Of a stretch of 64,000 nt of DNA, positions 1 through 64,000 are shown one piece after another. How positions within the stretch are numbered: the first letter of the stretch is position 1; each line of letters opens with the position of its first letter. The stretch comes from Anaerolineaceae bacterium (GTDB lineage: Bacteria > Chloroflexota > Anaerolineae > Anaerolineales > Anaerolineaceae). Location: the NCBI GenBank assembly GCA_029265815.1, contig JAJUGU010000004.1, positions 62,001 to 126,000 on the forward strand, given 5' to 3'. Under the pieces are notes generated by a model. It was not told where the DNA came from, made no database searches, and was given only the letters and a program-made list of their open reading frames with translations. The position numbers and the translations under genes are program-made.

Positions 1-2
1 TG

Positions 3-638
3 GGCTCCTACCTGTCCCGCCATGCCGCCAACATAAAGCTGGAATACCTGGCCACCAATCGCATCCGTGTAGTCTACAATCCCTACCATCCGGCTGCGGT
101 CATGGTCGGCGGCTGCATGCTAAAAGCCACAGCAAATATCGACCTCCCCACCGGATACTTTTCCGGTGCGGCTTCTCTGTTCTACATCCATGCGGTCAGA
201 ACGGCGGGCTCCACCACCTTCACCCTGGGTGCAAACACCACCCCCGTGGAGAGTGACACCTCCCGCGTGATCGGCACCTGCTACTGGGATGGTACATCTC
301 TCAGCAACATTATTTCTTTTTACCCCGCTAATGGCTTCCCACTCGCAGATTATGACAGCGGGTGGTTTGCCTGCGCTTACAACAACACCTACACCCTCAC
401 CCACAACCTTTCAGGCGTCCCCCGCCTGGTCATTCTCTTTCATGCCACCGATGCGGCCGGCACCAGTGAATGGATCCCGGTCTACGCCGTGTATGGAGAT
501 TCAGCCACGAAAGGCAATATCGGATTTACTTCTTCGCTCATCTACGTGGTTGCAGCCAATGGATCAACGCAGGGCTGTGTTTACAGCTTCCGCCGTTCTT
601 CGGGTTCCGGCTATTACCGCGTTCTTGCCTGGTTATAG
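3..638 (+). CDS. C-terminal part of phage-tail-like / secreted fibre-like protein (5' truncated by window)
   Basis: Frame is open from base 3 to the stop at 638. Gly/Ser/Thr/aromatic-rich C-terminus (HNLSGVPRLVILFHATDAAGTSEWIPVY) resembles phage tail or fibre proteins; followed by compact overlapping small genes. Confidence 0.45.
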   Translation, partial: GSYLSRHAANIKLEYLATNRIRVVYNPYHPAAVMVGGCMLKATANIDLPTGYFSGAASLFYIHAVRTAGSTTFTLGANTTPVESDTSRVIGTCYWDGTSLSNIISFYPANGFPLADYDSGWFACAYNNTYTLTHNLSGVPRLVILFHATDAAGTSEWIPVYAVYGDSATKGNIGFTSSLIYVVAANGSTQGCVYSFRRSSGSGYYRVLAWL

Positions 639-649
639 AAAGGTGTTTT

Positions 650-1048
650 ATGATCACACTCATTAGATCAAAAGATGGAACGATCAAGACCTTTTCCCCC
701 CGCCCGTTCGAAGGGTATAACCTTGCCCTGGGGGAATCCATCGAGTTAGTTGATACCACATTCGAGGAGTTCGCTCAGCGCTTCGTGGTGTCTTGCATGG
801 GAGTTACCGGCGAGACCCTCAGTGTCAAGCAGGGCAGCCCTGATCTGATCGTCAACATCACCGCCCCCGGGCAGACTACCGTAGATGTGGATATCAACGG
901 CTCTATTGAGACTCTCACCCCCATAGATGGGGGTTTTCAGGTCATACTTGGAACGGATGTACCCGGTGTGTTCGTCATTCAGCCCGCCGAACGCAAGAAA
1001 TTCTGCGCTGCCGGCCAGGGTTTATTAGTTATTGAGGTGAATCCATGA
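650..1048 (+). CDS. hypothetical protein, possible phage/tail-associated
   Basis: ATG at 650, 132 aa (MITLIRSKDGTIKTFSPRPFEGYNLALGESIELVD...). Ends in an ATGA overlap with the next ORF. Confidence 0.55.
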   Translation: MITLIRSKDGTIKTFSPRPFEGYNLALGESIELVDTTFEEFAQRFVVSCMGVTGETLSVKQGSPDLIVNITAPGQTTVDVDINGSIETLTPIDGGFQVILGTDVPGVFVIQPAERKKFCAAGQGLLVIEVNP

Positions 1049-1218
1049 GCAAAGTGATCAAGAAGAACGGCAAATTCATCCTAGAACCTGATGCAAAAAA
1101 CCTTGCCCGCGCTGAACATGCCGCGGACAAGGAAAGGTTGAATCAGAAACTTTCAGACGAGCAATTGAGGGCGCTGCTTCAGCGCGTCTTGGATCGGCTT
1201 GCAGCGCTCGAAGGTTGA
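1045..1218 (+). CDS. small hypothetical protein (57 aa)
   Basis: ATG at 1045 overlaps the previous stop (ATGA). MSKVIKKNGKFILEPDAKNLARAEHAADKERLNQKLSDEQLRALLQRVLDRLAALEG; coiled-coil-like C-terminus. Not in the supplied ORF track. Confidence 0.5.
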   Translation: MSKVIKKNGKFILEPDAKNLARAEHAADKERLNQKLSDEQLRALLQRVLDRLAALEG

Positions 1219-1304
1219 TCGGATCAAAACGGCTTCAGTCTCTTTTCAACAAGCACATTGCTTTTTCGGTTACAATTATTATTAAGAGTCTATCTGGAGC
1301 CGCA

Positions 1305-1997
1305 ATGCCCGTAAAAATACTTGTTCCCTTCAAAGCCGTCTCCGAAGTGGCCGGCAGCACCCTTGTGATCGATCATCCGAGCCGCTGTTCAATTTGCGGA
1401 AACGAATCAGCTAATTATTACGAAACGCACCGCCTGCCGCTGCGTGCCGGGCGAAAACGCCCCGGGCTTTACAGAGCCAAGTACCAGATCAATAAAAAAT
1501 ACCGGTTGAAAATCAAGGTTTGCGAAACCTGCTACCTGGCCGGGTATCTCACCGACCCCGACGCTTTCGATTACGATCCTACCCCGTTAGGCAGGCTGGC
1601 GCGTCTGATCTCCACCGGTTACACGATCGGGGCGGTCATCGCTGCCGCCGGGCTGCTTTTCTTGAGCGGCCTTCTTCCTGATGTGGGCCTGTCTGGGGAA
1701 TTCGAAAACTATTGGAAGTTTCTGGCTGGAATTGGTTTGTTGATCATTGTCTGCATGTGGCTGCTGCAAAAACAGCGCCAGAACAAAATCAGAACAGAAT
1801 TGCAGGCCAAAGGCTTGAACCTGCAGAAACCTTACCGTGCGGATATCTTCACCCCGGTGGTTGAAACCATTGACAATCCACAGGCCGTAGCCCTCACCAT
1901 CGGCCTCGCCAATGATCAATGGGCGCAGGATTGTGCGAAACATTTCGGCTGGGAAAGCCAGCCGTATGAACCAGGAGAAAAAAGAGGAATTGAATAA
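1305..1997 (+). CDS. hypothetical membrane protein with N-terminal Cys motif
   Basis: ORF 1215..1997; likely start ATG 1305 (MPVKILVPFKAV). CSICGNE...CETC zinc-ribbon-like pattern and two predicted TM segments. Confidence 0.6.
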   Translation: MPVKILVPFKAVSEVAGSTLVIDHPSRCSICGNESANYYETHRLPLRAGRKRPGLYRAKYQINKKYRLKIKVCETCYLAGYLTDPDAFDYDPTPLGRLARLISTGYTIGAVIAAAGLLFLSGLLPDVGLSGEFENYWKFLAGIGLLIIVCMWLLQKQRQNKIRTELQAKGLNLQKPYRADIFTPVVETIDNPQAVALTIGLANDQWAQDCAKHFGWESQPYEPGEKRGIE

Positions 1998-2645
1998 ATG
2001 AGAGCATCCCTTTCAGATGAATCAGTACCCGTACGGCAGGAACCCTCAGCCGAATCCATTTCGATCACCTCGTTGAAAAAAGGAGACGAATTCGAACTGG
2101 GCAAGGTGGTTCGCAAAAAGAAAGAGTCCTGGGTGTTTGTCACCCTGGATAACGGCGTTACCGGATACATAGCCGGTACGACGCGCATCTTCTCCGTGCA
2201 AAAAGTGGAAGCCATTGGCAATCCATTGGATGTACACGAAGCCCCTGATGTTAATTCCCCCATCCTTAAAACCATCCCCAAGAAAACGCCTTTTACGATT
2301 TGTGGTTTCGAGAAGATCGAGCCCGATGAAGAAGGAAATGGCGGCGGGGAGTGGCTGGTAATGCGCGATGAGGAAGTGAAGAAAGGCTACGTGCGCATCG
2401 GCGCCAAACTGCGGGCTGTCGCGGAATATTCCGCTGCCAGCGCGCGCAAATTAATGATCACCGGCGGCATCTTTTCCGCGATTGGCATTGTGGCATACTT
2501 CGTCATTCAGGCAACCTCTACCTCTGCAAGCAGCGGCGGAGACGCCAGCTTCCTTGCACTCGGTTTGCTGGTTCTGGGCTTATTCCAGCTCGGGCAGGGA
2601 TATCTCCAGTACCGCAAGGTGAAAAAAGACGAAGTCAAAAAGTAA
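1998..2645 (+). CDS. SH3-like domain membrane protein
   Basis: Starts immediately after the previous stop. N-terminal bacterial SH3-like repeats (SVPVRQEPSAESISITSLKKGDEFELG..., NPLDVHEAPDVNSPILKTIPKKTPF) and C-terminal TM segments. Confidence 0.6.
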   Translation: MRASLSDESVPVRQEPSAESISITSLKKGDEFELGKVVRKKKESWVFVTLDNGVTGYIAGTTRIFSVQKVEAIGNPLDVHEAPDVNSPILKTIPKKTPFTICGFEKIEPDEEGNGGGEWLVMRDEEVKKGYVRIGAKLRAVAEYSAASARKLMITGGIFSAIGIVAYFVIQATSTSASSGGDASFLALGLLVLGLFQLGQGYLQYRKVKKDEVKK

Positions 2646-2649
2646 CTAA

Positions 2650-2692
2650 AAAAGACGGCGGTTCTATGCAGATCGCCGTCTTTCTTTTTTCG
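2650..2692 (+). terminator. intrinsic terminator (potentially bidirectional)
   Basis: AAAGACGGCG...CGCCGTCTTTCTTTTTT between convergent genes. Confidence 0.75.
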
Positions 2693-2702
2693 CCATAATC
2701 GT

Positions 2703-4040
2703 TTATTTTCCCATCGCGCTGAACATTTCTTCATTGGTCATGAACTTGAAATCTTCTACCCCCAGTGCCTGCTTTTGACGCTGCTCGGCTTCTTCCAGAC
2801 GGGCAAGGTCTTGCTTGCGCACCAGAACCTTATGCGCTTGATTCAGTTTTTCCTCGAGCGTTTGCGCCGGAGAATTGCTGCTGTGAACGGCAGGATGCGC
2901 CTTGAGATATTCCAAAACCGCCTTTACACCATTCTCTCCATCCTTGCGCGCCAGACCCACCAGCCCGTAACTGGCCATCCGTGACCACCCGGCAATAAAA
3001 ACACCCTCAATCGGCTGGCTGTGTTCAACGTCATACGCCTCGTAAGAAATCCCGTCAACCGGATAGACTGGATTCGGATTCTTGACAAATTCGTTCCATT
3101 CCACCGGTAGACCAAAATCGCTGTCTACGGCGTCGCCAATGCAAAAAATAACGGAATCAACATCCAGTAACCGGTGTGTGCCCAGCCCCACTGCCCTGGT
3201 CTCATTACCTTTGAGTACCAGTTTATTATCTTCGACCTCTAATCCAACCACTTCGCCTTTTTCATTACTAATGATGCGCGTGGGTGAAGCGAGGAAGTCA
3301 AATCGCAGGCGCGTATCCGAAACCTTTTGTTCGGCTCTGGGCAGCGCAGACAGCAAGAAATCTCTGGCCGCCTGCACATCCTGCCCGACTGCCTGCATGA
3401 ACGGAGCACAGCGTGCCAGTTCTTCATCCAGCGCGGCCTGGTCAAGATTGGCAATCACGTAGCCCATCTCCTTTTCGGTGAACTTCACCTCGGCAGGTCC
3501 GCGCCGTGCGACACCAATCACCTCGTCCACTTTTAGATCATGGATCGCCCAGTGGGCAATATCCATCATGACATTGCCAACCCCAACCGCTGCTACTCGG
3601 CCGCGCACGTGGAATTCTCTCGTGCTGTAAGGGGGGAGCCTGTTATAGTGGTAAACGACATCCTTGGCATGGTACACACCTTTCAGGTCTTCGCCCGGAA
3701 GGTTCATCTTCTTCGTTCCCTGAGCTCCAGAAGCAACCAGAATCGCGTCAAACCCCATCCCGCGCAGTTCGTCCAGCGAGACATCGCCTGAATTGCCAAC
3801 CGTGACATTGCCAAGGTAATTGATCAGCGGCAGATCAAGTATCTGGCGGAACTGCTTGCGCAGTCCCTCTTTGATCTTATATTTATCGTAATAGATGCCA
3901 TATTCAGCAAGCCCGCCCGGCTTGATATCACGGTTAAGCAAAGTAACCTCAATGCCTTCTTCAACAAGTTTACGGGCAGCATAAAGCCCGGCGGGCCCGG
4001 CCCCGATAACCAGGACGTGACGATTGTGATCAGTAACCAT
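2703..4040 (-). CDS. FAD-dependent pyridine nucleotide-disulphide oxidoreductase, adrenodoxin-reductase-like ferredoxin--NADP+ reductase
   Basis: GAGPAGLYAARKL dinucleotide-binding motif near N-terminus, GVGNVMMD second Rossmann motif, GWSRMASYGLVGLARKDGENGVKAV C-terminal motif typical of FprA/adrenodoxin reductases. Confidence 0.8.
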   Translation of the reverse strand: MVTDHNRHVLVIGAGPAGLYAARKLVEEGIEVTLLNRDIKPGGLAEYGIYYDKYKIKEGLRKQFRQILDLPLINYLGNVTVGNSGDVSLDELRGMGFDAILVASGAQGTKKMNLPGEDLKGVYHAKDVVYHYNRLPPYSTREFHVRGRVAAVGVGNVMMDIAHWAIHDLKVDEVIGVARRGPAEVKFTEKEMGYVIANLDQAALDEELARCAPFMQAVGQDVQAARDFLLSALPRAEQKVSDTRLRFDFLASPTRIISNEKGEVVGLEVEDNKLVLKGNETRAVGLGTHRLLDVDSVIFCIGDAVDSDFGLPVEWNEFVKNPNPVYPVDGISYEAYDVEHSQPIEGVFIAGWSRMASYGLVGLARKDGENGVKAVLEYLKAHPAVHSSNSPAQTLEEKLNQAHKVLVRKQDLARLEEAEQRQKQALGVEDFKFMTNEEMFSAMGK

Positions 4041-4087
4041 GCGCGCTCCCTTTTGAAAAGTCCTTTAATTTCACATGCAAATTGAGA

Positions 4088-4170
4088 TGTGGCCTTCGGA
4101 AGGCTGCCGTAGGCAAGACGGTGAAGGGGTCAGGCAACCCCATACCCTGATATTGAAGCAGCCTGATAAG
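4088..4170. ncRNA. candidate structured RNA / regulatory element of unknown class
   Basis: Nested inverted repeats: GCCTT/AAGGC (4092-4104), GGCTGC/GCAGCC (4102-4107 / 4158-4163), CCGT/ACGG (4107-4121), GGGGT/ACCCC (4126-4141), plus CAGG loop complementary to CCTG at 4146-4149. Confidence 0.3.
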
Positions 4171-4299
4171 GTTTTTGCATTCATTCTACTACAAGGGGTA
4201 AATACAGATACACAGCAATAGCAGAGTATTCAAGATTAAAAATGCAGCAGTGTACTTGAATCGTACACTGCTACTAATAAAATTGGCTTAAATAAAAAG

Positions 4300-4371
4300 T
4301 GAGCGCGGAGAGGATCGAACTCTCAACCAATGGCTTAAAAGGCCACTGCTCTGCCATTGAGCTACGCGCCC
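4300..4371 (-). tRNA. tRNA-Lys (anticodon UUU)
   Basis: Reverse complement GGGCGCGTAGCTCAATGGCAGAGCAGTGGCCTTTTAAGCCATTGGTTGAGAGTTCGATCCTCTCCGCGCTCA folds as a cloverleaf; anticodon loop CTTTTAA gives UUU; TTCGATC T-loop. Confidence 0.93.
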
Positions 4372-4463
4372 ATTTTTGGACGGCATGAATTTTATCACGC
4401 CATCTCATATCGGTCAACGCTGAATCTCGATCCTCCTGACATGAGTTTCCTCCTCATTCTCTA

Positions 4464-4501
4464 ATCAAAAAGAATATGCCCCGTCCAGTCGGGGCATATT
4501 C
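4464..4501 (-). terminator. strong minus-strand intrinsic terminator-like hairpin
   Basis: Perfect 12-bp inverted repeat GAATATGCCCCG/CGGGGCATATTC (4472-4501) followed on the minus strand by TTTTTGA. Confidence 0.65.
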
Positions 4502-4651
4502 TACGATCAATCCTCATCCAGAATTGGGAACCACAATTTTTCACGTTACGATAACAGTCTACTAAAACGATGATCAATCGATAAATAATCAAATATTGAG
4601 TAATATCTTATCACAATGAGTCCGAAAATACAACACTCTGGTTTTACGAAT

Positions 4652-4684
4652 AAAAAAGGCTGCCCAATCTAATGGGCAGCCTTT
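4652..4684 (-). terminator. intrinsic terminator of the aminotransferase gene
   Basis: GGCTGCCCA...TGGGCAGCC with A-run on + strand (T-run on minus). Confidence 0.8.
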
Positions 4685-4702
4685 GGATCACCAAAAAACC
4701 GG

Positions 4703-5773
4703 TTACGCCTGCTTCATGAAGTCTTCCATCGCCTCTAGCAGGGCATCGATATCCGCCATGGAGGTCTCACCCATGGTAGCCACACGGTAGGTCAGATCCT
4801 TGATCTTGCCGTAGCCGTTGGCGATGCGCATGCCGCGCGCCTGCAGGAACTTGTTGAGCGCGCTGATATCCCACTTGAGTTCATTCTTGACCGTCACCAC
4901 AGTCTTGGAGCGGTATTCGGGTTTCGCCAGGGGTTCCATCCCGTGTGCAATCGCCCAGTCTTGAACTTTCTTCGACATCGCCTGGTGGCGCGCGAAGCGT
5001 GCATCCAGACCTTCCGCCAGGATGCAATCAAGCTGCAGGTCGAGGGCAAATATCAACGGCATGACCGGGGTCATGGGGGTGGAATCTTTGATCCGGTGTT
5101 TTTCCATCAGCAACAGGTCGAAGTACCAGCCGCGGTTTTCAACCGATTCGGCCTTCTTCATCGCGCGGTCAGAAGCCGCTGCCAGCGCCAAACCTGGTGG
5201 CAAGGCCAGGCATTTCTGCGAGCTGGTGAGCAAGAAATCCACACCGAGTTTATCCATCTCAATTTTGACACCGCCCAGTGAAGAAACCGCATCCACCAGG
5301 ATGAGGGTATCTGGGCTGACTTCCTGAACAACCTTGCAAAGGTCAGCCAGCGGATTCTCAACTCCGGTCGAGGTTTCATTATGCACGATCGTGACGGCTT
5401 CGTAGTGTTTCTTCTTGAGCGCATCGCGCAGCATGTCGGGAGTAATGGCTTCGCCGAACTCGACTTCGATTTTGTCGGCGTTCTTGCCGTTTGCCACTGC
5501 CACATCGTTCCACCTCTGGGCAAAAGCACCGTTCACACACGAAAGCACATCCTTTTGCACAAAGTTGCGGATGCCGGCTTCCTGCATTCCCGATCCGGAT
5601 GAGGCTGCCTGAAAAACCCGGTATTCGGTATAGAATAGCTTCTTGGCCCTTTCTTCCGTCGAGCGGAAGATGGCTTCGAAATCCTTGCTGCGGTGCGGAA
5701 GCATGGGCTTTGCTTGAGCTGCCAGCACTTCCGGCGCAACGTCCACTGGTCCTGGCACAAACATATGGGTCAT
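4703..5773 (-). CDS. class V aminotransferase (alanine--glyoxylate / serine--pyruvate type)
   Basis: VPGPVDVAPEVL start, PLP-lysine region SSQKCLALPPGLALAAAS, and overall family signature. Confidence 0.82.
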   Translation of the reverse strand: MTHMFVPGPVDVAPEVLAAQAKPMLPHRSKDFEAIFRSTEERAKKLFYTEYRVFQAASSGSGMQEAGIRNFVQKDVLSCVNGAFAQRWNDVAVANGKNADKIEVEFGEAITPDMLRDALKKKHYEAVTIVHNETSTGVENPLADLCKVVQEVSPDTLILVDAVSSLGGVKIEMDKLGVDFLLTSSQKCLALPPGLALAAASDRAMKKAESVENRGWYFDLLLMEKHRIKDSTPMTPVMPLIFALDLQLDCILAEGLDARFARHQAMSKKVQDWAIAHGMEPLAKPEYRSKTVVTVKNELKWDISALNKFLQARGMRIANGYGKIKDLTYRVATMGETSMADIDALLEAMEDFMKQA

Positions 5774-5833
5774 GACACTCTCCTTATAGAAGCGAATCGA
5801 AAATGATCCGGACGTTCTGTCCGGGTAAATCCC

Positions 5834-6043
5834 TTAGCGCAAGAAGAAGGATAACACAACAAGGATCACAAAGAATGAACCGGCGAGGATGCCGATACGC
5901 TTCAGATCCTGTTTAACATAAGTGTAATCCGGATTAAATTCGGCCACTGCAGAACGGCTGTTCACTTTTACTGCAGGCGTAGTGACGGCTGCTGCCGGAC
6001 TGGTTGGGGTGCTGATTGAACGTTTTTTAGTCTTCTTTGCCAT
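5834..6043 (-). CDS. small tail-anchored hypothetical protein
   Basis: MAKKTKKRSIS...; single C-terminal TM (IGILAGSFFVILVVLSFFLR); adjacent to and co-oriented with the sortase gene. Confidence 0.6.
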   Translation of the reverse strand: MAKKTKKRSISTPTSPAAAVTTPAVKVNSRSAVAEFNPDYTYVKQDLKRIGILAGSFFVILVVLSFFLR

Positions 6044-6078
6044 ACCATTCTCCTGATCATTCAAGACTTGATAAATTT

Positions 6079-6978
6079 CTACTGCATAATCCCCTGGACG
6101 ACGATGCGCTTGTTATCCACCAGGTATGGATAACAGGAGATCAATGTAATCATACGCTCATCTGTCGATTCCATCAGGTCAACCCGGGTGGGTTCGACGA
6201 TGACTGTATTTGTGACAATGTATGTAAATGAGCGATCCTGCGTGATGACGATGATCTCATCACCTTTCTTAAGTTTGTCGAGATTACGAAAAATCTCACC
6301 AAAAATATCATTGTGAGCTGAAAGAACGAGATTTCCTTGCTCGCCCGGGTTGGCAGAATCAAGATGCTGCCCAACACCCTTTTTAAGTTGTTCCCAGCCG
6401 TCTCCCATCACAACCGTGGCATCCACACCAATGGCAGGTATCTGGATCTGACGCGCCTGCTGCGGTCCAGCGGTCGGAATGGGCAAATTAGCATAACTTT
6501 GCATCAACGGCCGCAGATGCTCGGGGATCTCTGCTTCATTAAACTGGTTTTCCACACCGGCAGCCGGCGGAACATGTCCGCCCGGCAGCACAACCGCCGT
6601 TATAAGCGGTGTGGGAGTCACGGTTGATTTTTCAACCACGCTGGCCACCTCTTTGTTCAAACTGCGCAGCAGGTTGATTCCGTTAAGAAAAATAAAGAGC
6701 AGTCCCAGAATGGCAACGATCTCCACCGCGAAAAGAAAGCGGTCCATGCCTTTCTTTCGGCGAGATTGAACCCGTTCACGCAGGGGTACAAAACTTTCTT
6801 CATCTTCATCACTCAAAGAAGATTCTCTGATGTTGCTCGCATCGGTCTCAACATGGATCACACGTCCGGTTCTGCGGTAAGCATCAATGCGCGCTTCCCG
6901 TTCCGCACGGCGTTTTTCCATCAACAGCTGCCGCAGTTCATCTGCGGTCAGGTCTTCAACCGAGCGCTTGCGTGGCAC
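6079..6978 (-). CDS. sortase family protein
   Basis: N-terminal TM, PAIGVDATVV, catalytic LVLSAHND (His) and TLISCYPY (Cys) motifs; Arg near C-terminus (DNKRIVVQG). Confidence 0.85.
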   Translation of the reverse strand: MPRKRSVEDLTADELRQLLMEKRRAEREARIDAYRRTGRVIHVETDASNIRESSLSDEDEESFVPLRERVQSRRKKGMDRFLFAVEIVAILGLLFIFLNGINLLRSLNKEVASVVEKSTVTPTPLITAVVLPGGHVPPAAGVENQFNEAEIPEHLRPLMQSYANLPIPTAGPQQARQIQIPAIGVDATVVMGDGWEQLKKGVGQHLDSANPGEQGNLVLSAHNDIFGEIFRNLDKLKKGDEIIVITQDRSFTYIVTNTVIVEPTRVDLMESTDERMITLISCYPYLVDNKRIVVQGIMQ

Positions 6979-7098
6979 AGGTTGTCCTCTTCATTGCGGC
7001 GTATCCCGGGTTGATTATACCCGATTTTATATTTCGTATTTTCACACTGCATCAACATTCTTCATCCATGCTAAAATCAACGCTATAGAGGATGAACT

Positions 7099-7863
7099 AT
7101 GATAAAAAATTATCTCATTGACATGGATGGTGTACTTGTAAAAGGGAAAACCATCATCCCGGGTGCTGACAAATTTATACAGCGTTTGTTGGATTGCGGA
7201 ACGAAATTCCTCATATTAACCAATAATCCTTTATATACCCAGCGCGACCTGGAACACCGTTTGAATATCATCGGCCTCAAGGTGCCCGCTGAATGTATTT
7301 TCACCTCTGCTATCGCCACTGCGCGCTTTTTACAGAATCAAAAACCAAATGGCACTGCTTTTGTAATAGGAGAAACCGGTCTTACCCAGGCACTGCATGA
7401 GGTAGGTTACGTCCAGACCGACACCAATCCCGATTATGTGGTTTTAGGCGAAGTGAACAGTTATAGTTTTGATGTGATCACCAAGGCGATTCGTTTGATC
7501 AACGCCGGTGCCATATTCATCGCCACCAATCCCGATGCAACGGGGCCGCTGGAATCAGGAATAGTACCCGCCACCGGCGCCCTCGCGGCACTGATCGAAA
7601 AAGCTACCGGCCGTGCCCCCTTCTTCGTTGGAAAACCTAACGCGCTGATGATGCGCAGCGCTATCCGCTATCTGGGAGTGCACTCCGAAGATACCATCAT
7701 GGTCGGCGACCGCATGGATACCGACATTGTGGCCGGCGTCATGAGCGGTCTGGAGACTATCCTGGTATTAAGCGGTGTCTCAACCCTCGAAGATGTCAAA
7801 CGCTTCCCCTACCGTCCCACGCGCATAGTTAATTCAGTGGCTGAGATAGAGGTTGAGTGTTGA
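7099..7863 (+). CDS. HAD-superfamily hydrolase, NagD-like
   Basis: [10 protein letters not shown] motif I, LTNNP motif [10 protein letters not shown] and GDRMDTDI motifs. Confidence 0.85.
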
Positions 7864-7882
7864 AATTTCAGGACTACCGATT

Positions 7883-8812
7883 ATGACCATGCATACCCAT
7901 AACAACCAGGGGATTCAAAGAAAATTTATCATCTCCATCATCCTGACCTCATTAATCCTGGCTGCTGAGATCATTGGTGGTATCTGGTCTGGTTCATTAG
8001 CGCTGCTTTCTGACGCTGCACACGTATTCTCTGATATCTTCGCGCTTGCCCTCAGCTATTTTGCCTTGCGCCTTGCCGCGCGCCCGCCCGACGACCAGCA
8101 CAGTTACGGCTGGCACCGCGCCGAAGTGCTGGCAGCGCTGGTCAATGGTGTGTCGCTGCTGGTAATTGCCGTCAGCATCTGGGTAGAAGCTTTCAAACGC
8201 TGGCAGAACCCGGTTGAAATCCGCAGCATGGAAATGATGATCATCGCGGTCATAGGGCTTGCCGTGAACGTGGCAGTGGCCGTGATCCTTGGAGGTCACG
8301 ACCATCACCATGATGAACTTGAAGTACATAAAGAAAAACCCCGCAACCTTAACGTACAAAGCGCATTCCTGCACGTGCTTGGTGATCTGATTTCATCACT
8401 AGGCGTCATCGTCGCCGCGGTGCTCATCCGCATCACTTCAGCCTACTGGATTGACCCCCTGATTTCCATCGTCATCGGTATCGTGATTCTTCTCAGCGCA
8501 TACCGCGTTACACGAAAATCGCTTCATATCCTTATCGAAGGAGTGCCTGAAGGGATGTCAATCAAAAAGATCAATGAATCGATGCGATCCATCCCTGCTG
8601 TCGACACCGTCCATGATCTGCACGTATGGAATTTGAGTTCCGAGAATATTTCTCTCAGCGCTCATGTAGTCCTTTCCAGTGATAATACCAAAACCCCAGA
8701 GCAGGTGATGGCAGAAATCAAAACTTTACTCGAATCGGAATTTAACATCCAGCATACAACCCTGCAATTTGAAAATATCCCCTGTGGAGATGGTCATGGC
8801 GGATGTAATTGA
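7883..8812 (+). CDS. cation diffusion facilitator (CzcD-like metal efflux)
   Basis: Six TM segments, DAAHVFSD and HVLGDLISS motifs, His-rich loop GGHDHHHDE. Likely start ATG 7883 in track ORF 7853..8812. Confidence 0.85.
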   Translation: MTMHTHNNQGIQRKFIISIILTSLILAAEIIGGIWSGSLALLSDAAHVFSDIFALALSYFALRLAARPPDDQHSYGWHRAEVLAALVNGVSLLVIAVSIWVEAFKRWQNPVEIRSMEMMIIAVIGLAVNVAVAVILGGHDHHHDELEVHKEKPRNLNVQSAFLHVLGDLISSLGVIVAAVLIRITSAYWIDPLISIVIGIVILLSAYRVTRKSLHILIEGVPEGMSIKKINESMRSIPAVDTVHDLHVWNLSSENISLSAHVVLSSDNTKTPEQVMAEIKTLLESEFNIQHTTLQFENIPCGDGHGGCN

Positions 8813-8865
8813 CCCTAGATGCCTTCTAACCTTAGGTGGAATTAAAATTATGATAAAATAACAGC

Positions 8866-8960
8866 GTCGGACAGAGCAACCAGCCTGACAAAGTGAACGT
8901 TAGAACCTCAAAGGTGCTTTTCTTCCTGCACGCAGGGAGTTGGTGCCCGGAGGTTTTTTT
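8866..8960 (+). promoter_or_regulatory. structured 5' leader with intrinsic terminator upstream of CDF gene (candidate riboswitch/attenuator)
   Basis: AACCTC (8904-8909) pairs GAGGTT (8950-8955), GGTGC pairs GTGCC with wobbles, inner CTTCCTGC/GCAGGGAG, then T7 at 8954-8960. ACCAGCCTG (about 8879-8887) is partly complementary to CAGG..TTGGT inside the terminator. Confidence 0.45.
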
Positions 8961-8984
8961 GTTAATACGGAGGAATCAGTATAT

Positions 8985-9887
8985 ATGCGTTGGACACGTG
9001 ATTATCAGCCACAGCCTGAGCAAAACCTTCTTTACCGGCGGGCGTTGATTTTTACTCTGGGAGGAAACCTGCTGCTTGCGGTCGGAAAAGGTTTCGTTGC
9101 CTGGATTTCGGGATCTGCAGCCATTTATGCCGATGCGGCCAATTCAGTATCTGACGTGGTGTATTCGATCCTGATGGTTATCGGCTTATGGATGGCCATG
9201 CAGCCGCCCGATCTCTCACATCCCCAGGGTCATTCCAGATTTGAGCCACTGATTGGGCTTGTCGTTACAGCTTCAATGGCATTTGCCGGTTTCGAAGCAG
9301 CACGCAACGCGCTTGACCGGTACCTGGATCCTGCGATTTCTTCCGTAGCTATGGATTTACCTGCCTATATTTTACTGGCCAGCGCGCTGATCAAGTTCGG
9401 TATGTTCTATTACATTAACCGCATCGGAAAGCAATTGCAGAGCCCCACATTGATCACAACCGCTAAAGATAATATCAGCGATGTGCTCACCTCGGTTGCA
9501 GCCTTTCTGGGTGTGGCAGCTTCTAATTTAACCCATCCGCTGGCAGACCCGCTGGCTGGTTTTCTCGTCGCCGCATGGATCTTCCGCCAGGCTTTTCTGG
9601 CAGGCAAAGAGAACCTTGGATTTCTCACCGGTAAGGGAGCCACAAAGGATGAACTGGAAACCTTCATAAGCGCAGCCGAATCAGTTCCAGGCGTGATCCG
9701 CGTTCACCATATCGTAACTGATTATGTCGGTCCACGCTTGATGGTTGACATGCATGTGAATGTGGATGGAACAAAATCTCTTCGCGAAGCCCACGAGATT
9801 TCAGACAGCATCATCGAAAAAATTGAGAGTTTCCCTCATGTAGACCGGGCGTACGTGCACATTGAACCACACGACTGGGAAGAGTAA
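8985..9887 (+). CDS. cation diffusion facilitator (FieF/MamB-like cation transporter)
   Basis: Start ATG 8985 after GGAGGA. YADAANSVSD motif, second TM His/Asp motif, C-terminal cytoplasmic domain VHHIVTDYVGPRLMVDMHVNVD. Confidence 0.85.
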   Translation: MRWTRDYQPQPEQNLLYRRALIFTLGGNLLLAVGKGFVAWISGSAAIYADAANSVSDVVYSILMVIGLWMAMQPPDLSHPQGHSRFEPLIGLVVTASMAFAGFEAARNALDRYLDPAISSVAMDLPAYILLASALIKFGMFYYINRIGKQLQSPTLITTAKDNISDVLTSVAAFLGVAASNLTHPLADPLAGFLVAAWIFRQAFLAGKENLGFLTGKGATKDELETFISAAESVPGVIRVHHIVTDYVGPRLMVDMHVNVDGTKSLREAHEISDSIIEKIESFPHVDRAYVHIEPHDWEE

Positions 9888-9900
9888 CGCAACGAATTTC

Positions 9901-9940
9901 TGTGCCAGAGTTTACGAAATCTCTGGCACATTTCTTGTAA
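9901..9940 (+). terminator. intrinsic terminator
   Basis: TGTGCCAGAG...CTCTGGCACA then TTTCTTGT. Confidence 0.7.
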
Positions 9941-10040
9941 CATCAATACCGTTGTAAAATTCACAATTTTTACCGCAATTGAAGATCCATGACCAAAGGG
10001 GATCGGGCTTTGCCATCTCTGGATGACGTGAGGTGTTTAC

Positions 10041-11216
10041 ATGAATCGCTGGATAACAGACGCAATCCTTAAACCACAATCTGCAGAAACCGTAACACCT
10101 GAGAACAGACAGAAAGCCACGCTTAATTACATCTTGTGGTGCGCCGTGGTTCTCATATTCCTTGTTGCATTTGTAAGGCTTTTTGAGTGGCTGCGAGCAC
10201 CAACCAAAATGAATTCCTTCTTTCTAGCCAACACATTGTTTGGAATCTTGATACTGGTATTTGCGGTCAATCTGAACAACAAACACAAAGTGAAAACAGC
10301 CGGCATCCTGTTTCTTATCATCGGCTTTCATTTGTGTCTTACAGCATATCCGATCCGAAACCCAGACCAGGTGCTTCTCTACTTCGCTCTCCCAACGGCA
10401 GCAGCCAGTTTCATCATCCGCTCATGGAGTTCGATCCTGTATGCTGTCTTTTGCACAGCCGGATTCAATATTGTCTATTTCGCCTATTTTCAGGGTGAGC
10501 CCTATCCAGTCTTTTCACTCTTTTGCCTGTTGATGATCTCAGTCATCACCTCATTAGCATCAAAAGTAGTCAAACAAATGTCAGACCAATTGGTCACGGC
10601 ATACGACACCACCATTGAGGGATGGTCACAGGCATTGGAAATGAGAAATCGTGAAACTGAAGGACATTCACACCGGGTTGCTGAGTTGACCATGCAATTG
10701 GTTAAGAAACTGAATGTTGATGAAAGTCAGTGGGATCATATCCGCAGAGGCGTGCTGTTGCACGACATCGGCAAGATGGGTGTTCCTGATAATATCCTCT
10801 GCAAGCCCGGCCCTCTCACTGCAGCAGAGACTACCATCATGCGCAACCATCCGCAATATGCACTTAGACTATTGGAACCGATCCCGTATCTTAAGCCTGC
10901 GCTGGATATTCCTTATTGCCATCACGAGAAATGGAATGGCACAGGATATCCACGTGGACTTAAAGGAGAAGATATCCCTTTGGCCGCGCGAATCTTCAGT
11001 GTAATCGATGTGTGGGACGCCATGCGCTCCGCCCGAAGTTACCGTGCTGAAATTCCAGAAGCGCAGGTGGTTGAATATCTTCGTTCAGAATCAGGCAGGA
11101 GTTTCGACCCCCGGGTGATCAAGGCTTTTTTCGAAATGATGGGCTTCCCACTCTACGCAGCCGAGCATTCCAGTTTTATCAGCCGCCCCCGCCAGATTGA
11201 AAAAATTGAATCCTAG
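10041..11216 (+). CDS. membrane-anchored HD-GYP domain phosphohydrolase
   Basis: N-terminal TM helices; HDIGKMGVPDNIL, HHEKWNGTGYPRGLKGEDIPLAARIFSVIDVWDA HD-GYP signature. Confidence 0.9.
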   Translation: MNRWITDAILKPQSAETVTPENRQKATLNYILWCAVVLIFLVAFVRLFEWLRAPTKMNSFFLANTLFGILILVFAVNLNNKHKVKTAGILFLIIGFHLCLTAYPIRNPDQVLLYFALPTAAASFIIRSWSSILYAVFCTAGFNIVYFAYFQGEPYPVFSLFCLLMISVITSLASKVVKQMSDQLVTAYDTTIEGWSQALEMRNRETEGHSHRVAELTMQLVKKLNVDESQWDHIRRGVLLHDIGKMGVPDNILCKPGPLTAAETTIMRNHPQYALRLLEPIPYLKPALDIPYCHHEKWNGTGYPRGLKGEDIPLAARIFSVIDVWDAMRSARSYRAEIPEAQVVEYLRSESGRSFDPRVIKAFFEMMGFPLYAAEHSSFISRPRQIEKIES

Positions 11217-11238
11217 TAGTGTTCATTAACGATCTTTG

Positions 11239-11274
11239 ATCATACCCGTTTTCGATCTTGAAAACGGGTATGAT
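11239..11274. repeat. 15-bp perfect inverted repeat
   Basis: ATCATACCCGTTTTC (11239-11253) / GAAAACGGGTATGAT (11260-11274); no following T-run. Confidence 0.8.
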
Positions 11275-11297
11275 ATGTATGGAACAAGGAGATGGTT

Positions 11298-11675
11298 ATG
11301 AGCACACAACCAGCCGGGTTTATCGGTGAGTTAATCGCGGTGGCCTATGACACACCACAGGTGCGAGAAAAGAGCCCCACCTGCCCAAATCGTTTTTTCT
11401 GGCGGGGAAAATGTTTCGAAATTCTTGAAGTGTTGGAGGAATGGAGCGATTTTTCCCGTCACGGAAAAATGTCGCGCAACATGCGCCCGGCACACCTTAC
11501 CCGCGCAGCACGTGACGGTTCGTGGGGAGTTGGTCGTTTTTATTTCAGGGTCAGGGTGCAGACGGAACAAATCTTTGAGATCTATTACGACCGAGCCCCC
11601 GAGGATGTAGAAAATCGTAAAGGTAACTGGTTTCTATTCGGTGAAAGAAAATTTAATAAGGTCTTTGAAAATTGA
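11298..11675 (+). CDS. hypothetical protein, DUF6504-like
   Basis: PNRFFWRGKCFEILEVLEEW...YYRVRV-type layout with FEIYYDRAP; start ATG 11298 or 11292. Confidence 0.6.
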   Translation: MSTQPAGFIGELIAVAYDTPQVREKSPTCPNRFFWRGKCFEILEVLEEWSDFSRHGKMSRNMRPAHLTRAARDGSWGVGRFYFRVRVQTEQIFEIYYDRAPEDVENRKGNWFLFGERKFNKVFEN

Positions 11676-11736
11676 TTTTTCAATTGAAAATATTGATCTA
11701 TTTTCCCTTTTTATTTCAATATTATTAATTTTCCTA

Positions 11737-11764
11737 TTGACATTATTTAATTAAGTGGTATGAT
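11737..11764 (+). promoter_or_regulatory. sigma70-type promoter
   Basis: TTGACA (11737-11742), 16-bp spacer, TATGAT (11759-11764), upstream of the DUF2089 gene. Confidence 0.6.
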
Positions 11765-11863
11765 AATGCTAGATTCGCTTAAAACTGGCTATATTTTTCA
11801 TATACCCAGCAACATTTTTAATCACCAGATTTTTAAAAGAGTTTACTGGTCAAGGATATCAAT

Positions 11864-12295
11864 ATGATCAATAAAACACTCAATAAATGCCCTGTATGTG
11901 ATTCCGATATGGTAGTTACCCGTCTGTACTGTGTTAATTGCGACACCACCATTGAGGGTCATTTCACCACTGAGCACACCCCCTTTGGGCACCTTTCTCC
12001 TGAACAAATGCAGTTTCTGCTGACCTTTGTTCGTTGTGAAGGCAGGCTAAATCGCATGGAAGACGAAATGAATCTTTCATACCCTACCCTGCGCAGCCGG
12101 TTAAACGATATTGTTCGAGCCCTGGGGTATGAGCCCGGCAAAGATGAAGGCCCCATTCAGCTTTCTCCTGAAGAAAGGCGTGAAATTCTCGAAAAACTGG
12201 ATCAAGGAGTCATCTCTTGGGAAGAAGCACAGGCGAGACTACGTGGTGAAAAATACAGTGAACGCAAAGAGTCTACCACCCTGGAGGCGGAATAA
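11864..12295 (+). CDS. DUF2089-family zinc-ribbon/HTH protein
   Basis: CPVCDSDM..TRLYCVNCDTTIEG ribbon followed by LSPEQMQFLLTFVRCEGRLNRMEDEMNLSYPTLRSRLNDI helix-turn-helix-like region. Confidence 0.8.
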   Translation: MINKTLNKCPVCDSDMVVTRLYCVNCDTTIEGHFTTEHTPFGHLSPEQMQFLLTFVRCEGRLNRMEDEMNLSYPTLRSRLNDIVRALGYEPGKDEGPIQLSPEERREILEKLDQGVISWEEAQARLRGEKYSERKESTTLEAE

Positions 12296-12690
12296 TGGCC
12301 ACGAGTGAAGAACGCCTAAAAGTTTTAAAGATGGTACAGGATGGCAAAATTACTGCCGAAATGGCGGCTGAGTTATTAAAAGCTCTAGATTCAACCAGTA
12401 AGAAAAAAGAAGCGGAAGATAAAAGCACCATCCCCTTCCCCGGCCGCAGCAGCGGACGTTTCTTCAGGGTGCGTGTAACTGACACCGATACCGGCCGCAC
12501 CCGGGTAAACGTCAGGCTGCCGCTGGGAATGGTCAATGCTGGAATGCGTATGGGCATGCGCTTTTCCCCCGAAGTGGAAGGGCTGGATGCCGCCCGCCTG
12601 GCAGAAGCCCTTTCCTCCGGCGAAACCGGCCAGATCATGGATATTTACGACGACGAAGACGGTGAACACGTCGAAGTTTTCATAGAGTAA
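12295..12690 (+). CDS. SHOCT-like domain protein
   Basis: EERLKVLKMVQDGKITAEMAAELLKALD SHOCT/YvlB-N-like motif; start overlaps previous stop (TAATG). Confidence 0.7.
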   Translation: MATSEERLKVLKMVQDGKITAEMAAELLKALDSTSKKKEAEDKSTIPFPGRSSGRFFRVRVTDTDTGRTRVNVRLPLGMVNAGMRMGMRFSPEVEGLDAARLAEALSSGETGQIMDIYDDEDGEHVEVFIE

Positions 12691-12771
12691 CTCGACCAAT
12701 TTCAGCCTGATCATCACATAACCCTGAATGCAAAGTTCAAGGGTAGGTACATTATTGCCAGAAAGGAAATT

Positions 12772-14052
12772 ATGGAAAATCAATCTTCAAACATCGATCA
12801 AAAATGGCTGCGGAAATTCCTTCCCATCTGGGTTGCCCAAATCTTCTCTCTGTTGGGCAGCGGACTGGTGCAGTTTGCACTGGTGTGGTGGATCACACAG
12901 GAAACCGGTTCAGCCACCATGCTCACCACAGCCACTATCGTGGCCATCCTGCCAGAAGTCTTTCTTTCACCTTTTGCCGGTGCCCTGGTGGACCGCTTCA
13001 ACCGCCGTAAAGTGATGATCATTGCTGACGCCTTCGTTTCGATTGTCACCCTGGGGCTGGTGCTGCTTTTCGCCTTTGACCTGATCCAGATCTGGCATAT
13101 CTTCGTGGTGATCTTCCTGCGCGACATAGGAGGGATCTTCCACTGGACTGCCATGCAGACTTCCACTGCATTGATGGTACCCGATAAGCACCTGTCGCGC
13201 ATCGCCGGGTTAAACCAGGCTCTGCGTGGAGGGATGAACATTATTGCCCCGCCTCTTGGCGCGCTGTTAATGTCGCTGCTCCAGTTCTATCAGGTGATCG
13301 CCGTGGATATTGTTACCGCGATCATCGCGATCACCCCGCTGCTCTTCATCAACATTCCTCAACCCGTCCGTGCAGATGCAGTGGAGGTCGTGACCCCCCA
13401 AACCCTGATGCATGACATCGCGCAAGGTTATCGCTACCTCATGAATTGGAAAAGCATGCTCTACCTTTCTCTGGTAGCCGCTGTTCTGAACTTCATGCTG
13501 GCTCCCGCATCGACCCTTACGCCGTTGGTTGTCACCCAGCATTTTGGTAAGGGTGTTTGGGAGTTGAGTATTCTCAAATCGATCATGGGCATTGGTGTCG
13601 TAATTGGCGGGCTGGCACTGGGTGTCTGGGGCGGTTTCAAGAACAAAATGAGCACCAGCATCACCGGTATCATAGGACTTGGTTTAGGTGTGTTGATCTT
13701 TGGTCTGGCGCCCGCAAACGCTTTCTGGCTTGGCGCAGTCGGGTGGGCACTGGTTGGATTGATGAACCCCATCGCCAATGGCCCACTGCAGGCCATCATG
13801 CAGAGCAGGATCGCGCCTGAAATGCAGGGGAGGGTTATGGGACTGACCGGCAGCGTGTGCATGATGATGATGCCCATAGCCCTGGCCATCTCGGGGTCGG
13901 TGGCAGAGCACGTTGGTCTGCGCGTCTGGTACTGGATCGGCGGTAGCATCACGATGCTGATCGGCGCCGCCATGTTCTTCCTCCCTGATGTCATGGCGCT
14001 GGGCAAAGCCAGGACTGAACCTGTAGCAGCCGCGGCTGTGGTACAGGCGTAA
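12772..14052 (+). CDS. MFS transporter (macrolide-efflux-like)
   Basis: 12-TM pattern, GALVDRFNRRKVMIIADAFVS motif A-like loop, MQSRIAPEMQGRVMG. Confidence 0.85.
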   Translation: MENQSSNIDQKWLRKFLPIWVAQIFSLLGSGLVQFALVWWITQETGSATMLTTATIVAILPEVFLSPFAGALVDRFNRRKVMIIADAFVSIVTLGLVLLFAFDLIQIWHIFVVIFLRDIGGIFHWTAMQTSTALMVPDKHLSRIAGLNQALRGGMNIIAPPLGALLMSLLQFYQVIAVDIVTAIIAITPLLFINIPQPVRADAVEVVTPQTLMHDIAQGYRYLMNWKSMLYLSLVAAVLNFMLAPASTLTPLVVTQHFGKGVWELSILKSIMGIGVVIGGLALGVWGGFKNKMSTSITGIIGLGLGVLIFGLAPANAFWLGAVGWALVGLMNPIANGPLQAIMQSRIAPEMQGRVMGLTGSVCMMMMPIALAISGSVAEHVGLRVWYWIGGSITMLIGAAMFFLPDVMALGKARTEPVAAAAVVQA

Positions 14053-14099
14053 GGTACTGATAGTAAATACAGGTCAGAACCCAATCATCACTTATAATA

Positions 14100-14130
14100 A
14101 ACGACGACCCCTTTCGAGGTCGTCGTTTTG
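14100..14130 (+). terminator. intrinsic terminator
   Basis: AACGACGACC...GGTCGTCGTTTTGTT between convergent genes. Confidence 0.75.
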
Positions 14131-14144
14131 TTAGCAATTATCAA

Positions 14145-15659
14145 TTATAAATTGTATATTTCGGTGTATTTGGTCTTGAGGTAGCGCATGTAAGGTTCCG
14201 GTGTGATCGTAGAACCGGTGACACGTTTGACCAAGTCCTGTGATTCGAATTTCTTGCCGAAGCGGTGAATCTTGCTGCGCAGCCAGCCGAGCATTTCATC
14301 GAACTTACCCTGGCTGATCTGATCTTCGAGATTGGGAATGTCTTGATTGAGTTTTTCCCAGATCTGAGCCGAGACCAGGTTGCCGAGGGCGTAGGTTGGG
14401 AAGTATCCGAACGCGCCGCCGCACCAGTGAACATCCTGCAACACACCTTCGCGGTTGTCAGGCGGAACGATTCCCAGGTATTCCTTCATTTTGCTGTTCC
14501 AGATTTCCGGCAGATCCTTGACCTGAATCTTGCCTTCCATCAGTCCGATCTCCAGCTCCATGCGCAGCATGATGTGCAGGTTGTAGGTCGCTTCATCTGC
14601 TTCAACGCGGATCAGTGAGGGTTCTACCTTGTTAATTCCGCGGTAATACTGTTCCATGCTGACATTGGCCAGCTGCTGTGGGAAGATTTCGACCAGTCTG
14701 GGATAGAAGAACTTCCAGAACGCCTTTGAGCGCCCGACCATATTCTCCCACATGCGCGACTGAGATTCATGCACAGCCATCGATGCGCCATCCGCAAGCG
14801 GGGTGCGGCGCAGGGTGGGTGAAATCCCTTGTTCGTAAAGGGCATGGCCGCCCTCATGGATCGTGCTGAACAAAGCTGATGCTGCGCGTTTAGGATCAAA
14901 GCGTGTGGTAATGCGCACATCATCAACCCCGAAGCTGGTTGTAAAGGGATGCATCGATTTATCCTGCCGGCCGCGGTTCCAGTCGAACCCAAAGCGGGTG
15001 ATCACCTCAACCCCGAAATCCCACTGGCCCTGTTCAGAATAAGGAACGTGCAGAAATGAATCATCGATTTCGGGTTTTGCAGCAATTTTTTTCAAAAGAT
15101 CGACCTGCTGGGGACGTAAAGCGTTGAAGATGCGCTCAACATCCACCGTTTTCATTCCGGGCTCAAAATCGTCTAGCAAGGGATCGTATATATGATCGTA
15201 AGGCTTGAAGAAATCGGCATATTCTCGTCTTAACTTCACAACCTCTTCCAGGTGCGGTTGGAAGACTTCAAATTTGTTATCCGTTTTGGCTTCTTCCCAG
15301 GCGGTCTGTGCCAGGGTGGTGACACGCGCAAAGTCAGCTACCCAGCGAGAAGGAACTCGCGTCTCTTTGTCGTAATCGTGCGCAACTCGTTTGATCAGAC
15401 AGGCATCATCAGAATCTGGTTCTAGAGTTTCAGCGTAAGGTTTCAACTCCTCCAACAGCTTGCCCACCTCGTCAGAAGTGAATTTCTTATGAGCGATGGC
15501 TGCGAGAGTCTCTAAAATATTCCCGCGGTCCACAGCTCCGCCGCGCGGCATGTACACCTGCTGATCCCAGCCAGCCACAGCGCTGGCATGGTTAAGATCA
15601 ACTACTTCAGCGAGGATCTGCTTGAATTTTTCTAATTTTTGTTCCATTAATCTCTCCAA
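14145..15659 (-). CDS. thermostable carboxypeptidase Taq-like (M32)
   Basis: HEGGHALYEQGI (HExxH), ASMAVHESQSRMWENMVGRS motif, DVHWCGGAFGYFPTYALGN. Confidence 0.93.
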   Translation of the reverse strand: MERLMEQKLEKFKQILAEVVDLNHASAVAGWDQQVYMPRGGAVDRGNILETLAAIAHKKFTSDEVGKLLEELKPYAETLEPDSDDACLIKRVAHDYDKETRVPSRWVADFARVTTLAQTAWEEAKTDNKFEVFQPHLEEVVKLRREYADFFKPYDHIYDPLLDDFEPGMKTVDVERIFNALRPQQVDLLKKIAAKPEIDDSFLHVPYSEQGQWDFGVEVITRFGFDWNRGRQDKSMHPFTTSFGVDDVRITTRFDPKRAASALFSTIHEGGHALYEQGISPTLRRTPLADGASMAVHESQSRMWENMVGRSKAFWKFFYPRLVEIFPQQLANVSMEQYYRGINKVEPSLIRVEADEATYNLHIMLRMELEIGLMEGKIQVKDLPEIWNSKMKEYLGIVPPDNREGVLQDVHWCGGAFGYFPTYALGNLVSAQIWEKLNQDIPNLEDQISQGKFDEMLGWLRSKIHRFGKKFESQDLVKRVTGSTITPEPYMRYLKTKYTEIYNL

Positions 15660-15680
15660 TGTTCTCTCAAATCTGTAAAA

Positions 15681-16622
15681 TCAGGCAACTTTCCAGCGCA
15701 ATGGCTTGTCATTCAGGGCATTCAACACTTCTTCAGCGATGTCGTTTGCCGCTCTGGTCTGGGCTTCAACGGTCTGCGCACCGATATGCGGGGTGCAGGT
15801 GACTTTGGGATGCGCTACCAGGTCGGTTAAACCGGGAGGTTCCGCTGAGAACACATCCAGCGCCGCGCCTGCGACCTTGCCTGAATGGAGCGCGTCCAGC
15901 AACGCGGCCTCATCGATCACACCACCGCGCGCTGCGCACACAATATAAACACCCTGTTTCATTTTGCCAAACGCTTCAGCGTTCAACATGCCCTTCGAAT
16001 CAGCGGTCAGCGGCATGTGCATGGTGATGAAATCCGCATTCTGATAAATTTCATCCAGCGTGGCTGGTTCGCCGCCGCGCTTTTTAATTTCGTCGGCGGG
16101 AACGAGTGGATCATATGCAAGGATCTTCATTTCGAAGGCTTTCGCCCGTGCTGCCACGGCAGATCCGATGCGGCCAAAACCGATCACGCCCAGAGTCTTC
16201 CCGCAGAGTTCAGCGCCTTCAAATTCCTTTTTCAGCCATTTGCCAGCCTTCATTGAAGCATCAGCCCGCGCAATTTCGCGCACGCTGCTTAACATCAATC
16301 CCATGGTTAATTCTGCCACGGCTACTGTGGTTGCCAGTGGTGAATTGACGACCGTCACTTTGCTTTCCTTCGCGGCAGGAAGATTGATATTATCCACACC
16401 CACTCCGGCGCGGCCGACAACCTTTAATTTTTTTCCTGCAGCAAATACTTCCGGGGTCACTTTTGTGCGGCCGCGGACAATGAGCGCATCGTATTCACCA
16501 ACCACCTTCAACAAATCTTCCGCAGTGATCCCCGGCTGATCTACAACTTCAGCCGAAGCACGCAGGATCGCCTTGCCGTTTTCCTCGAGGCCATCCGTTA
16601 GCAAGATTTTCCAAGCAGACAT
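15681..16622 (-). CDS. serA: D-3-phosphoglycerate dehydrogenase / D-2-hydroxyacid dehydrogenase
   Basis: VGRAGVGVDNINLPAA, GKTLGVIGFGRIGSAVAARAKAF Rossmann motif, ARGGVIDEAAL, PHIGAQTVEAQ. Start ATG 16622 after AAAGGAG. Confidence 0.85.
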   Translation of the reverse strand: MSAWKILLTDGLEENGKAILRASAEVVDQPGITAEDLLKVVGEYDALIVRGRTKVTPEVFAAGKKLKVVGRAGVGVDNINLPAAKESKVTVVNSPLATTVAVAELTMGLMLSSVREIARADASMKAGKWLKKEFEGAELCGKTLGVIGFGRIGSAVAARAKAFEMKILAYDPLVPADEIKKRGGEPATLDEIYQNADFITMHMPLTADSKGMLNAEAFGKMKQGVYIVCAARGGVIDEAALLDALHSGKVAGAALDVFSAEPPGLTDLVAHPKVTCTPHIGAQTVEAQTRAANDIAEEVLNALNDKPLRWKVA

Positions 16623-16848
16623 GACATACTCCTTTGAATGTGATAAGAACCAAAATTCCCCATGCTTCATTTTACCTTATTTCATTATTCGGATTCAGAA
16701 AAAGCCTCATGATTAGCCAGATAATCCGCTGGAATAGAGAACTGTCATTGCGAAACCTGCGCTCTTTGCAGGTCGAATCCTTTCTCGTTACATTCAACAC
16801 TGGGAATAGCTTCGTAGATGTTTTTCAGAACCAGATTGTCTCGAGGCG

Positions 16849-18522
16849 TTACAGGTCTCTTACCATGTACAATTCGCAGCGCTTAAAGCCGCGTTTCTCA
16901 TAATACTCGCGCGTTCCCACGGCAGCGATCACTGCCATGTGGTGCTTCCCCTTTAAACGGGCAAGCGCTGCGGCTTGTTCCAACAGGCGTGTGCCCAGAC
17001 CGATATGCTGGGCTGCACCGCTGTGCTCGCTGCCCACTGGCAGCGACTGACCATAAACGTGTACCTCGCGGATGAGTGCGGCATCCTGCAATTCTGGGAT
17101 GGGTAACTGTGGTGCATTCTCTGATGGGAACGAAAGGCGCAGGTAACCAGCCAGCCGGTTTTCGGGTGTGTTATATGACAGGAAATGTTCTTCGGCGCAG
17201 GAAGGGTTGTATTTCAGGTCACGAAATTCAAGAGTATCGGGGTTCACAACCTGTCCTTTGACCTCCCGGCAGCGGATGCAGCGGCAGGCAGTGCCGCGTT
17301 TTTGCATCTCGATATGCACATCCTGACGCAGGCTGGTGCGCTTATTGCCCTCTACCACATGGATCGAGGGAATGTCGCGGATGATGCGGTTAACTCGGCA
17401 ATATTCGGGGATCAGCGGCTTGATATCCGCAATCAGGTTGACCAGCTGCTCTGTGGTATACGGCTGGTATTCCCCCCGCTGCCAGTATTGGTAGAGTTCA
17501 GCGGTCTCAAGCAGCTGTGTTGGATAGATCTTAATCTCATCCGGCGCATATCCGCCAGCCCACAGGCGGGCGAAATCTTCGCGATCCGACTCAAGAGTCG
17601 CGCCGAGCAGGTTCGGCATCCAATGCAGCACGATCTTAAAACCCGCCGCACGCAACAATGTTGTGGCGCGCAGCGTATCGGCAGCGGTGTGCCCGCGCAG
17701 ATTCAACGCCAAAACGCGGTCATCGAGGCTCTGGGCGCCCATCTGCACCTTGGTCACGCCCAGGCGCCGCAGCCACACCAGTTCATCAGCAGTGATCTCA
17801 TCCGGCCGGGTCTCGATCACCAGACCAACATTGCGATGGTTGGCAGTTTCATTGATGCGGTGAGCTTTCTTTAATTCAGCGAGGTCAATTTCAACGTTGG
17901 ACGAACGTTCATTCGGTTCTTCAACAGCGGCTGGTTGCTGTCCCTCAGGTACTGCATCTTCGTTCATCGCATGGAAGCAGCGGCGGATGAACCATTCCTG
18001 ATATTCGCGCCGGTAACTGCTCCACGTGCCGCCCAGCACAAGCAGTTCAATCTTGTCATTGGGATGCCCAACCGCGTCATATTCCCTGATGCGCGAATTG
18101 ACCTGATCGAAGGGATCAAAGCGGTTCTGAAACGCACGGGCAGCCCCGGGTTCATCAGCCAGGTAACTCTTGGGCATATACACTTCGCTTGGGCAAAAAA
18201 TACATCTCCCGGGGCAGGGATACGCCTTGGTCAGAACGGTAACAGTAGTCACCCCCGAAAGCGTCCGTACCGGCTTCATACGAATCCGCGCCAGGAAATT
18301 CGGATCATCCTCCCACTCGCCATCAGCCACCAGTTCCTTGTAAGCAGCTACCAGCACATGCTTGGCGATCAATTTACCATCTGGCATGGGGTTTGAGCGC
18401 AGCGCACGGTCCAGGCGGATGCCTGAGCGCACTTCATCAAGGACGGTTTTTGCCCGCTCGATTTGTTCAGGAGTGTATTGGCGCTCTTTACGCCAGTTTT
18501 CGATAAACTCGTCTCTCTTCAT
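16849..18522 (-). CDS. Elp3-family radical SAM/GNAT tRNA uridine(34) modification enzyme
   Basis: CPGRCIFCP Cys cluster, QMGAQSLDDRVL, C-terminal acetyltransferase domain (GLGTRLLEQAAALARLKGKHHMAVIAAVGTREYYEKRGF). Confidence 0.93.
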   Translation of the reverse strand: MKRDEFIENWRKERQYTPEQIERAKTVLDEVRSGIRLDRALRSNPMPDGKLIAKHVLVAAYKELVADGEWEDDPNFLARIRMKPVRTLSGVTTVTVLTKAYPCPGRCIFCPSEVYMPKSYLADEPGAARAFQNRFDPFDQVNSRIREYDAVGHPNDKIELLVLGGTWSSYRREYQEWFIRRCFHAMNEDAVPEGQQPAAVEEPNERSSNVEIDLAELKKAHRINETANHRNVGLVIETRPDEITADELVWLRRLGVTKVQMGAQSLDDRVLALNLRGHTAADTLRATTLLRAAGFKIVLHWMPNLLGATLESDREDFARLWAGGYAPDEIKIYPTQLLETAELYQYWQRGEYQPYTTEQLVNLIADIKPLIPEYCRVNRIIRDIPSIHVVEGNKRTSLRQDVHIEMQKRGTACRCIRCREVKGQVVNPDTLEFRDLKYNPSCAEEHFLSYNTPENRLAGYLRLSFPSENAPQLPIPELQDAALIREVHVYGQSLPVGSEHSGAAQHIGLGTRLLEQAAALARLKGKHHMAVIAAVGTREYYEKRGFKRCELYMVRDL

Positions 18523-18538
18523 CGGTATAATAGGGAAT

Positions 18539-19297
18539 ATGCGCGAAGAAACGCTTCAAAGACTAAGAACAATCAACAAAGAATTTTACCAGAGATTCGG
18601 TGAAGCCTTTGCCGAGACGCGCCGTCGCATTCAACCCGGTGTGGCCCGCGCGTTGGAAGAGTGGATCACAGGCGGCCACTGGTTGGATATTGGCTGCGGC
18701 AGTGGAACTCTCTCACAGGCCTGGATCAAACGCTGTCTGACCGGTTCTTATACCGGCATCGATTTCAGTCAGCCGTTGCTGCATGAAGCACGAAAGTTGC
18801 TTGAAGCCAATCCACCACGGCAGGGACTGGTGATAACATTTCAGCAATTGGACCTGATGAATGAGAACTGGGCAGAATGCTATAAACCAATGGCTTATGA
18901 TGGTGTGCTGGCTTTTGCTGTGCTACACCACATTCCCGGGTCGGCAGCGAGGATGAGTTTATTGCGACAGGCCACGACGCTGATCAAACCCGGTGGTCTG
19001 TTCATCCATTCAGAGTGGCAGTTCCAGCACAGTCCGAAACTGATGGCTCGCGTTCAGCCCTGGAGCAAAGTTAACCTGCGCAATGAAGACGTGGATGTCG
19101 GTGACACACTGCTTGACTGGCGTCATGAAGCGACCGGCGGAGAAAAAGGGTATGGTCTGCGCTATGTGCATCTCTTTTCGAGAGAAGAATTGCAAGAGAT
19201 GGCAGACGCCTGTGGGTTCGAGATCGTGCAGGAATATGAATCTGATGGCGCGGGTGAAAGGCTGGGGCTGTACCAGGTCTGGCGAAAACTCAAATAA
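18539..19297 (+). CDS. class I SAM-dependent methyltransferase, Trm9/ALKBH8-like
   Basis: LDIGCGSGTLSQ motif I; AVLHHIPGSAARMSLLRQATTLIKPGG; C-terminal GLRYVHLFSREELQEMADACGFEIVQEY. Start ATG 18539 in track ORF 18362..19297. Confidence 0.75.
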   Translation: MREETLQRLRTINKEFYQRFGEAFAETRRRIQPGVARALEEWITGGHWLDIGCGSGTLSQAWIKRCLTGSYTGIDFSQPLLHEARKLLEANPPRQGLVITFQQLDLMNENWAECYKPMAYDGVLAFAVLHHIPGSAARMSLLRQATTLIKPGGLFIHSEWQFQHSPKLMARVQPWSKVNLRNEDVDVGDTLLDWRHEATGGEKGYGLRYVHLFSREELQEMADACGFEIVQEYESDGAGERLGLYQVWRKLK

Positions 19298-19319
19298 ACC
19301 CGATCTTCAAAATTCAGTA

Positions 19320-19703
19320 TTAAACTGTTTTCCCTGTCAATTCTCCACGCAGACGGCTGCGCGCCTGGCTGAGGTGATAATTTACCGCCCGGCGAGATAC
19401 CCCCAGCATGGCGGCTATTTCAAGGCTGGTAAAACCCCTCGCTGAAAGTTCAAAAACCTGCCTCTGTCTGCGCGTCAAACCGGTAACCGTATCATGTTTT
19501 TGAGCACGGTTTATTGCCCGCTGCGGAGCGACAATCACGGTGCTGTTCAGCTGGCAGGCGGTTAATTTACCCGGCGGACCATCCCGCAATACCGGCAGCG
19601 GCCTCATCCCCGCGTTAACGGCTGTAACCAGCTCGGCAGGTGTTAGATCAACATGCAGTTGGATAACTGTTGCGTCATCGGGCAAATAAAGCAGGCGGGT
19701 CAT
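19320..19703 (-). CDS. LuxR-type HTH transcriptional regulator
   Basis: LTRRQRQVFELSARGFTSLEIAAMLGVSRRAVNYHLSQARSRL; probable start MTRLLYLP at 19703 (track ORF to 19715). Confidence 0.75.
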   Translation of the reverse strand: MTRLLYLPDDATVIQLHVDLTPAELVTAVNAGMRPLPVLRDGPPGKLTACQLNSTVIVAPQRAINRAQKHDTVTGLTRRQRQVFELSARGFTSLEIAAMLGVSRRAVNYHLSQARSRLRGELTGKTV

Positions 19704-19830
19704 GGCTGACTCCATCGCATGTAAAGGGGAATAATTGTGAAACCCTTACACAACTTATGTAGAACATTCATTCTATATTTTAGATTAAAAATCAGGAAAG
19801 TCAAGGTGTCAATCATTCCTTTGAATGAGG

Positions 19831-19858
19831 TTGACCATTGCAGACCATTCTGTATAAT
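19831..19858 (+). promoter_or_regulatory. sigma70-type promoter
   Basis: TTGACC (19831-19836), 16-bp spacer, TATAAT (19853-19858). Confidence 0.55.
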
Positions 19859-19903
19859 TCTTCTAATAATTAACAAGTTTGATCGTTCAGCAAGGAACAA
19901 ACC

Positions 19904-20338
19904 ATGCAGGAAAAAATGCAGCACAGCACTCAGCAGGCAAATGACAAAAAATGGACACTCCTGGTGATTGGTATTGCTGTCGGCATATTGGTCACTCTAT
20001 GTAGTATTGCTGGAATTGCTGGAACTTTGTTTTTTATTAAGAATTCTGAAATCCGTGAGACAGAAAGCGTCGAACTGGACGCAAAAGTGATTCTTACTGT
20101 TGATAAAGACGGTTGCGGAGTCGAACGCAGTGAGGTGTTGGGCAGCACGCCGGTATCATCGCTCACCTGGGTCATCGTAGACGGGGCTGGTTACAGTATC
20201 CTCGAGCGAAACGCGGAAGAGGAATACAAGTATCGCTACTATCAGCCAGGACAATACACGGTATATATTAACGCCTGGTATGATGGCCGTTACCATCAGA
20301 TCAGCAACGAAGTCACCATCACTTGCAGTCCAAAGTAA
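19904..20338 (+). CDS. membrane-anchored hypothetical protein with Ig/PKD-like ectodomain
   Basis: Single N-terminal TM; extracytoplasmic beta-rich tail (YQPGQYTVYINAWYDGRYHQISNEVTITC). Confidence 0.6.
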   Translation: MQEKMQHSTQQANDKKWTLLVIGIAVGILVTLCSIAGIAGTLFFIKNSEIRETESVELDAKVILTVDKDGCGVERSEVLGSTPVSSLTWVIVDGAGYSILERNAEEEYKYRYYQPGQYTVYINAWYDGRYHQISNEVTITCSPK

Positions 20339-20383
20339 AGTTCCAAAATACCTGTTACTGTTGCGAAATAACAGAAATAATTT

Positions 20384-21844
20384 CTAGAAGGGACCAAATC
20401 CGATCAGAGATCCCAGCCACAAGAAGAGAGCAACCAGCGGGAAGATCGCCAGCCACAATTTGGCAGTAAATTTCATCCACTTTGTGTAACTGACCGATGC
20501 CAGGCCAAGGCTGATCAAGAGAATGGCATTTGTGGGATACGCCAGATTGGTGAAACCGTCGCCAAAACAGTAGGCGGTAACTGCCAGTTGGCGCGTTACG
20601 CCCACCAGATCAGCAAGCGGAAGAAGAATGGGCATCATCAACACCGCCTTCGCGCCTGCTGAAGCGACGAAGAACTCCACAACCAGCGCCAGCACAAATA
20701 TGATCATGACTGCTGCAAAGGGTGATGTATCTGCCAGAGCACTTGATGCACCATGCAAAATCGTGTCGATCACCTTGCCGTTGGTGACGATATGTTTTGG
20801 GCTGGCAGCCATCAAAATCATTGGAATGCCAGGAGCCATTCCCAGCAGCCCCTCTTTGAGCGCACCACCGATCACTCTGCCCGGTGTGCCTGAAATGAAG
20901 CCCGCGGCCAGTCCTCCAACAAAGAACAGGATGCCGACGATCGGCAGTGCATAATCCGACAGGAAAGAGAGAGAAGAATTCTCCGAAAGGAATGGGCTGG
21001 AAACAAGAACAACGATAATGAGCAGCATGAACCCGGCGAACCACAGTGCCGCCTTGCCAATTTTTGAACTGGAAGAATTCGAATCAAGCTGAAATGGAGC
21101 GACCGGATTTCGTCCAGCCCCATCTTTCTCGTAAACTATAGAAGAGGCAGGATTCCGGTCGATGCGGTGCGCGTATCCCAGCAAGAAGAGAATCAGGATT
21201 GCATAAAATACTGCAAAAACTGGAAGGCGCAGCAGCGCACCCGAAAACAACGGGAGCCCGGCCAGTCTCTGTGCCACGCCAATAGTGAAGGGATTGGTGA
21301 TGGCGGCTGAAAAACCAATATTACACGCCAAGACGCTCATTCCAAGCCCCACAAGTGCATCCCAGCCAAGAGAGTATGAAAGCGCGATGATCAGCGGAAC
21401 CAGGGGGATGAGTTCTTCCAGTAACCCAAAGAAACCACCCAGAATCATGAAGAAGAGCGAAAGAACCGCCAGCAGCAGATATTTGCGTGAGCCGAATTTT
21501 TGCACGATCTTGTTCAACCCGGCATTAAGGATGCCGCTTTTTTGAAGCACAGCAAATGCCCCGCTGACCAGCAGGATGAACACGATGATAGTGATGAGGA
21601 TCAAGTTATCTTCACCCCACAATACTTCTATCGGTGCGGTGAACCAGCGCCAGATGGGATAATTGGGACGGGTAATGGTCTGATAATCGCTGATCACCGT
21701 ACGGCCGTTTTCAATAGTACGCTGGTAGCTTCCTGCCGGCAGCACGCGGGTTAATAAACCAGCAGCAATGATCAACAGCAGCAGGATCAGTACCGATTGG
21801 ATAAATACTTTTTTGCCGATCTGTGCTCCTGCTTTCTGTTCCAT
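20384..21844 (-). CDS. YfcC/DcuC-family transporter
   Basis: About 12 TM segments; LVPLIIALSYSLGWDALVGLGMSVLACNIGFSAAITNPFTIGVAQ and GDGFTNLAYPTNAILLISLGLA motifs. Confidence 0.8.
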   Translation of the reverse strand: MEQKAGAQIGKKVFIQSVLILLLLIIAAGLLTRVLPAGSYQRTIENGRTVISDYQTITRPNYPIWRWFTAPIEVLWGEDNLILITIIVFILLVSGAFAVLQKSGILNAGLNKIVQKFGSRKYLLLAVLSLFFMILGGFFGLLEELIPLVPLIIALSYSLGWDALVGLGMSVLACNIGFSAAITNPFTIGVAQRLAGLPLFSGALLRLPVFAVFYAILILFLLGYAHRIDRNPASSIVYEKDGAGRNPVAPFQLDSNSSSSKIGKAALWFAGFMLLIIVVLVSSPFLSENSSLSFLSDYALPIVGILFFVGGLAAGFISGTPGRVIGGALKEGLLGMAPGIPMILMAASPKHIVTNGKVIDTILHGASSALADTSPFAAVMIIFVLALVVEFFVASAGAKAVLMMPILLPLADLVGVTRQLAVTAYCFGDGFTNLAYPTNAILLISLGLASVSYTKWMKFTAKLWLAIFPLVALFLWLGSLIGFGPF

Positions 21845-21969
21845 GTTTACTCCTTTTTACCGAACTATCTGATTTTAGAATACAGTTTAGAATCAGGTTG
21901 AAAAGCTGTCAACCGTTTTGCGTTATTCAACGCCTGCTGGTATATTTAGAGTATGGTGGAATATCACCC

Positions 21970-22695
21970 ATGAACCACGCGATCAGCGCAGTTACAACTC
22001 TTGAAGGTCAGAAGATCTCCTATCAGATCGTGCAATCCAAGCGGGCGCGCCGGATGCGCATCACCGTATCCAGCCGCGGCGTAACCGTCACATTGCCTTA
22101 TGGCCTAAAGATCGTAGAAGCAGAGCGCATGATCCAGCAAAATTCCAGCTGGATACTGGAGCAACTTAAACGTGTCTCGAAAAGTGCAACTGCAAACAGC
22201 GTGCTCCCGGTGGATGTGGTGCTGTTGCGCGGTAAACCGTATAAGATCGAAATCATCGAAGAAATCCAGCGCGCATCGCGCATTCATATTTCAGAAGGAC
22301 GGGAAAAATTGCTGGCGCGGGTGCCGGCGGGCAGCAAACAGTCTCCACGCAGCCTGGTGGAACCGTGGCTCAAACAGCAGGCCAGAAAAGAAATCGAAGC
22401 CATTGTAAACCAACAGGCAGTACGCATGAACCTGCGGGTCAATTCCATTTCCATCCGCGATCAACGCACGCGCTGGGGCAGCTGCTCTAGCAAAGGCAAC
22501 CTCTCCTTCAACTGGCGTCTGGTGATGGCTCCCCCAGCCGTCCTTGAATATGTGGTGATTCACGAACTGGCGCACATGCGCCAACCCAACCACTCCCCGG
22601 CATTCTGGAATGTGGTAGCGCAGTATGCTCCCAATTATAAAATTCTCCGCCAATGGCTGCGAAAAAACGCGGCCGCTTTGCGGCCCGGTGAGTGA
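21970..22695 (+). CDS. YgjP/DUF45-type metal-dependent hydrolase
   Basis: RWGSCSSKGNLSFNWRLVMAPPAVLEYVVIHELAHMRQPNHSPAFW signature; start ATG 21970. Confidence 0.9.
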   Translation: MNHAISAVTTLEGQKISYQIVQSKRARRMRITVSSRGVTVTLPYGLKIVEAERMIQQNSSWILEQLKRVSKSATANSVLPVDVVLLRGKPYKIEIIEEIQRASRIHISEGREKLLARVPAGSKQSPRSLVEPWLKQQARKEIEAIVNQQAVRMNLRVNSISIRDQRTRWGSCSSKGNLSFNWRLVMAPPAVLEYVVIHELAHMRQPNHSPAFWNVVAQYAPNYKILRQWLRKNAAALRPGE

Positions 22696-22726
22696 AGCAA
22701 ACACTGAAACAGGTATAATAAAAATT

Positions 22727-23746
22727 ATGGAATTTAAACTTCATTCTGATTTCCCGCTCGATCTTGAACACGAATGGAATGAACTTCTTAAAGAAAGCAT
22801 CACTCACGTTCCTTTTCTGCGTTTCGAATACCTGATAGACTGGTGGTCAACACGCGGTGGAGGGGAGTGGCCGGATGGTTCACGGCTGGCGATCATCACC
22901 GCGCATGAAGGCGCGCGCCTGGTTGGGATCGCCCCATTCTTCATTGCCGTCCATGAAGACGAACTGCGGCTATTACTGCTCGGCAGCATCGACATTAGCG
23001 ATTACCTGGATGTGATCTGCCGAAAAGATGACCTGCTGCCATTCATGTCCAACCTGATGAGTTTTATTAAAACCAACCTGGTAGATGTTGAGGGCATTAA
23101 AAAAATCGATCTTTACAATCTGTGCGACGATTCACCAACGATTGCTGCGCTGGAAACGATTGCGGATGAGATGGATCTAAAATTTGAAAGCAAACGCCTG
23201 CAGCATTCGCCATATATTCCCCTGCCCGGAGATTGGGACACCTATCTAGAGCAGCTCAATAAGAAACAGCGGCATGAAATCCGGCGCAAGATGCGCCGTG
23301 CTTCCGAAGGTGAAACCCCGATCGAATTGTACATCACCGAAGAAGCCGGAAAGCTGGAAGATGATATGGACGACTTCCTTGACTTAATGGAACAGGATCC
23401 AGAAAAAGAGGATTTCCTGTCTCCATTGATGCGCGACCAGATGAAAGCGGTCATGCGCTGCGCTTTTGCCAATGGCTGCCTGCAGCTCGCATTTTTACTG
23501 GTGGGAGGTCAGAAAGCCGCGGGCTGTGTCAGTTTTGATTATCTAAACCGCATCTGGGTTTACAATTCAGGAATCAACCGCCATTACATAGCATACTCCC
23601 CCGGCTGGGTATTGCTGGGGCATTTGCTCAAGTGGGCAAACGAGCACGGCCGCGAGGAATTTGATTTCATGCGCGGCAATGAAGATTACAAATATAAATT
23701 CGGAGCCGTAGACAGGTTTGTCCTCAGAGCAACCGTGGAATTCTAA
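22727..23746 (+). CDS. GNAT acetyltransferase, CelD/BioF2-like
   Basis: Start ATG 22727; FLRFEYLIDWWSTRG, AAGCVSFDYLNRIWVYNSGINRHYIAYSPGWVLLGHLLKWANEHGREEFDFMRGNEDYKYKFGA. Confidence 0.8.
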   Translation: MEFKLHSDFPLDLEHEWNELLKESITHVPFLRFEYLIDWWSTRGGGEWPDGSRLAIITAHEGARLVGIAPFFIAVHEDELRLLLLGSIDISDYLDVICRKDDLLPFMSNLMSFIKTNLVDVEGIKKIDLYNLCDDSPTIAALETIADEMDLKFESKRLQHSPYIPLPGDWDTYLEQLNKKQRHEIRRKMRRASEGETPIELYITEEAGKLEDDMDDFLDLMEQDPEKEDFLSPLMRDQMKAVMRCAFANGCLQLAFLLVGGQKAAGCVSFDYLNRIWVYNSGINRHYIAYSPGWVLLGHLLKWANEHGREEFDFMRGNEDYKYKFGAVDRFVLRATVEF

Positions 23747-23773
23747 AAGAGCGTCCGTAAAGGACGCTCTTTT
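23745..23773 (+). terminator. intrinsic terminator
   Basis: AAAAGAGCGTCC GTAA GGACGCTCTTTT. Confidence 0.8.
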
Positions 23774-23782
23774 CATCTTTTT

Positions 23783-25270
23783 TTAATAGTCAGACTCTTC
23801 TTTCGTTCCCCATCGCTGGATCAGGTTATAGAAGTATTTCACCATGATGGCCAGAGCATCGACAGACAACCGTTCATTAATCCCATGCACTCCCTCAAGA
23901 TCTTCTTTGTTCATCACGCATGGAGAATAGCGGTAAACTCGCGATGAAATTTCAGTAAAGTGGTAAGCGTCGGTACCCCCCAGCATGACGTATGGAGCAG
24001 ATACTGCACCATTAAAAAACTCGTCGTTCAATGCTGCCAAATGTCTGTAATTGGTGCAATCTGTATCAGAAACGGGCGAGGGTTCTCGCGAGGTTCCGGC
24101 TACGGGTTCAAAACTAACGCGCTCGTCATCGATGATTTTACGCACCCGCTCGCACACACTGGCAATGCTCTCCCCTGGCAGAATTCTAAAATTGACCACC
24201 GCTTCAGCAAGCCCAGGGAGCACATTATCTTTAACGCCGCCATGAATGATCGTGGGGGCAATCGTCGTGTGTATAGAAGCCGCGGTTTCAGGATCTGAGG
24301 CAAGTCTACGCCGGATGATGCCCCTGAAGAGCCACAGGTTGGCAAAAGCGATCTGCATAACTGGAGCGGCTACTGGACTTAATCCCTTGAACATAGGCAG
24401 CACCGCTTTGACCCTGTACGGGAAAGGATGCGCCTGCAGCCTATCAATAGCACGACAGAGAATACCAATGGCTGTCTCACGTGTGGGGGTGGAGGAATGT
24501 CCGCCTTTTGCCTCAACTTTAAACCTCAACGAGAGGTATCCTTTCTCGGCAACCCCAATCGTGGCTGCATACCCCTTGATACCGGGTATGATCCCATCAT
24601 ATACGCATCCCCCTTCATCAAGCACTGCCTGCAGGTGTATTCCCTTTTCCTGCAGATGCTTCACAACCTTAACCGCCCCGGTACCCAGCACTTCTTCGTC
24701 ATGTCCAAAAGCCAGGATAACCGTTCGTTCAGGTTGAAACTTATTCTTAAGCAGGTTTTCTATTGCGTCCAGAACAGCGATCATCTGGCATTTAATATCC
24801 TGCGTTCCGCGCCCCCAGATGTACCCATCTGCGATTTTGCCAGAGAATGGAGGATATGTCCACTGGTCAAGAGTATGGCTGTCTGCTGGAACGACATCCT
24901 GATGAGCCATGAAGGCTACCGGCTCGAGGGCGGGATTTCTCCCTTTCCAGGTGTAAAGCAAGCTGTAATTATCAATCAATTCTCTGGTCAAAGTTTTATG
25001 CACCAGTGGGTACATTTCCTCCAGCCTGGCGTGCAGCTCACGAAAATGTGCAGCTACATTTTTGGTCGAATCTTCATGTGAAATGGTTTCGATCTGCACC
25101 ACTGTTGATAGGTGTGTGGCAGGGATCAACGGATCAAGCTCGAGCTCCGGTACGCTCGATTCGAATGTGGGGTAAGCCTGGTCGGAACTGCGGGCGAACA
25201 TCACAGTACGGATAAGGATGAAAGCTGCAGCCAGCAGCAAAAGCGCGACAATGATGATTGCATAAGTCAT
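23783..25270 (-). CDS. M20-family metallopeptidase
   Basis: AHQDVVPAD, WGRGTQDIKCQMIAVLDAIE, GHDEEVLG, MLGGTDAYHF metal/dimerisation motifs. Confidence 0.88.
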   Translation of the reverse strand: MTYAIIIVALLLLAAAFILIRTVMFARSSDQAYPTFESSVPELELDPLIPATHLSTVVQIETISHEDSTKNVAAHFRELHARLEEMYPLVHKTLTRELIDNYSLLYTWKGRNPALEPVAFMAHQDVVPADSHTLDQWTYPPFSGKIADGYIWGRGTQDIKCQMIAVLDAIENLLKNKFQPERTVILAFGHDEEVLGTGAVKVVKHLQEKGIHLQAVLDEGGCVYDGIIPGIKGYAATIGVAEKGYLSLRFKVEAKGGHSSTPTRETAIGILCRAIDRLQAHPFPYRVKAVLPMFKGLSPVAAPVMQIAFANLWLFRGIIRRRLASDPETAASIHTTIAPTIIHGGVKDNVLPGLAEAVVNFRILPGESIASVCERVRKIIDDERVSFEPVAGTSREPSPVSDTDCTNYRHLAALNDEFFNGAVSAPYVMLGGTDAYHFTEISSRVYRYSPCVMNKEDLEGVHGINERLSVDALAIMVKYFYNLIQRWGTKEESDY

Positions 25271-25380
25271 GGCAACCTCGATGATAATGGATTTTTTATT
25301 GAATGTTCAAATGTGAGCCTGGAAATGATTATAGCATTAGTAAAAAACTGAGTGACCGAACATTAGTGTAAGTGTCCGAT

Positions 25381-25418
25381 AAAAAAGATTCGGTCTGGAA
25401 TCCACAGATCCCAGACCT
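25381..25418 (-). terminator. intrinsic terminator
   Basis: GGTCTGG...CCAGACC with A6 on + strand (T6 on minus) downstream of the CBS gene. Confidence 0.6.
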
Positions 25419-25452
25419 CCTGGCAAATCAATCCACTCAATCATCTGTCACG

Positions 25453-25893
25453 TTAGAGCTTTATTTCCTCGCCCAGGATGAAGTTCTCCAATCCCTTAAT
25501 CAGTGTCTCTTTATCTTTGAGCATTGAAGTAACCACATCGCCGATTGACACCACGCCAATCACTGTTCCATTCTTCACCACTGGTAGATGACGGATATGT
25601 TTATCTGACATCTGCGCCAGGCAGGCTTCAACTGACTGTTCCGGTTCCACATAATAGACTTTTTCGGTCATCACTTTCTTTACGGCTGTGGATTCAGAAT
25701 TCCCCAGCAAGACGCCGCGCCGGGCGTAATCGCGTTCAGAAAAGATGCCCAGCACTTCCCCTTTTTCCATCACCAGCACTGCGCCGATTTTCTTTTCATC
25801 CATCAACCTGAGAGCATCCAGGATGGACGTGTGGGGAGGAACCCAGTAGACATGATGCCCCTTCTTGTCAAGGATCGATGCAACAGTTGCCAT
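25453..25893 (-). CDS. CBS-domain protein
   Basis: Two CBS repeats (LRLMDEKKIGAVLVMEKGEVLGIFSERDYARRG; ACLAQMSDKHIRHLPVVKNGTVIGVVSIGDVV). Confidence 0.88.
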   Translation of the reverse strand: MATVASILDKKGHHVYWVPPHTSILDALRLMDEKKIGAVLVMEKGEVLGIFSERDYARRGVLLGNSESTAVKKVMTEKVYYVEPEQSVEACLAQMSDKHIRHLPVVKNGTVIGVVSIGDVVTSMLKDKETLIKGLENFILGEEIKL

Positions 25894-25984
25894 TTTCAAC
25901 CTCCAATCAGAAAAGCATCCATATGGACTGCATATTAATAATATAGTGATTTCGCGCTGAATATCAACTACGAATGACCTACGC

Positions 25985-26014
25985 TTAACAAAGACCAGCC
26001 TGTTACACTGGCTG
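25985..26014 (-). terminator. intrinsic terminator-like hairpin
   Basis: CCAGCC...GGCTGG followed by TCTTTGTT on minus. Confidence 0.5.
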
Positions 26015-26060
26015 GAGAAGATAAAGTGGATTAGAGCAGAGAGTGTTCTTTGTTAACAAC

Positions 26061-26828
26061 TCACCGGGCGGCGAGGAACCTGCCAATCACTACTGCCACA
26101 AACAAACCGGCAGAAAGCAAGAATGCCCAAAACACCTCGTGCTTTGTGCGTACGTCTGCCAGTTCGTAGCCTCTGATCGTTGTTTGCAGCTTCAGCAGTG
26201 GCCCACCGATCCACGCGAAGACTGCACCACCAAAGAGACCCCCCAGGTGTCCCCAGTTATCAATATTGGGTTGAAGTCCAATAAGCAGGTTGACGATAAT
26301 GATCATTCCCAGATTCATCAACATACTGCGCGCGCGTGGACCATAGAGTTCACGGTTTTTATAAATGAATACCCCTTCGGCTGCCACAAGACCGAATACA
26401 GCGGTGGAAGCACCAATCGACGCGCTGTCGGTAAGCAGAAACGACAGGGTATTCCCGGCAAAACCGCTTACAAAATAAAGCAGCAGGAATTTCCAATGGC
26501 CGTAGTAACGCTCGAGCGATGTGCCAAGCGAGTAAAGCGCGTACATATTGAAGGCAATATGCAGCACACTTCCATGCAGAAACACCGGTGTGATCAGGCG
26601 CCACACCTCACCCTTCAGGATGAATACATTGATCTTACCGCCCAAAAGGAACGGCCAGTCATACCCGTTAGCCGAGAGAGACTCCGAAAGCATTTGCAGT
26701 CCATAGATGAGAATGGTAAAACCGACCAACACGTAGGTTGCGATCGGTTTCCCCGCAGGCAGCTTTACAGGGATTCTTACTGGTTCCTGCCGGGAAGGTT
26801 CCGTTGAATATTGTGAGGGCTCAGTCAT
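26061..26828 (-). CDS. rhomboid-family intramembrane serine protease
   Basis: WRLITPVFLHGSVLHIAFNMYALYSLG, GASTAVFGL (catalytic Ser), NWGHLGGLFGGAVF (His). Confidence 0.88.
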   Translation of the reverse strand: MTEPSQYSTEPSRQEPVRIPVKLPAGKPIATYVLVGFTILIYGLQMLSESLSANGYDWPFLLGGKINVFILKGEVWRLITPVFLHGSVLHIAFNMYALYSLGTSLERYYGHWKFLLLYFVSGFAGNTLSFLLTDSASIGASTAVFGLVAAEGVFIYKNRELYGPRARSMLMNLGMIIIVNLLIGLQPNIDNWGHLGGLFGGAVFAWIGGPLLKLQTTIRGYELADVRTKHEVFWAFLLSAGLFVAVVIGRFLAAR

Positions 26829-27451
26829 TCCAGTGGCTTTCTATGTGCTACCCGATGATGCTCGGCATTGATAATATCAATGATATCATTAGCAGCTTTA
26901 TCAATTTCACCTTCCGCATTGACCACAATGTAATCAAAAATATTGATCTGTGAAACTTCGTATTTGGCAGTTTCTATGCGGGTTTTAAGTTTTTCTTCTG
27001 TTTCAGTGTTGCGTCGTTTCAGTCTGTTTAACCATTCCTCAACCGTGCGCGGAACGAGGAAGATCACAACTGCCTGAGGGTAGAGCCTGCGCAGGGTTGC
27101 TGCTCCCTGGATATCCACCTTGGCGACTACATCCTTTCCGCTCTTCAACGCCTCTTCGACCTGTGAACGAGGGATGCCCTTATGTTCATCATAAACCATG
27201 GCATGTTCGATGAACTCCCCGTTCTTAATACGCTCCTCAAACTCGGCTGGAGGGTAAAAAAAGTAATCCCTGCCGTGAACCTCATCGGCGCGTGGCGGAC
27301 GGCTGGTTGCCGTGACCACAAAGTGCAGAGGAAGATTGCGGCTTTTCAGACATTTAATCACTGCATCTTTGCCTACCCCTGAAGTTCCTGAGATAACGAT
27401 CAATATGGGTTTAGGCTGGAGCAAATCAAATGATAGGGATTCCGTATTCAT
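26825..27451 (-). CDS. gmk: guanylate kinase
   Basis: ISGTSGVGKDAVIK P-loop, TATSRPPRADEVHGRDYFF, overlaps rhomboid start by 4 nt. Confidence 0.92.
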   Translation of the reverse strand: MNTESLSFDLLQPKPILIVISGTSGVGKDAVIKCLKSRNLPLHFVVTATSRPPRADEVHGRDYFFYPPAEFEERIKNGEFIEHAMVYDEHKGIPRSQVEEALKSGKDVVAKVDIQGAATLRRLYPQAVVIFLVPRTVEEWLNRLKRRNTETEEKLKTRIETAKYEVSQINIFDYIVVNAEGEIDKAANDIIDIINAEHHRVAHRKPLE

Positions 27452-27537
27452 GTGCTGTCCTTTTACTGCCGCGTGGTTTAATATAGTTCTTATAAGGCAA
27501 GATTATAATGTATTGTAACTATACCATAGAGGAAAAG

Positions 27538-27921
27538 ATGCCGGTTTACGATTTTCGCTGTCTCGAATGTCATCATAATTTCGCGGTTTCGCTGTCTTAT
27601 TCTGAATACGACCACCACGAAACAGCCTGCCCGCAATGCCAATCCAGGCGAATCGAGCGCATCATTCGCAAAGTTCGCATCACCCGTGGAGATCGCGGAC
27701 GTCTCGCATCAATGGCCGAAGACAGTAACCTGTCTGCGCTGGATAACGACCCCAGAACCCTTGGCCGCATGATGCGCGAAATGAAGAACGAAATCGGTGC
27801 CAACGATCTTCCCGGTGAATTCGACGAGGTGGTGGACCGCCTCGAAAAAGGCCAATCTCCTGAAGATATCGAAAGAGATTTACCTGACCTGGGTGGAGAC
27901 CCGGGCAGTTTAGAACCTTAA
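27538..27921 (+). CDS. FmdB-type zinc-ribbon protein
   Basis: MPVYDFRCLECHHNF...ACPQCQSRRIERIIRK; start ATG 27538. Confidence 0.85.
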   Translation: MPVYDFRCLECHHNFAVSLSYSEYDHHETACPQCQSRRIERIIRKVRITRGDRGRLASMAEDSNLSALDNDPRTLGRMMREMKNEIGANDLPGEFDEVVDRLEKGQSPEDIERDLPDLGGDPGSLEP

Positions 27922-27959
27922 TAAATTTATTGATTACGCTGGATTCCCACACAACTTTC

Positions 27960-29201
27960 TCAATCAATTGTGTTTTGAAGTTGAGTGTACGAGTTCATCA
28001 TAGCGATTCGTTTTAAAAATTCGCCCAGCGATTTTGATTGCGCACGCAAGGCGCGCACTGCTGGTCCAACGGGATCTTCTCCGGCTGCACCTTCAGGAAC
28101 GTCTGCATACGCCCCATGGAAAGCAAAATAGGCCTGGTTCAACTTGCGGATCATATACCCATGCTGAACAAAAATAATACGCCGCTCTTCCATATATTGC
28201 TCAGCTTCGGTGATCTTCCCTTCCGCCAGCATCGCATCCACGGTAACCCGCGTCAAATGCATCTCGTGTTGAAAATCAAAGGTGTCTTTGACAGGCGCAA
28301 AATAGACGGATTTTCTTCCAGTGCTGCTGCGGGATGACAATTGCGGGTAATACCTGGCCAGGACGGCATTACTGACTTCTGTGCCCACTATAGAAGCCGT
28401 TGTTTCGTTCATGGTGCGCAATTCCGGGGTGGTTTCGTAATTCATCCCCAGTGGATGCAGGGTGAGATAGTTGTGTGTCCATTCGTGCGCGATGGTGTCC
28501 AGCGTCCAACGCAAATCGGAGGTGCGCTGCACCATCGTGGGATAGACCCCGATCCCTCCCACATCAACCACAAGAACTGATGCGTTCATATATTCCGCCA
28601 CCTTGTCTTCAAGGTCAACGATCTCTTCAAGACTGAGATCTGAGAGCAGCGAGATATTCACTTCCTGTCTGATGGTGTCGCGCGGAGAAACGATCAGCGC
28701 TTTTGGCAGCGGCGTTGAGTGGAACAAAACCGGTGGGATTGGCTGGCTCAGGAAAGCGATGTCATAGTCTGCCAGCACCTGCGAAACCTGGTATTGCAGA
28801 ATGGACTCTGTGAGTGGCGCCAGTGTTTTTAGAGCCATCTCGAGGTCATCCTGCTGCGACAGCAATTCAGCTGCAGCGGTGTTGGGATCTTTCACCTCTG
28901 GATCGGCAAAAATAACCTCGATCTGAGTTTGGACGCGCTCAAGTTGTCTGATTAGATCGAAGTAACGCATCACGGCCTTGCACTGTGCGTCCTCAGTCAA
29001 CCGCTGGGAGGTGTTTAACCGCCACTGTCCGGTCTTTTGCTCCACCGCGTCGAGTGTCCAGATGAAATAGTCAAATTCATAAGGACGGGCAAAACGGCGC
29101 GCCTGTTCGGTCGGATCATCCAGCGATACCTCAGAAGTGGTAAGAAGGATCGCCAGGATCATGAACAACAGTAAGAGGCGGGGTAAATGCCGGTGCATCA
29201 T
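27960..29201 (-). CDS. putative membrane-anchored zinc metallopeptidase, unassigned family
   Basis: N-terminal TM; HEWTHNYL (HExxH) followed by MNETTASIVG (possible third Glu ligand). Confidence 0.6.
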   Translation of the reverse strand: MMHRHLPRLLLLFMILAILLTTSEVSLDDPTEQARRFARPYEFDYFIWTLDAVEQKTGQWRLNTSQRLTEDAQCKAVMRYFDLIRQLERVQTQIEVIFADPEVKDPNTAAAELLSQQDDLEMALKTLAPLTESILQYQVSQVLADYDIAFLSQPIPPVLFHSTPLPKALIVSPRDTIRQEVNISLLSDLSLEEIVDLEDKVAEYMNASVLVVDVGGIGVYPTMVQRTSDLRWTLDTIAHEWTHNYLTLHPLGMNYETTPELRTMNETTASIVGTEVSNAVLARYYPQLSSRSSTGRKSVYFAPVKDTFDFQHEMHLTRVTVDAMLAEGKITEAEQYMEERRIIFVQHGYMIRKLNQAYFAFHGAYADVPEGAAGEDPVGPAVRALRAQSKSLGEFLKRIAMMNSYTQLQNTID

Positions 29202-29278
29202 GCCAGAATTATACTCTGCAGGTTTCTATGCGTGAAATAACTGACGTTTGCTATGAATAATCATATCGAAAGGGAATT

Positions 29279-30700
29279 ATGAAAAAGAAGAGTTCAAAAA
29301 GGCTATACTGGCTCATTGGTGTGGGCATCGTTGCCATCGCAGTAGTTCTATACAGCGTGATCAGCAGTGCTTCAGCACAAAAAAAGGCAGCAGCAAGCCT
29401 GCAAACCCAAAAACTTGAAGTTGGCGATCTAACGGCCATTGTTGGCGCGACCGGCACAGTTCGCGCCAATCAAAGCGCTGTGTTGAACTGGCAGACAAGC
29501 GGCAGGGTAGCAGAGATCAACGTTAAAGTGGGAGACCGGGTTGCAAGCAATCAGGTGCTGGCATCCTTGCTCGAATCCTCGCTCCCTCAGTCGATCATTC
29601 TGGCAAGAGCCGACCTGGTTGAAGCTGAAAAAGCGCTCGATACACTGCTTAATTCCAATCTGAGCAAAGCCCAGGCTCAATTAAATCTGGCAAACGCCAA
29701 AGATGCTTATGACAGAGCGCGCTGGAATAGCACACCCGCTGACATCGTGCGCACCACCGACCAGAATAAAATCGATGCCGCCAGAGCAGCGGTGACTCTC
29801 GCTGAAGACAGGGTAAAAGACGCAGAAGAAGCTTATGACCGTGTAGATGAAAGAGATGATGATGATCCACTTAAAGCATCTGCATTAAGCGCACTGGCAA
29901 ACGCGAAGATGGCCCTCGAAGACGCAAAGAAAAACCTTAATTACTATACCCAGATTCCCGATGAAAAAGAGGTTGCCATCTCTGATGCTAAAATTGCCGT
30001 CGCCCTGGCCCAGTATGAAGATGCGCAGCGTGAATGGGAACGGCTCAAAGACGGGGCCGATCCAGATGACATCGCTGCTGCCGAGGCGCGGATCGCTGCT
30101 ATCAAGGCGACGATCGATATGGCAAAGATCACCGCCCCATTTGCCGGTACTGTGACCGATATTTCTTCAATGGTTGGTGATCAGGTCACTGCTGGAACTG
30201 TGAGCTGCCGTATCGATGACCTTTCAAGATTGCTGGTAGATGTTGCCGTGCCCGAAGTGGATATCAACCGCATTAAAGTTGGTCAAGACGTACAGCTTAC
30301 ATTTGATGCCATCAACGCAGCCGAATATCAGGGACGCGTGATCGAAGTTGCAAAAGTTGGCACGATAAGCGGGGGAATGGTTAATTTCAAAGTAACGATC
30401 GAAGTATTAAATCCTGATGAACAGGTGCTCCCGGGCATGACAGCAGCCGTGAATATCATCGTCAGCCAGGTTGAAAACGTGCTTACCGTTCCTAACCGTG
30501 CCGTTCGCGTCATCGACAATCAGCAGGTGGTATACATATTGAAAAATAACATTCCAACAAAAATCGAGGTCGTCATTGGTGCATCCTCCGATACGATGAG
30601 CGAAATCGTCTCAGGTAATGTGAAAGCCGGCGATATTGTCATCCTCAATCCATCAACCAATATCCTTGATCTGGCAGCCCAGGGAGGGTTTGCACGCTAA
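29279..30700 (+). CDS. HlyD/MacA-like efflux periplasmic adaptor subunit
   Basis: N-terminal TM, lipoyl-like domain ([37 protein letters not shown]), coiled coil, [15 protein letters not shown]. Confidence 0.88.
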
Positions 30701-31392
30701 TGGAAAACGATTTGATTCCGGTCATTCAAACCCATGACCTGAGAAAAATCTATAAGATCGGCGAAGTGGAGGTGCATGCACTCGCCGGGGTTTCAATCAC
30801 CATCAACAGGGGTGAAGTTGTCGCCATCATGGGACCTTCTGGATCAGGGAAATCCACGCTGATGAATTTACTCGGCTGCCTCGATCGTCCCACCAGTGGC
30901 AGGTACATTCTGGATGGTGAAGAAGTATCAGAATTGGATGATGACCAGCTGGCAGGAATCCGTAACCGCAAGGTGGGATTCGTATTTCAAAGTTTTAACC
31001 TTTTATCGCGGTCAACCGCTCTGGCTAATGTGGAATTGCCCATGCGCTACGCGGGGGTGTCAAAAGAACGTGTGCAGCGGGCTGCCGCCGCCCTCAAATC
31101 GGTTGGTCTGGCTGACCGCATGAATCACAAACCCACCGAACTTTCAGGTGGACAGCAGCAAAGGGTGGCGATCGCCCGTGCTCTGGTCAATCACCCTGCC
31201 ATTCTTATGGCCGATGAACCTACAGGGAATCTTGATTCAAAATCTGGTAAAGAGATCATGGATCTTTTACTGTCGCTCAACAAAGAATCTGGAACAACCC
31301 TGATCATCGTAACCCATGACCCAACCATAGCAGCCCAAACTCAGCGCATTATTCACTTAAAGGACGGACTGGTCGAGGAGGATATCAAATGA
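30700..31392 (+). CDS. ABC transporter ATP-binding protein (MacB/LolD type)
   Basis: [23 protein letters not shown] Walker [26 protein letters not shown]. Confidence 0.93.
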
Positions 31393-32615
31393 ACCTCGGA
31401 CAGGCAATCATTGAAGCACTCGAAAGTTTGAACTCTAATAAACTGCGCTCAAGTCTTACTATATTGGGAATTGTCATCGGCGTTGGGGCAGTCATCGCCA
31501 TGCTTGCCGTCGGTAACGGCGCACAGAACACAATCACCGGATCGATCAGCGGTATTGGCAGTAACCTGCTCTTCGTGATGAGCGGGAATAGCAATCAGGA
31601 ATTAACCAATATTGAACCACTCACTATGGATGATGCCAACGCGATGCTTGATCAGTTCCAGGCCCCATCGGTGGAGGATGTTGCCCCCGTGGTCAATGGA
31701 GAAGTTACAGTCACTTCCGGTTCAGAAAGTACTGCAACCTTTGTTTATGGCGTGACAACGAGTTACGAATCCGTCCGAAATTATCACGTGACCGAAGGCT
31801 CTTTTATCACAGAGGACCAGGTTCTTGGGAAAGCATCGGTTGTCCTGCTGGGACCCGATGTGGCCAAAGCATTATTTGACCGCACGGAAGGTCTGGTGGG
31901 TGAAACCGTTCGTATCGAGGGCCAACCATTTAAGGTAATTGGCGTCCTCGAATCCAAAGGGGGATCTGCCTTCGTTTCACAGGATGACGTTGTGATTGTA
32001 CCCATCACCACCTCACAGGCACGCCTGACCCGCCGCAGTAATGATCGGATCGATCTTATCTTCGTTCAATCCATCTCTGCCGATGCCCTCTCTCAGGCCA
32101 GCGAAGAAATCGCCCAGATCCTGCGCACCCGTCACCGGACCAAAGTGGGCGAAGATGATTTCACGATCCTCTCTCAACAAGATTTTGTGGAAACAGCAAA
32201 AACGATCACCAATGTGATGACCATTTTTCTTGGTGGAATTGCGGGAATTTCACTGCTGGTTGGCGGCATTGGCATTATGAATATCATGCTGGTATCTGTA
32301 ACGGAACGCACACGCGAAATCGGACTGCGTAAGGCGCTCGGAGCGCGCAAAAAAGATATTATGATCCAGTTTTTAACCGAGTCATCGCTGCTCAGTCTCT
32401 TCGGAGGCGTGATCGGCATCGGTCTGGGCTGGTTGATCTCCTTTATTGTCGGCAGAATCGCCCTCTCAAGCGGCACACCATTAAATCCTGTGGTCGGGCT
32501 GGATGCCATCCTCCTCGCGACGATTTTTTCCACAGCAGTGGGATTATTCTTCGGTCTCTACCCTGCCAACCGAGCAGCCAACCTCGAACCTGTCGAAGCA
32601 TTACGATATGAATAA
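31389..32615 (+). CDS. MacB-type ABC transporter permease
   Basis: [67 protein letters not shown]. Confidence 0.93.
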
Positions 32616-32618
32616 ACA

Positions 32619-32652
32619 ATGGCTGCTGCCTTCACATTCTGGCAGCAGCCAT
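32619..32652 (+). terminator. stem-loop, probable terminator
   Basis: Perfect 12-bp ATGGCTGCTGCC/GGCAGCAGCCAT immediately after the permease stop; weak T-tract. Confidence 0.55.
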
Positions 32653-32700
32653 TCGCAATTTCGGTCTTAGGGTCTTCACCCGCCAGACGGGAATTGCTTT

Positions 32701-32898
32701 TTACAGAGGTTCTTCTGGAATCACGATCATGAGAATGATGTAAGCCAGAAGTGTACCACCGACAAAAATCAAACCCAGTACAAATAACAGCCGCATCAGG
32801 GTGGGGTCAATTCCAAAATACTCGCCCAATCCTCCGCAAACACCGGCGATCTTGCGATCCGTACGCGAACGATATAATTTCTTGGTTTGTCCTTCCAT
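32701..32898 (-). CDS. PspC-domain protein
   Basis: KLYRSRTDRKIAGVCGGLGEYFGIDPTLMRLLFVLGLIF. Confidence 0.9.
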   Translation of the reverse strand: MEGQTKKLYRSRTDRKIAGVCGGLGEYFGIDPTLMRLLFVLGLIFVGGTLLAYIILMIVIPEEPL

Positions 32899-33034
32899 TG
32901 TATTCTCCTTGTGTCAATTCACTCATATATACGAAAAGAAATCGTAAAAGTTGCGTTAAACAGCACTTGAAAATCAGCCTGGTTACGATACAATGAAATC
33001 AGGTTTATTAGGTTTATCAGATGAGGAGGCGAAT

Positions 33035-33310
33035 ATGGCAGACACCAAATTTGTTGACAGACAAAAAATTTTAAAATTCATCGGTTCGGTCCCCTTCTCA
33101 GCAGAGGATAAACAAAAATGGCAGGCCGCGCTGGAGGAAAACGAAGTGGACGAAGAATTATTGAACGACCTGCATAACAAATTGATGGAAATTCCACAGG
33201 AAAAATTTTCTGGCGGTTGGATGAAACTAAAATACAGCATGGATTTGAAAAAATTTATCGATGAATGGCGCTTGCACAACGCCAGCCGACAATTTAAGCA
33301 CGGACACTAA
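33035..33310 (+). CDS. hypothetical protein
   Basis: Start ATG 33035 after GAGGAGG; MADTKFVDRQKILKFIGSVPFSAEDKQKWQAALEENE... Confidence 0.6.
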   Translation: MADTKFVDRQKILKFIGSVPFSAEDKQKWQAALEENEVDEELLNDLHNKLMEIPQEKFSGGWMKLKYSMDLKKFIDEWRLHNASRQFKHGH

Positions 33311-33324
33311 TCTTTAGCCGATTA

Positions 33325-33365
33325 CAGCACCCGGCTCATCTGTGAACCGGGTGTTTCTTTTTCCT
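33325..33365 (+). terminator. intrinsic terminator
   Basis: CACCCGG...CCGGGTG followed by TTTCTTTTTCC. Confidence 0.7.
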
Positions 33366-33390
33366 TTTTTCCGGTATACTCAACAGGTTT

Positions 33391-34284
33391 ATGGAACATA
33401 CTTCGCCCACCACTGATCTCAAACAAAGGTTCGTATCCGATCTTTTCCTGCTCCTGGCTGCTGCAATTTGGGGTCTGGGTTTCGTTGCGCAGCGGTCAGC
33501 CTCAAATTTTCTCGGCTTCTTTGGATTCAACGGAGTACGTTTTTTGCTTGCCAGCGCGGCACTGCTGCCCTTCGTGGTTAAACGTTTTGGCTCTCTCAGG
33601 CAAAACATCCGATGGATGCTTCTGGCGGGAGGGATCCTTTTTACCGCCAGTGCCCTGCAGCAGGCAGGCCTTGAATCAACCACAGCCGGTTCGGCGGGAT
33701 TCATCACCGGTGTCTATGTCGTGCTCGTTCCGATCATTCTGAGCCTCTTCTGGAAGCAGCGGTCACCAGCGGTGACCTGGATCGCGGCTGCAGCAGCACT
33801 GGTTGGCACCTATCTTTTGAGCACCGGCGGCACGCGCTTTAACCCCTCAAGCGGAGATCTGCTTGTGCTGGCCGGGTCCATTGCCTGGGCGCTGCACGTC
33901 ATCGTCGTCGGCAAGGCAGTGCAAAAAATGGATGTCTTTGCTTTTTCCACCGGCCAATACATCGTCTGCGGCCTGCTGCACCTGATCATGAGCATTTTTG
34001 TAGAACCGGTGACGCTCACCTCACTGCGCTCTGCCTGGATGGAAGTGATCTACGCCGGGTTATTCTCGGTGGCGCTTGGCTTTACCTTCCAGGGAATTGG
34101 ACAGCGCAAAGCCCCTGCGTCTGACGCAGCGTTAATCCTCAGCCTTGAAGCCGTGTTCGCCGCAATTGCCGGGGTACTCTTCCTGCAGGAGCGCATGAAC
34201 TGGGTTCAGATCATCGGATGCGGCATTATTCTTGCAGCGATCCTTGTCGCGCAATTGGGTGTGACCCGCCGCAGCAGGGGCTGA
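33391..34284 (+). CDS. EamA/DMT-family transporter
   Basis: Ten TM pattern with two EamA repeats (LFLLLAAAIWGLGFVAQR; LLVLAGSIAWALHVIVVGK). Confidence 0.88.
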   Translation: MEHTSPTTDLKQRFVSDLFLLLAAAIWGLGFVAQRSASNFLGFFGFNGVRFLLASAALLPFVVKRFGSLRQNIRWMLLAGGILFTASALQQAGLESTTAGSAGFITGVYVVLVPIILSLFWKQRSPAVTWIAAAAALVGTYLLSTGGTRFNPSSGDLLVLAGSIAWALHVIVVGKAVQKMDVFAFSTGQYIVCGLLHLIMSIFVEPVTLTSLRSAWMEVIYAGLFSVALGFTFQGIGQRKAPASDAALILSLEAVFAAIAGVLFLQERMNWVQIIGCGIILAAILVAQLGVTRRSRG

Positions 34285-34375
34285 AAATACTTCGTAAACT
34301 GACTTTTCTTGACACTCATTTCTGCCTGTGATAGAGTAAGTGAGACCCCCAGAATTTCAGTGGTGAGGTGATTTC

Positions 34376-34795
34376 TTGGCAAAAAGCTACTCTCAACCCT
34401 TAATCGATCGCATGAAAGAGGCACAACAGGGTTCACCTGATATTGAAGCCTCTGCCGTGGTCAGCCTCGATGGTTTGATCATGGCTTCTGCCCTCCCCGA
34501 AACGCTGAGCGAAGACCGCATCTCAGCCATGTCTGCCGCGATGCTATCACTCGGAGAGCAAATCAACAAGGAAATGGGACGCGGAGCCCTCGAACAGCTG
34601 TATACCAAAGGCTGCAATGGTTACGTGGTCCTTCTCGCTATTGGCAATGAAGCGGTGCTTACCACCCTGGTGAAACCCGAAGCCAAACTAGGCGTGCTTT
34701 TCCATGAGCTGCGCCGCACCGCTGACGACCTTGAACGGATCCTGGTGGAAATTCGTGAAAAGGCAGAAAATGAAAAGCGGTCTGTTCTTCCCTAA
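34376..34795 (+). CDS. roadblock/LC7 domain protein
   Basis: ASAVVSLDGLIMASALP, LYTKGCNGYVVLLAIGNEAVLTTLVKPEAKLGVLF; TTG start. Confidence 0.85.
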   Translation: MAKSYSQPLIDRMKEAQQGSPDIEASAVVSLDGLIMASALPETLSEDRISAMSAAMLSLGEQINKEMGRGALEQLYTKGCNGYVVLLAIGNEAVLTTLVKPEAKLGVLFHELRRTADDLERILVEIREKAENEKRSVLP

Positions 34796-35387
34796 TCACT
34801 TCGTGCGTATTGCGCTTCAGTCGTTGGAAGAGGTTATTGGCCCGGGGGGAATGACCACGATCTACAGCCATTCCAGCCTTGCTTATCTGGCGGAAGCTCT
34901 TCCACCTGACGATATGAACAAGCAATTTGATTTTACTGATTTTGCAGCCTTGTTCGAGACTCTCCAATCAATCTTTGGTTCGCGCGGCAGCAGAAGCCTG
35001 GCGATGCGCGCCGGTAGAATCACCTTTACCCGCGGATTAACCATTTTCGGCAAAGGTTCCATCACAGAACCCCAGCCAGGCACGGGCCCTCTTGGACCAC
35101 ACAGCGTGCTTATTCGCTTGAACCGTCTTTCGAATTTTCTCAACACGGTCAGCGACCAGCGGTCTACCGTGATTGCAACTGATATTCCAGATACTTTCAT
35201 TTACACCGTGCAAGTCTGCCCAAACTGCATGGACCGCAGCAGTTCAGAACCGGTGTGTGCCTTTTATGAAGGTCTTCTTTCAGAGGCTGCCAAAACTTTC
35301 TCAGGCGGTCTTGAGTACTCAACTCGCGAATTGCAGTGCATGGCCGGCGGCGCAGAAGCCTGCATTTTCGAGATCAAACTGGATTAA
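34770..35387 (+). CDS. V4R-domain (4-vinyl-reductase-like) protein
   Basis: C-terminal VCPNCMDRSSSEPVCAFYEGLLSEAAKTF...ELQCMAGGAEACIFEI Cys pattern; start ATG 34770 overlaps roadblock gene. Confidence 0.75.
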   Translation: MKSGLFFPNHFVRIALQSLEEVIGPGGMTTIYSHSSLAYLAEALPPDDMNKQFDFTDFAALFETLQSIFGSRGSRSLAMRAGRITFTRGLTIFGKGSITEPQPGTGPLGPHSVLIRLNRLSNFLNTVSDQRSTVIATDIPDTFIYTVQVCPNCMDRSSSEPVCAFYEGLLSEAAKTFSGGLEYSTRELQCMAGGAEACIFEIKLD

Positions 35388-35426
35388 TTGTGTTTTCATC
35401 AACTATGGATATTTTTTGGAGAAAAT

Positions 35427-36158
35427 TTGAGTATTGCCGTAATTATTCCTACCTATAACGAAAAAGAAAATCTCCCCCTGATCGTTAAACGCCTTCAGGA
35501 TTTACCTGTAAATGATCTTTCAATATTAATCATTGACGATAACAGCCCTGACGGAACGGGGGTTTTGGCAGATGAGCTTGCCGCTCGATTCCCGAATCAG
35601 ATTTCTGTGCTTCACCGGCATGGAAAACTTGGGCTGGGTACGGCATACATTGCCGGTTTCAAACAGTTAATCAAAACCGGAGTGGATTACATCGTGCAGA
35701 TGGACGCGGACTTCTCTCATGAACCAGAGAAGATCGTGGAGTTCCTTTCTGCTGCTGAAGGCTTTGATGTTGTTTTCGGCTCACGATACATTCATGGAGG
35801 CAGCCTGGATGTCAACTGGCCGTTCTGGCGCAAGGCGCTTTCGGGGTTTGGCAATTTTTATGCCCGCACGATCCTTGGAATGAAGGTCAAAGATCTCACT
35901 GGCGGCTTTCGGCTATGGCGGCGTGAAACGCTTGCAGCCATCCCGCTGGATGTTGTGCGCTCAAACGGCTATGTATTCCAGGTGGAAATGGCTTATCTCG
36001 CTTCAAAGCTGGGTTTTAAAATCAAAGAGGTCCCCATCTACTTTGCAGAACGGAAGCTGGGCAAAAGTAAAATGAATCTCTCTATCCAGATTGAAGCTGC
36101 GCTCCGCGTGTGGGGATTGCTTTCGCGCCACCATAAAGTAAAACCGCTTATCAAGTAG
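35427..36158 (+). CDS. family 2 glycosyltransferase, dolichol/polyprenol-phosphate mannosyltransferase-like
   Basis: IIPTYNEKENLPLIV, IIDDNSPDGTG, QMDADFSHEPE, KDLTGGFRLWRRE; TTG start at 35427. Confidence 0.85.
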   Translation: MSIAVIIPTYNEKENLPLIVKRLQDLPVNDLSILIIDDNSPDGTGVLADELAARFPNQISVLHRHGKLGLGTAYIAGFKQLIKTGVDYIVQMDADFSHEPEKIVEFLSAAEGFDVVFGSRYIHGGSLDVNWPFWRKALSGFGNFYARTILGMKVKDLTGGFRLWRRETLAAIPLDVVRSNGYVFQVEMAYLASKLGFKIKEVPIYFAERKLGKSKMNLSIQIEAALRVWGLLSRHHKVKPLIK

Positions 36159-36190
36159 TTCGATACTTGGAAAAAATTATATTTTCGAGG

Positions 36191-37030
36191 TCAGGTCAGG
36201 ATATTTTCCATTTCCCCGACCAGTGTTCGCCATTCCACCAGATCAACGGTTTGCGCGCGCCTCGCCGGGTCGATGCCTGCAGCTTCCAGCAGGGCAACAG
36301 CCTGTTCGGAAGATAGATTTAATCCAGCGGCCAGTGTGTTGCGCAGCATCTTGCGCTTTTGAGAGAACGCTGCCTTGATCACCTTGAAGAACAGCTCGCG
36401 CTGTGGAGCGCTCAGAAAGGGTTTTTCATACAGATCCACACGCAGGGTAGCCGAATCTACTTTTGGCGCGGGATAAAATGATGAGGCAGGGATGGATGCC
36501 GTGATGACCGGTTTTCCGTAAAGTTGCACGCTCAATGCCAGCAGCGACAGATCGCCCGGACCAGCACAAATCCGCTCTGCCACTTCACGCTGCATGGTCA
36601 GCACCAGCCGCGAAGGCTGCGGGGAGTGTTCAAGAAGATGGCGGATAATGGCAGAGGTAATGTAGTATGGAATGTTCGCCACCACAATGTACCCATCCTG
36701 CTCCACCAGAGACCGGGGTTCCAGCTCAAGTATATCGCCTTCAACAATATTGACATTTTTAAAAGAAACCAGAACCTCACGTAAGATGGGAACTAACTTT
36801 CGGTCGATTTCCACCGCGGTTACGTGAGCGGCCTTCGCTGCCAGCAGCCGGGTCAGGCTTCCGAGCCCGGCGCCGATTTCTAACACATGGTTCTGAGCAC
36901 TCAACTCAGCACACGCAACGATCTTTTTCAATGCGCTGTGATCAACCAGAAAATTCTGCCCGAGTCCTTTGCGGGGGTCGAGCTGATAACGGTGAAGCAG
37001 TGAACGGACGTCCAGCGCGGCGGGTTCTAT
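36191..37030 (-). CDS. ksgA: 16S rRNA (adenine1518-N6/adenine1519-N6)-dimethyltransferase; proposed AUA start at 37030
   Basis: LEIGAGLGSLTRLLA SAM motif, VANIPYYITSAIIRHLL catalytic motif. Codons upstream of the track ATG (36931) encode LDPRKGLGQNFLVDHSALKKIV, the conserved KsgA N-terminus. Confidence 0.85.
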   Translation of the reverse strand: MEPAALDVRSLLHRYQLDPRKGLGQNFLVDHSALKKIVACAELSAQNHVLEIGAGLGSLTRLLAAKAAHVTAVEIDRKLVPILREVLVSFKNVNIVEGDILELEPRSLVEQDGYIVVANIPYYITSAIIRHLLEHSPQPSRLVLTMQREVAERICAGPGDLSLLALSVQLYGKPVITASIPASSFYPAPKVDSATLRVDLYEKPFLSAPQRELFFKVIKAAFSQKRKMLRNTLAAGLNLSSEQAVALLEAAGIDPARRAQTVDLVEWRTLVGEMENILT

Positions 37031-38418
37031 GGCAGCACTCCTGTAAAACCAGGGGGCGGAGGGGATAGGAAGTAAATGGTTGTGCTGACCGAGTACCAGG
37101 GCTCATAATCCGCATCCGTGTACCCCAGATCTACCCAGTAGTCATTGTAGGGATAGTACCCAATATCCGCAACGGTTGCCACACCGTAGCCCGGAACATA
37201 GATCTGCGTTCCTTTGAAAATGTTGTACCACGCGCGGTGCATGCCAACCACACCCTTTTGTACCGGGATTCCAAGCGCAGTGCCGGTATAGCACCTGCCC
37301 TCAACGCCCGAACGGCACGGAGAGTACGAGGTGGCGATCACATTCACCGCCATATAATATTTAATAATGCCGTCGGGGGTTTGAAGCGTCTTCTCCACGA
37401 TCTGTGACCCATAATGAACAACACGGTTGACGGGTTCAACGAGAACCACATCCTCCAGATGGGTGCGAGACACTTCTTCACCATCCTCGTAGCGCACCCT
37501 GATCCGCGAAGCCTTAATACCCTCCCGTCCGGCCTCGATCACCTCTTCCTGGTTGATTTCCATCGAATCGTCAGCCACTCTCTCTGTTTCGTAAGGGATG
37601 GAGGATTGTTCCTGGATGATCTTTTCAATGACCCTCACAACCTGTATCTTGCCATCAGCGGGCAAAGGTTCGTTTTCAGCGGGTTTTGTATAGTCCAGGT
37701 CTTGCAGGGAAATTCCCGCAGTTTTGACCGCTTCTCCAACCGTCTCAGCAGCACTGATCGTGTTAATGATTGCACCATCCACTTTGATCTCAATGGGATG
37801 GGCCGCGACCAACGTCACATCCAGTGGCTGCTGCAGGGGGAGATCAAAAGCAGCCGTAAGCCGGTCTCCGCCGCCCACCCGGATCCCCTGCTGCCACAAC
37901 GCCAGCCCGAGCGTGGAAGCTGCCGAAGAAATGGTTTGCGTTGCGTCTCCCTGCGTGAGACTGATTTCTACCGCAGGTCGGTACTGGAGGGTCATTCCTG
38001 CATATCTCTCTAATACTTTTTCAAGCGCTATAGATTGTCCGTTGACAAGCACCTCATCACTTGCTGAAGGCTCGATTCCGGCAGCCGCGAGGATCTCCTG
38101 CGGTGTGAGCGCAGAGGTATTAAGTGTGATGATCTCACCATCAGGGTCGATCCAAATATGGATGGTTGAAGTGCTATTGTATTCAATAAATTGGGTTTTT
38201 GAAAGCCATGTGTTGGAGGATGGTGTAACACGATCGCCCGGTTGAACCTCAAAACCTGCCGAACGCAGCGCACCACCAACCGTTAACGCGCGCGTATGTA
38301 TTTCTTGATCTACGCCGTTAACTCTGACCTGAATGGTGCGTCCCATCAACAGGTAGCCAGCCACTACCCCTATCAGCGGCAGCCCAAAGAGTAAAGCCAG
38401 TTTAATTTTTTTATCCAT
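37027..38418 (-). CDS. DUF348/G5/3D-like cell-wall protein (YabE/RpfB-like, no Rpf domain)
   Basis: N-terminal TM, about four DUF348-like repeats, G5 region (VIEKIIQEQSSIPYETERVADDSM...), C-terminal GTQIYVPGYGVATVADIG...WVDL 3D-like domain. Confidence 0.8.
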   Translation of the reverse strand: MDKKIKLALLFGLPLIGVVAGYLLMGRTIQVRVNGVDQEIHTRALTVGGALRSAGFEVQPGDRVTPSSNTWLSKTQFIEYNSTSTIHIWIDPDGEIITLNTSALTPQEILAAAGIEPSASDEVLVNGQSIALEKVLERYAGMTLQYRPAVEISLTQGDATQTISSAASTLGLALWQQGIRVGGGDRLTAAFDLPLQQPLDVTLVAAHPIEIKVDGAIINTISAAETVGEAVKTAGISLQDLDYTKPAENEPLPADGKIQVVRVIEKIIQEQSSIPYETERVADDSMEINQEEVIEAGREGIKASRIRVRYEDGEEVSRTHLEDVVLVEPVNRVVHYGSQIVEKTLQTPDGIIKYYMAVNVIATSYSPCRSGVEGRCYTGTALGIPVQKGVVGMHRAWYNIFKGTQIYVPGYGVATVADIGYYPYNDYWVDLGYTDADYEPWYSVSTTIYFLSPPPPGFTGVLP

Positions 38419-38425
38419 TGATGGA

Positions 38426-38456
38426 ATTCTAACAGAAAAAACATCGCCTTTGTCAA
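38426..38456 (-). promoter_or_regulatory. promoter of the yabE-like gene
   Basis: Minus strand TTGACA (38456-38451), 19-bp spacer, TAGAAT (38431-38426), 7 nt before ATG (38418). Confidence 0.6.
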
Positions 38457-38487
38457 GCCAATAAGCACGACATACAGGGATGAAATG

Positions 38488-38520
38488 AAAAGCACCTCAT
38501 ACAGATGATATGAGGTGCCA
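38488..38520 (-). terminator. intrinsic terminator
   Basis: Minus GGCACCTCATA...TATGAGGTGCTTTT. Confidence 0.75.
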
Positions 38521-38552
38521 GACCGTGAGAACAGATACTTACCAAAATCGGA

Positions 38553-39329
38553 TTAAGGCTCGCTGATCTCCATCCATGGAATATTCATGATCACCGGGTA
38601 GCCGTCATACGAGTTAATGCCAATGCCAACCTGGCCACGATCCAGATCCTTGTGTTCGATCGATTTTGCCAGAGTACCGTTGATGTATAACGAGAGCGTA
38701 TCGCCTTCGCAGATCGCTGTGTACACATTGGTGTCGCGTCCCATGTTTACATTCGGTGAACCGCCGCTGGCGATCAGTGAGTATCCCTTGACGATGATGC
38801 GATCAAAATAGTAGATTTCATAGATACCGCCGCTGGAAACATTGAATTCATACCATCCCAGGTCATCACTGTAACGGCAGACCAGTGAGACAGAGTTCGT
38901 ATTCACACCCAGGTTTTCAACTTCAACATCCAGCCTGACATCGCCGTAGGTATAAGGATCGTACAAAACGTAATAATAAATGTCGTAATCGTTTAGAGAA
39001 AATTTCAATTTTCCGTCTTCGGCAAAAACATCAGCTTTGGTTTCGTCGCCGTGCTTAACGAAATAGCTGTAATTATCCAGGCCATTCTCAAATTCTTCAA
39101 CAAAGTAATCTAGAGGTTCGTTATTATTGAAAGGTTCTTCAGTTGCAGAAACAGTAGTAGGTTCTGTAACAACCGGGTTACTTGTGTGCGATTCGGGAGT
39201 GGCGGTTACAACGATGACATCCGGTTCCTTTGTTTCTTCAGCTCCGCCTCCGGTTAAGTTACATGCAGTACCAATGGTGAGAATGAACAATGCCAGCAGA
39301 AGTACCGGTTTGATGACGCTTTTATTCAT
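38553..39329 (-). CDS. hypothetical lipoprotein with LamG/concanavalin-like C-terminal domain
   Basis: Lipobox-like TIGTAC; beta-rich domain FEFNVSSGGIYEIYYFDRIIVKGYSL...DTLSLYINGTLAKSIEHKDLDRGQVGIGI. Confidence 0.65.
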   Translation of the reverse strand: MNKSVIKPVLLLALFILTIGTACNLTGGGAEETKEPDVIVVTATPESHTSNPVVTEPTTVSATEEPFNNNEPLDYFVEEFENGLDNYSYFVKHGDETKADVFAEDGKLKFSLNDYDIYYYVLYDPYTYGDVRLDVEVENLGVNTNSVSLVCRYSDDLGWYEFNVSSGGIYEIYYFDRIIVKGYSLIASGGSPNVNMGRDTNVYTAICEGDTLSLYINGTLAKSIEHKDLDRGQVGIGINSYDGYPVIMNIPWMEISEP

Positions 39330-39442
39330 TTTTTTGTCCTTAATGATGTAATGAGTGTACGCTGCTATGAAAAAATTCCAGTCTAAGATAATTTAAGAGC
39401 ATCCTCCTTTATAACAATATTTTGTCAAAAAAATAAATGCCT

Positions 39443-40609
39443 TTAGAATCCGCCCGCCCCATAGAAGGATGGGTCGGTTGGGGTTTCTCCTGACGGATCC
39501 CATACATAGACAAAATCGCCTTCTTTTGACCAGTCGTATAACCAGTGGGAATCGGCAACAGACAGGTTGACACAGCCATGCGAGCGCTGGTAGCCAAGTA
39601 ACGTTTGCCAGTACGCGCCGTGAAGGGCGCGTTCCCTGTCATAATACATAATGAACGGAACATCCTCGAGATAGTAGTAATCTGAGCGGTCAGCTTCGAA
39701 GACCCCGGTCATATATTCGTATTCAATTTTTTTGTAAATCTGAAAAACTCCAGGCTGGGTATAGAACGGTGGCGTGCCAGAAGAGATCAAAGTGGCAAAA
39801 ATGAGGTTTCCATCTTCGTAGACCGTCAAGACCTGTTCGTATAAATTCACTTCGATCCAACGGTCTGAGGTAACACCCTCAGGTTTTTCATAGCGCGGAA
39901 CGACCAGGGCAACAAACCGGTGTTCGACCCATTCTTCTGGTCCAATCCTGTCCCATTCCACGCCATCAACAACCCTGGTCTCATAAACACGGATTTTATC
40001 CAATCGAAAGTAATTCTTTCCTGTTTCAGGAGCGTTATACCCTGGAGCATTGCGTGTGGTGGCTTCTGTGATGAACCAGCCGAAGGTAATCTGAGGATTC
40101 TGCTTGAAAAGATATCCTTGAAAATTCGGCACCCCAACCTTCGCGACGTAGTTTGCGCTTAACCATTCGGTGGTAGCAATTTGATAAAAACGGCCTTTAT
40201 CAGTTTCTGCGCGGTTGATGAGCGAGACATACTTGATGCGCCCAGCGGGTATGGTTCCGGTTGGATGGTTATTGGCAACATCATCCAGCGTGGCATACAC
40301 AGGAATCGCTCCTGAATCAGCCAAAGCGTATGAAAATGGAATGACAGAGAGTTCATAAGGCACATAACCTGCGAAAATCGGTTCAGCCGGGAATGTGATC
40401 CCCTGTTCCGCCAGTTCTTGCAACCTGGCTGAAGGCCCCGCGTTAAGACAGCCAGGAGTTTCGCTCTCATCAAAACCAGGCAAGCACAATGCCCGGTTTG
40501 AGTTCATTTCAGTCTGCAAAGTATCAGCCAGCACTTCTGTAGACGTTACCGCTGCAAGTGCCAGGGTCAGAATGATGATGCTAATTAAACTAAATCTTTT
40601 CTGTTGCAC
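39443..40609 (-). CDS. L,D-transpeptidase (YkuD)
   Basis: HGAYWQTLLGYQRSHGCVNLSVADSHWLYDW catalytic motif; signal peptide; SH3-like upstream repeats. Confidence 0.88.
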   Translation of the reverse strand: MQQKRFSLISIIILTLALAAVTSTEVLADTLQTEMNSNRALCLPGFDESETPGCLNAGPSARLQELAEQGITFPAEPIFAGYVPYELSVIPFSYALADSGAIPVYATLDDVANNHPTGTIPAGRIKYVSLINRAETDKGRFYQIATTEWLSANYVAKVGVPNFQGYLFKQNPQITFGWFITEATTRNAPGYNAPETGKNYFRLDKIRVYETRVVDGVEWDRIGPEEWVEHRFVALVVPRYEKPEGVTSDRWIEVNLYEQVLTVYEDGNLIFATLISSGTPPFYTQPGVFQIYKKIEYEYMTGVFEADRSDYYYLEDVPFIMYYDRERALHGAYWQTLLGYQRSHGCVNLSVADSHWLYDWSKEGDFVYVWDPSGETPTDPSFYGAGGF

Positions 40610-40705
40610 AATAATCTTTCCTGTTAATAATCGAACGAATTCAGACTATTTTACTCGATATCAGTCGGCGATTGGTAAAAAGGTTCGTGCGTGAACGCTC
40701 TACGC

Positions 40706-41329
40706 TTATTCCTTAGAATTAGTCTCATCATTACATTTGTCAACGATCTCTTTTAATGCCTCAAATCCCTTTTCACCAAGCAGGTAACGGAATTCTGGTT
40801 CAAATGTTTCAATTAATGGAATGGGACGTTCTGCTGGGATAACGCAGCTGCCTGTTGTGTGAACCATTTCCTCCGCTTCATCGAGTGTGATTCTGCCCTG
40901 CTCATCCAGATCTAGCGGGTGAAGAATGCAGTAGAAAGGTTTAAACCGCCAGGGATGCAGTCCGTTGGCGCCTGCCGCCACCTGCAGCGCACACTTGCCA
41001 TCAGGCAGCCAGAAGACACAGGCAGTCCCTCCCGAGTGATCGAGGCGGTTTTCTACACCAGTATGAATCACCCTGCCGGTTGGGCTGTGCGGGTCATTAT
41101 CTTCTACACCCACAAACCATTCTCCAGGGTTTTGGCAATCTTCTGGCATGTATGGCAGAATGAGCGCTGCGTTCTGCATAATATCTTCCATTTCACGCAG
41201 GTCTACCCATACTCCGAATATGCAGCAATCCCCCCTGCATTCACTTAACCGGCAGCGCTGCAGCCGTTCAGAACGAAACATTCGCGGGTTAACCCGGTCG
41301 GTAATTTTATTCTTAAGATAAGTCATCAA
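40706..41329 (-). CDS. DUF3109-like cysteine-cluster protein
   Basis: CRLSECRGDCCIFGVWVD, CVFWLPDGKCALQ, FKPFYCILHPL Cys pattern. Confidence 0.7.
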   Translation of the reverse strand: MMTYLKNKITDRVNPRMFRSERLQRCRLSECRGDCCIFGVWVDLREMEDIMQNAALILPYMPEDCQNPGEWFVGVEDNDPHSPTGRVIHTGVENRLDHSGGTACVFWLPDGKCALQVAAGANGLHPWRFKPFYCILHPLDLDEQGRITLDEAEEMVHTTGSCVIPAERPIPLIETFEPEFRYLLGEKGFEALKEIVDKCNDETNSKE

Positions 41330-41437
41330 TGGATTGTACCATTACGAACCGAAAATACACGGCCAGCCTCTGAACTTTGCATCAATTAGTGATATTTACC
41401 TGAAACAATAATGACTACAGTCTCTAATAAAAAGCAT

Positions 41438-41468
41438 GAAACAACCCGCCTTTCGACGGGTTGTTTTC
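41438..41468 (-). terminator. intrinsic terminator
   Basis: AACAACCCGCC/TTCGACGGGTTGTT hairpin 3' of the triple-repeat gene. Confidence 0.6.
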
Positions 41469-41486
41469 AGTTTCATAAAACGGTGC

Positions 41487-42515
41487 TTAATTGGTCGTGT
41501 TATTCCAGAACCAGTTATAGGCGTAGAAATACCCGCCTTCAGAATCCAGCCTGATGGCGATCCTGGTGCTGCCCGCCAGGGCTGCAGGGATGGTAAATGT
41601 CTTGCTGAATGAACCGCCGCTTCCAGAATCAATGGTGTCAACCACAATTCCGCCCAGAGCCAGCGTGCCGTATGGGCCCATCCTTACAGTAAATTTCTGA
41701 CTGGCTGGGAAATTATTGGTGTAAATTGTTACACTTGAATCTTTAACTACGGCCTGGATGGTAAAAGTAGGGATGCCCACATACCCGGGAACAACCGGGC
41801 TGCTGGTATTGTTCCAGAACCAGTTATAAGCGTAGTAACCCGCCGGGCAATCCATACGGATGGCGATTCGTGAATAATCAGCATAAGCAGCGGGGATGGT
41901 GAACGTCTTGGTCAAAGTGCCGCCTGTTCCAGAATCAAAAGTGTCGACCACACTGCCGCCCAGCGCATAGGTTCCATAATCGCCCATTCTTACCGTGAAA
42001 GTTTGATTGGGTGGCAGATTGTTGGTAACCACCGTAACCGAAACATTTTTGGTGACTGAAGAGATGCTAAAAGTGGGATAACCGTAATATCCAGGAATAG
42101 CCGGAGGTACGGCGGTGCTGGTCGTGGCGGGGGTTGTCGTATTGTTATAGAACCAGTTAAAGGAATAGTATCCTTGCGGGCTATCGAGGCGGATGGCAAT
42201 TCGATTCGCACCCACCAAACTGGAAGGAATATTATACGTGGCGGTAAAACTGGTTCCAGAGGAGGGCTCTTTGGTGCCAACCACAGTTCCCCCCAGCGCA
42301 TAAGTGCCATAGGGACCCATGCGAACGGTAAACGTCTGGTCAGCCGGAAAGTTGTAGCCGTAGATCGTTACGCTTGTGTCGGTGACCACTGAAGTAATCG
42401 TGATCATTGGAACACCGCTGGCGTTGCCCTGACCAATAACCATGGCTACCAGGAACACTGCCAGAATGATCGGTACGATCAGTTTTGGGAAAACTCTAAG
42501 AAAATTATCTTTCAT
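41487..42515 (-). CDS. secreted protein with three tandem repeats of a ~90-aa domain
   Basis: Signal peptide; repeats TVRMGxYGTxALGGxVV...RIAIRxDSxxGYYxYNWFxNNT occur three times. Confidence 0.8.
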   Translation of the reverse strand: MKDNFLRVFPKLIVPIILAVFLVAMVIGQGNASGVPMITITSVVTDTSVTIYGYNFPADQTFTVRMGPYGTYALGGTVVGTKEPSSGTSFTATYNIPSSLVGANRIAIRLDSPQGYYSFNWFYNNTTTPATTSTAVPPAIPGYYGYPTFSISSVTKNVSVTVVTNNLPPNQTFTVRMGDYGTYALGGSVVDTFDSGTGGTLTKTFTIPAAYADYSRIAIRMDCPAGYYAYNWFWNNTSSPVVPGYVGIPTFTIQAVVKDSSVTIYTNNFPASQKFTVRMGPYGTLALGGIVVDTIDSGSGGSFSKTFTIPAALAGSTRIAIRLDSEGGYFYAYNWFWNNTTN

Positions 42516-42588
42516 AATCCCTCCCCTTATCACTTTAAAAACCAGCACCTGTTGTTTTTATAGTATAGCGATATTTTTTGTCAAAATA

Positions 42589-42622
42589 AAGAGACACTTG
42601 CAAACGCTGAACAAGTGTCTCT
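42589..42622 (-). terminator. intrinsic terminator
   Basis: AGAGACACTTG...CAAGTGTCTCT followed on minus by TTATTTTGAC. Confidence 0.65.
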
Positions 42623-42633
42623 CCTATCGTTTT

Positions 42634-43821
42634 TTATGGATTGGTCAAACGCGCAGCCAACCACAGAGCAATATCATCGGTTGAATCGTGGTTGCTCATC
42701 ACTTTCAATTTGAAAGCCACTTCCTGGCCTGCCAGTGCAGATAGATCGATATCTACTTGAAGTAGACCATCACCAGCTTCACGATCCCAGGTTCCCAGGG
42801 ATGTGGTCGTTCCGCTGCTCGTTTCGATGTACAACAATTCATACGTCACCGAGCATTTTGGCGAGTTGCCTCTGCACGAAAGCGCTGCAACAAAATGGTC
42901 ACCAGCATTGATTGTGATCTTCGGGAATTTTCCTTCGATCATCCCATCACCACCAACTGCAGGAACCGTGTACAACGCGCCTTCATCGTCTACAAATCCA
43001 TCATCCAGCACGGGGGCATACGAACGGGTGATCGAGCCATTCTTGGTATCAATGCCAGCGCTTGGACAGGAGATCTTTCCTGCGTTCGTCCGCCAGGATG
43101 CCTTGCACATGTTTTTGACAAAGTCGTATACGGTGTTGGGATCTTTGGCCGCTGGAATCTTCGCGACTTTAATGTTCACAGTTAACGGAACGTTATAAGT
43201 GTTACCCACTCCAAATACTGCGCCGTTAGCCGCCTTCAGCATCCAACTGCCGCTATAATTGCCAGGATCGGAGGGTGCCACCATCGAAACCGACAGGTTG
43301 ACCGTTTCGCCAGGGTTGACCACTTTCGGAAAAGCAATCACCGCACCAGCGCCCATCTGGTTGCCCCCGAAGAAGAAGATCTTGTAATCTTTCGTCCACG
43401 AACAAGACCCTACATTCTTAATCTGCCAGGTTTTTACAAACGATTCACCCGCGTAGATCGATGACCAATCGGCAATCGTTACATCTTTAATAAAAGATGC
43501 TGCATTGCAGGGAATAGGTGTGGGTGTCACCGTCGGCGGCACCGGCGTGGCTGTAGGCGGAACCGGCGTGAAAGTCGCCGTTGGAGTAAAAGTTGGCTGT
43601 GAGGTATTGGTTGGCAGCGCAATCTGTGTCAGATCAGCGATCATCGTCTCGAGGACGGCCTGAGTAGCCTGGGCAGCTACCGTTCCAGCCACCAGCGTGG
43701 AAATTTGCGCCTGGTCAGGTGTCGAAACCCCACCCGTCCCAGGCAACAGACCGCAGCCAGTCATGGTCAGCGCCAGAACCAGTATTGCAGCCAGAGGTTT
43801 GTAAATTCTTTTTAACAGCAT
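42634..43821 (-). CDS. lipoprotein with NBR1-Ig-like (FW) domain
   Basis: Lipobox LTMTGC; Pro/Thr linker; YAGESFVKTWQIKNVGSCSWTKDYKIFFFGGNQMGAG...VNPGETVNLSVSMVAPSDPGNYSGSWMLKAANGAVFGVG. Confidence 0.85.
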   Translation of the reverse strand: MLLKRIYKPLAAILVLALTMTGCGLLPGTGGVSTPDQAQISTLVAGTVAAQATQAVLETMIADLTQIALPTNTSQPTFTPTATFTPVPPTATPVPPTVTPTPIPCNAASFIKDVTIADWSSIYAGESFVKTWQIKNVGSCSWTKDYKIFFFGGNQMGAGAVIAFPKVVNPGETVNLSVSMVAPSDPGNYSGSWMLKAANGAVFGVGNTYNVPLTVNIKVAKIPAAKDPNTVYDFVKNMCKASWRTNAGKISCPSAGIDTKNGSITRSYAPVLDDGFVDDEGALYTVPAVGGDGMIEGKFPKITINAGDHFVAALSCRGNSPKCSVTYELLYIETSSGTTTSLGTWDREAGDGLLQVDIDLSALAGQEVAFKLKVMSNHDSTDDIALWLAARLTNP

Positions 43822-43950
43822 AAATCATCTCCTTGTTCGTCTTAATCTAGACGAATCAATCCCCCGTTCAGTTCCCAGCCTTGCCAGTTTCAATTAATCC
43901 TTTTATTACTCCTTTACCCGTGTTTACCTTAAAAAATTTGTCAATTTAGA

Positions 43951-44286
43951 CTAATCTACTCTGTGAAAAATCGTTTCGATCCCATCCACAGTGATGATCA
44001 ACTGATCCTCTTCAATCCGGTAAGTCATTTTTTGTTCAGGGATAGATTCATCGGTTTCAGAGCGGAAGATCATGATATCTGGTTCCTGTAATTCATAGAT
44101 CATCGCGACTGAAACACCATTCATAGAAATAACCAGTCCGCCTTCCTCTTTGATATCCAGAGTAACTCCTGAAGCTGGTTCCTGCCATTTTCCTATCAGG
44201 GGGTCACGGTTGGAACACCCCGTCAACATACCGACTAACAAATTGATCGCAATCATGATGTACAATATATTTCTAATATTCTTCAT
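43951..44286 (-). CDS. small hypothetical lipoprotein
   Basis: Lipobox GMLTGC; DPLIGKWQEPASGVTLDIKEEGGL lipocalin-like start. Confidence 0.65.
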   Translation of the reverse strand: MKNIRNILYIMIAINLLVGMLTGCSNRDPLIGKWQEPASGVTLDIKEEGGLVISMNGVSVAMIYELQEPDIMIFRSETDESIPEQKMTYRIEEDQLIITVDGIETIFHRVD

Positions 44287-44491
44287 CGCTGACAACCCAT
44301 TTCTCCTTCTTTCTTAGTTTACTCATTACAGCCCCCCAGAGCAATACATTTTTTATCGTCTTTACAGGTCTGTTGTTCACCAATCCTTAGTTAAAAATAT
44401 GACCTTTTTCCCATGCGCAGATAGTTGGGATTGGTTATACTGGCATAGTTAGATAATTGGTAATTTGCTCAAACCCTCTCCCAGGAGATAA

Positions 44492-45343
44492 ATGATGAGT
44501 AGAGTTGTGATCGTAACCGATTCCACTGCCTATCTTCCCAAGTCATACGTCGACGATCTAGGAATTGAAGTCGTACCATTAACCCTGAATTGGGATGGTA
44601 AGACTTACCGTGATGGAATTGATATCCAACCAGATGAGTTTTATACACGCCTTTCTACGAGCAATACCTTTCCTACAACCAGCCAGGCAACGATTCAGGA
44701 TTTTTCCACAGTTTTTCAAAAAGTGTTAGATCGGGGTGACTCCATCCTTACCATGCCGATCAGTTCGGGAATCTCCGGAACCGTGTTCTCTGCATTCAAA
44801 GCTAAAGAAATGTTCAAAGGTGCTCCGATCGAGGTCATCGACACCAGGCTGGTGTCTATGGCGCTCAGCTTCCAGGTACTTGCCGCTGCTCGCGCAGCAA
44901 AAGCTGGGGCTTCGCTGGAAGAATGCAAGCAGATTGCGCTTGAAGCCTACAAACACATCGGTGTGTATTTTGTTGTAGATTCATTGAGATACCTGCACGC
45001 CGGCGGTAGAATCGGCGGCGGCAAACGCTTCTTGGGAACCGCCCTTAAGATCAAGCCGGTACTCGAAATCAGGGAGGGGAAAATCGAAGCTGTTAAAAGC
45101 GCCATCACAATGGGTAAAGCGGTCGAAGCCATGATAGACCTTGTAAAACACGATATCCACGGTAAAACCCCGGTGCGCATATCTGTATTCCACGCCCTGG
45201 CGGAAAAGAAAGCGCAGGTCCTTCTTGACAGAATGGTAACCGAGTGTAATGCTGTGGAAGGCATCCTCAGTTATGTCAGTCCAGTGGTCGGCTGCCACGT
45301 TGGCCCCGGCACTCTGAGCATCGCCTATATGGCAGGCATGTAA
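44492..45343 (+). CDS. DegV-family fatty-acid-binding protein
   Basis: VIVTDSTAYLP, TTSQATIQDF, SSGISGTVFSAFKAKEMF, VVDSLRYLHAGGRIGGGK. Confidence 0.92.
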   Translation: MMSRVVIVTDSTAYLPKSYVDDLGIEVVPLTLNWDGKTYRDGIDIQPDEFYTRLSTSNTFPTTSQATIQDFSTVFQKVLDRGDSILTMPISSGISGTVFSAFKAKEMFKGAPIEVIDTRLVSMALSFQVLAAARAAKAGASLEECKQIALEAYKHIGVYFVVDSLRYLHAGGRIGGGKRFLGTALKIKPVLEIREGKIEAVKSAITMGKAVEAMIDLVKHDIHGKTPVRISVFHALAEKKAQVLLDRMVTECNAVEGILSYVSPVVGCHVGPGTLSIAYMAGM

Positions 45344-45358
45344 GCATTAGCCGTAGAT

Positions 45359-45387
45359 AAAGCCCCGGCTTAAGGTCGGGGCTTTTT
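45359..45387 (+). terminator. intrinsic terminator
   Basis: AAAGCCCCG...CGGGGCTTTTT. Confidence 0.85.
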
Positions 45388-45441
45388 CGTCTGGGCTATA
45401 ATTGATCTATAACAAATACCGCTTCTATCGGAGAAAAAATC

Positions 45442-46773
45442 ATGCCAGACGCGATCTTTCAATTTCCACGCGGCTTTATGTGGGGTACGGCAACCGCCGC
45501 GCACCAGGTGGAAGGGAATAACATTAATAACAACTGGGCAAAATGGGAATCTGAACCCGGCCGTATCATTAAAGGCCAAAAATCAGGGCTGGCCTGCGAC
45601 TGGTGGGGAGGGCGCTGGAAAGAAGATTTTGAACGCGCCAGAAATACCGGTCAAAATGCCCACCGCTTTTCCATCGAATGGAGCCGCATCCAGCCTGAAC
45701 CCGACCGATGGGATGACGAAGCGCTGAACAAGTACCTTGAGATGTGCCGCTGGTTGTACCGCAATAATATGACACCACTGGTTACCCTTCACCATTTTAC
45801 CGATCCATTGTGGTTGGTTGAACGCGGCGGCTGGGAAAATGAAGAGACCCCTGCGCTGTTCGCCCGTTACGTCCGCCGCGTGGTGACCAGTCTCAAAGAT
45901 TACGTTAACCTTTGGGTAACGATTAACGAGCCAAACGTGTATATCTTCAGCGGATGGGTTTCGGGTGAGTTTCCCCCGGGGAAGAACGATCTTGCATGTG
46001 CTGTAAAAGTAGCAGTGAACCTGATTCGCGGGCATGCTGCTGGTTATAAAGTGATTCATGAGGTGCAGTCCGAAGCACAGGTGGGGGTCGCCACCAATTA
46101 CCGCAGCCTTGTTCCTGCCAGATCATGGTTCCTGCTTGACAGACCTCCGATGAAGATACAAGACCAGATCTTCAACCGCGCAATCAACGATTGCCTTTCT
46201 TCTGGAAAGCTTAACCTTCCATTCAAGAAAGTCAACATCCCCGAAGCAGCCGGCACGCAGGATTTCATTGGTTTGAATTACTACACCCGTGATCTGGTTC
46301 AGTTTAGCCTGAAAGACTACGCTTCTCTTTTTGGCAGGCGTTTCTTTCCAAAGGACGCCGATCTGAGCCCTACAGGGTTCATCGCCAATATCCCGGCAGG
46401 CATGTGGGATGGATTGAAATGGGCGCATGAATACAAACTACCGGTTATCATTACCGAGAACGGCGTCGAAGATCATCTTGACACTCTCCGCCCGCGTTAC
46501 ACCATCGAGCATCTACACCAGGTCTGGCGCGCAATTAACTTTAACTGGCGCATTAAAGGATATTTCCACTGGTCTCTGGTGGATAATTTTGAGTGGGAAC
46601 GTGGCTGGACACAGCGCTTCGGATTATGGGGCCTCGATACTACAACCCAGGAGCGCATCCGCCGCAGCAGTGTAGATATGTATGAAACCATCTGTAAAGA
46701 AAATGGTATCTCAAGTGATATGGTGAAACGATACGCACCTGAAATCTTTGAGAAGCTTTTTCCGGCTGATTGA
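45442..46773 (+). CDS. glycoside hydrolase family 1 beta-glucosidase
   Basis: FMWGTATAAHQVEG, TINEPNVY (acid/base), ITENGVED (nucleophile). Confidence 0.93.
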   Translation: MPDAIFQFPRGFMWGTATAAHQVEGNNINNNWAKWESEPGRIIKGQKSGLACDWWGGRWKEDFERARNTGQNAHRFSIEWSRIQPEPDRWDDEALNKYLEMCRWLYRNNMTPLVTLHHFTDPLWLVERGGWENEETPALFARYVRRVVTSLKDYVNLWVTINEPNVYIFSGWVSGEFPPGKNDLACAVKVAVNLIRGHAAGYKVIHEVQSEAQVGVATNYRSLVPARSWFLLDRPPMKIQDQIFNRAINDCLSSGKLNLPFKKVNIPEAAGTQDFIGLNYYTRDLVQFSLKDYASLFGRRFFPKDADLSPTGFIANIPAGMWDGLKWAHEYKLPVIITENGVEDHLDTLRPRYTIEHLHQVWRAINFNWRIKGYFHWSLVDNFEWERGWTQRFGLWGLDTTTQERIRRSSVDMYETICKENGISSDMVKRYAPEIFEKLFPAD

Positions 46774-46805
46774 TGACTGGCCACAAGCCGTTATGGAAAA
46801 ACCCC

Positions 46806-47207
46806 ATGCCAACTTATGAATTTTTCAGTGCAGACTGGTTGAAAGAAATCGAAAGGCTCATCCGCAGCCAAATTGATCCCGCAGCCATCAACTATGCCTC
46901 CACAAGCCTGCTTACGGTGTTCGAAAACTGTCCTAACGGTGTGGAGAAGGCTCTCTTCATCCAGACGCATAAAGGGGAATTAACCCGGATCCTTGCCGTC
47001 GAAAAACCTTACCCGCAGGCTGAATTTGCCGTCAGTGGTGAATACACGACTTTCCTCAAGGTCATGAGAAAACAATTGGATCCGATGACAGCACTGATGA
47101 GCGGTGAACTTCATTTTGAAGGGAACATGATACGCGCGATGGGGATGGTTTCATTAATTGAACCTTTGTATCAAGTAATCGCTGAAATTCCGACCAATTT
47201 CGAGTAG
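46806..47207 (+). CDS. SCP2-like sterol-carrier domain protein (copy 1)
   Basis: AEFAVSGEYTTFLKVMRKQLDPMTALMSGELHFEGNMIRAMGM; start ATG 46806. Confidence 0.7.
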   Translation: MPTYEFFSADWLKEIERLIRSQIDPAAINYASTSLLTVFENCPNGVEKALFIQTHKGELTRILAVEKPYPQAEFAVSGEYTTFLKVMRKQLDPMTALMSGELHFEGNMIRAMGMVSLIEPLYQVIAEIPTNFE

Positions 47208-47225
47208 ATCATTACTGCCCGTATC

Positions 47226-47256
47226 AAAACGGCATCGTATTTCGATGCCGTTTTAA
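47226..47256 (+). terminator. intrinsic terminator
   Basis: AAAACGGCATCG...CGATGCCGTTTT. Confidence 0.75.
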
Positions 47257-47312
47257 TGATTTCAATATAATTAATCCATCACTCGACGCTTTTTTTCAAA
47301 AAGGAGATCCCT

Positions 47313-47711
47313 ATGCCGACAATCAAATACCTGAGTCCTGAATGGACTGCGGAAGCTGAACAACGTTTACGCAGTCAGCTCACCCCCGACCAAATGAAGA
47401 ACCTGACCTCTTCGATGCTGACCGTGTACACAAATTGCCCGGATGGCAAAGACCGTGCGCTCTACTATAAGCTCGAGAACGGCATTTTCACCGATATTTC
47501 CATTCGTGAAGCTCCTTTCCCTGAAGCTGAATTTGTGATCAGTGGGGATTATGAGACATTCGCCAAGATTTCTCGCGCTGAACTTGGATCACGTTCAGCA
47601 TTGATGAGCGGCAGGCTGCGCTTGCAGGGCAATATGGTTAAAGCCTTGAGCCTTGCATCAATTGTCGACCGTTTTAATAAAATCCTCTCAGAGATCGATT
47701 GTGAATATTAG
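47313..47711 (+). CDS. SCP2-like sterol-carrier domain protein (copy 2)
   Basis: Paralogue of 46806..47207: AEFVISGDYETFAKISRAELGSRSALMSGRLRLQGNMVKALSL. Confidence 0.7.
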   Translation: MPTIKYLSPEWTAEAEQRLRSQLTPDQMKNLTSSMLTVYTNCPDGKDRALYYKLENGIFTDISIREAPFPEAEFVISGDYETFAKISRAELGSRSALMSGRLRLQGNMVKALSLASIVDRFNKILSEIDCEY

Positions 47712-47719
47712 AGGGAAAA

Positions 47720-48934
47720 ATGACAACCAACGATCCCTATTTCATTGACTTTCCCGGCAGAATTAAATCCATCCAGCGTGAAATGGCCCTCGACGGCGTG
47801 GATGTTTACCTGGGTTCTCGCCTGCGCACCCTTTCCTGGACAACAGATGCCTTCTGCCCGTGGCGCAGTTATATCGTGATTCCTCCAGAAGGTCTGCCTA
47901 CAGTATTCACCTTTGTGATCGATGCGGCGCGTGTGGCAGATGAATCGTGGCTTGATTTTGACCATGTGCTCGGTTTCGCCCCTATGGGCGGCCAGGACCA
48001 GATCACCGCTGTTTCAGATCTGATTAAATCCTATCTTAAGAATGGCAAAGGCGTGGTGGGTGTAGAAGCGGGCATGTCCAATTATCTACCTGAAGGAAAC
48101 CTCACTCACTATGAATATGAAGCTTTCTCTGCCGCTTTGCCCGGTGCAAGGCTGGTTAATGCGCTGGATATCATCGACCGCCTGTCCATGATAAAAGATG
48201 AAGGAACGATCAATCGCTTCAGAAAAGCAGGACGGATGGCAGACGCCGGACACGAGGCAGTGCTTAAAGCCATTCAAAACGGAGGTTTCGCTAAATACAC
48301 CGAAACCGAGATAGCCGGTATTGCAGCTCTGGCCATGCGTGAAGCTGGCAGCACCTGGGAATGGTCATTCACAGGCGGTAACGAGATCGCCTCTGGCTAC
48401 CGCACGGGTTTGATGGGCGGCGCATGCACGCCTCCCACTGATCGCAGACTGCGGGCGGGAGAACCCTTGATGGTCGACCTGCACTCCACTTACAGACTTG
48501 GTCTTGGTGATCATACTCACAACTATCTGCTTGCCCCTGCTACTGAACGCCAGTTGTGGCATGCCAAAAATTTTGTTGATCTGGTAGCGTTGTGCCTTGA
48601 TACTTATAAACCCGGCATCACCCCCTCTACACTGGCAGATAAAATGATGGTCTTCTGTGAAGAAAGAGGGTTCGCGGAGTTCATGGTGCCCGGCTTTGAA
48701 CACGGCATCGGTATGCTGGGTGATGAATGGCGCATCGGCCGCAATGATGGTCCTTTCCCATACTGGACGAATCCAGATCATGTTTATCAAAAGAACGAGA
48801 TGCTCATCTGCGCCATCCAGTACGCGTGCCCTGAAGAGAATATTGGATTCCGTTACGAGAACGCCATCCTCATCACTGAAGATGGCTGTGAAACGATGTC
48901 AAAATTCCCGCTTGCCATCGAAGTGATCGAATAG
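47720..48934 (+). CDS. M24-family Xaa-Pro aminopeptidase-like protein
   Basis: Creatinase N-domain; AGRMADAGHEAVLKA, MVDLHSTYRLGLGDHTHNY, VPGFEHGIGM. Confidence 0.85.
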   Translation: MTTNDPYFIDFPGRIKSIQREMALDGVDVYLGSRLRTLSWTTDAFCPWRSYIVIPPEGLPTVFTFVIDAARVADESWLDFDHVLGFAPMGGQDQITAVSDLIKSYLKNGKGVVGVEAGMSNYLPEGNLTHYEYEAFSAALPGARLVNALDIIDRLSMIKDEGTINRFRKAGRMADAGHEAVLKAIQNGGFAKYTETEIAGIAALAMREAGSTWEWSFTGGNEIASGYRTGLMGGACTPPTDRRLRAGEPLMVDLHSTYRLGLGDHTHNYLLAPATERQLWHAKNFVDLVALCLDTYKPGITPSTLADKMMVFCEERGFAEFMVPGFEHGIGMLGDEWRIGRNDGPFPYWTNPDHVYQKNEMLICAIQYACPEENIGFRYENAILITEDGCETMSKFPLAIEVIE

Positions 48935-48950
48935 ACTCAAGACACTCAAC

Positions 48951-48980
48951 AAACGGCTCCCGACGCGGAGCCGTTTGTTT
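48951..48980 (+). terminator. intrinsic terminator
   Basis: AAACGGCTCC CGACGC GGAGCCGTTTGTTT. Confidence 0.8.
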
Positions 48981-49128
48981 ATCTTCCAGCTCATTTTTAT
49001 TCCTCCAGTGATAAAAAATCATTGACAGAACTATCTGGTATAATCCATCCGGTTAAAATTACCTTTTTGGCGCTATGATAGATCATATCAAGGTTAAGCG
49101 ATCTTTTGGATCAGCTGCCTTTTAATGA

Positions 49129-51300
49129 ATGGAAAAAATACCAATGAAAATTATCCGAGAATATCCCAATACCTTCAACCTGCCAAAACGCATCGAAGGA
49201 TTGAGTAAAATTGCCCGAAACCTATGGTGGGTCTGGAACCCAGACGGACAGCGTGTTTTTCAGTTTATTGACCCCCTGCTCTGGGATCTGGTAACCCACA
49301 ACCCCGTGGCCTTCCTTCAGAAAGTGGAACGTCAGCGCTTGAACGCTGCCGTCAATCAACCAGCGTATCTTGAACATTACGACCGCACTCTGGCCGCATT
49401 TGAATCTTATCTAACAAACACCCAAACCTGGTATAAGTTGACCTACCCCGACCTGATCGATCAATCAATCGCCTATTTCTCTTTTGAGTTTGGTCTTCAT
49501 GAATCACTGCCGGTATACGCAGGCGGTCTCGGAATCCTTTCAGGAGATCATTTAAAAGAAGCTTCTGATCTTGGCATGCCGCTTACTGCAGTAGGATTTG
49601 TTTATAACCACGGCTATTTCGTGCAACATCTCACAGAAGACGGCTGGCAAGAAACCCGCAGCGCGTTGATTGATTATAGCAAGTTGCCGTTGATCGCCTT
49701 AATGGACGAAAACCGCAAACCCTTGATGATCTCGATCGATCTGCCAGGACGCAGAGTTTATGCTCGAATCTGGGAACTCGAGGTAGGCCGCATCAAACTT
49801 TACCTGCTCGATTCTGATGTAGACCCCAATTCACCTTCTGACCGCCAGTTAACCGAACGGCTTTACAGCAATGATCTTGAAGTGCGAATTTCACAGGAGA
49901 TCTTGCTGGGCATGGGAGGTGTGCAGGTGTTACGCCTGCTGGGTCTGAATCCCACCGTCTGGCACATGAACGAAGGCCATTCCGCTTTTCTTGCCGTGGA
50001 GCGCATCCGTGAAAAAGTAAAAACAGGTATGTCCTTTGAAAATGCCATGGATCAGGTAAAGATTGGTGACATCTTTACCACACATACCCCCGTTCCAGCT
50101 GGTAACGACCAATTTCCCCTGTGGCTGATTGATAAATACTTTGGCAACATCTGGGCAGAGCTTGGTCTCACCCGTGACCAATTCATAGACCTGGGAAGAC
50201 AGGTACAACCCTGGGGTGAGACTTTCGTCATGCCTGTACTTGCGCTTAAACTCTCCAAACGGGCTAATGCCGTTTCTGAATTACATGGTATCGTATCAAG
50301 GCGAATGTGGCAGTTCCTGTGGCCAGAGGAAAAAGAAGAAAACGTTCCAATCGGTTACGTAACCAACGGTGTGCATACGCGTACATGGCTGGCTCGCCGC
50401 ATGGGGCTACTCTTTGAAAAATACCTTGCCCCAGACTGGGCAGACCGCCTGGATGATCCTGACCTCTGGAAAAATGTTTTCCAAATCCCTGATGAAGAAT
50501 TATGGGCTGTTCGCCGGCACTTGAAGAACAAACTGGTGAGTTTTGCCAATGAACGTACCCGTCTGCAGTGGCAGAACGGGCTGCTCACGCCCAGTCAGGC
50601 AGTCGCCGGCGGTGTCTTCCTTGAACCCTACTCATTGACGATCGGCTTCGCACGCCGGTTCGCAACTTATAAGCGCGCCAACCTCGTATTCCGTGATTTC
50701 GATCGTTTTATGAATCTGATCAACGATTCACATCGTCCGGTACAGATCATTTTTGCCGGCAAAGCCCACCCAGCCGATGAGCCGGGTAAAATGTTGATCC
50801 AACAGGTGTACCGTACTGTCAAAGATTCACGCAGCGCAGGCCGTCTGGTCTTTCTGGAAGACTACGACATTAATGTCGCACGCTATCTGGTGCAGGGCGT
50901 TGACGTATGGCTAAACACCCCCCGACGGCCCAATGAAGCTTCAGGAACTTCAGGCATGAAAGCTGCTCTCAACGGCGTGCTTAACTTCTCGGTGCTCGAT
51001 GGCTGGTGGCGGGAAGGATACAACGGCAAGAACGGCTGGCCCATCGGCAAAGACATGGATTATGCCAATCCTGAAGAACAGGATGCAGCTGACGCACAGA
51101 GTATTTACGAGACACTGGAAAAACAGATCATCCCTATGTACTATGAGCGTGATCAAAACAAAATTCCCACCCTTTGGCTGCAGATGGTCAAAGAATGTCT
51201 GCGCACACTCACTCCGCAGTTCAGCCTGCGCCGTATGCTCAAAGAATATACAACAGATTACTACCTGCCTGTCATCAAAGAATCAGCTTCGATTCAGTAG
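49129..51300 (+). CDS. glgP: alpha-glucan (glycogen) phosphorylase
   Basis: AYFSFEFGLHESLPVYAGGLGILSGDHLKEASDLG, HMNEGHSAFL, FARRFATYKRANLVF, PRRPNEASGTSGMKAALNGVLNFSVLDGWW. Confidence 0.93.
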   Translation: MEKIPMKIIREYPNTFNLPKRIEGLSKIARNLWWVWNPDGQRVFQFIDPLLWDLVTHNPVAFLQKVERQRLNAAVNQPAYLEHYDRTLAAFESYLTNTQTWYKLTYPDLIDQSIAYFSFEFGLHESLPVYAGGLGILSGDHLKEASDLGMPLTAVGFVYNHGYFVQHLTEDGWQETRSALIDYSKLPLIALMDENRKPLMISIDLPGRRVYARIWELEVGRIKLYLLDSDVDPNSPSDRQLTERLYSNDLEVRISQEILLGMGGVQVLRLLGLNPTVWHMNEGHSAFLAVERIREKVKTGMSFENAMDQVKIGDIFTTHTPVPAGNDQFPLWLIDKYFGNIWAELGLTRDQFIDLGRQVQPWGETFVMPVLALKLSKRANAVSELHGIVSRRMWQFLWPEEKEENVPIGYVTNGVHTRTWLARRMGLLFEKYLAPDWADRLDDPDLWKNVFQIPDEELWAVRRHLKNKLVSFANERTRLQWQNGLLTPSQAVAGGVFLEPYSLTIGFARRFATYKRANLVFRDFDRFMNLINDSHRPVQIIFAGKAHPADEPGKMLIQQVYRTVKDSRSAGRLVFLEDYDINVARYLVQGVDVWLNTPRRPNEASGTSGMKAALNGVLNFSVLDGWWREGYNGKNGWPIGKDMDYANPEEQDAADAQSIYETLEKQIIPMYYERDQNKIPTLWLQMVKECLRTLTPQFSLRRMLKEYTTDYYLPVIKESASIQ

Positions 51301-51320
51301 ATTGGTTGAAGGATACTATC

Positions 51321-51848
51321 ATGGAAAATTTAATTGACCCCCATGCGTGGTTATACGCTTTAATGATCTTTGCCCTCCGGGTTGGAGATATGTCTCTGGA
51401 TACCATCCGCGTGCTCTTTGTGATGCGCGGGAAGAAACTGCTTACCTGGGTACTGGGCTTTGTCCAATCCGTGATCTATATCGTTGCCATCAGCTCGGTA
51501 TTGACCGAAATGGACAACATCCTCAACGTGCTTGCCTACGCAGCGGGCTTCGCCACCGGTAATGTTGTCGGTTTAATCATTGAAGGTAAGCTGGCAATCG
51601 GTCACATTCTCATAACCATTATCAGCTCTCACCGCGGGGCCTACATTGCAGAACAGCTGCGTGCCAGTGGTTACGCAGTAACTGAAATTTCAGGGCGTGG
51701 TAAGAACGGCACTGTGTTCGAACTCCACGCCAGTGTGTTGAGAAAAGACGTGCCCAACGTGGAAACCATCGTCCTTGAAGCAGATCCTCAAGCATTCGTC
51801 ACTGCCGAAGACGTACGCCCCGTAAGGCGCGGCTTCTGGCGTGCCTGA
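51321..51848 (+). CDS. UPF0316/DUF2179-type membrane protein
   Basis: Start ATG 51321; RVGDMSLDTIRVLFVMRGKK, AYAAGFATGNVVGLIIEGKLAIG, C-terminal GRGKNGTVFELHASVLRKDV. Confidence 0.85.
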   Translation: MENLIDPHAWLYALMIFALRVGDMSLDTIRVLFVMRGKKLLTWVLGFVQSVIYIVAISSVLTEMDNILNVLAYAAGFATGNVVGLIIEGKLAIGHILITIISSHRGAYIAEQLRASGYAVTEISGRGKNGTVFELHASVLRKDVPNVETIVLEADPQAFVTAEDVRPVRRGFWRA

Positions 51849-51887
51849 CTCTGCCCTGAAAACAATTGGTGATTCAATTAGCTAAAT

Positions 51888-52628
51888 TTAGAATCTCAAG
51901 TCAGCAGCCTGACGATAATTCAACATAGCCCGAAAATTGGCAAACATTTCTTCCATGATTTCCTGCCGGCGTACATGAACATAATTCGCCAGACGTTTGA
52001 ACTCACTGCGCGTGGGGAAGATTTCCAATCCGATTCTCGTCAGACTATCGGTAAGATAACGCATATCTTTGACGATCCCTCTCACTCTGAATTCTTCAAG
52101 AAATGGCTTAACATTTATCTTGAAATCTAGATCGGAATTGGTAATGGATGCAGGAATCTCATCCATCTGCACGTTGGCGATCAAACACATTCCCTTGATT
52201 GAAATGTCGTGAAGATTGGCGCGAATTTCCATACCATCACTGATGAACGAAAAATAAACTGGAAATTTCGGCTGTACGCGCTGTTCCGAACGCTCTCTCC
52301 ACTCCTGTTTCAATACATGAAAATCACTTAGATGGACTTCATCATTGTGGATCAGGATTCTCACAGTTCGAGAAACTATTATTGTCTGGTCATTTTGTAT
52401 GCGCAGAAATACAGGGATGGTTTCGCTGCCTGAACAGAAATTACCGATATTCCCAGCTCGGGCAATGACCTGACTGCTGGTTGTTTCTTTCACCGCAAGT
52501 TGATCATTCACTAGCATCCCGCTCATGGGGATGGTCACCTCAATATTGTCTTCAGGATGGATCAATGTGCTGATATCATCCACTTCTTTTGCGGATTCAA
52601 AAAGGGTGATTTCCTGGATGGGTTTCAT
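51888..52628 (-). CDS. PilZ-type c-di-GMP-binding protein
   Basis: EWRERSEQRVQPKFPVYF (RxxxR) and LHDISIKGMCLIA (D/NxSxxG-like) PilZ motifs; YcgR-like N-domain. Confidence 0.75.
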   Translation of the reverse strand: MKPIQEITLFESAKEVDDISTLIHPEDNIEVTIPMSGMLVNDQLAVKETTSSQVIARAGNIGNFCSGSETIPVFLRIQNDQTIIVSRTVRILIHNDEVHLSDFHVLKQEWRERSEQRVQPKFPVYFSFISDGMEIRANLHDISIKGMCLIANVQMDEIPASITNSDLDFKINVKPFLEEFRVRGIVKDMRYLTDSLTRIGLEIFPTRSEFKRLANYVHVRRQEIMEEMFANFRAMLNYRQAADLRF

Positions 52629-52705
52629 CGACCACCTCCTTTACCAGTAGTACCAGTAAATAAATGGTGCAAATAACTTTACTCAAACATCGATTACGGT
52701 AGACG

Positions 52706-52733
52706 CAAAACGCCGAGGACTCCTCGGCGTTTT
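52706..52733 (-). terminator. terminator-like palindrome in the 5'UTR of the PilZ gene
   Basis: AAAACGCCGAGGA CT CCTCGGCGTTTT, located between a promoter and the PilZ start codon. Confidence 0.6.
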
Positions 52734-52747
52734 CTTTTATATAAATT

Positions 52748-52778
52748 ATTATAAACACATATACACAGTGCTTGTCAA
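52748..52778 (-). promoter_or_regulatory. sigma70-type promoter of PilZ gene
   Basis: Minus TTGACA (52778-52773), 19-bp spacer, TATAAT (52753-52748). Confidence 0.65.
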
Positions 52779-52885
52779 GGGCATGCTTCTTTAATCTCAT
52801 TTATCATTCCGGGTAAAATGCTCAATCCTCCTCATCAACCAGGTTAAGTTCAGGCTGTCCTCCAGCCACACATCTCTACTCGTCC

Positions 52886-52915
52886 TTGACGAAATACTTA
52901 TTCCAGTTTTATAAT
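52886..52915 (+). promoter_or_regulatory. sdpR-like promoter
   Basis: TTGACG (52886-52891), 18-bp spacer, TATAAT (52910-52915). Confidence 0.6.
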
Positions 52916-52939
52916 CTATTTAGAAAATTTTCTAAATAG
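52916..52939 (+). promoter_or_regulatory. 24-bp perfect palindrome, candidate ArsR/SdpR operator
   Basis: CTATTTAGAAAATTTTCTAAATAG, immediately 3' of the -10 box and 12 bp before the ArsR start. Confidence 0.7.
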
Positions 52940-52951
52940 GATTTAACTGCA

Positions 52952-53233
52952 ATGGGATATGCAGAAACTTTAAAAGCCCTGTCCGATCCAGTAAGGCGTG
53001 AAATTCTCGTCATGCTGAAATCCGGGAAAATGACCGCAGGTGAAATTGGAAGACACTTTAATATGACCGGGGCAACCATTTCTTATCACCTGTCACAGTT
53101 AAAAAAGGCTGACCTTGTATTCGAAACCAAGTTTAAAAACTTCATATTCTATGAACTGAACACCTCGGTTCTGGAAGAGATCATGCTCTGGCTTTCGCAA
53201 TTTGGAGGAAGTAATGCTGAAGTTAAAAAATAA
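52952..53233 (+). CDS. sdpR: ArsR-family (SdpR-like) autorepressor
   Basis: LKALSDPVRREILVMLKSGKMTAGEIGRHFNMTGATISYHLSQLKKADLVFETKFKNFIFYELN. Confidence 0.85.
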   Translation: MGYAETLKALSDPVRREILVMLKSGKMTAGEIGRHFNMTGATISYHLSQLKKADLVFETKFKNFIFYELNTSVLEEIMLWLSQFGGSNAEVKK

Positions 53234-53873
53234 AACTGCTCTGCTGTTGTCAACCATCATCTGTTTAACCCCTATGATCTTTGCCCTGATAATCTTCGAA
53301 AAATTGCCGCCGCAGGTTCCCACACATTTCAACGCAGCGGGTGTCGCAGATGATTATCTTCCCAAGGCAGCAGCTGCTTTTGGCTTGCCTTTGATCCTGG
53401 CAGCAATCAACGCATATACTCACTTTCGGCTCACTGCAGACCCAAAAGTAGAAAAAGCTTCATCGGTGATCAAGCAAGCGATGAAATGGGTCGTCCCGGT
53501 TATTTCTGTTTTGTTTATTCCTTTTTCTCTATTAAAAGCGCTGGGTACAAACCTTCCCATCCCAATGGCTGCCACATCTCTCGCAGGCATTGTGATTATT
53601 ATCTGTGGCAATTACCTCCCCAAGTGCAGACAGAATTACACGGTAGGCATCAAACTGCCATGGACGCTCGACAGCGAAACGAACTGGAATAAGACCCATC
53701 GCTTCGCAGGCTTTCTCTGGGTGTTTGGCGGATTGATCATTCTAATTAACGCGTTCTTTTCTTTCTGGCCGGTTAATCTTGTCGTTATAAGCCTTCTGGT
53801 TATCGTGCCCTTTATTTATTCATATTTAGAATATCAACACGAGAATAAGGATCAATCGATAGGACAAGAATAG
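53214..53873 (+). CDS. sdpI: SdpI-family immunity-like membrane protein (DUF1648)
   Basis: LPPQVPTHFNAAGVADDYLPK, GNYLPKCRQNYTVGIKLPWTLDSETNWNKTHRFAG. Confidence 0.88.
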   Translation: MLKLKNKTALLLSTIICLTPMIFALIIFEKLPPQVPTHFNAAGVADDYLPKAAAAFGLPLILAAINAYTHFRLTADPKVEKASSVIKQAMKWVVPVISVLFIPFSLLKALGTNLPIPMAATSLAGIVIIICGNYLPKCRQNYTVGIKLPWTLDSETNWNKTHRFAGFLWVFGGLIILINAFFSFWPVNLVVISLLVIVPFIYSYLEYQHENKDQSIGQE

Positions 53874-53944
53874 GTTTTTCTTAAAAAGTGCTTTCTTAAT
53901 AAAATTTCCAATCACTGATTAATAAAAAAGGAGATCCATAAAAA

Positions 53945-54355
53945 ATGAAAATTTATAAGACCATTTTTGTCATTCTGCTTACTTTCATGATGCTGGCTGC
54001 TTGCACCTCTACAAAGCTTGCGGATATTTATGATGAAGATTCAGTCATCAACCGTGCAAAAGAGATCGTTGAACTCATTAATACGTATGACTTTGATACT
54101 GTCAACGCGCAATTGCGGGACGATCTTCAAGATCAGTTGACATCCGCCCAACTGAAAGAAGCCCTGGAAGGAAAACTGGCCAACGCTGGTGCGTTCATCG
54201 AGTATCAATCAAGCACTGCTGTGGGTCAAAAAAGTAAATCCACCGGCGAGGATTATGCTACCGTTGTTCTGGTGGGAAAATATGAGAACAGTACCATTGT
54301 ATATACGATCACAATGGATTCCAATCTGGATATCGTTGGGTTGTATGCAAAATAA
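53945..54355 (+). CDS. small lipoprotein, DUF3887-like
   Basis: Lipobox MLAAC; AKEIVELINTYDFDTVNAQLRDDLQDQLTSAQLKEAL. Confidence 0.7.
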   Translation: MKIYKTIFVILLTFMMLAACTSTKLADIYDEDSVINRAKEIVELINTYDFDTVNAQLRDDLQDQLTSAQLKEALEGKLANAGAFIEYQSSTAVGQKSKSTGEDYATVVLVGKYENSTIVYTITMDSNLDIVGLYAK

Positions 54356-54399
54356 GATCAAAGCCGTTACAGCAATAAACGGTGATCAATAGAATATCA

Positions 54400-54425
54400 A
54401 AAGCGCCATCCTTGCGGATGGCGCT
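54400..54425 (-). terminator. stem-loop, probable bidirectional terminator
   Basis: AAGCGCCATCC TTGC GGATGGCGCTT between convergent genes. Confidence 0.6.
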
Positions 54426-54437
54426 TGACGTAAAAGA

Positions 54438-55958
54438 TCAAGAGGCGTCTTCTCTTTCTCTCAAATGCGGGAAGAGCAACACTTCACGAATGGTCCGCTG
54501 GTCGGTCAGCAGCATCACCAGTCGGTCAATGCCCATACCAAAACCTCCCTGCGGGGGCATTCCGTAAGACATGGCGTTCAGATAATCCTCATCCATTGGG
54601 TGGCGTTCCTCATCCTCGACATCATACTCGCGTCCCATTTCCAAGAAGCGAGCTTCCTGCTCAAGAGGATCGTTCAATTCAGTGAACGCGTTGCACAACT
54701 CCATTCCTCCCACAAAACCTTCGAAACGCTCCACGATTGAAGGGTCGCCGGGTATGTTCTTGGCCAGCGGAGAAATATCGCGGGGATAATCATACAAGAA
54801 TGTGGGCTGGATAAACGTGGGCTCCAGATATTCTCCAAGCAGATGATCAATCAGTTTTCCGCGTGCGGTGCCCGGTTTGAACTTCATACCCTTCTCCAAC
54901 ATCACCGCTTCGAGTGATTCTGCGGTAGGATGTTGCTGAATATCAATGCCGGTCTTCTCGATCAACCCCTGCCGCAGGTCAACGCGCCGCCAGGGTGGAT
55001 TGAAATCAATTTCGTTGCCGCAGTATGTCACTTTGCGGGTACCGAAAATACGATCACACACAAAAGCGATCATCTGCTCGGTTAATTCCATTACCTTCAG
55101 ATAATCGGCGTACGCCCAGTAATATTCAAGCTGGGTGAACTCAGGATTATGCTTATAAGAAACACCCTCGTTGCGAAAGTCGCGCCCGATCTCGTAAACG
55201 CGGTCAAAACCGCCAACAATCAATCTTTTCAGATATAGCTCAAATGAAATACGCAGGAAAAGGTCTTGTTTCAACTGGTTATGATGCGTGATGAACGGTC
55301 TGGCTGCAGCCCCGCCATAGATCGGCTGCAGGATGGGTGTCTCGACTTCGAGGAAGCCGCGTTCGTCAAGAAAGGCGCGGATGGCCGAAACCACAGCTGC
55401 ACGTGTGCGGAAGATCTTGCGTACATCTTCGTTGACAGCCAGGTCAGCGTAACGCTGGCGGTAGCGGGTTTCTGGATCAGCGAGTGTGGCATGTCGTACC
55501 ACCTGCCCATCGACGACTTCGTCTTTAGCAGCTGGCAGCGGGGTAATGGCCTTGGCAAGCATTTTAAAGTCGTGAACCTGCAGGCTGATCTCGCCCGTGC
55601 GGGTTCTGATCATGTCGCCAGAAGCCTGGATGTAATCACCAATATCAAATTGATCTTTGAAGCGCTGCATGGCTTCTTCACCCAGCTCATTAACGCGGAA
55701 GAAAAGTTGAATCCGGCCGCTGCCGTCTTCGATATGAGCGAAAGCCAGCTTTCCCATCAACCGGATGGCACGCAGCCTGCCCCCCAGGATAGCCTGCAGG
55801 GGGTCTTGCCTGCCTTCAGCTTCAGCTTTTTCAAATGCGCGGATCGCCTCGGCCGTAGTCTGGTTCACTTCTGCCCGTGTAGGGTACGGTTCCAGCCCTG
55901 CGGCGCGCATTGCCAGTATTTTTTCATAGCGAATTCGTTCCAGTTCAGTAAATTCCAT
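54438..55958 (-). CDS. lysS: lysyl-tRNA synthetase (class II)
   Basis: OB fold, FLEVETPILQPIYGGAAARPFITHHN, RVYEIGRDFRNEGVSYKHNPEFTQLEYYWAYADY, GGFGMGIDRLVMLLTD. Confidence 0.96.
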   Translation of the reverse strand: MEFTELERIRYEKILAMRAAGLEPYPTRAEVNQTTAEAIRAFEKAEAEGRQDPLQAILGGRLRAIRLMGKLAFAHIEDGSGRIQLFFRVNELGEEAMQRFKDQFDIGDYIQASGDMIRTRTGEISLQVHDFKMLAKAITPLPAAKDEVVDGQVVRHATLADPETRYRQRYADLAVNEDVRKIFRTRAAVVSAIRAFLDERGFLEVETPILQPIYGGAAARPFITHHNQLKQDLFLRISFELYLKRLIVGGFDRVYEIGRDFRNEGVSYKHNPEFTQLEYYWAYADYLKVMELTEQMIAFVCDRIFGTRKVTYCGNEIDFNPPWRRVDLRQGLIEKTGIDIQQHPTAESLEAVMLEKGMKFKPGTARGKLIDHLLGEYLEPTFIQPTFLYDYPRDISPLAKNIPGDPSIVERFEGFVGGMELCNAFTELNDPLEQEARFLEMGREYDVEDEERHPMDEDYLNAMSYGMPPQGGFGMGIDRLVMLLTDQRTIREVLLFPHLREREDAS

Positions 55959-56077
55959 CTTACCTTTTCCTTGTTTTAATCAAGAGACCTGCCCGGTCTT
56001 CTTGGGGGCAGGCCTCTGGTTTGCAGAGTTTGGATCACCCAGGTCGATCGATCGGTGTGACCCCTATTGTACTAGGT

Positions 56078-56545
56078 TTATTCCACTTTGATTACCTTCA
56101 CAAAGTATGATCCTGCAGGAGCATCCACCTGCACCCTATCGCCCGCTCGCCTTCCCAGCAGAGCCTTACCCAGAGGGCTTTCGTTAGAGATCTTTCCAGC
56201 GCTCGGATCAGCTTCTGCAGCACCCACAATTTCGTAGGCTTCCTTATCTTTGCTGCCCTCTTCCTGAATGGTGACACAGTTCCCCACCTGGATGGTTTCT
56301 TTATCTACATCTTTTTCATCCACAACCCGCGCGGTTGCCAGCAGGATCTCCAGTTCCTTGATTCTACCCTCAACGAACGCCTGTTCATTCTTGGCCGCTT
56401 CCAATTCGGCGTTGTCGAGCAATTCACCGCCTTCGATGGCTTCGTGAAGCCGTTCAGCGATCTGTTCACGCTTTGTGGTTCGCAGGTAATTAAGCTCTTC
56501 CTGCAATTTTTGATACCCTTCAGAAGTCAGGAATGTTGTAGGCAT
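56078..56545 (-). CDS. greA: transcription elongation factor GreA
   Basis: MPTTFLTSEGYQKLQEELNYLRTTKREQIAERLHEAIEGGELLDNAELEAAKNEQ...; SPLGKALLGRRAGDRV. Confidence 0.95.
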   Translation of the reverse strand: MPTTFLTSEGYQKLQEELNYLRTTKREQIAERLHEAIEGGELLDNAELEAAKNEQAFVEGRIKELEILLATARVVDEKDVDKETIQVGNCVTIQEEGSKDKEAYEIVGAAEADPSAGKISNESPLGKALLGRRAGDRVQVDAPAGSYFVKVIKVE

Positions 56546-56858
56546 ATTTATTTTTTCCTTCACAATGAAAGTGCGGAAGAATGAAAAATCCCCGCCAGTA
56601 GCAACATCTTTCGAATGTAAAAAAACCACTCCTCGTGGAGCGATTTATAAAAATGAGGGAATAATCATTTTCTTCGTCTCTAGTGTTCAATTACTATAAC
56701 ATAAATGAAATTCAATTGCAAGACTGACCGATTCCCTTACGCTTAAGAATCATGCAAATTTCATAAAAAAGGGTGATCTTCTATAAAAACAGCAGGAAAA
56801 GAAGTAAAGATGTTTTGCTGATCTGCTAAACCCATCTTTTTTCACCAGTTTTATCTTT

Positions 56859-56890
56859 AAAAAAACCGCGAATCAAAAAACGATTCGCGG
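56859..56890 (-). terminator. intrinsic terminator of oxidoreductase operon
   Basis: Minus CCGCGAATC...GATTCGCGG followed by T7. Confidence 0.8.
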
Positions 56891-56913
56891 CTCTATTCCT
56901 TTATATCCTTCAG

Positions 56914-57453
56914 CTAGTTTACTTTATACTTCTCACCTTCGCGCAGGGCTTGATAATTCTGTGGCAGCAGTTTATGATGGCGTTCGGGCAGGTGCCCTTT
57001 CAATGCCTTCTCGATCGCCTCCAATGGCAGCACAGGCAGGTTGGCGATCAACGCCCCCAGCAGCACCATGTTAGTCATGCGCTTGTCACCGAGCTTCTCG
57101 GCGATTTCATTAGCCTTCACGCTGATCACCTTGATATCCTTGCGTTCAGCAGGGCGGTCGACCATCGACTCGTTGATCACGAGCACGCCACCAGGTTTGA
57201 CCATACTTTCATATTTATCAAGAGACGGCCGGTTCATTACGATCACCGCTGTTGGATGTTCCACCATAGGCGAGCCAATCTCTTCATTCGAAATAACCAC
57301 CGTGCAGTTCGCTGTACCACCGCGCATCTCGGGGCCGTAGGATGGGATCCAGGTAACTTCGCGCCCCTCATCCATTCCGGCGTATGCCAGCAGCTGACCG
57401 GTGAAGAGCACCCCCTGCCCGCCAAAACCTGCAACAACGATTTCTGTTTGCAT
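56914..57453 (-). CDS. 2-oxoacid:ferredoxin oxidoreductase gamma subunit
   Basis: VAGFGGQGVLFTGQLLAYAGMDEGREVTWIPSYGPEMRGGTANCTVVISNEEIGSP. Confidence 0.92.
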   Translation of the reverse strand: MQTEIVVAGFGGQGVLFTGQLLAYAGMDEGREVTWIPSYGPEMRGGTANCTVVISNEEIGSPMVEHPTAVIVMNRPSLDKYESMVKPGGVLVINESMVDRPAERKDIKVISVKANEIAEKLGDKRMTNMVLLGALIANLPVLPLEAIEKALKGHLPERHHKLLPQNYQALREGEKYKVN

Positions 57454-57468
57454 GCGTTTCCTCTCCTC

Positions 57469-58245
57469 TTATTTAATTTCAGCTACTGCAGGGTGGACTT
57501 TATAGTCACCGATCGGATAATATGCCACCATCTTTTCTTCCAGCCATTGCAGCGCTTCTGCTGGCGTCTTCCCCCAGTTCGTGGGGCAAATCGAAAGCAA
57601 TTCAACCAGTGAGAACCCCAGCCCGCGCATTTGCACTTCAATCGCGGTACGGATGGCTTTCTTGGCCAGGCGGATGTTCTTGGGGTCATGCAGTGAGCGG
57701 CGCACCACATAAGAAGCGCCGTCAAGCTTGGCGAGCATCTCGGCCGTTCGGATCGGATACCCCTGTGTTTCCACATCCCTGCCATTAGGCGAAGAGGTGG
57801 TCACCTGCCCTGGTAGTGTGGTTGGCGCCATCTGTCCGCCGGTCATGCCGTAATTGGTGTTATTGAGAAAGAACACCGTGATGTTCTCGCCCCTTGCTGC
57901 AGCATGCACAATTTCCGCCATGCCGATCGAAGCCAGGTCGCCGTCACCCTGGTAGGTAAAGACCATGCGGTCCGGGTACACACGTTTCACACCGGTGGCC
58001 ATCGCCGGAGCACGTCCGTGTGGAGCCTGGACAAAATCAGTGTCAAAATAATTGTAAGCAAAAACCGAGCAGCCAACCGAAGCCACACCGATCGTCCGGT
58101 CTTTCAAGCCCATCTCGTCGATCACTTCCGCGATCAAGCGGTGTGCCGTGCCGTGCGTGCAGCCCGGGCAGTAGTGGGTGCTGACATCGGTCAGGGAATC
58201 CGGTCGGGTGTAAACCATTGAATCCAGTTCATTTATCGTCATCAT
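57469..58245 (-). CDS. 2-oxoacid:ferredoxin oxidoreductase beta (TPP) subunit
   Basis: [60 protein letters not shown]. Confidence 0.92.
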
Positions 58246-58256
58246 GGCTCACTCCT

Positions 58257-59372
58257 TTAATTCTTCTTCGCAATGCGGTTTAACCAGCGGTCGCGCGGGT
58301 GGCCTGTGGTGGTCAATGGACCTTTCACAAGGCGTTTGATCTCTCGCAGCGCTTCTTCAGGTAAAACGCAGACGCCGCCCATACGCCCGTAAAATTCTAC
58401 CGGAACCTGGCCGTGAGTCGCGATCAACACATCTTCCAGCATCTGACCGGCGTTCATTTCGAGAACCAGCATGCCTTCCACCTGTTTCGATAGTTCCTCC
58501 AATACCTTGCTCGGGAAGGGGCTGACGGTAATCGGTCTGATCAACCCAACAGGGATACCCTCAGCGCGGGCAGCTCTGACCGCAGAAAGTGCCACACGGC
58601 CGGTGGAACCAAAACCCACCACCGCGAATTTGGCATCATCCATGTAATATTCCTTGTAACGCACCTCGTTGGCTTCCACCTCCTGCCAGCGGTACATCAG
58701 CCTCAAGTTCATCTCTTCCTGCATGGCAGGATTCAAGTTGATAGAAGTCAAAAACCGGCGCTCGCGCCCTTTTGCTCCTGAGACTGCCCAATCAGGGAAA
58801 CTGGTTTTGAGCGGCTGCATTGGTGGAAGTTCGCAGGGTTCCATCATTTGGCCGATCGAACCATCAGAAAGCACTGCCACGATTGAGCGGTATTTTTCAG
58901 CCAGATCAAAAGCCAACACAGTTAGATCAACGCTTTCCTGCACACTGGCGGGTGCCAGCACGATAGGATGATAATCTCCATGTCCGCCGCCTTTAACGAT
59001 CTGATTGTAATCAGCCTGAGAAGGAGCAATGTTGCCCAACCCCGGGCCGCCGCGCTGAACATCGATTAACACCATTGGCAGTTCAGTTCCAGCGATAAAA
59101 GAAAGCCCCTCCTGCATCAAACTGATGCCGGGACCAGAAGAAGAAGTCATCACGCGCTGGCCGGTGCAGGCTGCACCATAGACCATGTTGATGGCTGCCA
59201 CTTCACTTTCAGCTTGTACAAACGCGCGGCCCAGTTCAGGCATACGGCGCGACAGATATTCAAGTGATTCGGTCTGCGGTGTGATCGGATAACCAAAATA
59301 CGCAGCTAATCCGGCACGTACGGCAGCCTCGGCTACTGCTTCGTTTCCTTTCATTAACTCTCTTGCCATCAC
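58257..59372 (-). CDS. 2-oxoacid:ferredoxin oxidoreductase alpha subunit
   Basis: [55 protein letters not shown]. Confidence 0.92.
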
Positions 59373-59620
59373 CGGCCTCCTTCGGATTCACGGCTTTCAC
59401 CGGATTTTTCACGATATACGGTTATTGCAGCTTCAGGACAAACCACTGAACAAATCCCGCAGCCGGTGCAACCATCAGCAATCAATGTTGCCGGGTGATA
59501 ACCCTTGGCGGTAATATGATCATACGCCAATCCCAATACTTTTTGCGGGCAGGCTGCGACACATACTTCACAGCCTTTGCAATACGTTTCGTTGACAACG
59601 ACGCGTCCCTTTAGGGGCAT
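59369..59620 (-). CDS. 2-oxoacid:ferredoxin oxidoreductase delta subunit (2x4Fe-4S ferredoxin)
   Basis: [15 protein letters not shown] and [15 protein letters not shown]; overlaps alpha start (ATGA). Confidence 0.92.
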
Positions 59621-59755
59621 TCATACCTCCTGGAGATTCCCGTTGCCGGGTTTTTTACCGGACCAAATGATCCGGGTCAAGCATATTATCCTCGATTTCA
59701 TTTTTTTTTATAAGTTCCACGCTCCTCAGTATCGTGATGTTATATCTGCGAAAAG

Positions 59756-59786
59756 ATAAAAAAAGCAGGAGATAAACTCCTGCTTA
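59756..59786 (-). terminator. intrinsic terminator
   Basis: Minus AAGCAGGAG TTTAT CTCCTGCTT then T-rich, downstream of thiolase. Confidence 0.75.
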
Positions 59787-59848
59787 ATCCCTATACGAGG
59801 TGGGCATGCCAAAACGATCAAGTTCCAGGAAGGGGAAACAGATATCGT

Positions 59849-61069
59849 TCATTCTGACACCCATTCCACCAGGGTTGCCTCACCCTGTCCAACACCCACA
59901 CATAACGCTGCCATGCCATAATAAGGCCTTGAGCAGCCGGGTGCCCGCCTTTTCATTTCATGGATCAATGTGGTTAAGATACGCGCCCCAGAACACCCCA
60001 GTGGATGCCCGAGAGCGATTGCTCCGCCGTTTACGTTGGTGATCTCTTCTGACAGGTCAAGTTCACGCAGCACAGCCAGAGCCTGCACTGCGAATGCCTC
60101 ATTGATTTCCACAAGCTGTAAATCACCTGATTTTAACCCTGCCCGTTCCAGGGCTTTCCTGGCTGCGGGGATTGGTCCTAATCCCATCGTGCGCGGTTCC
60201 ACACCCGCCGCAGCGGAGGATATGATTCTGACTAAAGGTTTATAACCAAGCGCAGCCGCCTTTTCAGCGCTCATGACCAGCAGCGCTGCGGCTCCATCGT
60301 TCATGCCTGATGAATTGCCTGCTGTTACTGATCCATCCTTGCGAAATGACGGTTTTAACCGCGCCAGTGATTCCATTGTGGTATCACGCCGCGGTCTTTC
60401 GTCAATGGATACCGTTATGGGGTCTCCTTTTTTCTGGGCGACGGTCACAGCCGCGATTTCATCCACAAACCTTCCACTGTCAATAGCCGCAATCGCGCGT
60501 GCGTGGCTCTGCACGGCGAATCTATCCTGCTCTTCGCGCGAAATCTGATACCTGTCAGCGATATTTTCAGCAGTTTCTCCCATTGGATCAGTGCCATATA
60601 GTTCTGCCATGCGCGGATTGGGAAACCGCCATCCTAAAGCCGTGTCATAAGCGGTCAGATTGCCGAAGGGATATCCAGATTCAGCCTTTGGCAACACATA
60701 AGGAGCACGCGACATACTCTCCACCCCGCCGGCGATGTAGATATCTCCCTCACCGGCGCGGATGGCACGAAACGCAGCATTGACAGCGGTCAACCCTGAA
60801 GCACACAATCGATTGAATGTCACCGCAGGAACTGATACAGGGAACCCTGCCAGCAAGGTGGCCATACGCGCCACATTGCGGTTATCCTCCCCTGCCTGGT
60901 TGGCACATCCAAGGTAAACTTCTTCAATCACCGCTGGATCGAGGTGATTCCTATCAACAAGAGTTTTCAGGACAAATGCCGCCAGGTCATCAGGGCGAAT
61001 GCGAGCCAGCGACCCGCCCAGAGCACCAATTGGTGTGCGAACGGCATCTACGATCACCACATCAGTCAT
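59849..61069 (-). CDS. acetyl-CoA C-acyltransferase (thiolase)
   Basis: [74 protein letters not shown]. Confidence 0.95.
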
Positions 61070-61220
61070 CCATACCCTCCTCAAAACTTTTGCCCCTTGA
61101 TTCTACCATCATTATAGAGAAACGTTAATTTTGAACAGAAAATGTAAGGAATAATTCGGATTCATTTATAATAATTAATGAATATTTGCCAACATTTTTG
61201 CCCGGCCGATACAATCTGCC

Positions 61221-62705
61221 ATGAAACCAAATTACTTCAGCCGATATCCTTCTCATCCCTCACTGCTAACCTTCTTCGTGGTGATTGTCTTATTGCTCTC
61301 CGCCTGCAGCAGCGGGCAGGGTCTTCAGAATACCACCAATGCCGGAAAAACCTACGAAGTCGCTCCGGAATTTCGCGAATTCTACAACTCACTCGGCGGC
61401 GAAAATATCCTCGGTCCTGCAATCTCAAAGATGTTTACATTTCAAACCTTCGAATGCCAGTACACAGTCAACGTGTTGATGTGTCAGAATCCCGTCCTTA
61501 CTGGCAGCAGCCGTTTTGGGTTGTATCCACTTGGTAATTCTCTAAACATCCAGGAATCTCCAGACGCGAGTGCGCCTGCCGAAAGCAGCCGTGTGGTCAA
61601 TGGATATAGTATTTACGAAGAATTCATTCCCCTCTATGACCAGTTTTCTGGTCTTCAATTCGCAGGTAATCCCATCAGTCAGGTCCATATCAATTATTCA
61701 CAGGAACGAATCGAGCAATACTTCGAAAATATCGGGCTCTATCGCAGCTTTAATGACGCTCCAGGAGAAGTGAAACTCCTGGCATATGGTGCTCTGGCCT
61801 GTGATACTGAATGTCAATACAACCCTTCCATAGATTCCCTGATCATCAGTTCAGAAAGCGCAGGAAACAACCAGCCTTTCCTTCCACAATTAGGAAAGAT
61901 CGGCGGAGCGACAGCCTTCGGCGCCCCATTGACCCAGCCCTACATTGCCTCTGATGGTGCCCAGGAACAAATCTATACAAACGCAGTCCTCTACAGCCCC
62001 AATGGAAGAAACGGCGAAGTGAAACTACGCCCTCTGGCAGTCCTTCTGGGGGTGTTAACCACCCCTCCGGGGCCACAAATTTATGGCAATCAAGACGGCG
62101 TCGTGTTCTATGCGGTGCAGGGAGATCTCGGGTATCACGTGCCATTAATCTTCGATGAATTTATCAGCACACACGGCGGGCTGGAGATTTCCGGTGATCC
62201 GGTAGCAGAAACAATTGAAGTTCAACCCGGTCTTTACCGGCAGTGTTTCGAAAATTATTGCCTCGACTACCAGCCATCTGCCGCGGCTGGTCAGCAAGTC
62301 AGCATGGCACCACTTGGAAAGCAGTATCTTGAGAATATGCAAGGAGCCAATTCGGGTGAAAAACCACTCGTGGTTTCCAGTAATACCGTATTGCTGCAGG
62401 TTTCTGAGCAATATAAACGCCTGCCGTCTACAAGTCCGCAGCGCATTGACATCCTTGTCCTCAAGAAAGAAGATCAGAAACCACTGTCTGGTTTTGAATC
62501 CACCCTTGACTTGCTTCTGCCAGATGGAAGCCATTACACCAGTGATATCACAGCCACACAGGCAGACGGTAAGGCATCGGTTATCATCCCGGCAATGAAC
62601 GCCATACAGAACGGTTCGATCCTCACCTACAAGGTCTGCCTCAAGGCTGCCGCTGTCGAACCGGTATGTGCATCCGGTAATTACCTCATTTGGAATCTTC
62701 CCTGA
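61221..62705 (+). CDS. lipoprotein with LGFP-like repeats
   Basis: Lipobox LLLSAC; repeats FYNSLGGENILGPAIS, PLYDQFSGLQFAGNPISQVHINYSQERIEQYFENIGLYR, FISTHGGLEISGDPVAETIEVQPGLYRQCFENYCLDY. Confidence 0.7.
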   Translation: MKPNYFSRYPSHPSLLTFFVVIVLLLSACSSGQGLQNTTNAGKTYEVAPEFREFYNSLGGENILGPAISKMFTFQTFECQYTVNVLMCQNPVLTGSSRFGLYPLGNSLNIQESPDASAPAESSRVVNGYSIYEEFIPLYDQFSGLQFAGNPISQVHINYSQERIEQYFENIGLYRSFNDAPGEVKLLAYGALACDTECQYNPSIDSLIISSESAGNNQPFLPQLGKIGGATAFGAPLTQPYIASDGAQEQIYTNAVLYSPNGRNGEVKLRPLAVLLGVLTTPPGPQIYGNQDGVVFYAVQGDLGYHVPLIFDEFISTHGGLEISGDPVAETIEVQPGLYRQCFENYCLDYQPSAAAGQQVSMAPLGKQYLENMQGANSGEKPLVVSSNTVLLQVSEQYKRLPSTSPQRIDILVLKKEDQKPLSGFESTLDLLLPDGSHYTSDITATQADGKASVIIPAMNAIQNGSILTYKVCLKAAAVEPVCASGNYLIWNLP

Positions 62706-63671
62706 TCAGGGGAAGGCTTCTCCAAAAACCATGACATTGGCGATTTTTCCCCCTGTGCTGTAAACAGTAATTTCAAATGAATATTCGTCACCCGAAGCAA
62801 GACCGGTGCTCACCTCTACCCGGCGCACACCGATCACTTCATCTGAAGCGTTGTAAGCCACTGCAGCAAGAACGATCCGGCTGGCTGACCAACCTTCACC
62901 ATCCAGGGTTGCCCCACCATTGAAGACTGCTGATAAACCATCGGGGGCAACGATGAACTGGTTGTCTTCTATCTTTAGGAACATTTGATTCGTGTTTCCA
63001 TTTTCAACCGTAGCGGCGGTCAAGATGTTTAATTCGACATTTGGATTCATGGCGACCGGTGGCGAAAAGTAAGTATAGAAAGGCAGTGCTGTACCCGCTT
63101 TCAGACGGCTGAGTGGAAACTGCGCAGATTGTGAAATCACATCCCCTGAAGAAGGATCCGTCAACCGGAATTCAGCGGTAAGGTTCTCCAGGTCCATTTC
63201 CTGGTCATTCATGATCATCGCAAAGCAATAAAGCCCGCCTGTCAAAGACGGCGTGCAATTGACAGCCTGTACTGGAATGGGTGCCGGTGTGGGATTGGGC
63301 ACCGCCAGTGTGCTCTGTGCAGGTTTCGCTGCAGGAATAATCAATTTCGTCCCGATGGCAAGGTTATAGGGGTTAATATCAGGATTCGCGGCTTTCAGTT
63401 CATCAAGGGTAAGACCGTTCAGATAGGCAATGTCGATCAATGTATCATTCGCTTTCACCGTATACACCCGGGGGGTGGGGGTAATGGTTGGAGCAAGCGT
63501 AGGAGTAGGAGCATCCGGCGGAGTAGGCGTTATTGTGGCGGTTGCTGTGGCAGTCTGGTACGGCGTCAATTGAACCGACTGCGTAGAAGTTATTGGTCCT
63601 GCCGGTTTTTTCTGTGCACATGAAGCCAGAATGATTAAAGTCATGACAATTACAACAATCCGGTGTCTCAT
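62706..63671 (-). CDS. LysM-domain lipoprotein
   Basis: Lipobox LIILASC; YTVKANDTLIDIAYLNGLTLDELKAANPDINPYNLAIGTKLIIP LysM repeat. Second ATG (63671) proposed as start. Confidence 0.82.
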   Translation of the reverse strand: MRHRIVVIVMTLIILASCAQKKPAGPITSTQSVQLTPYQTATATATITPTPPDAPTPTLAPTITPTPRVYTVKANDTLIDIAYLNGLTLDELKAANPDINPYNLAIGTKLIIPAAKPAQSTLAVPNPTPAPIPVQAVNCTPSLTGGLYCFAMIMNDQEMDLENLTAEFRLTDPSSGDVISQSAQFPLSRLKAGTALPFYTYFSPPVAMNPNVELNILTAATVENGNTNQMFLKIEDNQFIVAPDGLSAVFNGGATLDGEGWSASRIVLAAVAYNASDEVIGVRRVEVSTGLASGDEYSFEITVYSTGGKIANVMVFGEAFP

Positions 63672-63744
63672 GTTTTGCATTATACCTGAGTTAATCGTTA
63701 ATTAACCGCTTGCCGGTCTTGAAGCCATATGCTAAACTCAACGC

Positions 63745-64000
63745 ATGACACCAGAAGAGCGTCTTTATCAGGAAGTCAAGGATGCACTGACGCAAAATGA
63801 TCTGCCAAAAGCCCGGCAGCTTCTCACGCAGCTCTTAAAAATTAATCGCAGCAATCCTGAATACTGGCTGTGGATGAGCGGTGTCGTTGAAACCCGCAAA
63901 GAACGCAGCATTTGCCTTAAAGAAGCTCTAAAACTTGATCCTGGCAACCTGACAGTGATCCGTGGTCTTCGTCTTCTCGATGAAAACATACCAGACCCCG
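63745..64000 (+). CDS. TPR-like protein (3' truncated by window)
   Basis: MTPEERLYQEVKDALTQNDLPKARQLLTQLLKINRSNPEYWLWMSGVVETRKERSICLKEALKLDPGNLTVIRGLRLL. Confidence 0.7.
   Translation, partial: MTPEERLYQEVKDALTQNDLPKARQLLTQLLKINRSNPEYWLWMSGVVETRKERSICLKEALKLDPGNLTVIRGLRLLDENIPDP

Follow-up and report, generated by a model that had tools for sequence, protein, structure and literature searches.

The ksgA (rsmA) gene in this 64,000-nt window, the whole stretch of Anaerolineaceae DNA that we analysed, probably starts at an AUA codon overlapping the stop codon of the gene upstream. We give a probability of roughly 80% to a mechanism, common to one genus of uncultured bacteria in the family, in which this AUA is reached by coupled restart and supports a low, stringency-dependent output of KsgA. 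The observations are the lack of any canonical start, the conservation of the ATA, selection on the codons that follow it and the near-cognate infC starts of the same family. From these we infer that ribosomes use the AUA, that its translation is coupled to that of the upstream gene, that its output is low and that IF3 controls it.

In the proposed mechanism, the second and third bases of the AUA are also the first two of the upstream UAG (or UAA) stop codon. Initiator tRNA would be placed on the AUA either by ribosomes that have just terminated on the upstream gene and restart there, or by 30S subunits that the AGGAG site retains. IF3 discriminates against near-cognate codons such as AUA, so the output of KsgA would be low and tied to initiation stringency, IF3 and the state of the 30S subunit, as is the output of IF3 from infC.

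The ksgA locus

The gene's identity is given by the TIGR00755 equivalog model (233 bits versus a cut-off of 171) and by PF00398 (174.5 bits), and it is the sole strong match in the source genome. Our re-reading of its frame recovered the ATA, the AGGAG site with its spacer, the ATAG overlap and the upstream TGA where the first-pass annotation had placed them (Table 1). It also bore out the absence of ATG, GTG or TTG ahead of GQNFL, as none occurs between the TGA at 37105 and position 36931. The codon at 36931, previously taken as the first ATG, is a TTG located past GQNFLVDHSA, and the CTG said to lie four codons after the ATA lies five codons after it.

Table 1. Features of the ksgA locus (positions within the window)
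Feature	Position	Strand	Evidence
ksgA (rsmA) coding sequence from the proposed AUA, 279 codons plus stop	36191-37030	-	TIGR00755, PF00398, translation
Proposed AUA start codon (ATA)	37028-37030	-	ATA kept at this junction by 11/16 genus genomes
TAG stop codon of the upstream G5/DUF348 gene	37027-37029	-	ATAG common with the ksgA start
AGGAG Shine-Dalgarno	37038-37042	-	7-nt spacer to ATA
Upstream G5/DUF348 (YabE-like) gene	37027-38418	-	PF03990 96 bits, PF07501 67 bits
In-frame TGA, upstream bound of the ksgA frame	37103-37105	-
GQNFL motif of KsgA	36947-36961	-	Translation
First canonical start in the ksgA frame (TTG), 3′ of GQNFL	36929-36931	-
CTG, rival ksgA start at codon -18	37013-37015	-

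The junction codons in the ksgA frame are AGG AGT GCT GCC ATA GAA CCC GCC GCG CTG GAC GTC CGT. The ATA and the TAG of the upstream gene share the bases ATAG, the Shine-Dalgarno AGGAG sits inside the upstream gene at a suitable distance (7 nt) from the ATA, and the first base of the ATA is the wobble base of that gene's last proline codon. The upstream protein ends in ...FTGVLP* and is probably exported, as suggested by an N-terminal hydrophobic stretch. At L030 and other order-level loci across several families, a gene ending in ...WILP* or ...VLP* likewise lies upstream of ksgA and overlaps it.

We compared the junction with the rest of the source genome (2.58 Mb in 26 contigs) by scanning 1.08 Mb (42%), in which a codon-usage model predicted 803 genes; cases with a short N-terminal stretch, infC among them, would escape this kind of scan. 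ksgA ranked first of the 803 genes for coding signal upstream of the first canonical start. The same 1.08 Mb contains 136 co-directional overlap junctions whose downstream frame stays open through the stop codon of the gene before it, and ksgA is the only one without a canonical start within 60 nt. ATA is the overlap triplet in 23 of them, all near a canonical start except ksgA, and so the scanned part gives no sign of a genome-wide habit of ATA starts. An initial second ATA candidate (C2:37920) was discarded, as it has a canonical GTG behind GGAGG.

Conservation of the ATA within the genus

All 16 genomes of the genus carry ksgA, with a readable junction behind the same upstream gene. The junction codon is ATA in 11 genomes, ATG in three, TTG in one and GTA in one. 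The relatives do not all use a canonical start elsewhere, so the comparison leaves the originally proposed AUA start unrefuted and, overall, the comparative evidence supports it well. The stop codon of the upstream gene in the ATA genomes is TAG, except for a TAA in L014. Most relatives have AGGAG, TGGAG, AGGGG, CGGGG or TTGGAG as the Shine-Dalgarno site, and L004 has none of these.

Counting codons back from GQNFL, eight of the 11 ATA genomes have nothing canonical from -34 to -13, and three of the loci (the source genome's own, L002 and L005, the other genomes being G004 and G010) have nothing canonical from -34 to -2. L002 is also without the CTG, having CTC at that codon, and so only the ATA remains. 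A canonical codon lies five codons 3′ of the ATA in L003 (TTG) and L014 (GTG), and L004 has a GTG four codons 5′ of it; dependence on the ATA is therefore not universal among the genomes that carry it. The genome with GTA at the junction (L007, in G011) has an intact AGGAG and a TTG five codons on. These four (L003, L014, L007 and L004) may use either start.

In the tree, the ATA genomes fall into two clades, next to which lies a third whose members carry ATG or TTG at this codon. This placement indicates, as the most likely history, a single replacement of an NTG start by ATA within the genus, though two separate origins may have occurred.

Selection on the junction and the N-terminal codons

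In five close genomes (L008 to L012), the first ATG is located at codon -12. Between the ATA and this ATG, each pair of genomes differs by 0 to 4 codon changes, all of them synonymous, which is the pattern expected of translated sequence.

The wobble A of the ATA was kept in 11 of 11 genomes, which were chosen for carrying ATA. Of 58 conserved four-fold codon columns across both genes, a single one had an identical third base in that set and none was all-A. When the GTA genome L007 was added, the junction A was present in 11 of 12 genomes, whereas not one of 56 columns had A with at most one exception. In family members with a canonical ksgA start just upstream, the same wobble base varies freely, being T (10), C (7), A (7) or G (2) (n = 26). 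The difference in A between these (7/26) and the genus (10/11, L004 omitted) has a Fisher P-value of 0.0007, or 0.008 when one genome per genus lineage is used, with species that are not independent of each other. Part of the conservation of GGAG and CCATAG may stem from the upstream protein, which they also encode.

Alternative start sites

Initiation could instead take place at codon -18, which is CUG here and would have to be an NTG in relatives; we consider this unlikely. The codon is CTG in the source genome and L005, TTG in L003 and L007, and GTG in L014. However, it is an unusable CTC in L002 and TTT in L008 to L012, which rules out the CUG as a general ksgA start, and the Shine-Dalgarno is 22 nt away from it. 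A start at this codon would also leave unexplained both the constrained A of the junction and the conserved codons ahead of codon -18 in L008 to L012.

It is highly improbable that all KsgA arises by frameshifting as an extension of the upstream protein, or all of it from the TTG past GQNFL. The frames do overlap, but the junction shows no slippery run and the fusion partner, judged by its N-terminus, looks exported; we rejected the fusion on these two grounds. The TTG was rejected because the conserved GQNFL motif would be lost, and the selection on N-terminal codons in L008 to L012 counts against both versions. An error for ATG in sequencing or assembly, conceivable while the observation came from a single genome, is refuted and has practically no probability left, since the ATA recurs in ten other genomes and the records come from several independent projects (UBA, HGW, OKU9, AS27 and others).

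An ATAG or ATAA overlap can thus serve as a start site even though annotation rules do not allow for it. Here, gene finders limited to ATG, GTG and TTG would truncate KsgA past GQNFL.

Near-cognate starts in infC and other genes

We used infC as a yardstick. All 15 infC loci of the genus start with ATC behind an AGGAG-type site, and the 43 readable loci of the family start with ATC (29), ATT (9) or ATA (5), and never with NTG. With these near-cognate starts, AUA very probably functions as the start codon of an essential gene in Anaerolineaceae. The parallel with infC drawn in the first-pass annotation is consequently stronger than was known at that point, with AUC throughout the genus and AUA at five loci of other genera. 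At these five (L274, L275, L284, L287 and L299), the ATA follows a purine-rich Shine-Dalgarno.

Both genes bear on initiation fidelity and have an AUA, AUU or AUC start, a strong Shine-Dalgarno and conservation across species. Unlike IF3, KsgA is not an initiation factor but an rRNA methyltransferase acting on 30S maturation, and its start overlaps an upstream stop codon. The AUA of ksgA is conserved in one genus, whereas the near-cognate start of infC is found throughout bacteria. Furthermore, infC is autoregulated, with its near-cognate start (AUU in E. coli, AUC in Streptomyces, AUA in S. aureus), while autoregulation of ksgA is putative.

Conserved near-cognate starts are already known as a kind, and to our knowledge very few of them are AUA. 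In S. aureus, infC and ccpN start at AUA, and the ccpN AUA supports ~10-30% of the expression from AUG (PMC13009471). Initiation at AUA in E. coli reaches up to ~1% of AUG (Hecht 2017, as cited in PMC12864459). The ccpN gene of S. aureus and B. subtilis resembles ksgA by its conserved AUA and strong Shine-Dalgarno, with lowered expression, but it encodes a transcriptional repressor and its AUA start was shown by ribosome profiling and reporters; the stop-start overlap seen for ksgA is not described for ccpN in the accessible part of that source (PMC13009471). Streptomyces sigR also has a non-canonical start that was kept in its genus (in 32 of 34 species, the remaining two having GTT) and missed by annotation. 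It is a different gene with a different codon, GTC, whose repression by IF3 was shown by experiment (PMC5472188).

Overlapping genes are commonly coupled in translation by termination-reinitiation, and overlaps of the ATGA type have the same four-base overlap and a Shine-Dalgarno within the upstream gene (PMC6728339). The ksgA overlap differs by being ATAG or ATAA, and its start is therefore AUA. Our literature search did not find a conserved AUA on ksgA in an ATAG or ATAA overlap.

Possible functions of the proposed AUA start

Two explanations of what the AUA does are alternatives within the AUA-start reading. In the first, to which we give about even odds, the AUA does no more than keep KsgA at a low level without regulation, or is a mildly weak start tolerated through coupling, with no feedback. 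The sister clade and nearly the whole family have a canonical codon (ATG, GTG or TTG) at this position, indicating that ksgA can generally do without regulation by a weak start, and coupling is common among overlapping genes (PMC6728339). However, AUG is only one substitution away from ATAA (giving ATGA) and two away from ATAG (also giving ATGA), yet a pair of deep clades have kept the ATA, and a second genus is also near-cognate at the ksgA start. A throttle or a tolerated weak start accounts for the sequence data equally well as a feedback loop.

Autogenous control of ksgA translation has been reported for E. coli. In the second explanation, which is possible but clearly the less probable of the two, the AUA would sense KsgA itself: when KsgA is low, unmethylated 30S subunits would relax start selection, initiation at the AUA would increase and KsgA would be restored. 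The sign is right, as proteins with non-AUG starts increase in E. coli and Haloferax without KsgA/Dim1 (PMC7897474). The near-cognate infC starts of the family are of the same class, and non-canonical ksgA starts seemingly arose in two genera. Against this loop, close relatives with ATG do without a weak start, and the canonical starts of the sister clade and of almost every other family member show that it is not general to ksgA. Moreover, every near-cognate gene would respond alike, and such a response does not require that a loop has evolved.

If the self-sensing explanation is true, ksgA would provide a second loop of the infC kind, in which an rRNA methyltransferase replaces the initiation factor and KsgA synthesis tracks 30S maturation, and the loop would have arisen at least twice in Anaerolineaceae (with AUA in one genus and CUG in another). 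Because the ksgA product sets initiation stringency, the AUA start makes this specific loop directly testable.

ksgA starts in the rest of the family and beyond

Outside the genus, 97 of 99 family loci have a canonical codon in the plausible ksgA start region, and both exceptions belong to genus g27. The overlap codon in g27 is CTG in G045 and G046, with a GTG seven codons on in G046; it is CTA in G044, with a CTG two codons on, and ATG in G043. From these codons, g27 seems to use CUG as its ksgA start, which would be a second non-canonical case. Among its loci L262, L264 and L265 (in G046, G045 and G044), two of the three genomes have no ATG, GTG or TTG in the start region.

None of the 28 readable class-level loci and none of the distant bacterial loci checked had a ksgA without a canonical start, giving no sign of a general tendency of ksgA to lack one. 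With canonical codons at 97 of 99 family loci and all 28 class-level loci, the weak ksgA start seems to be rare and to have arisen twice. Two further ksgA matches, G071:C20:56483-57295 and G081:C72:3579-4370, contain one in-frame TGA and one in-frame TAG.
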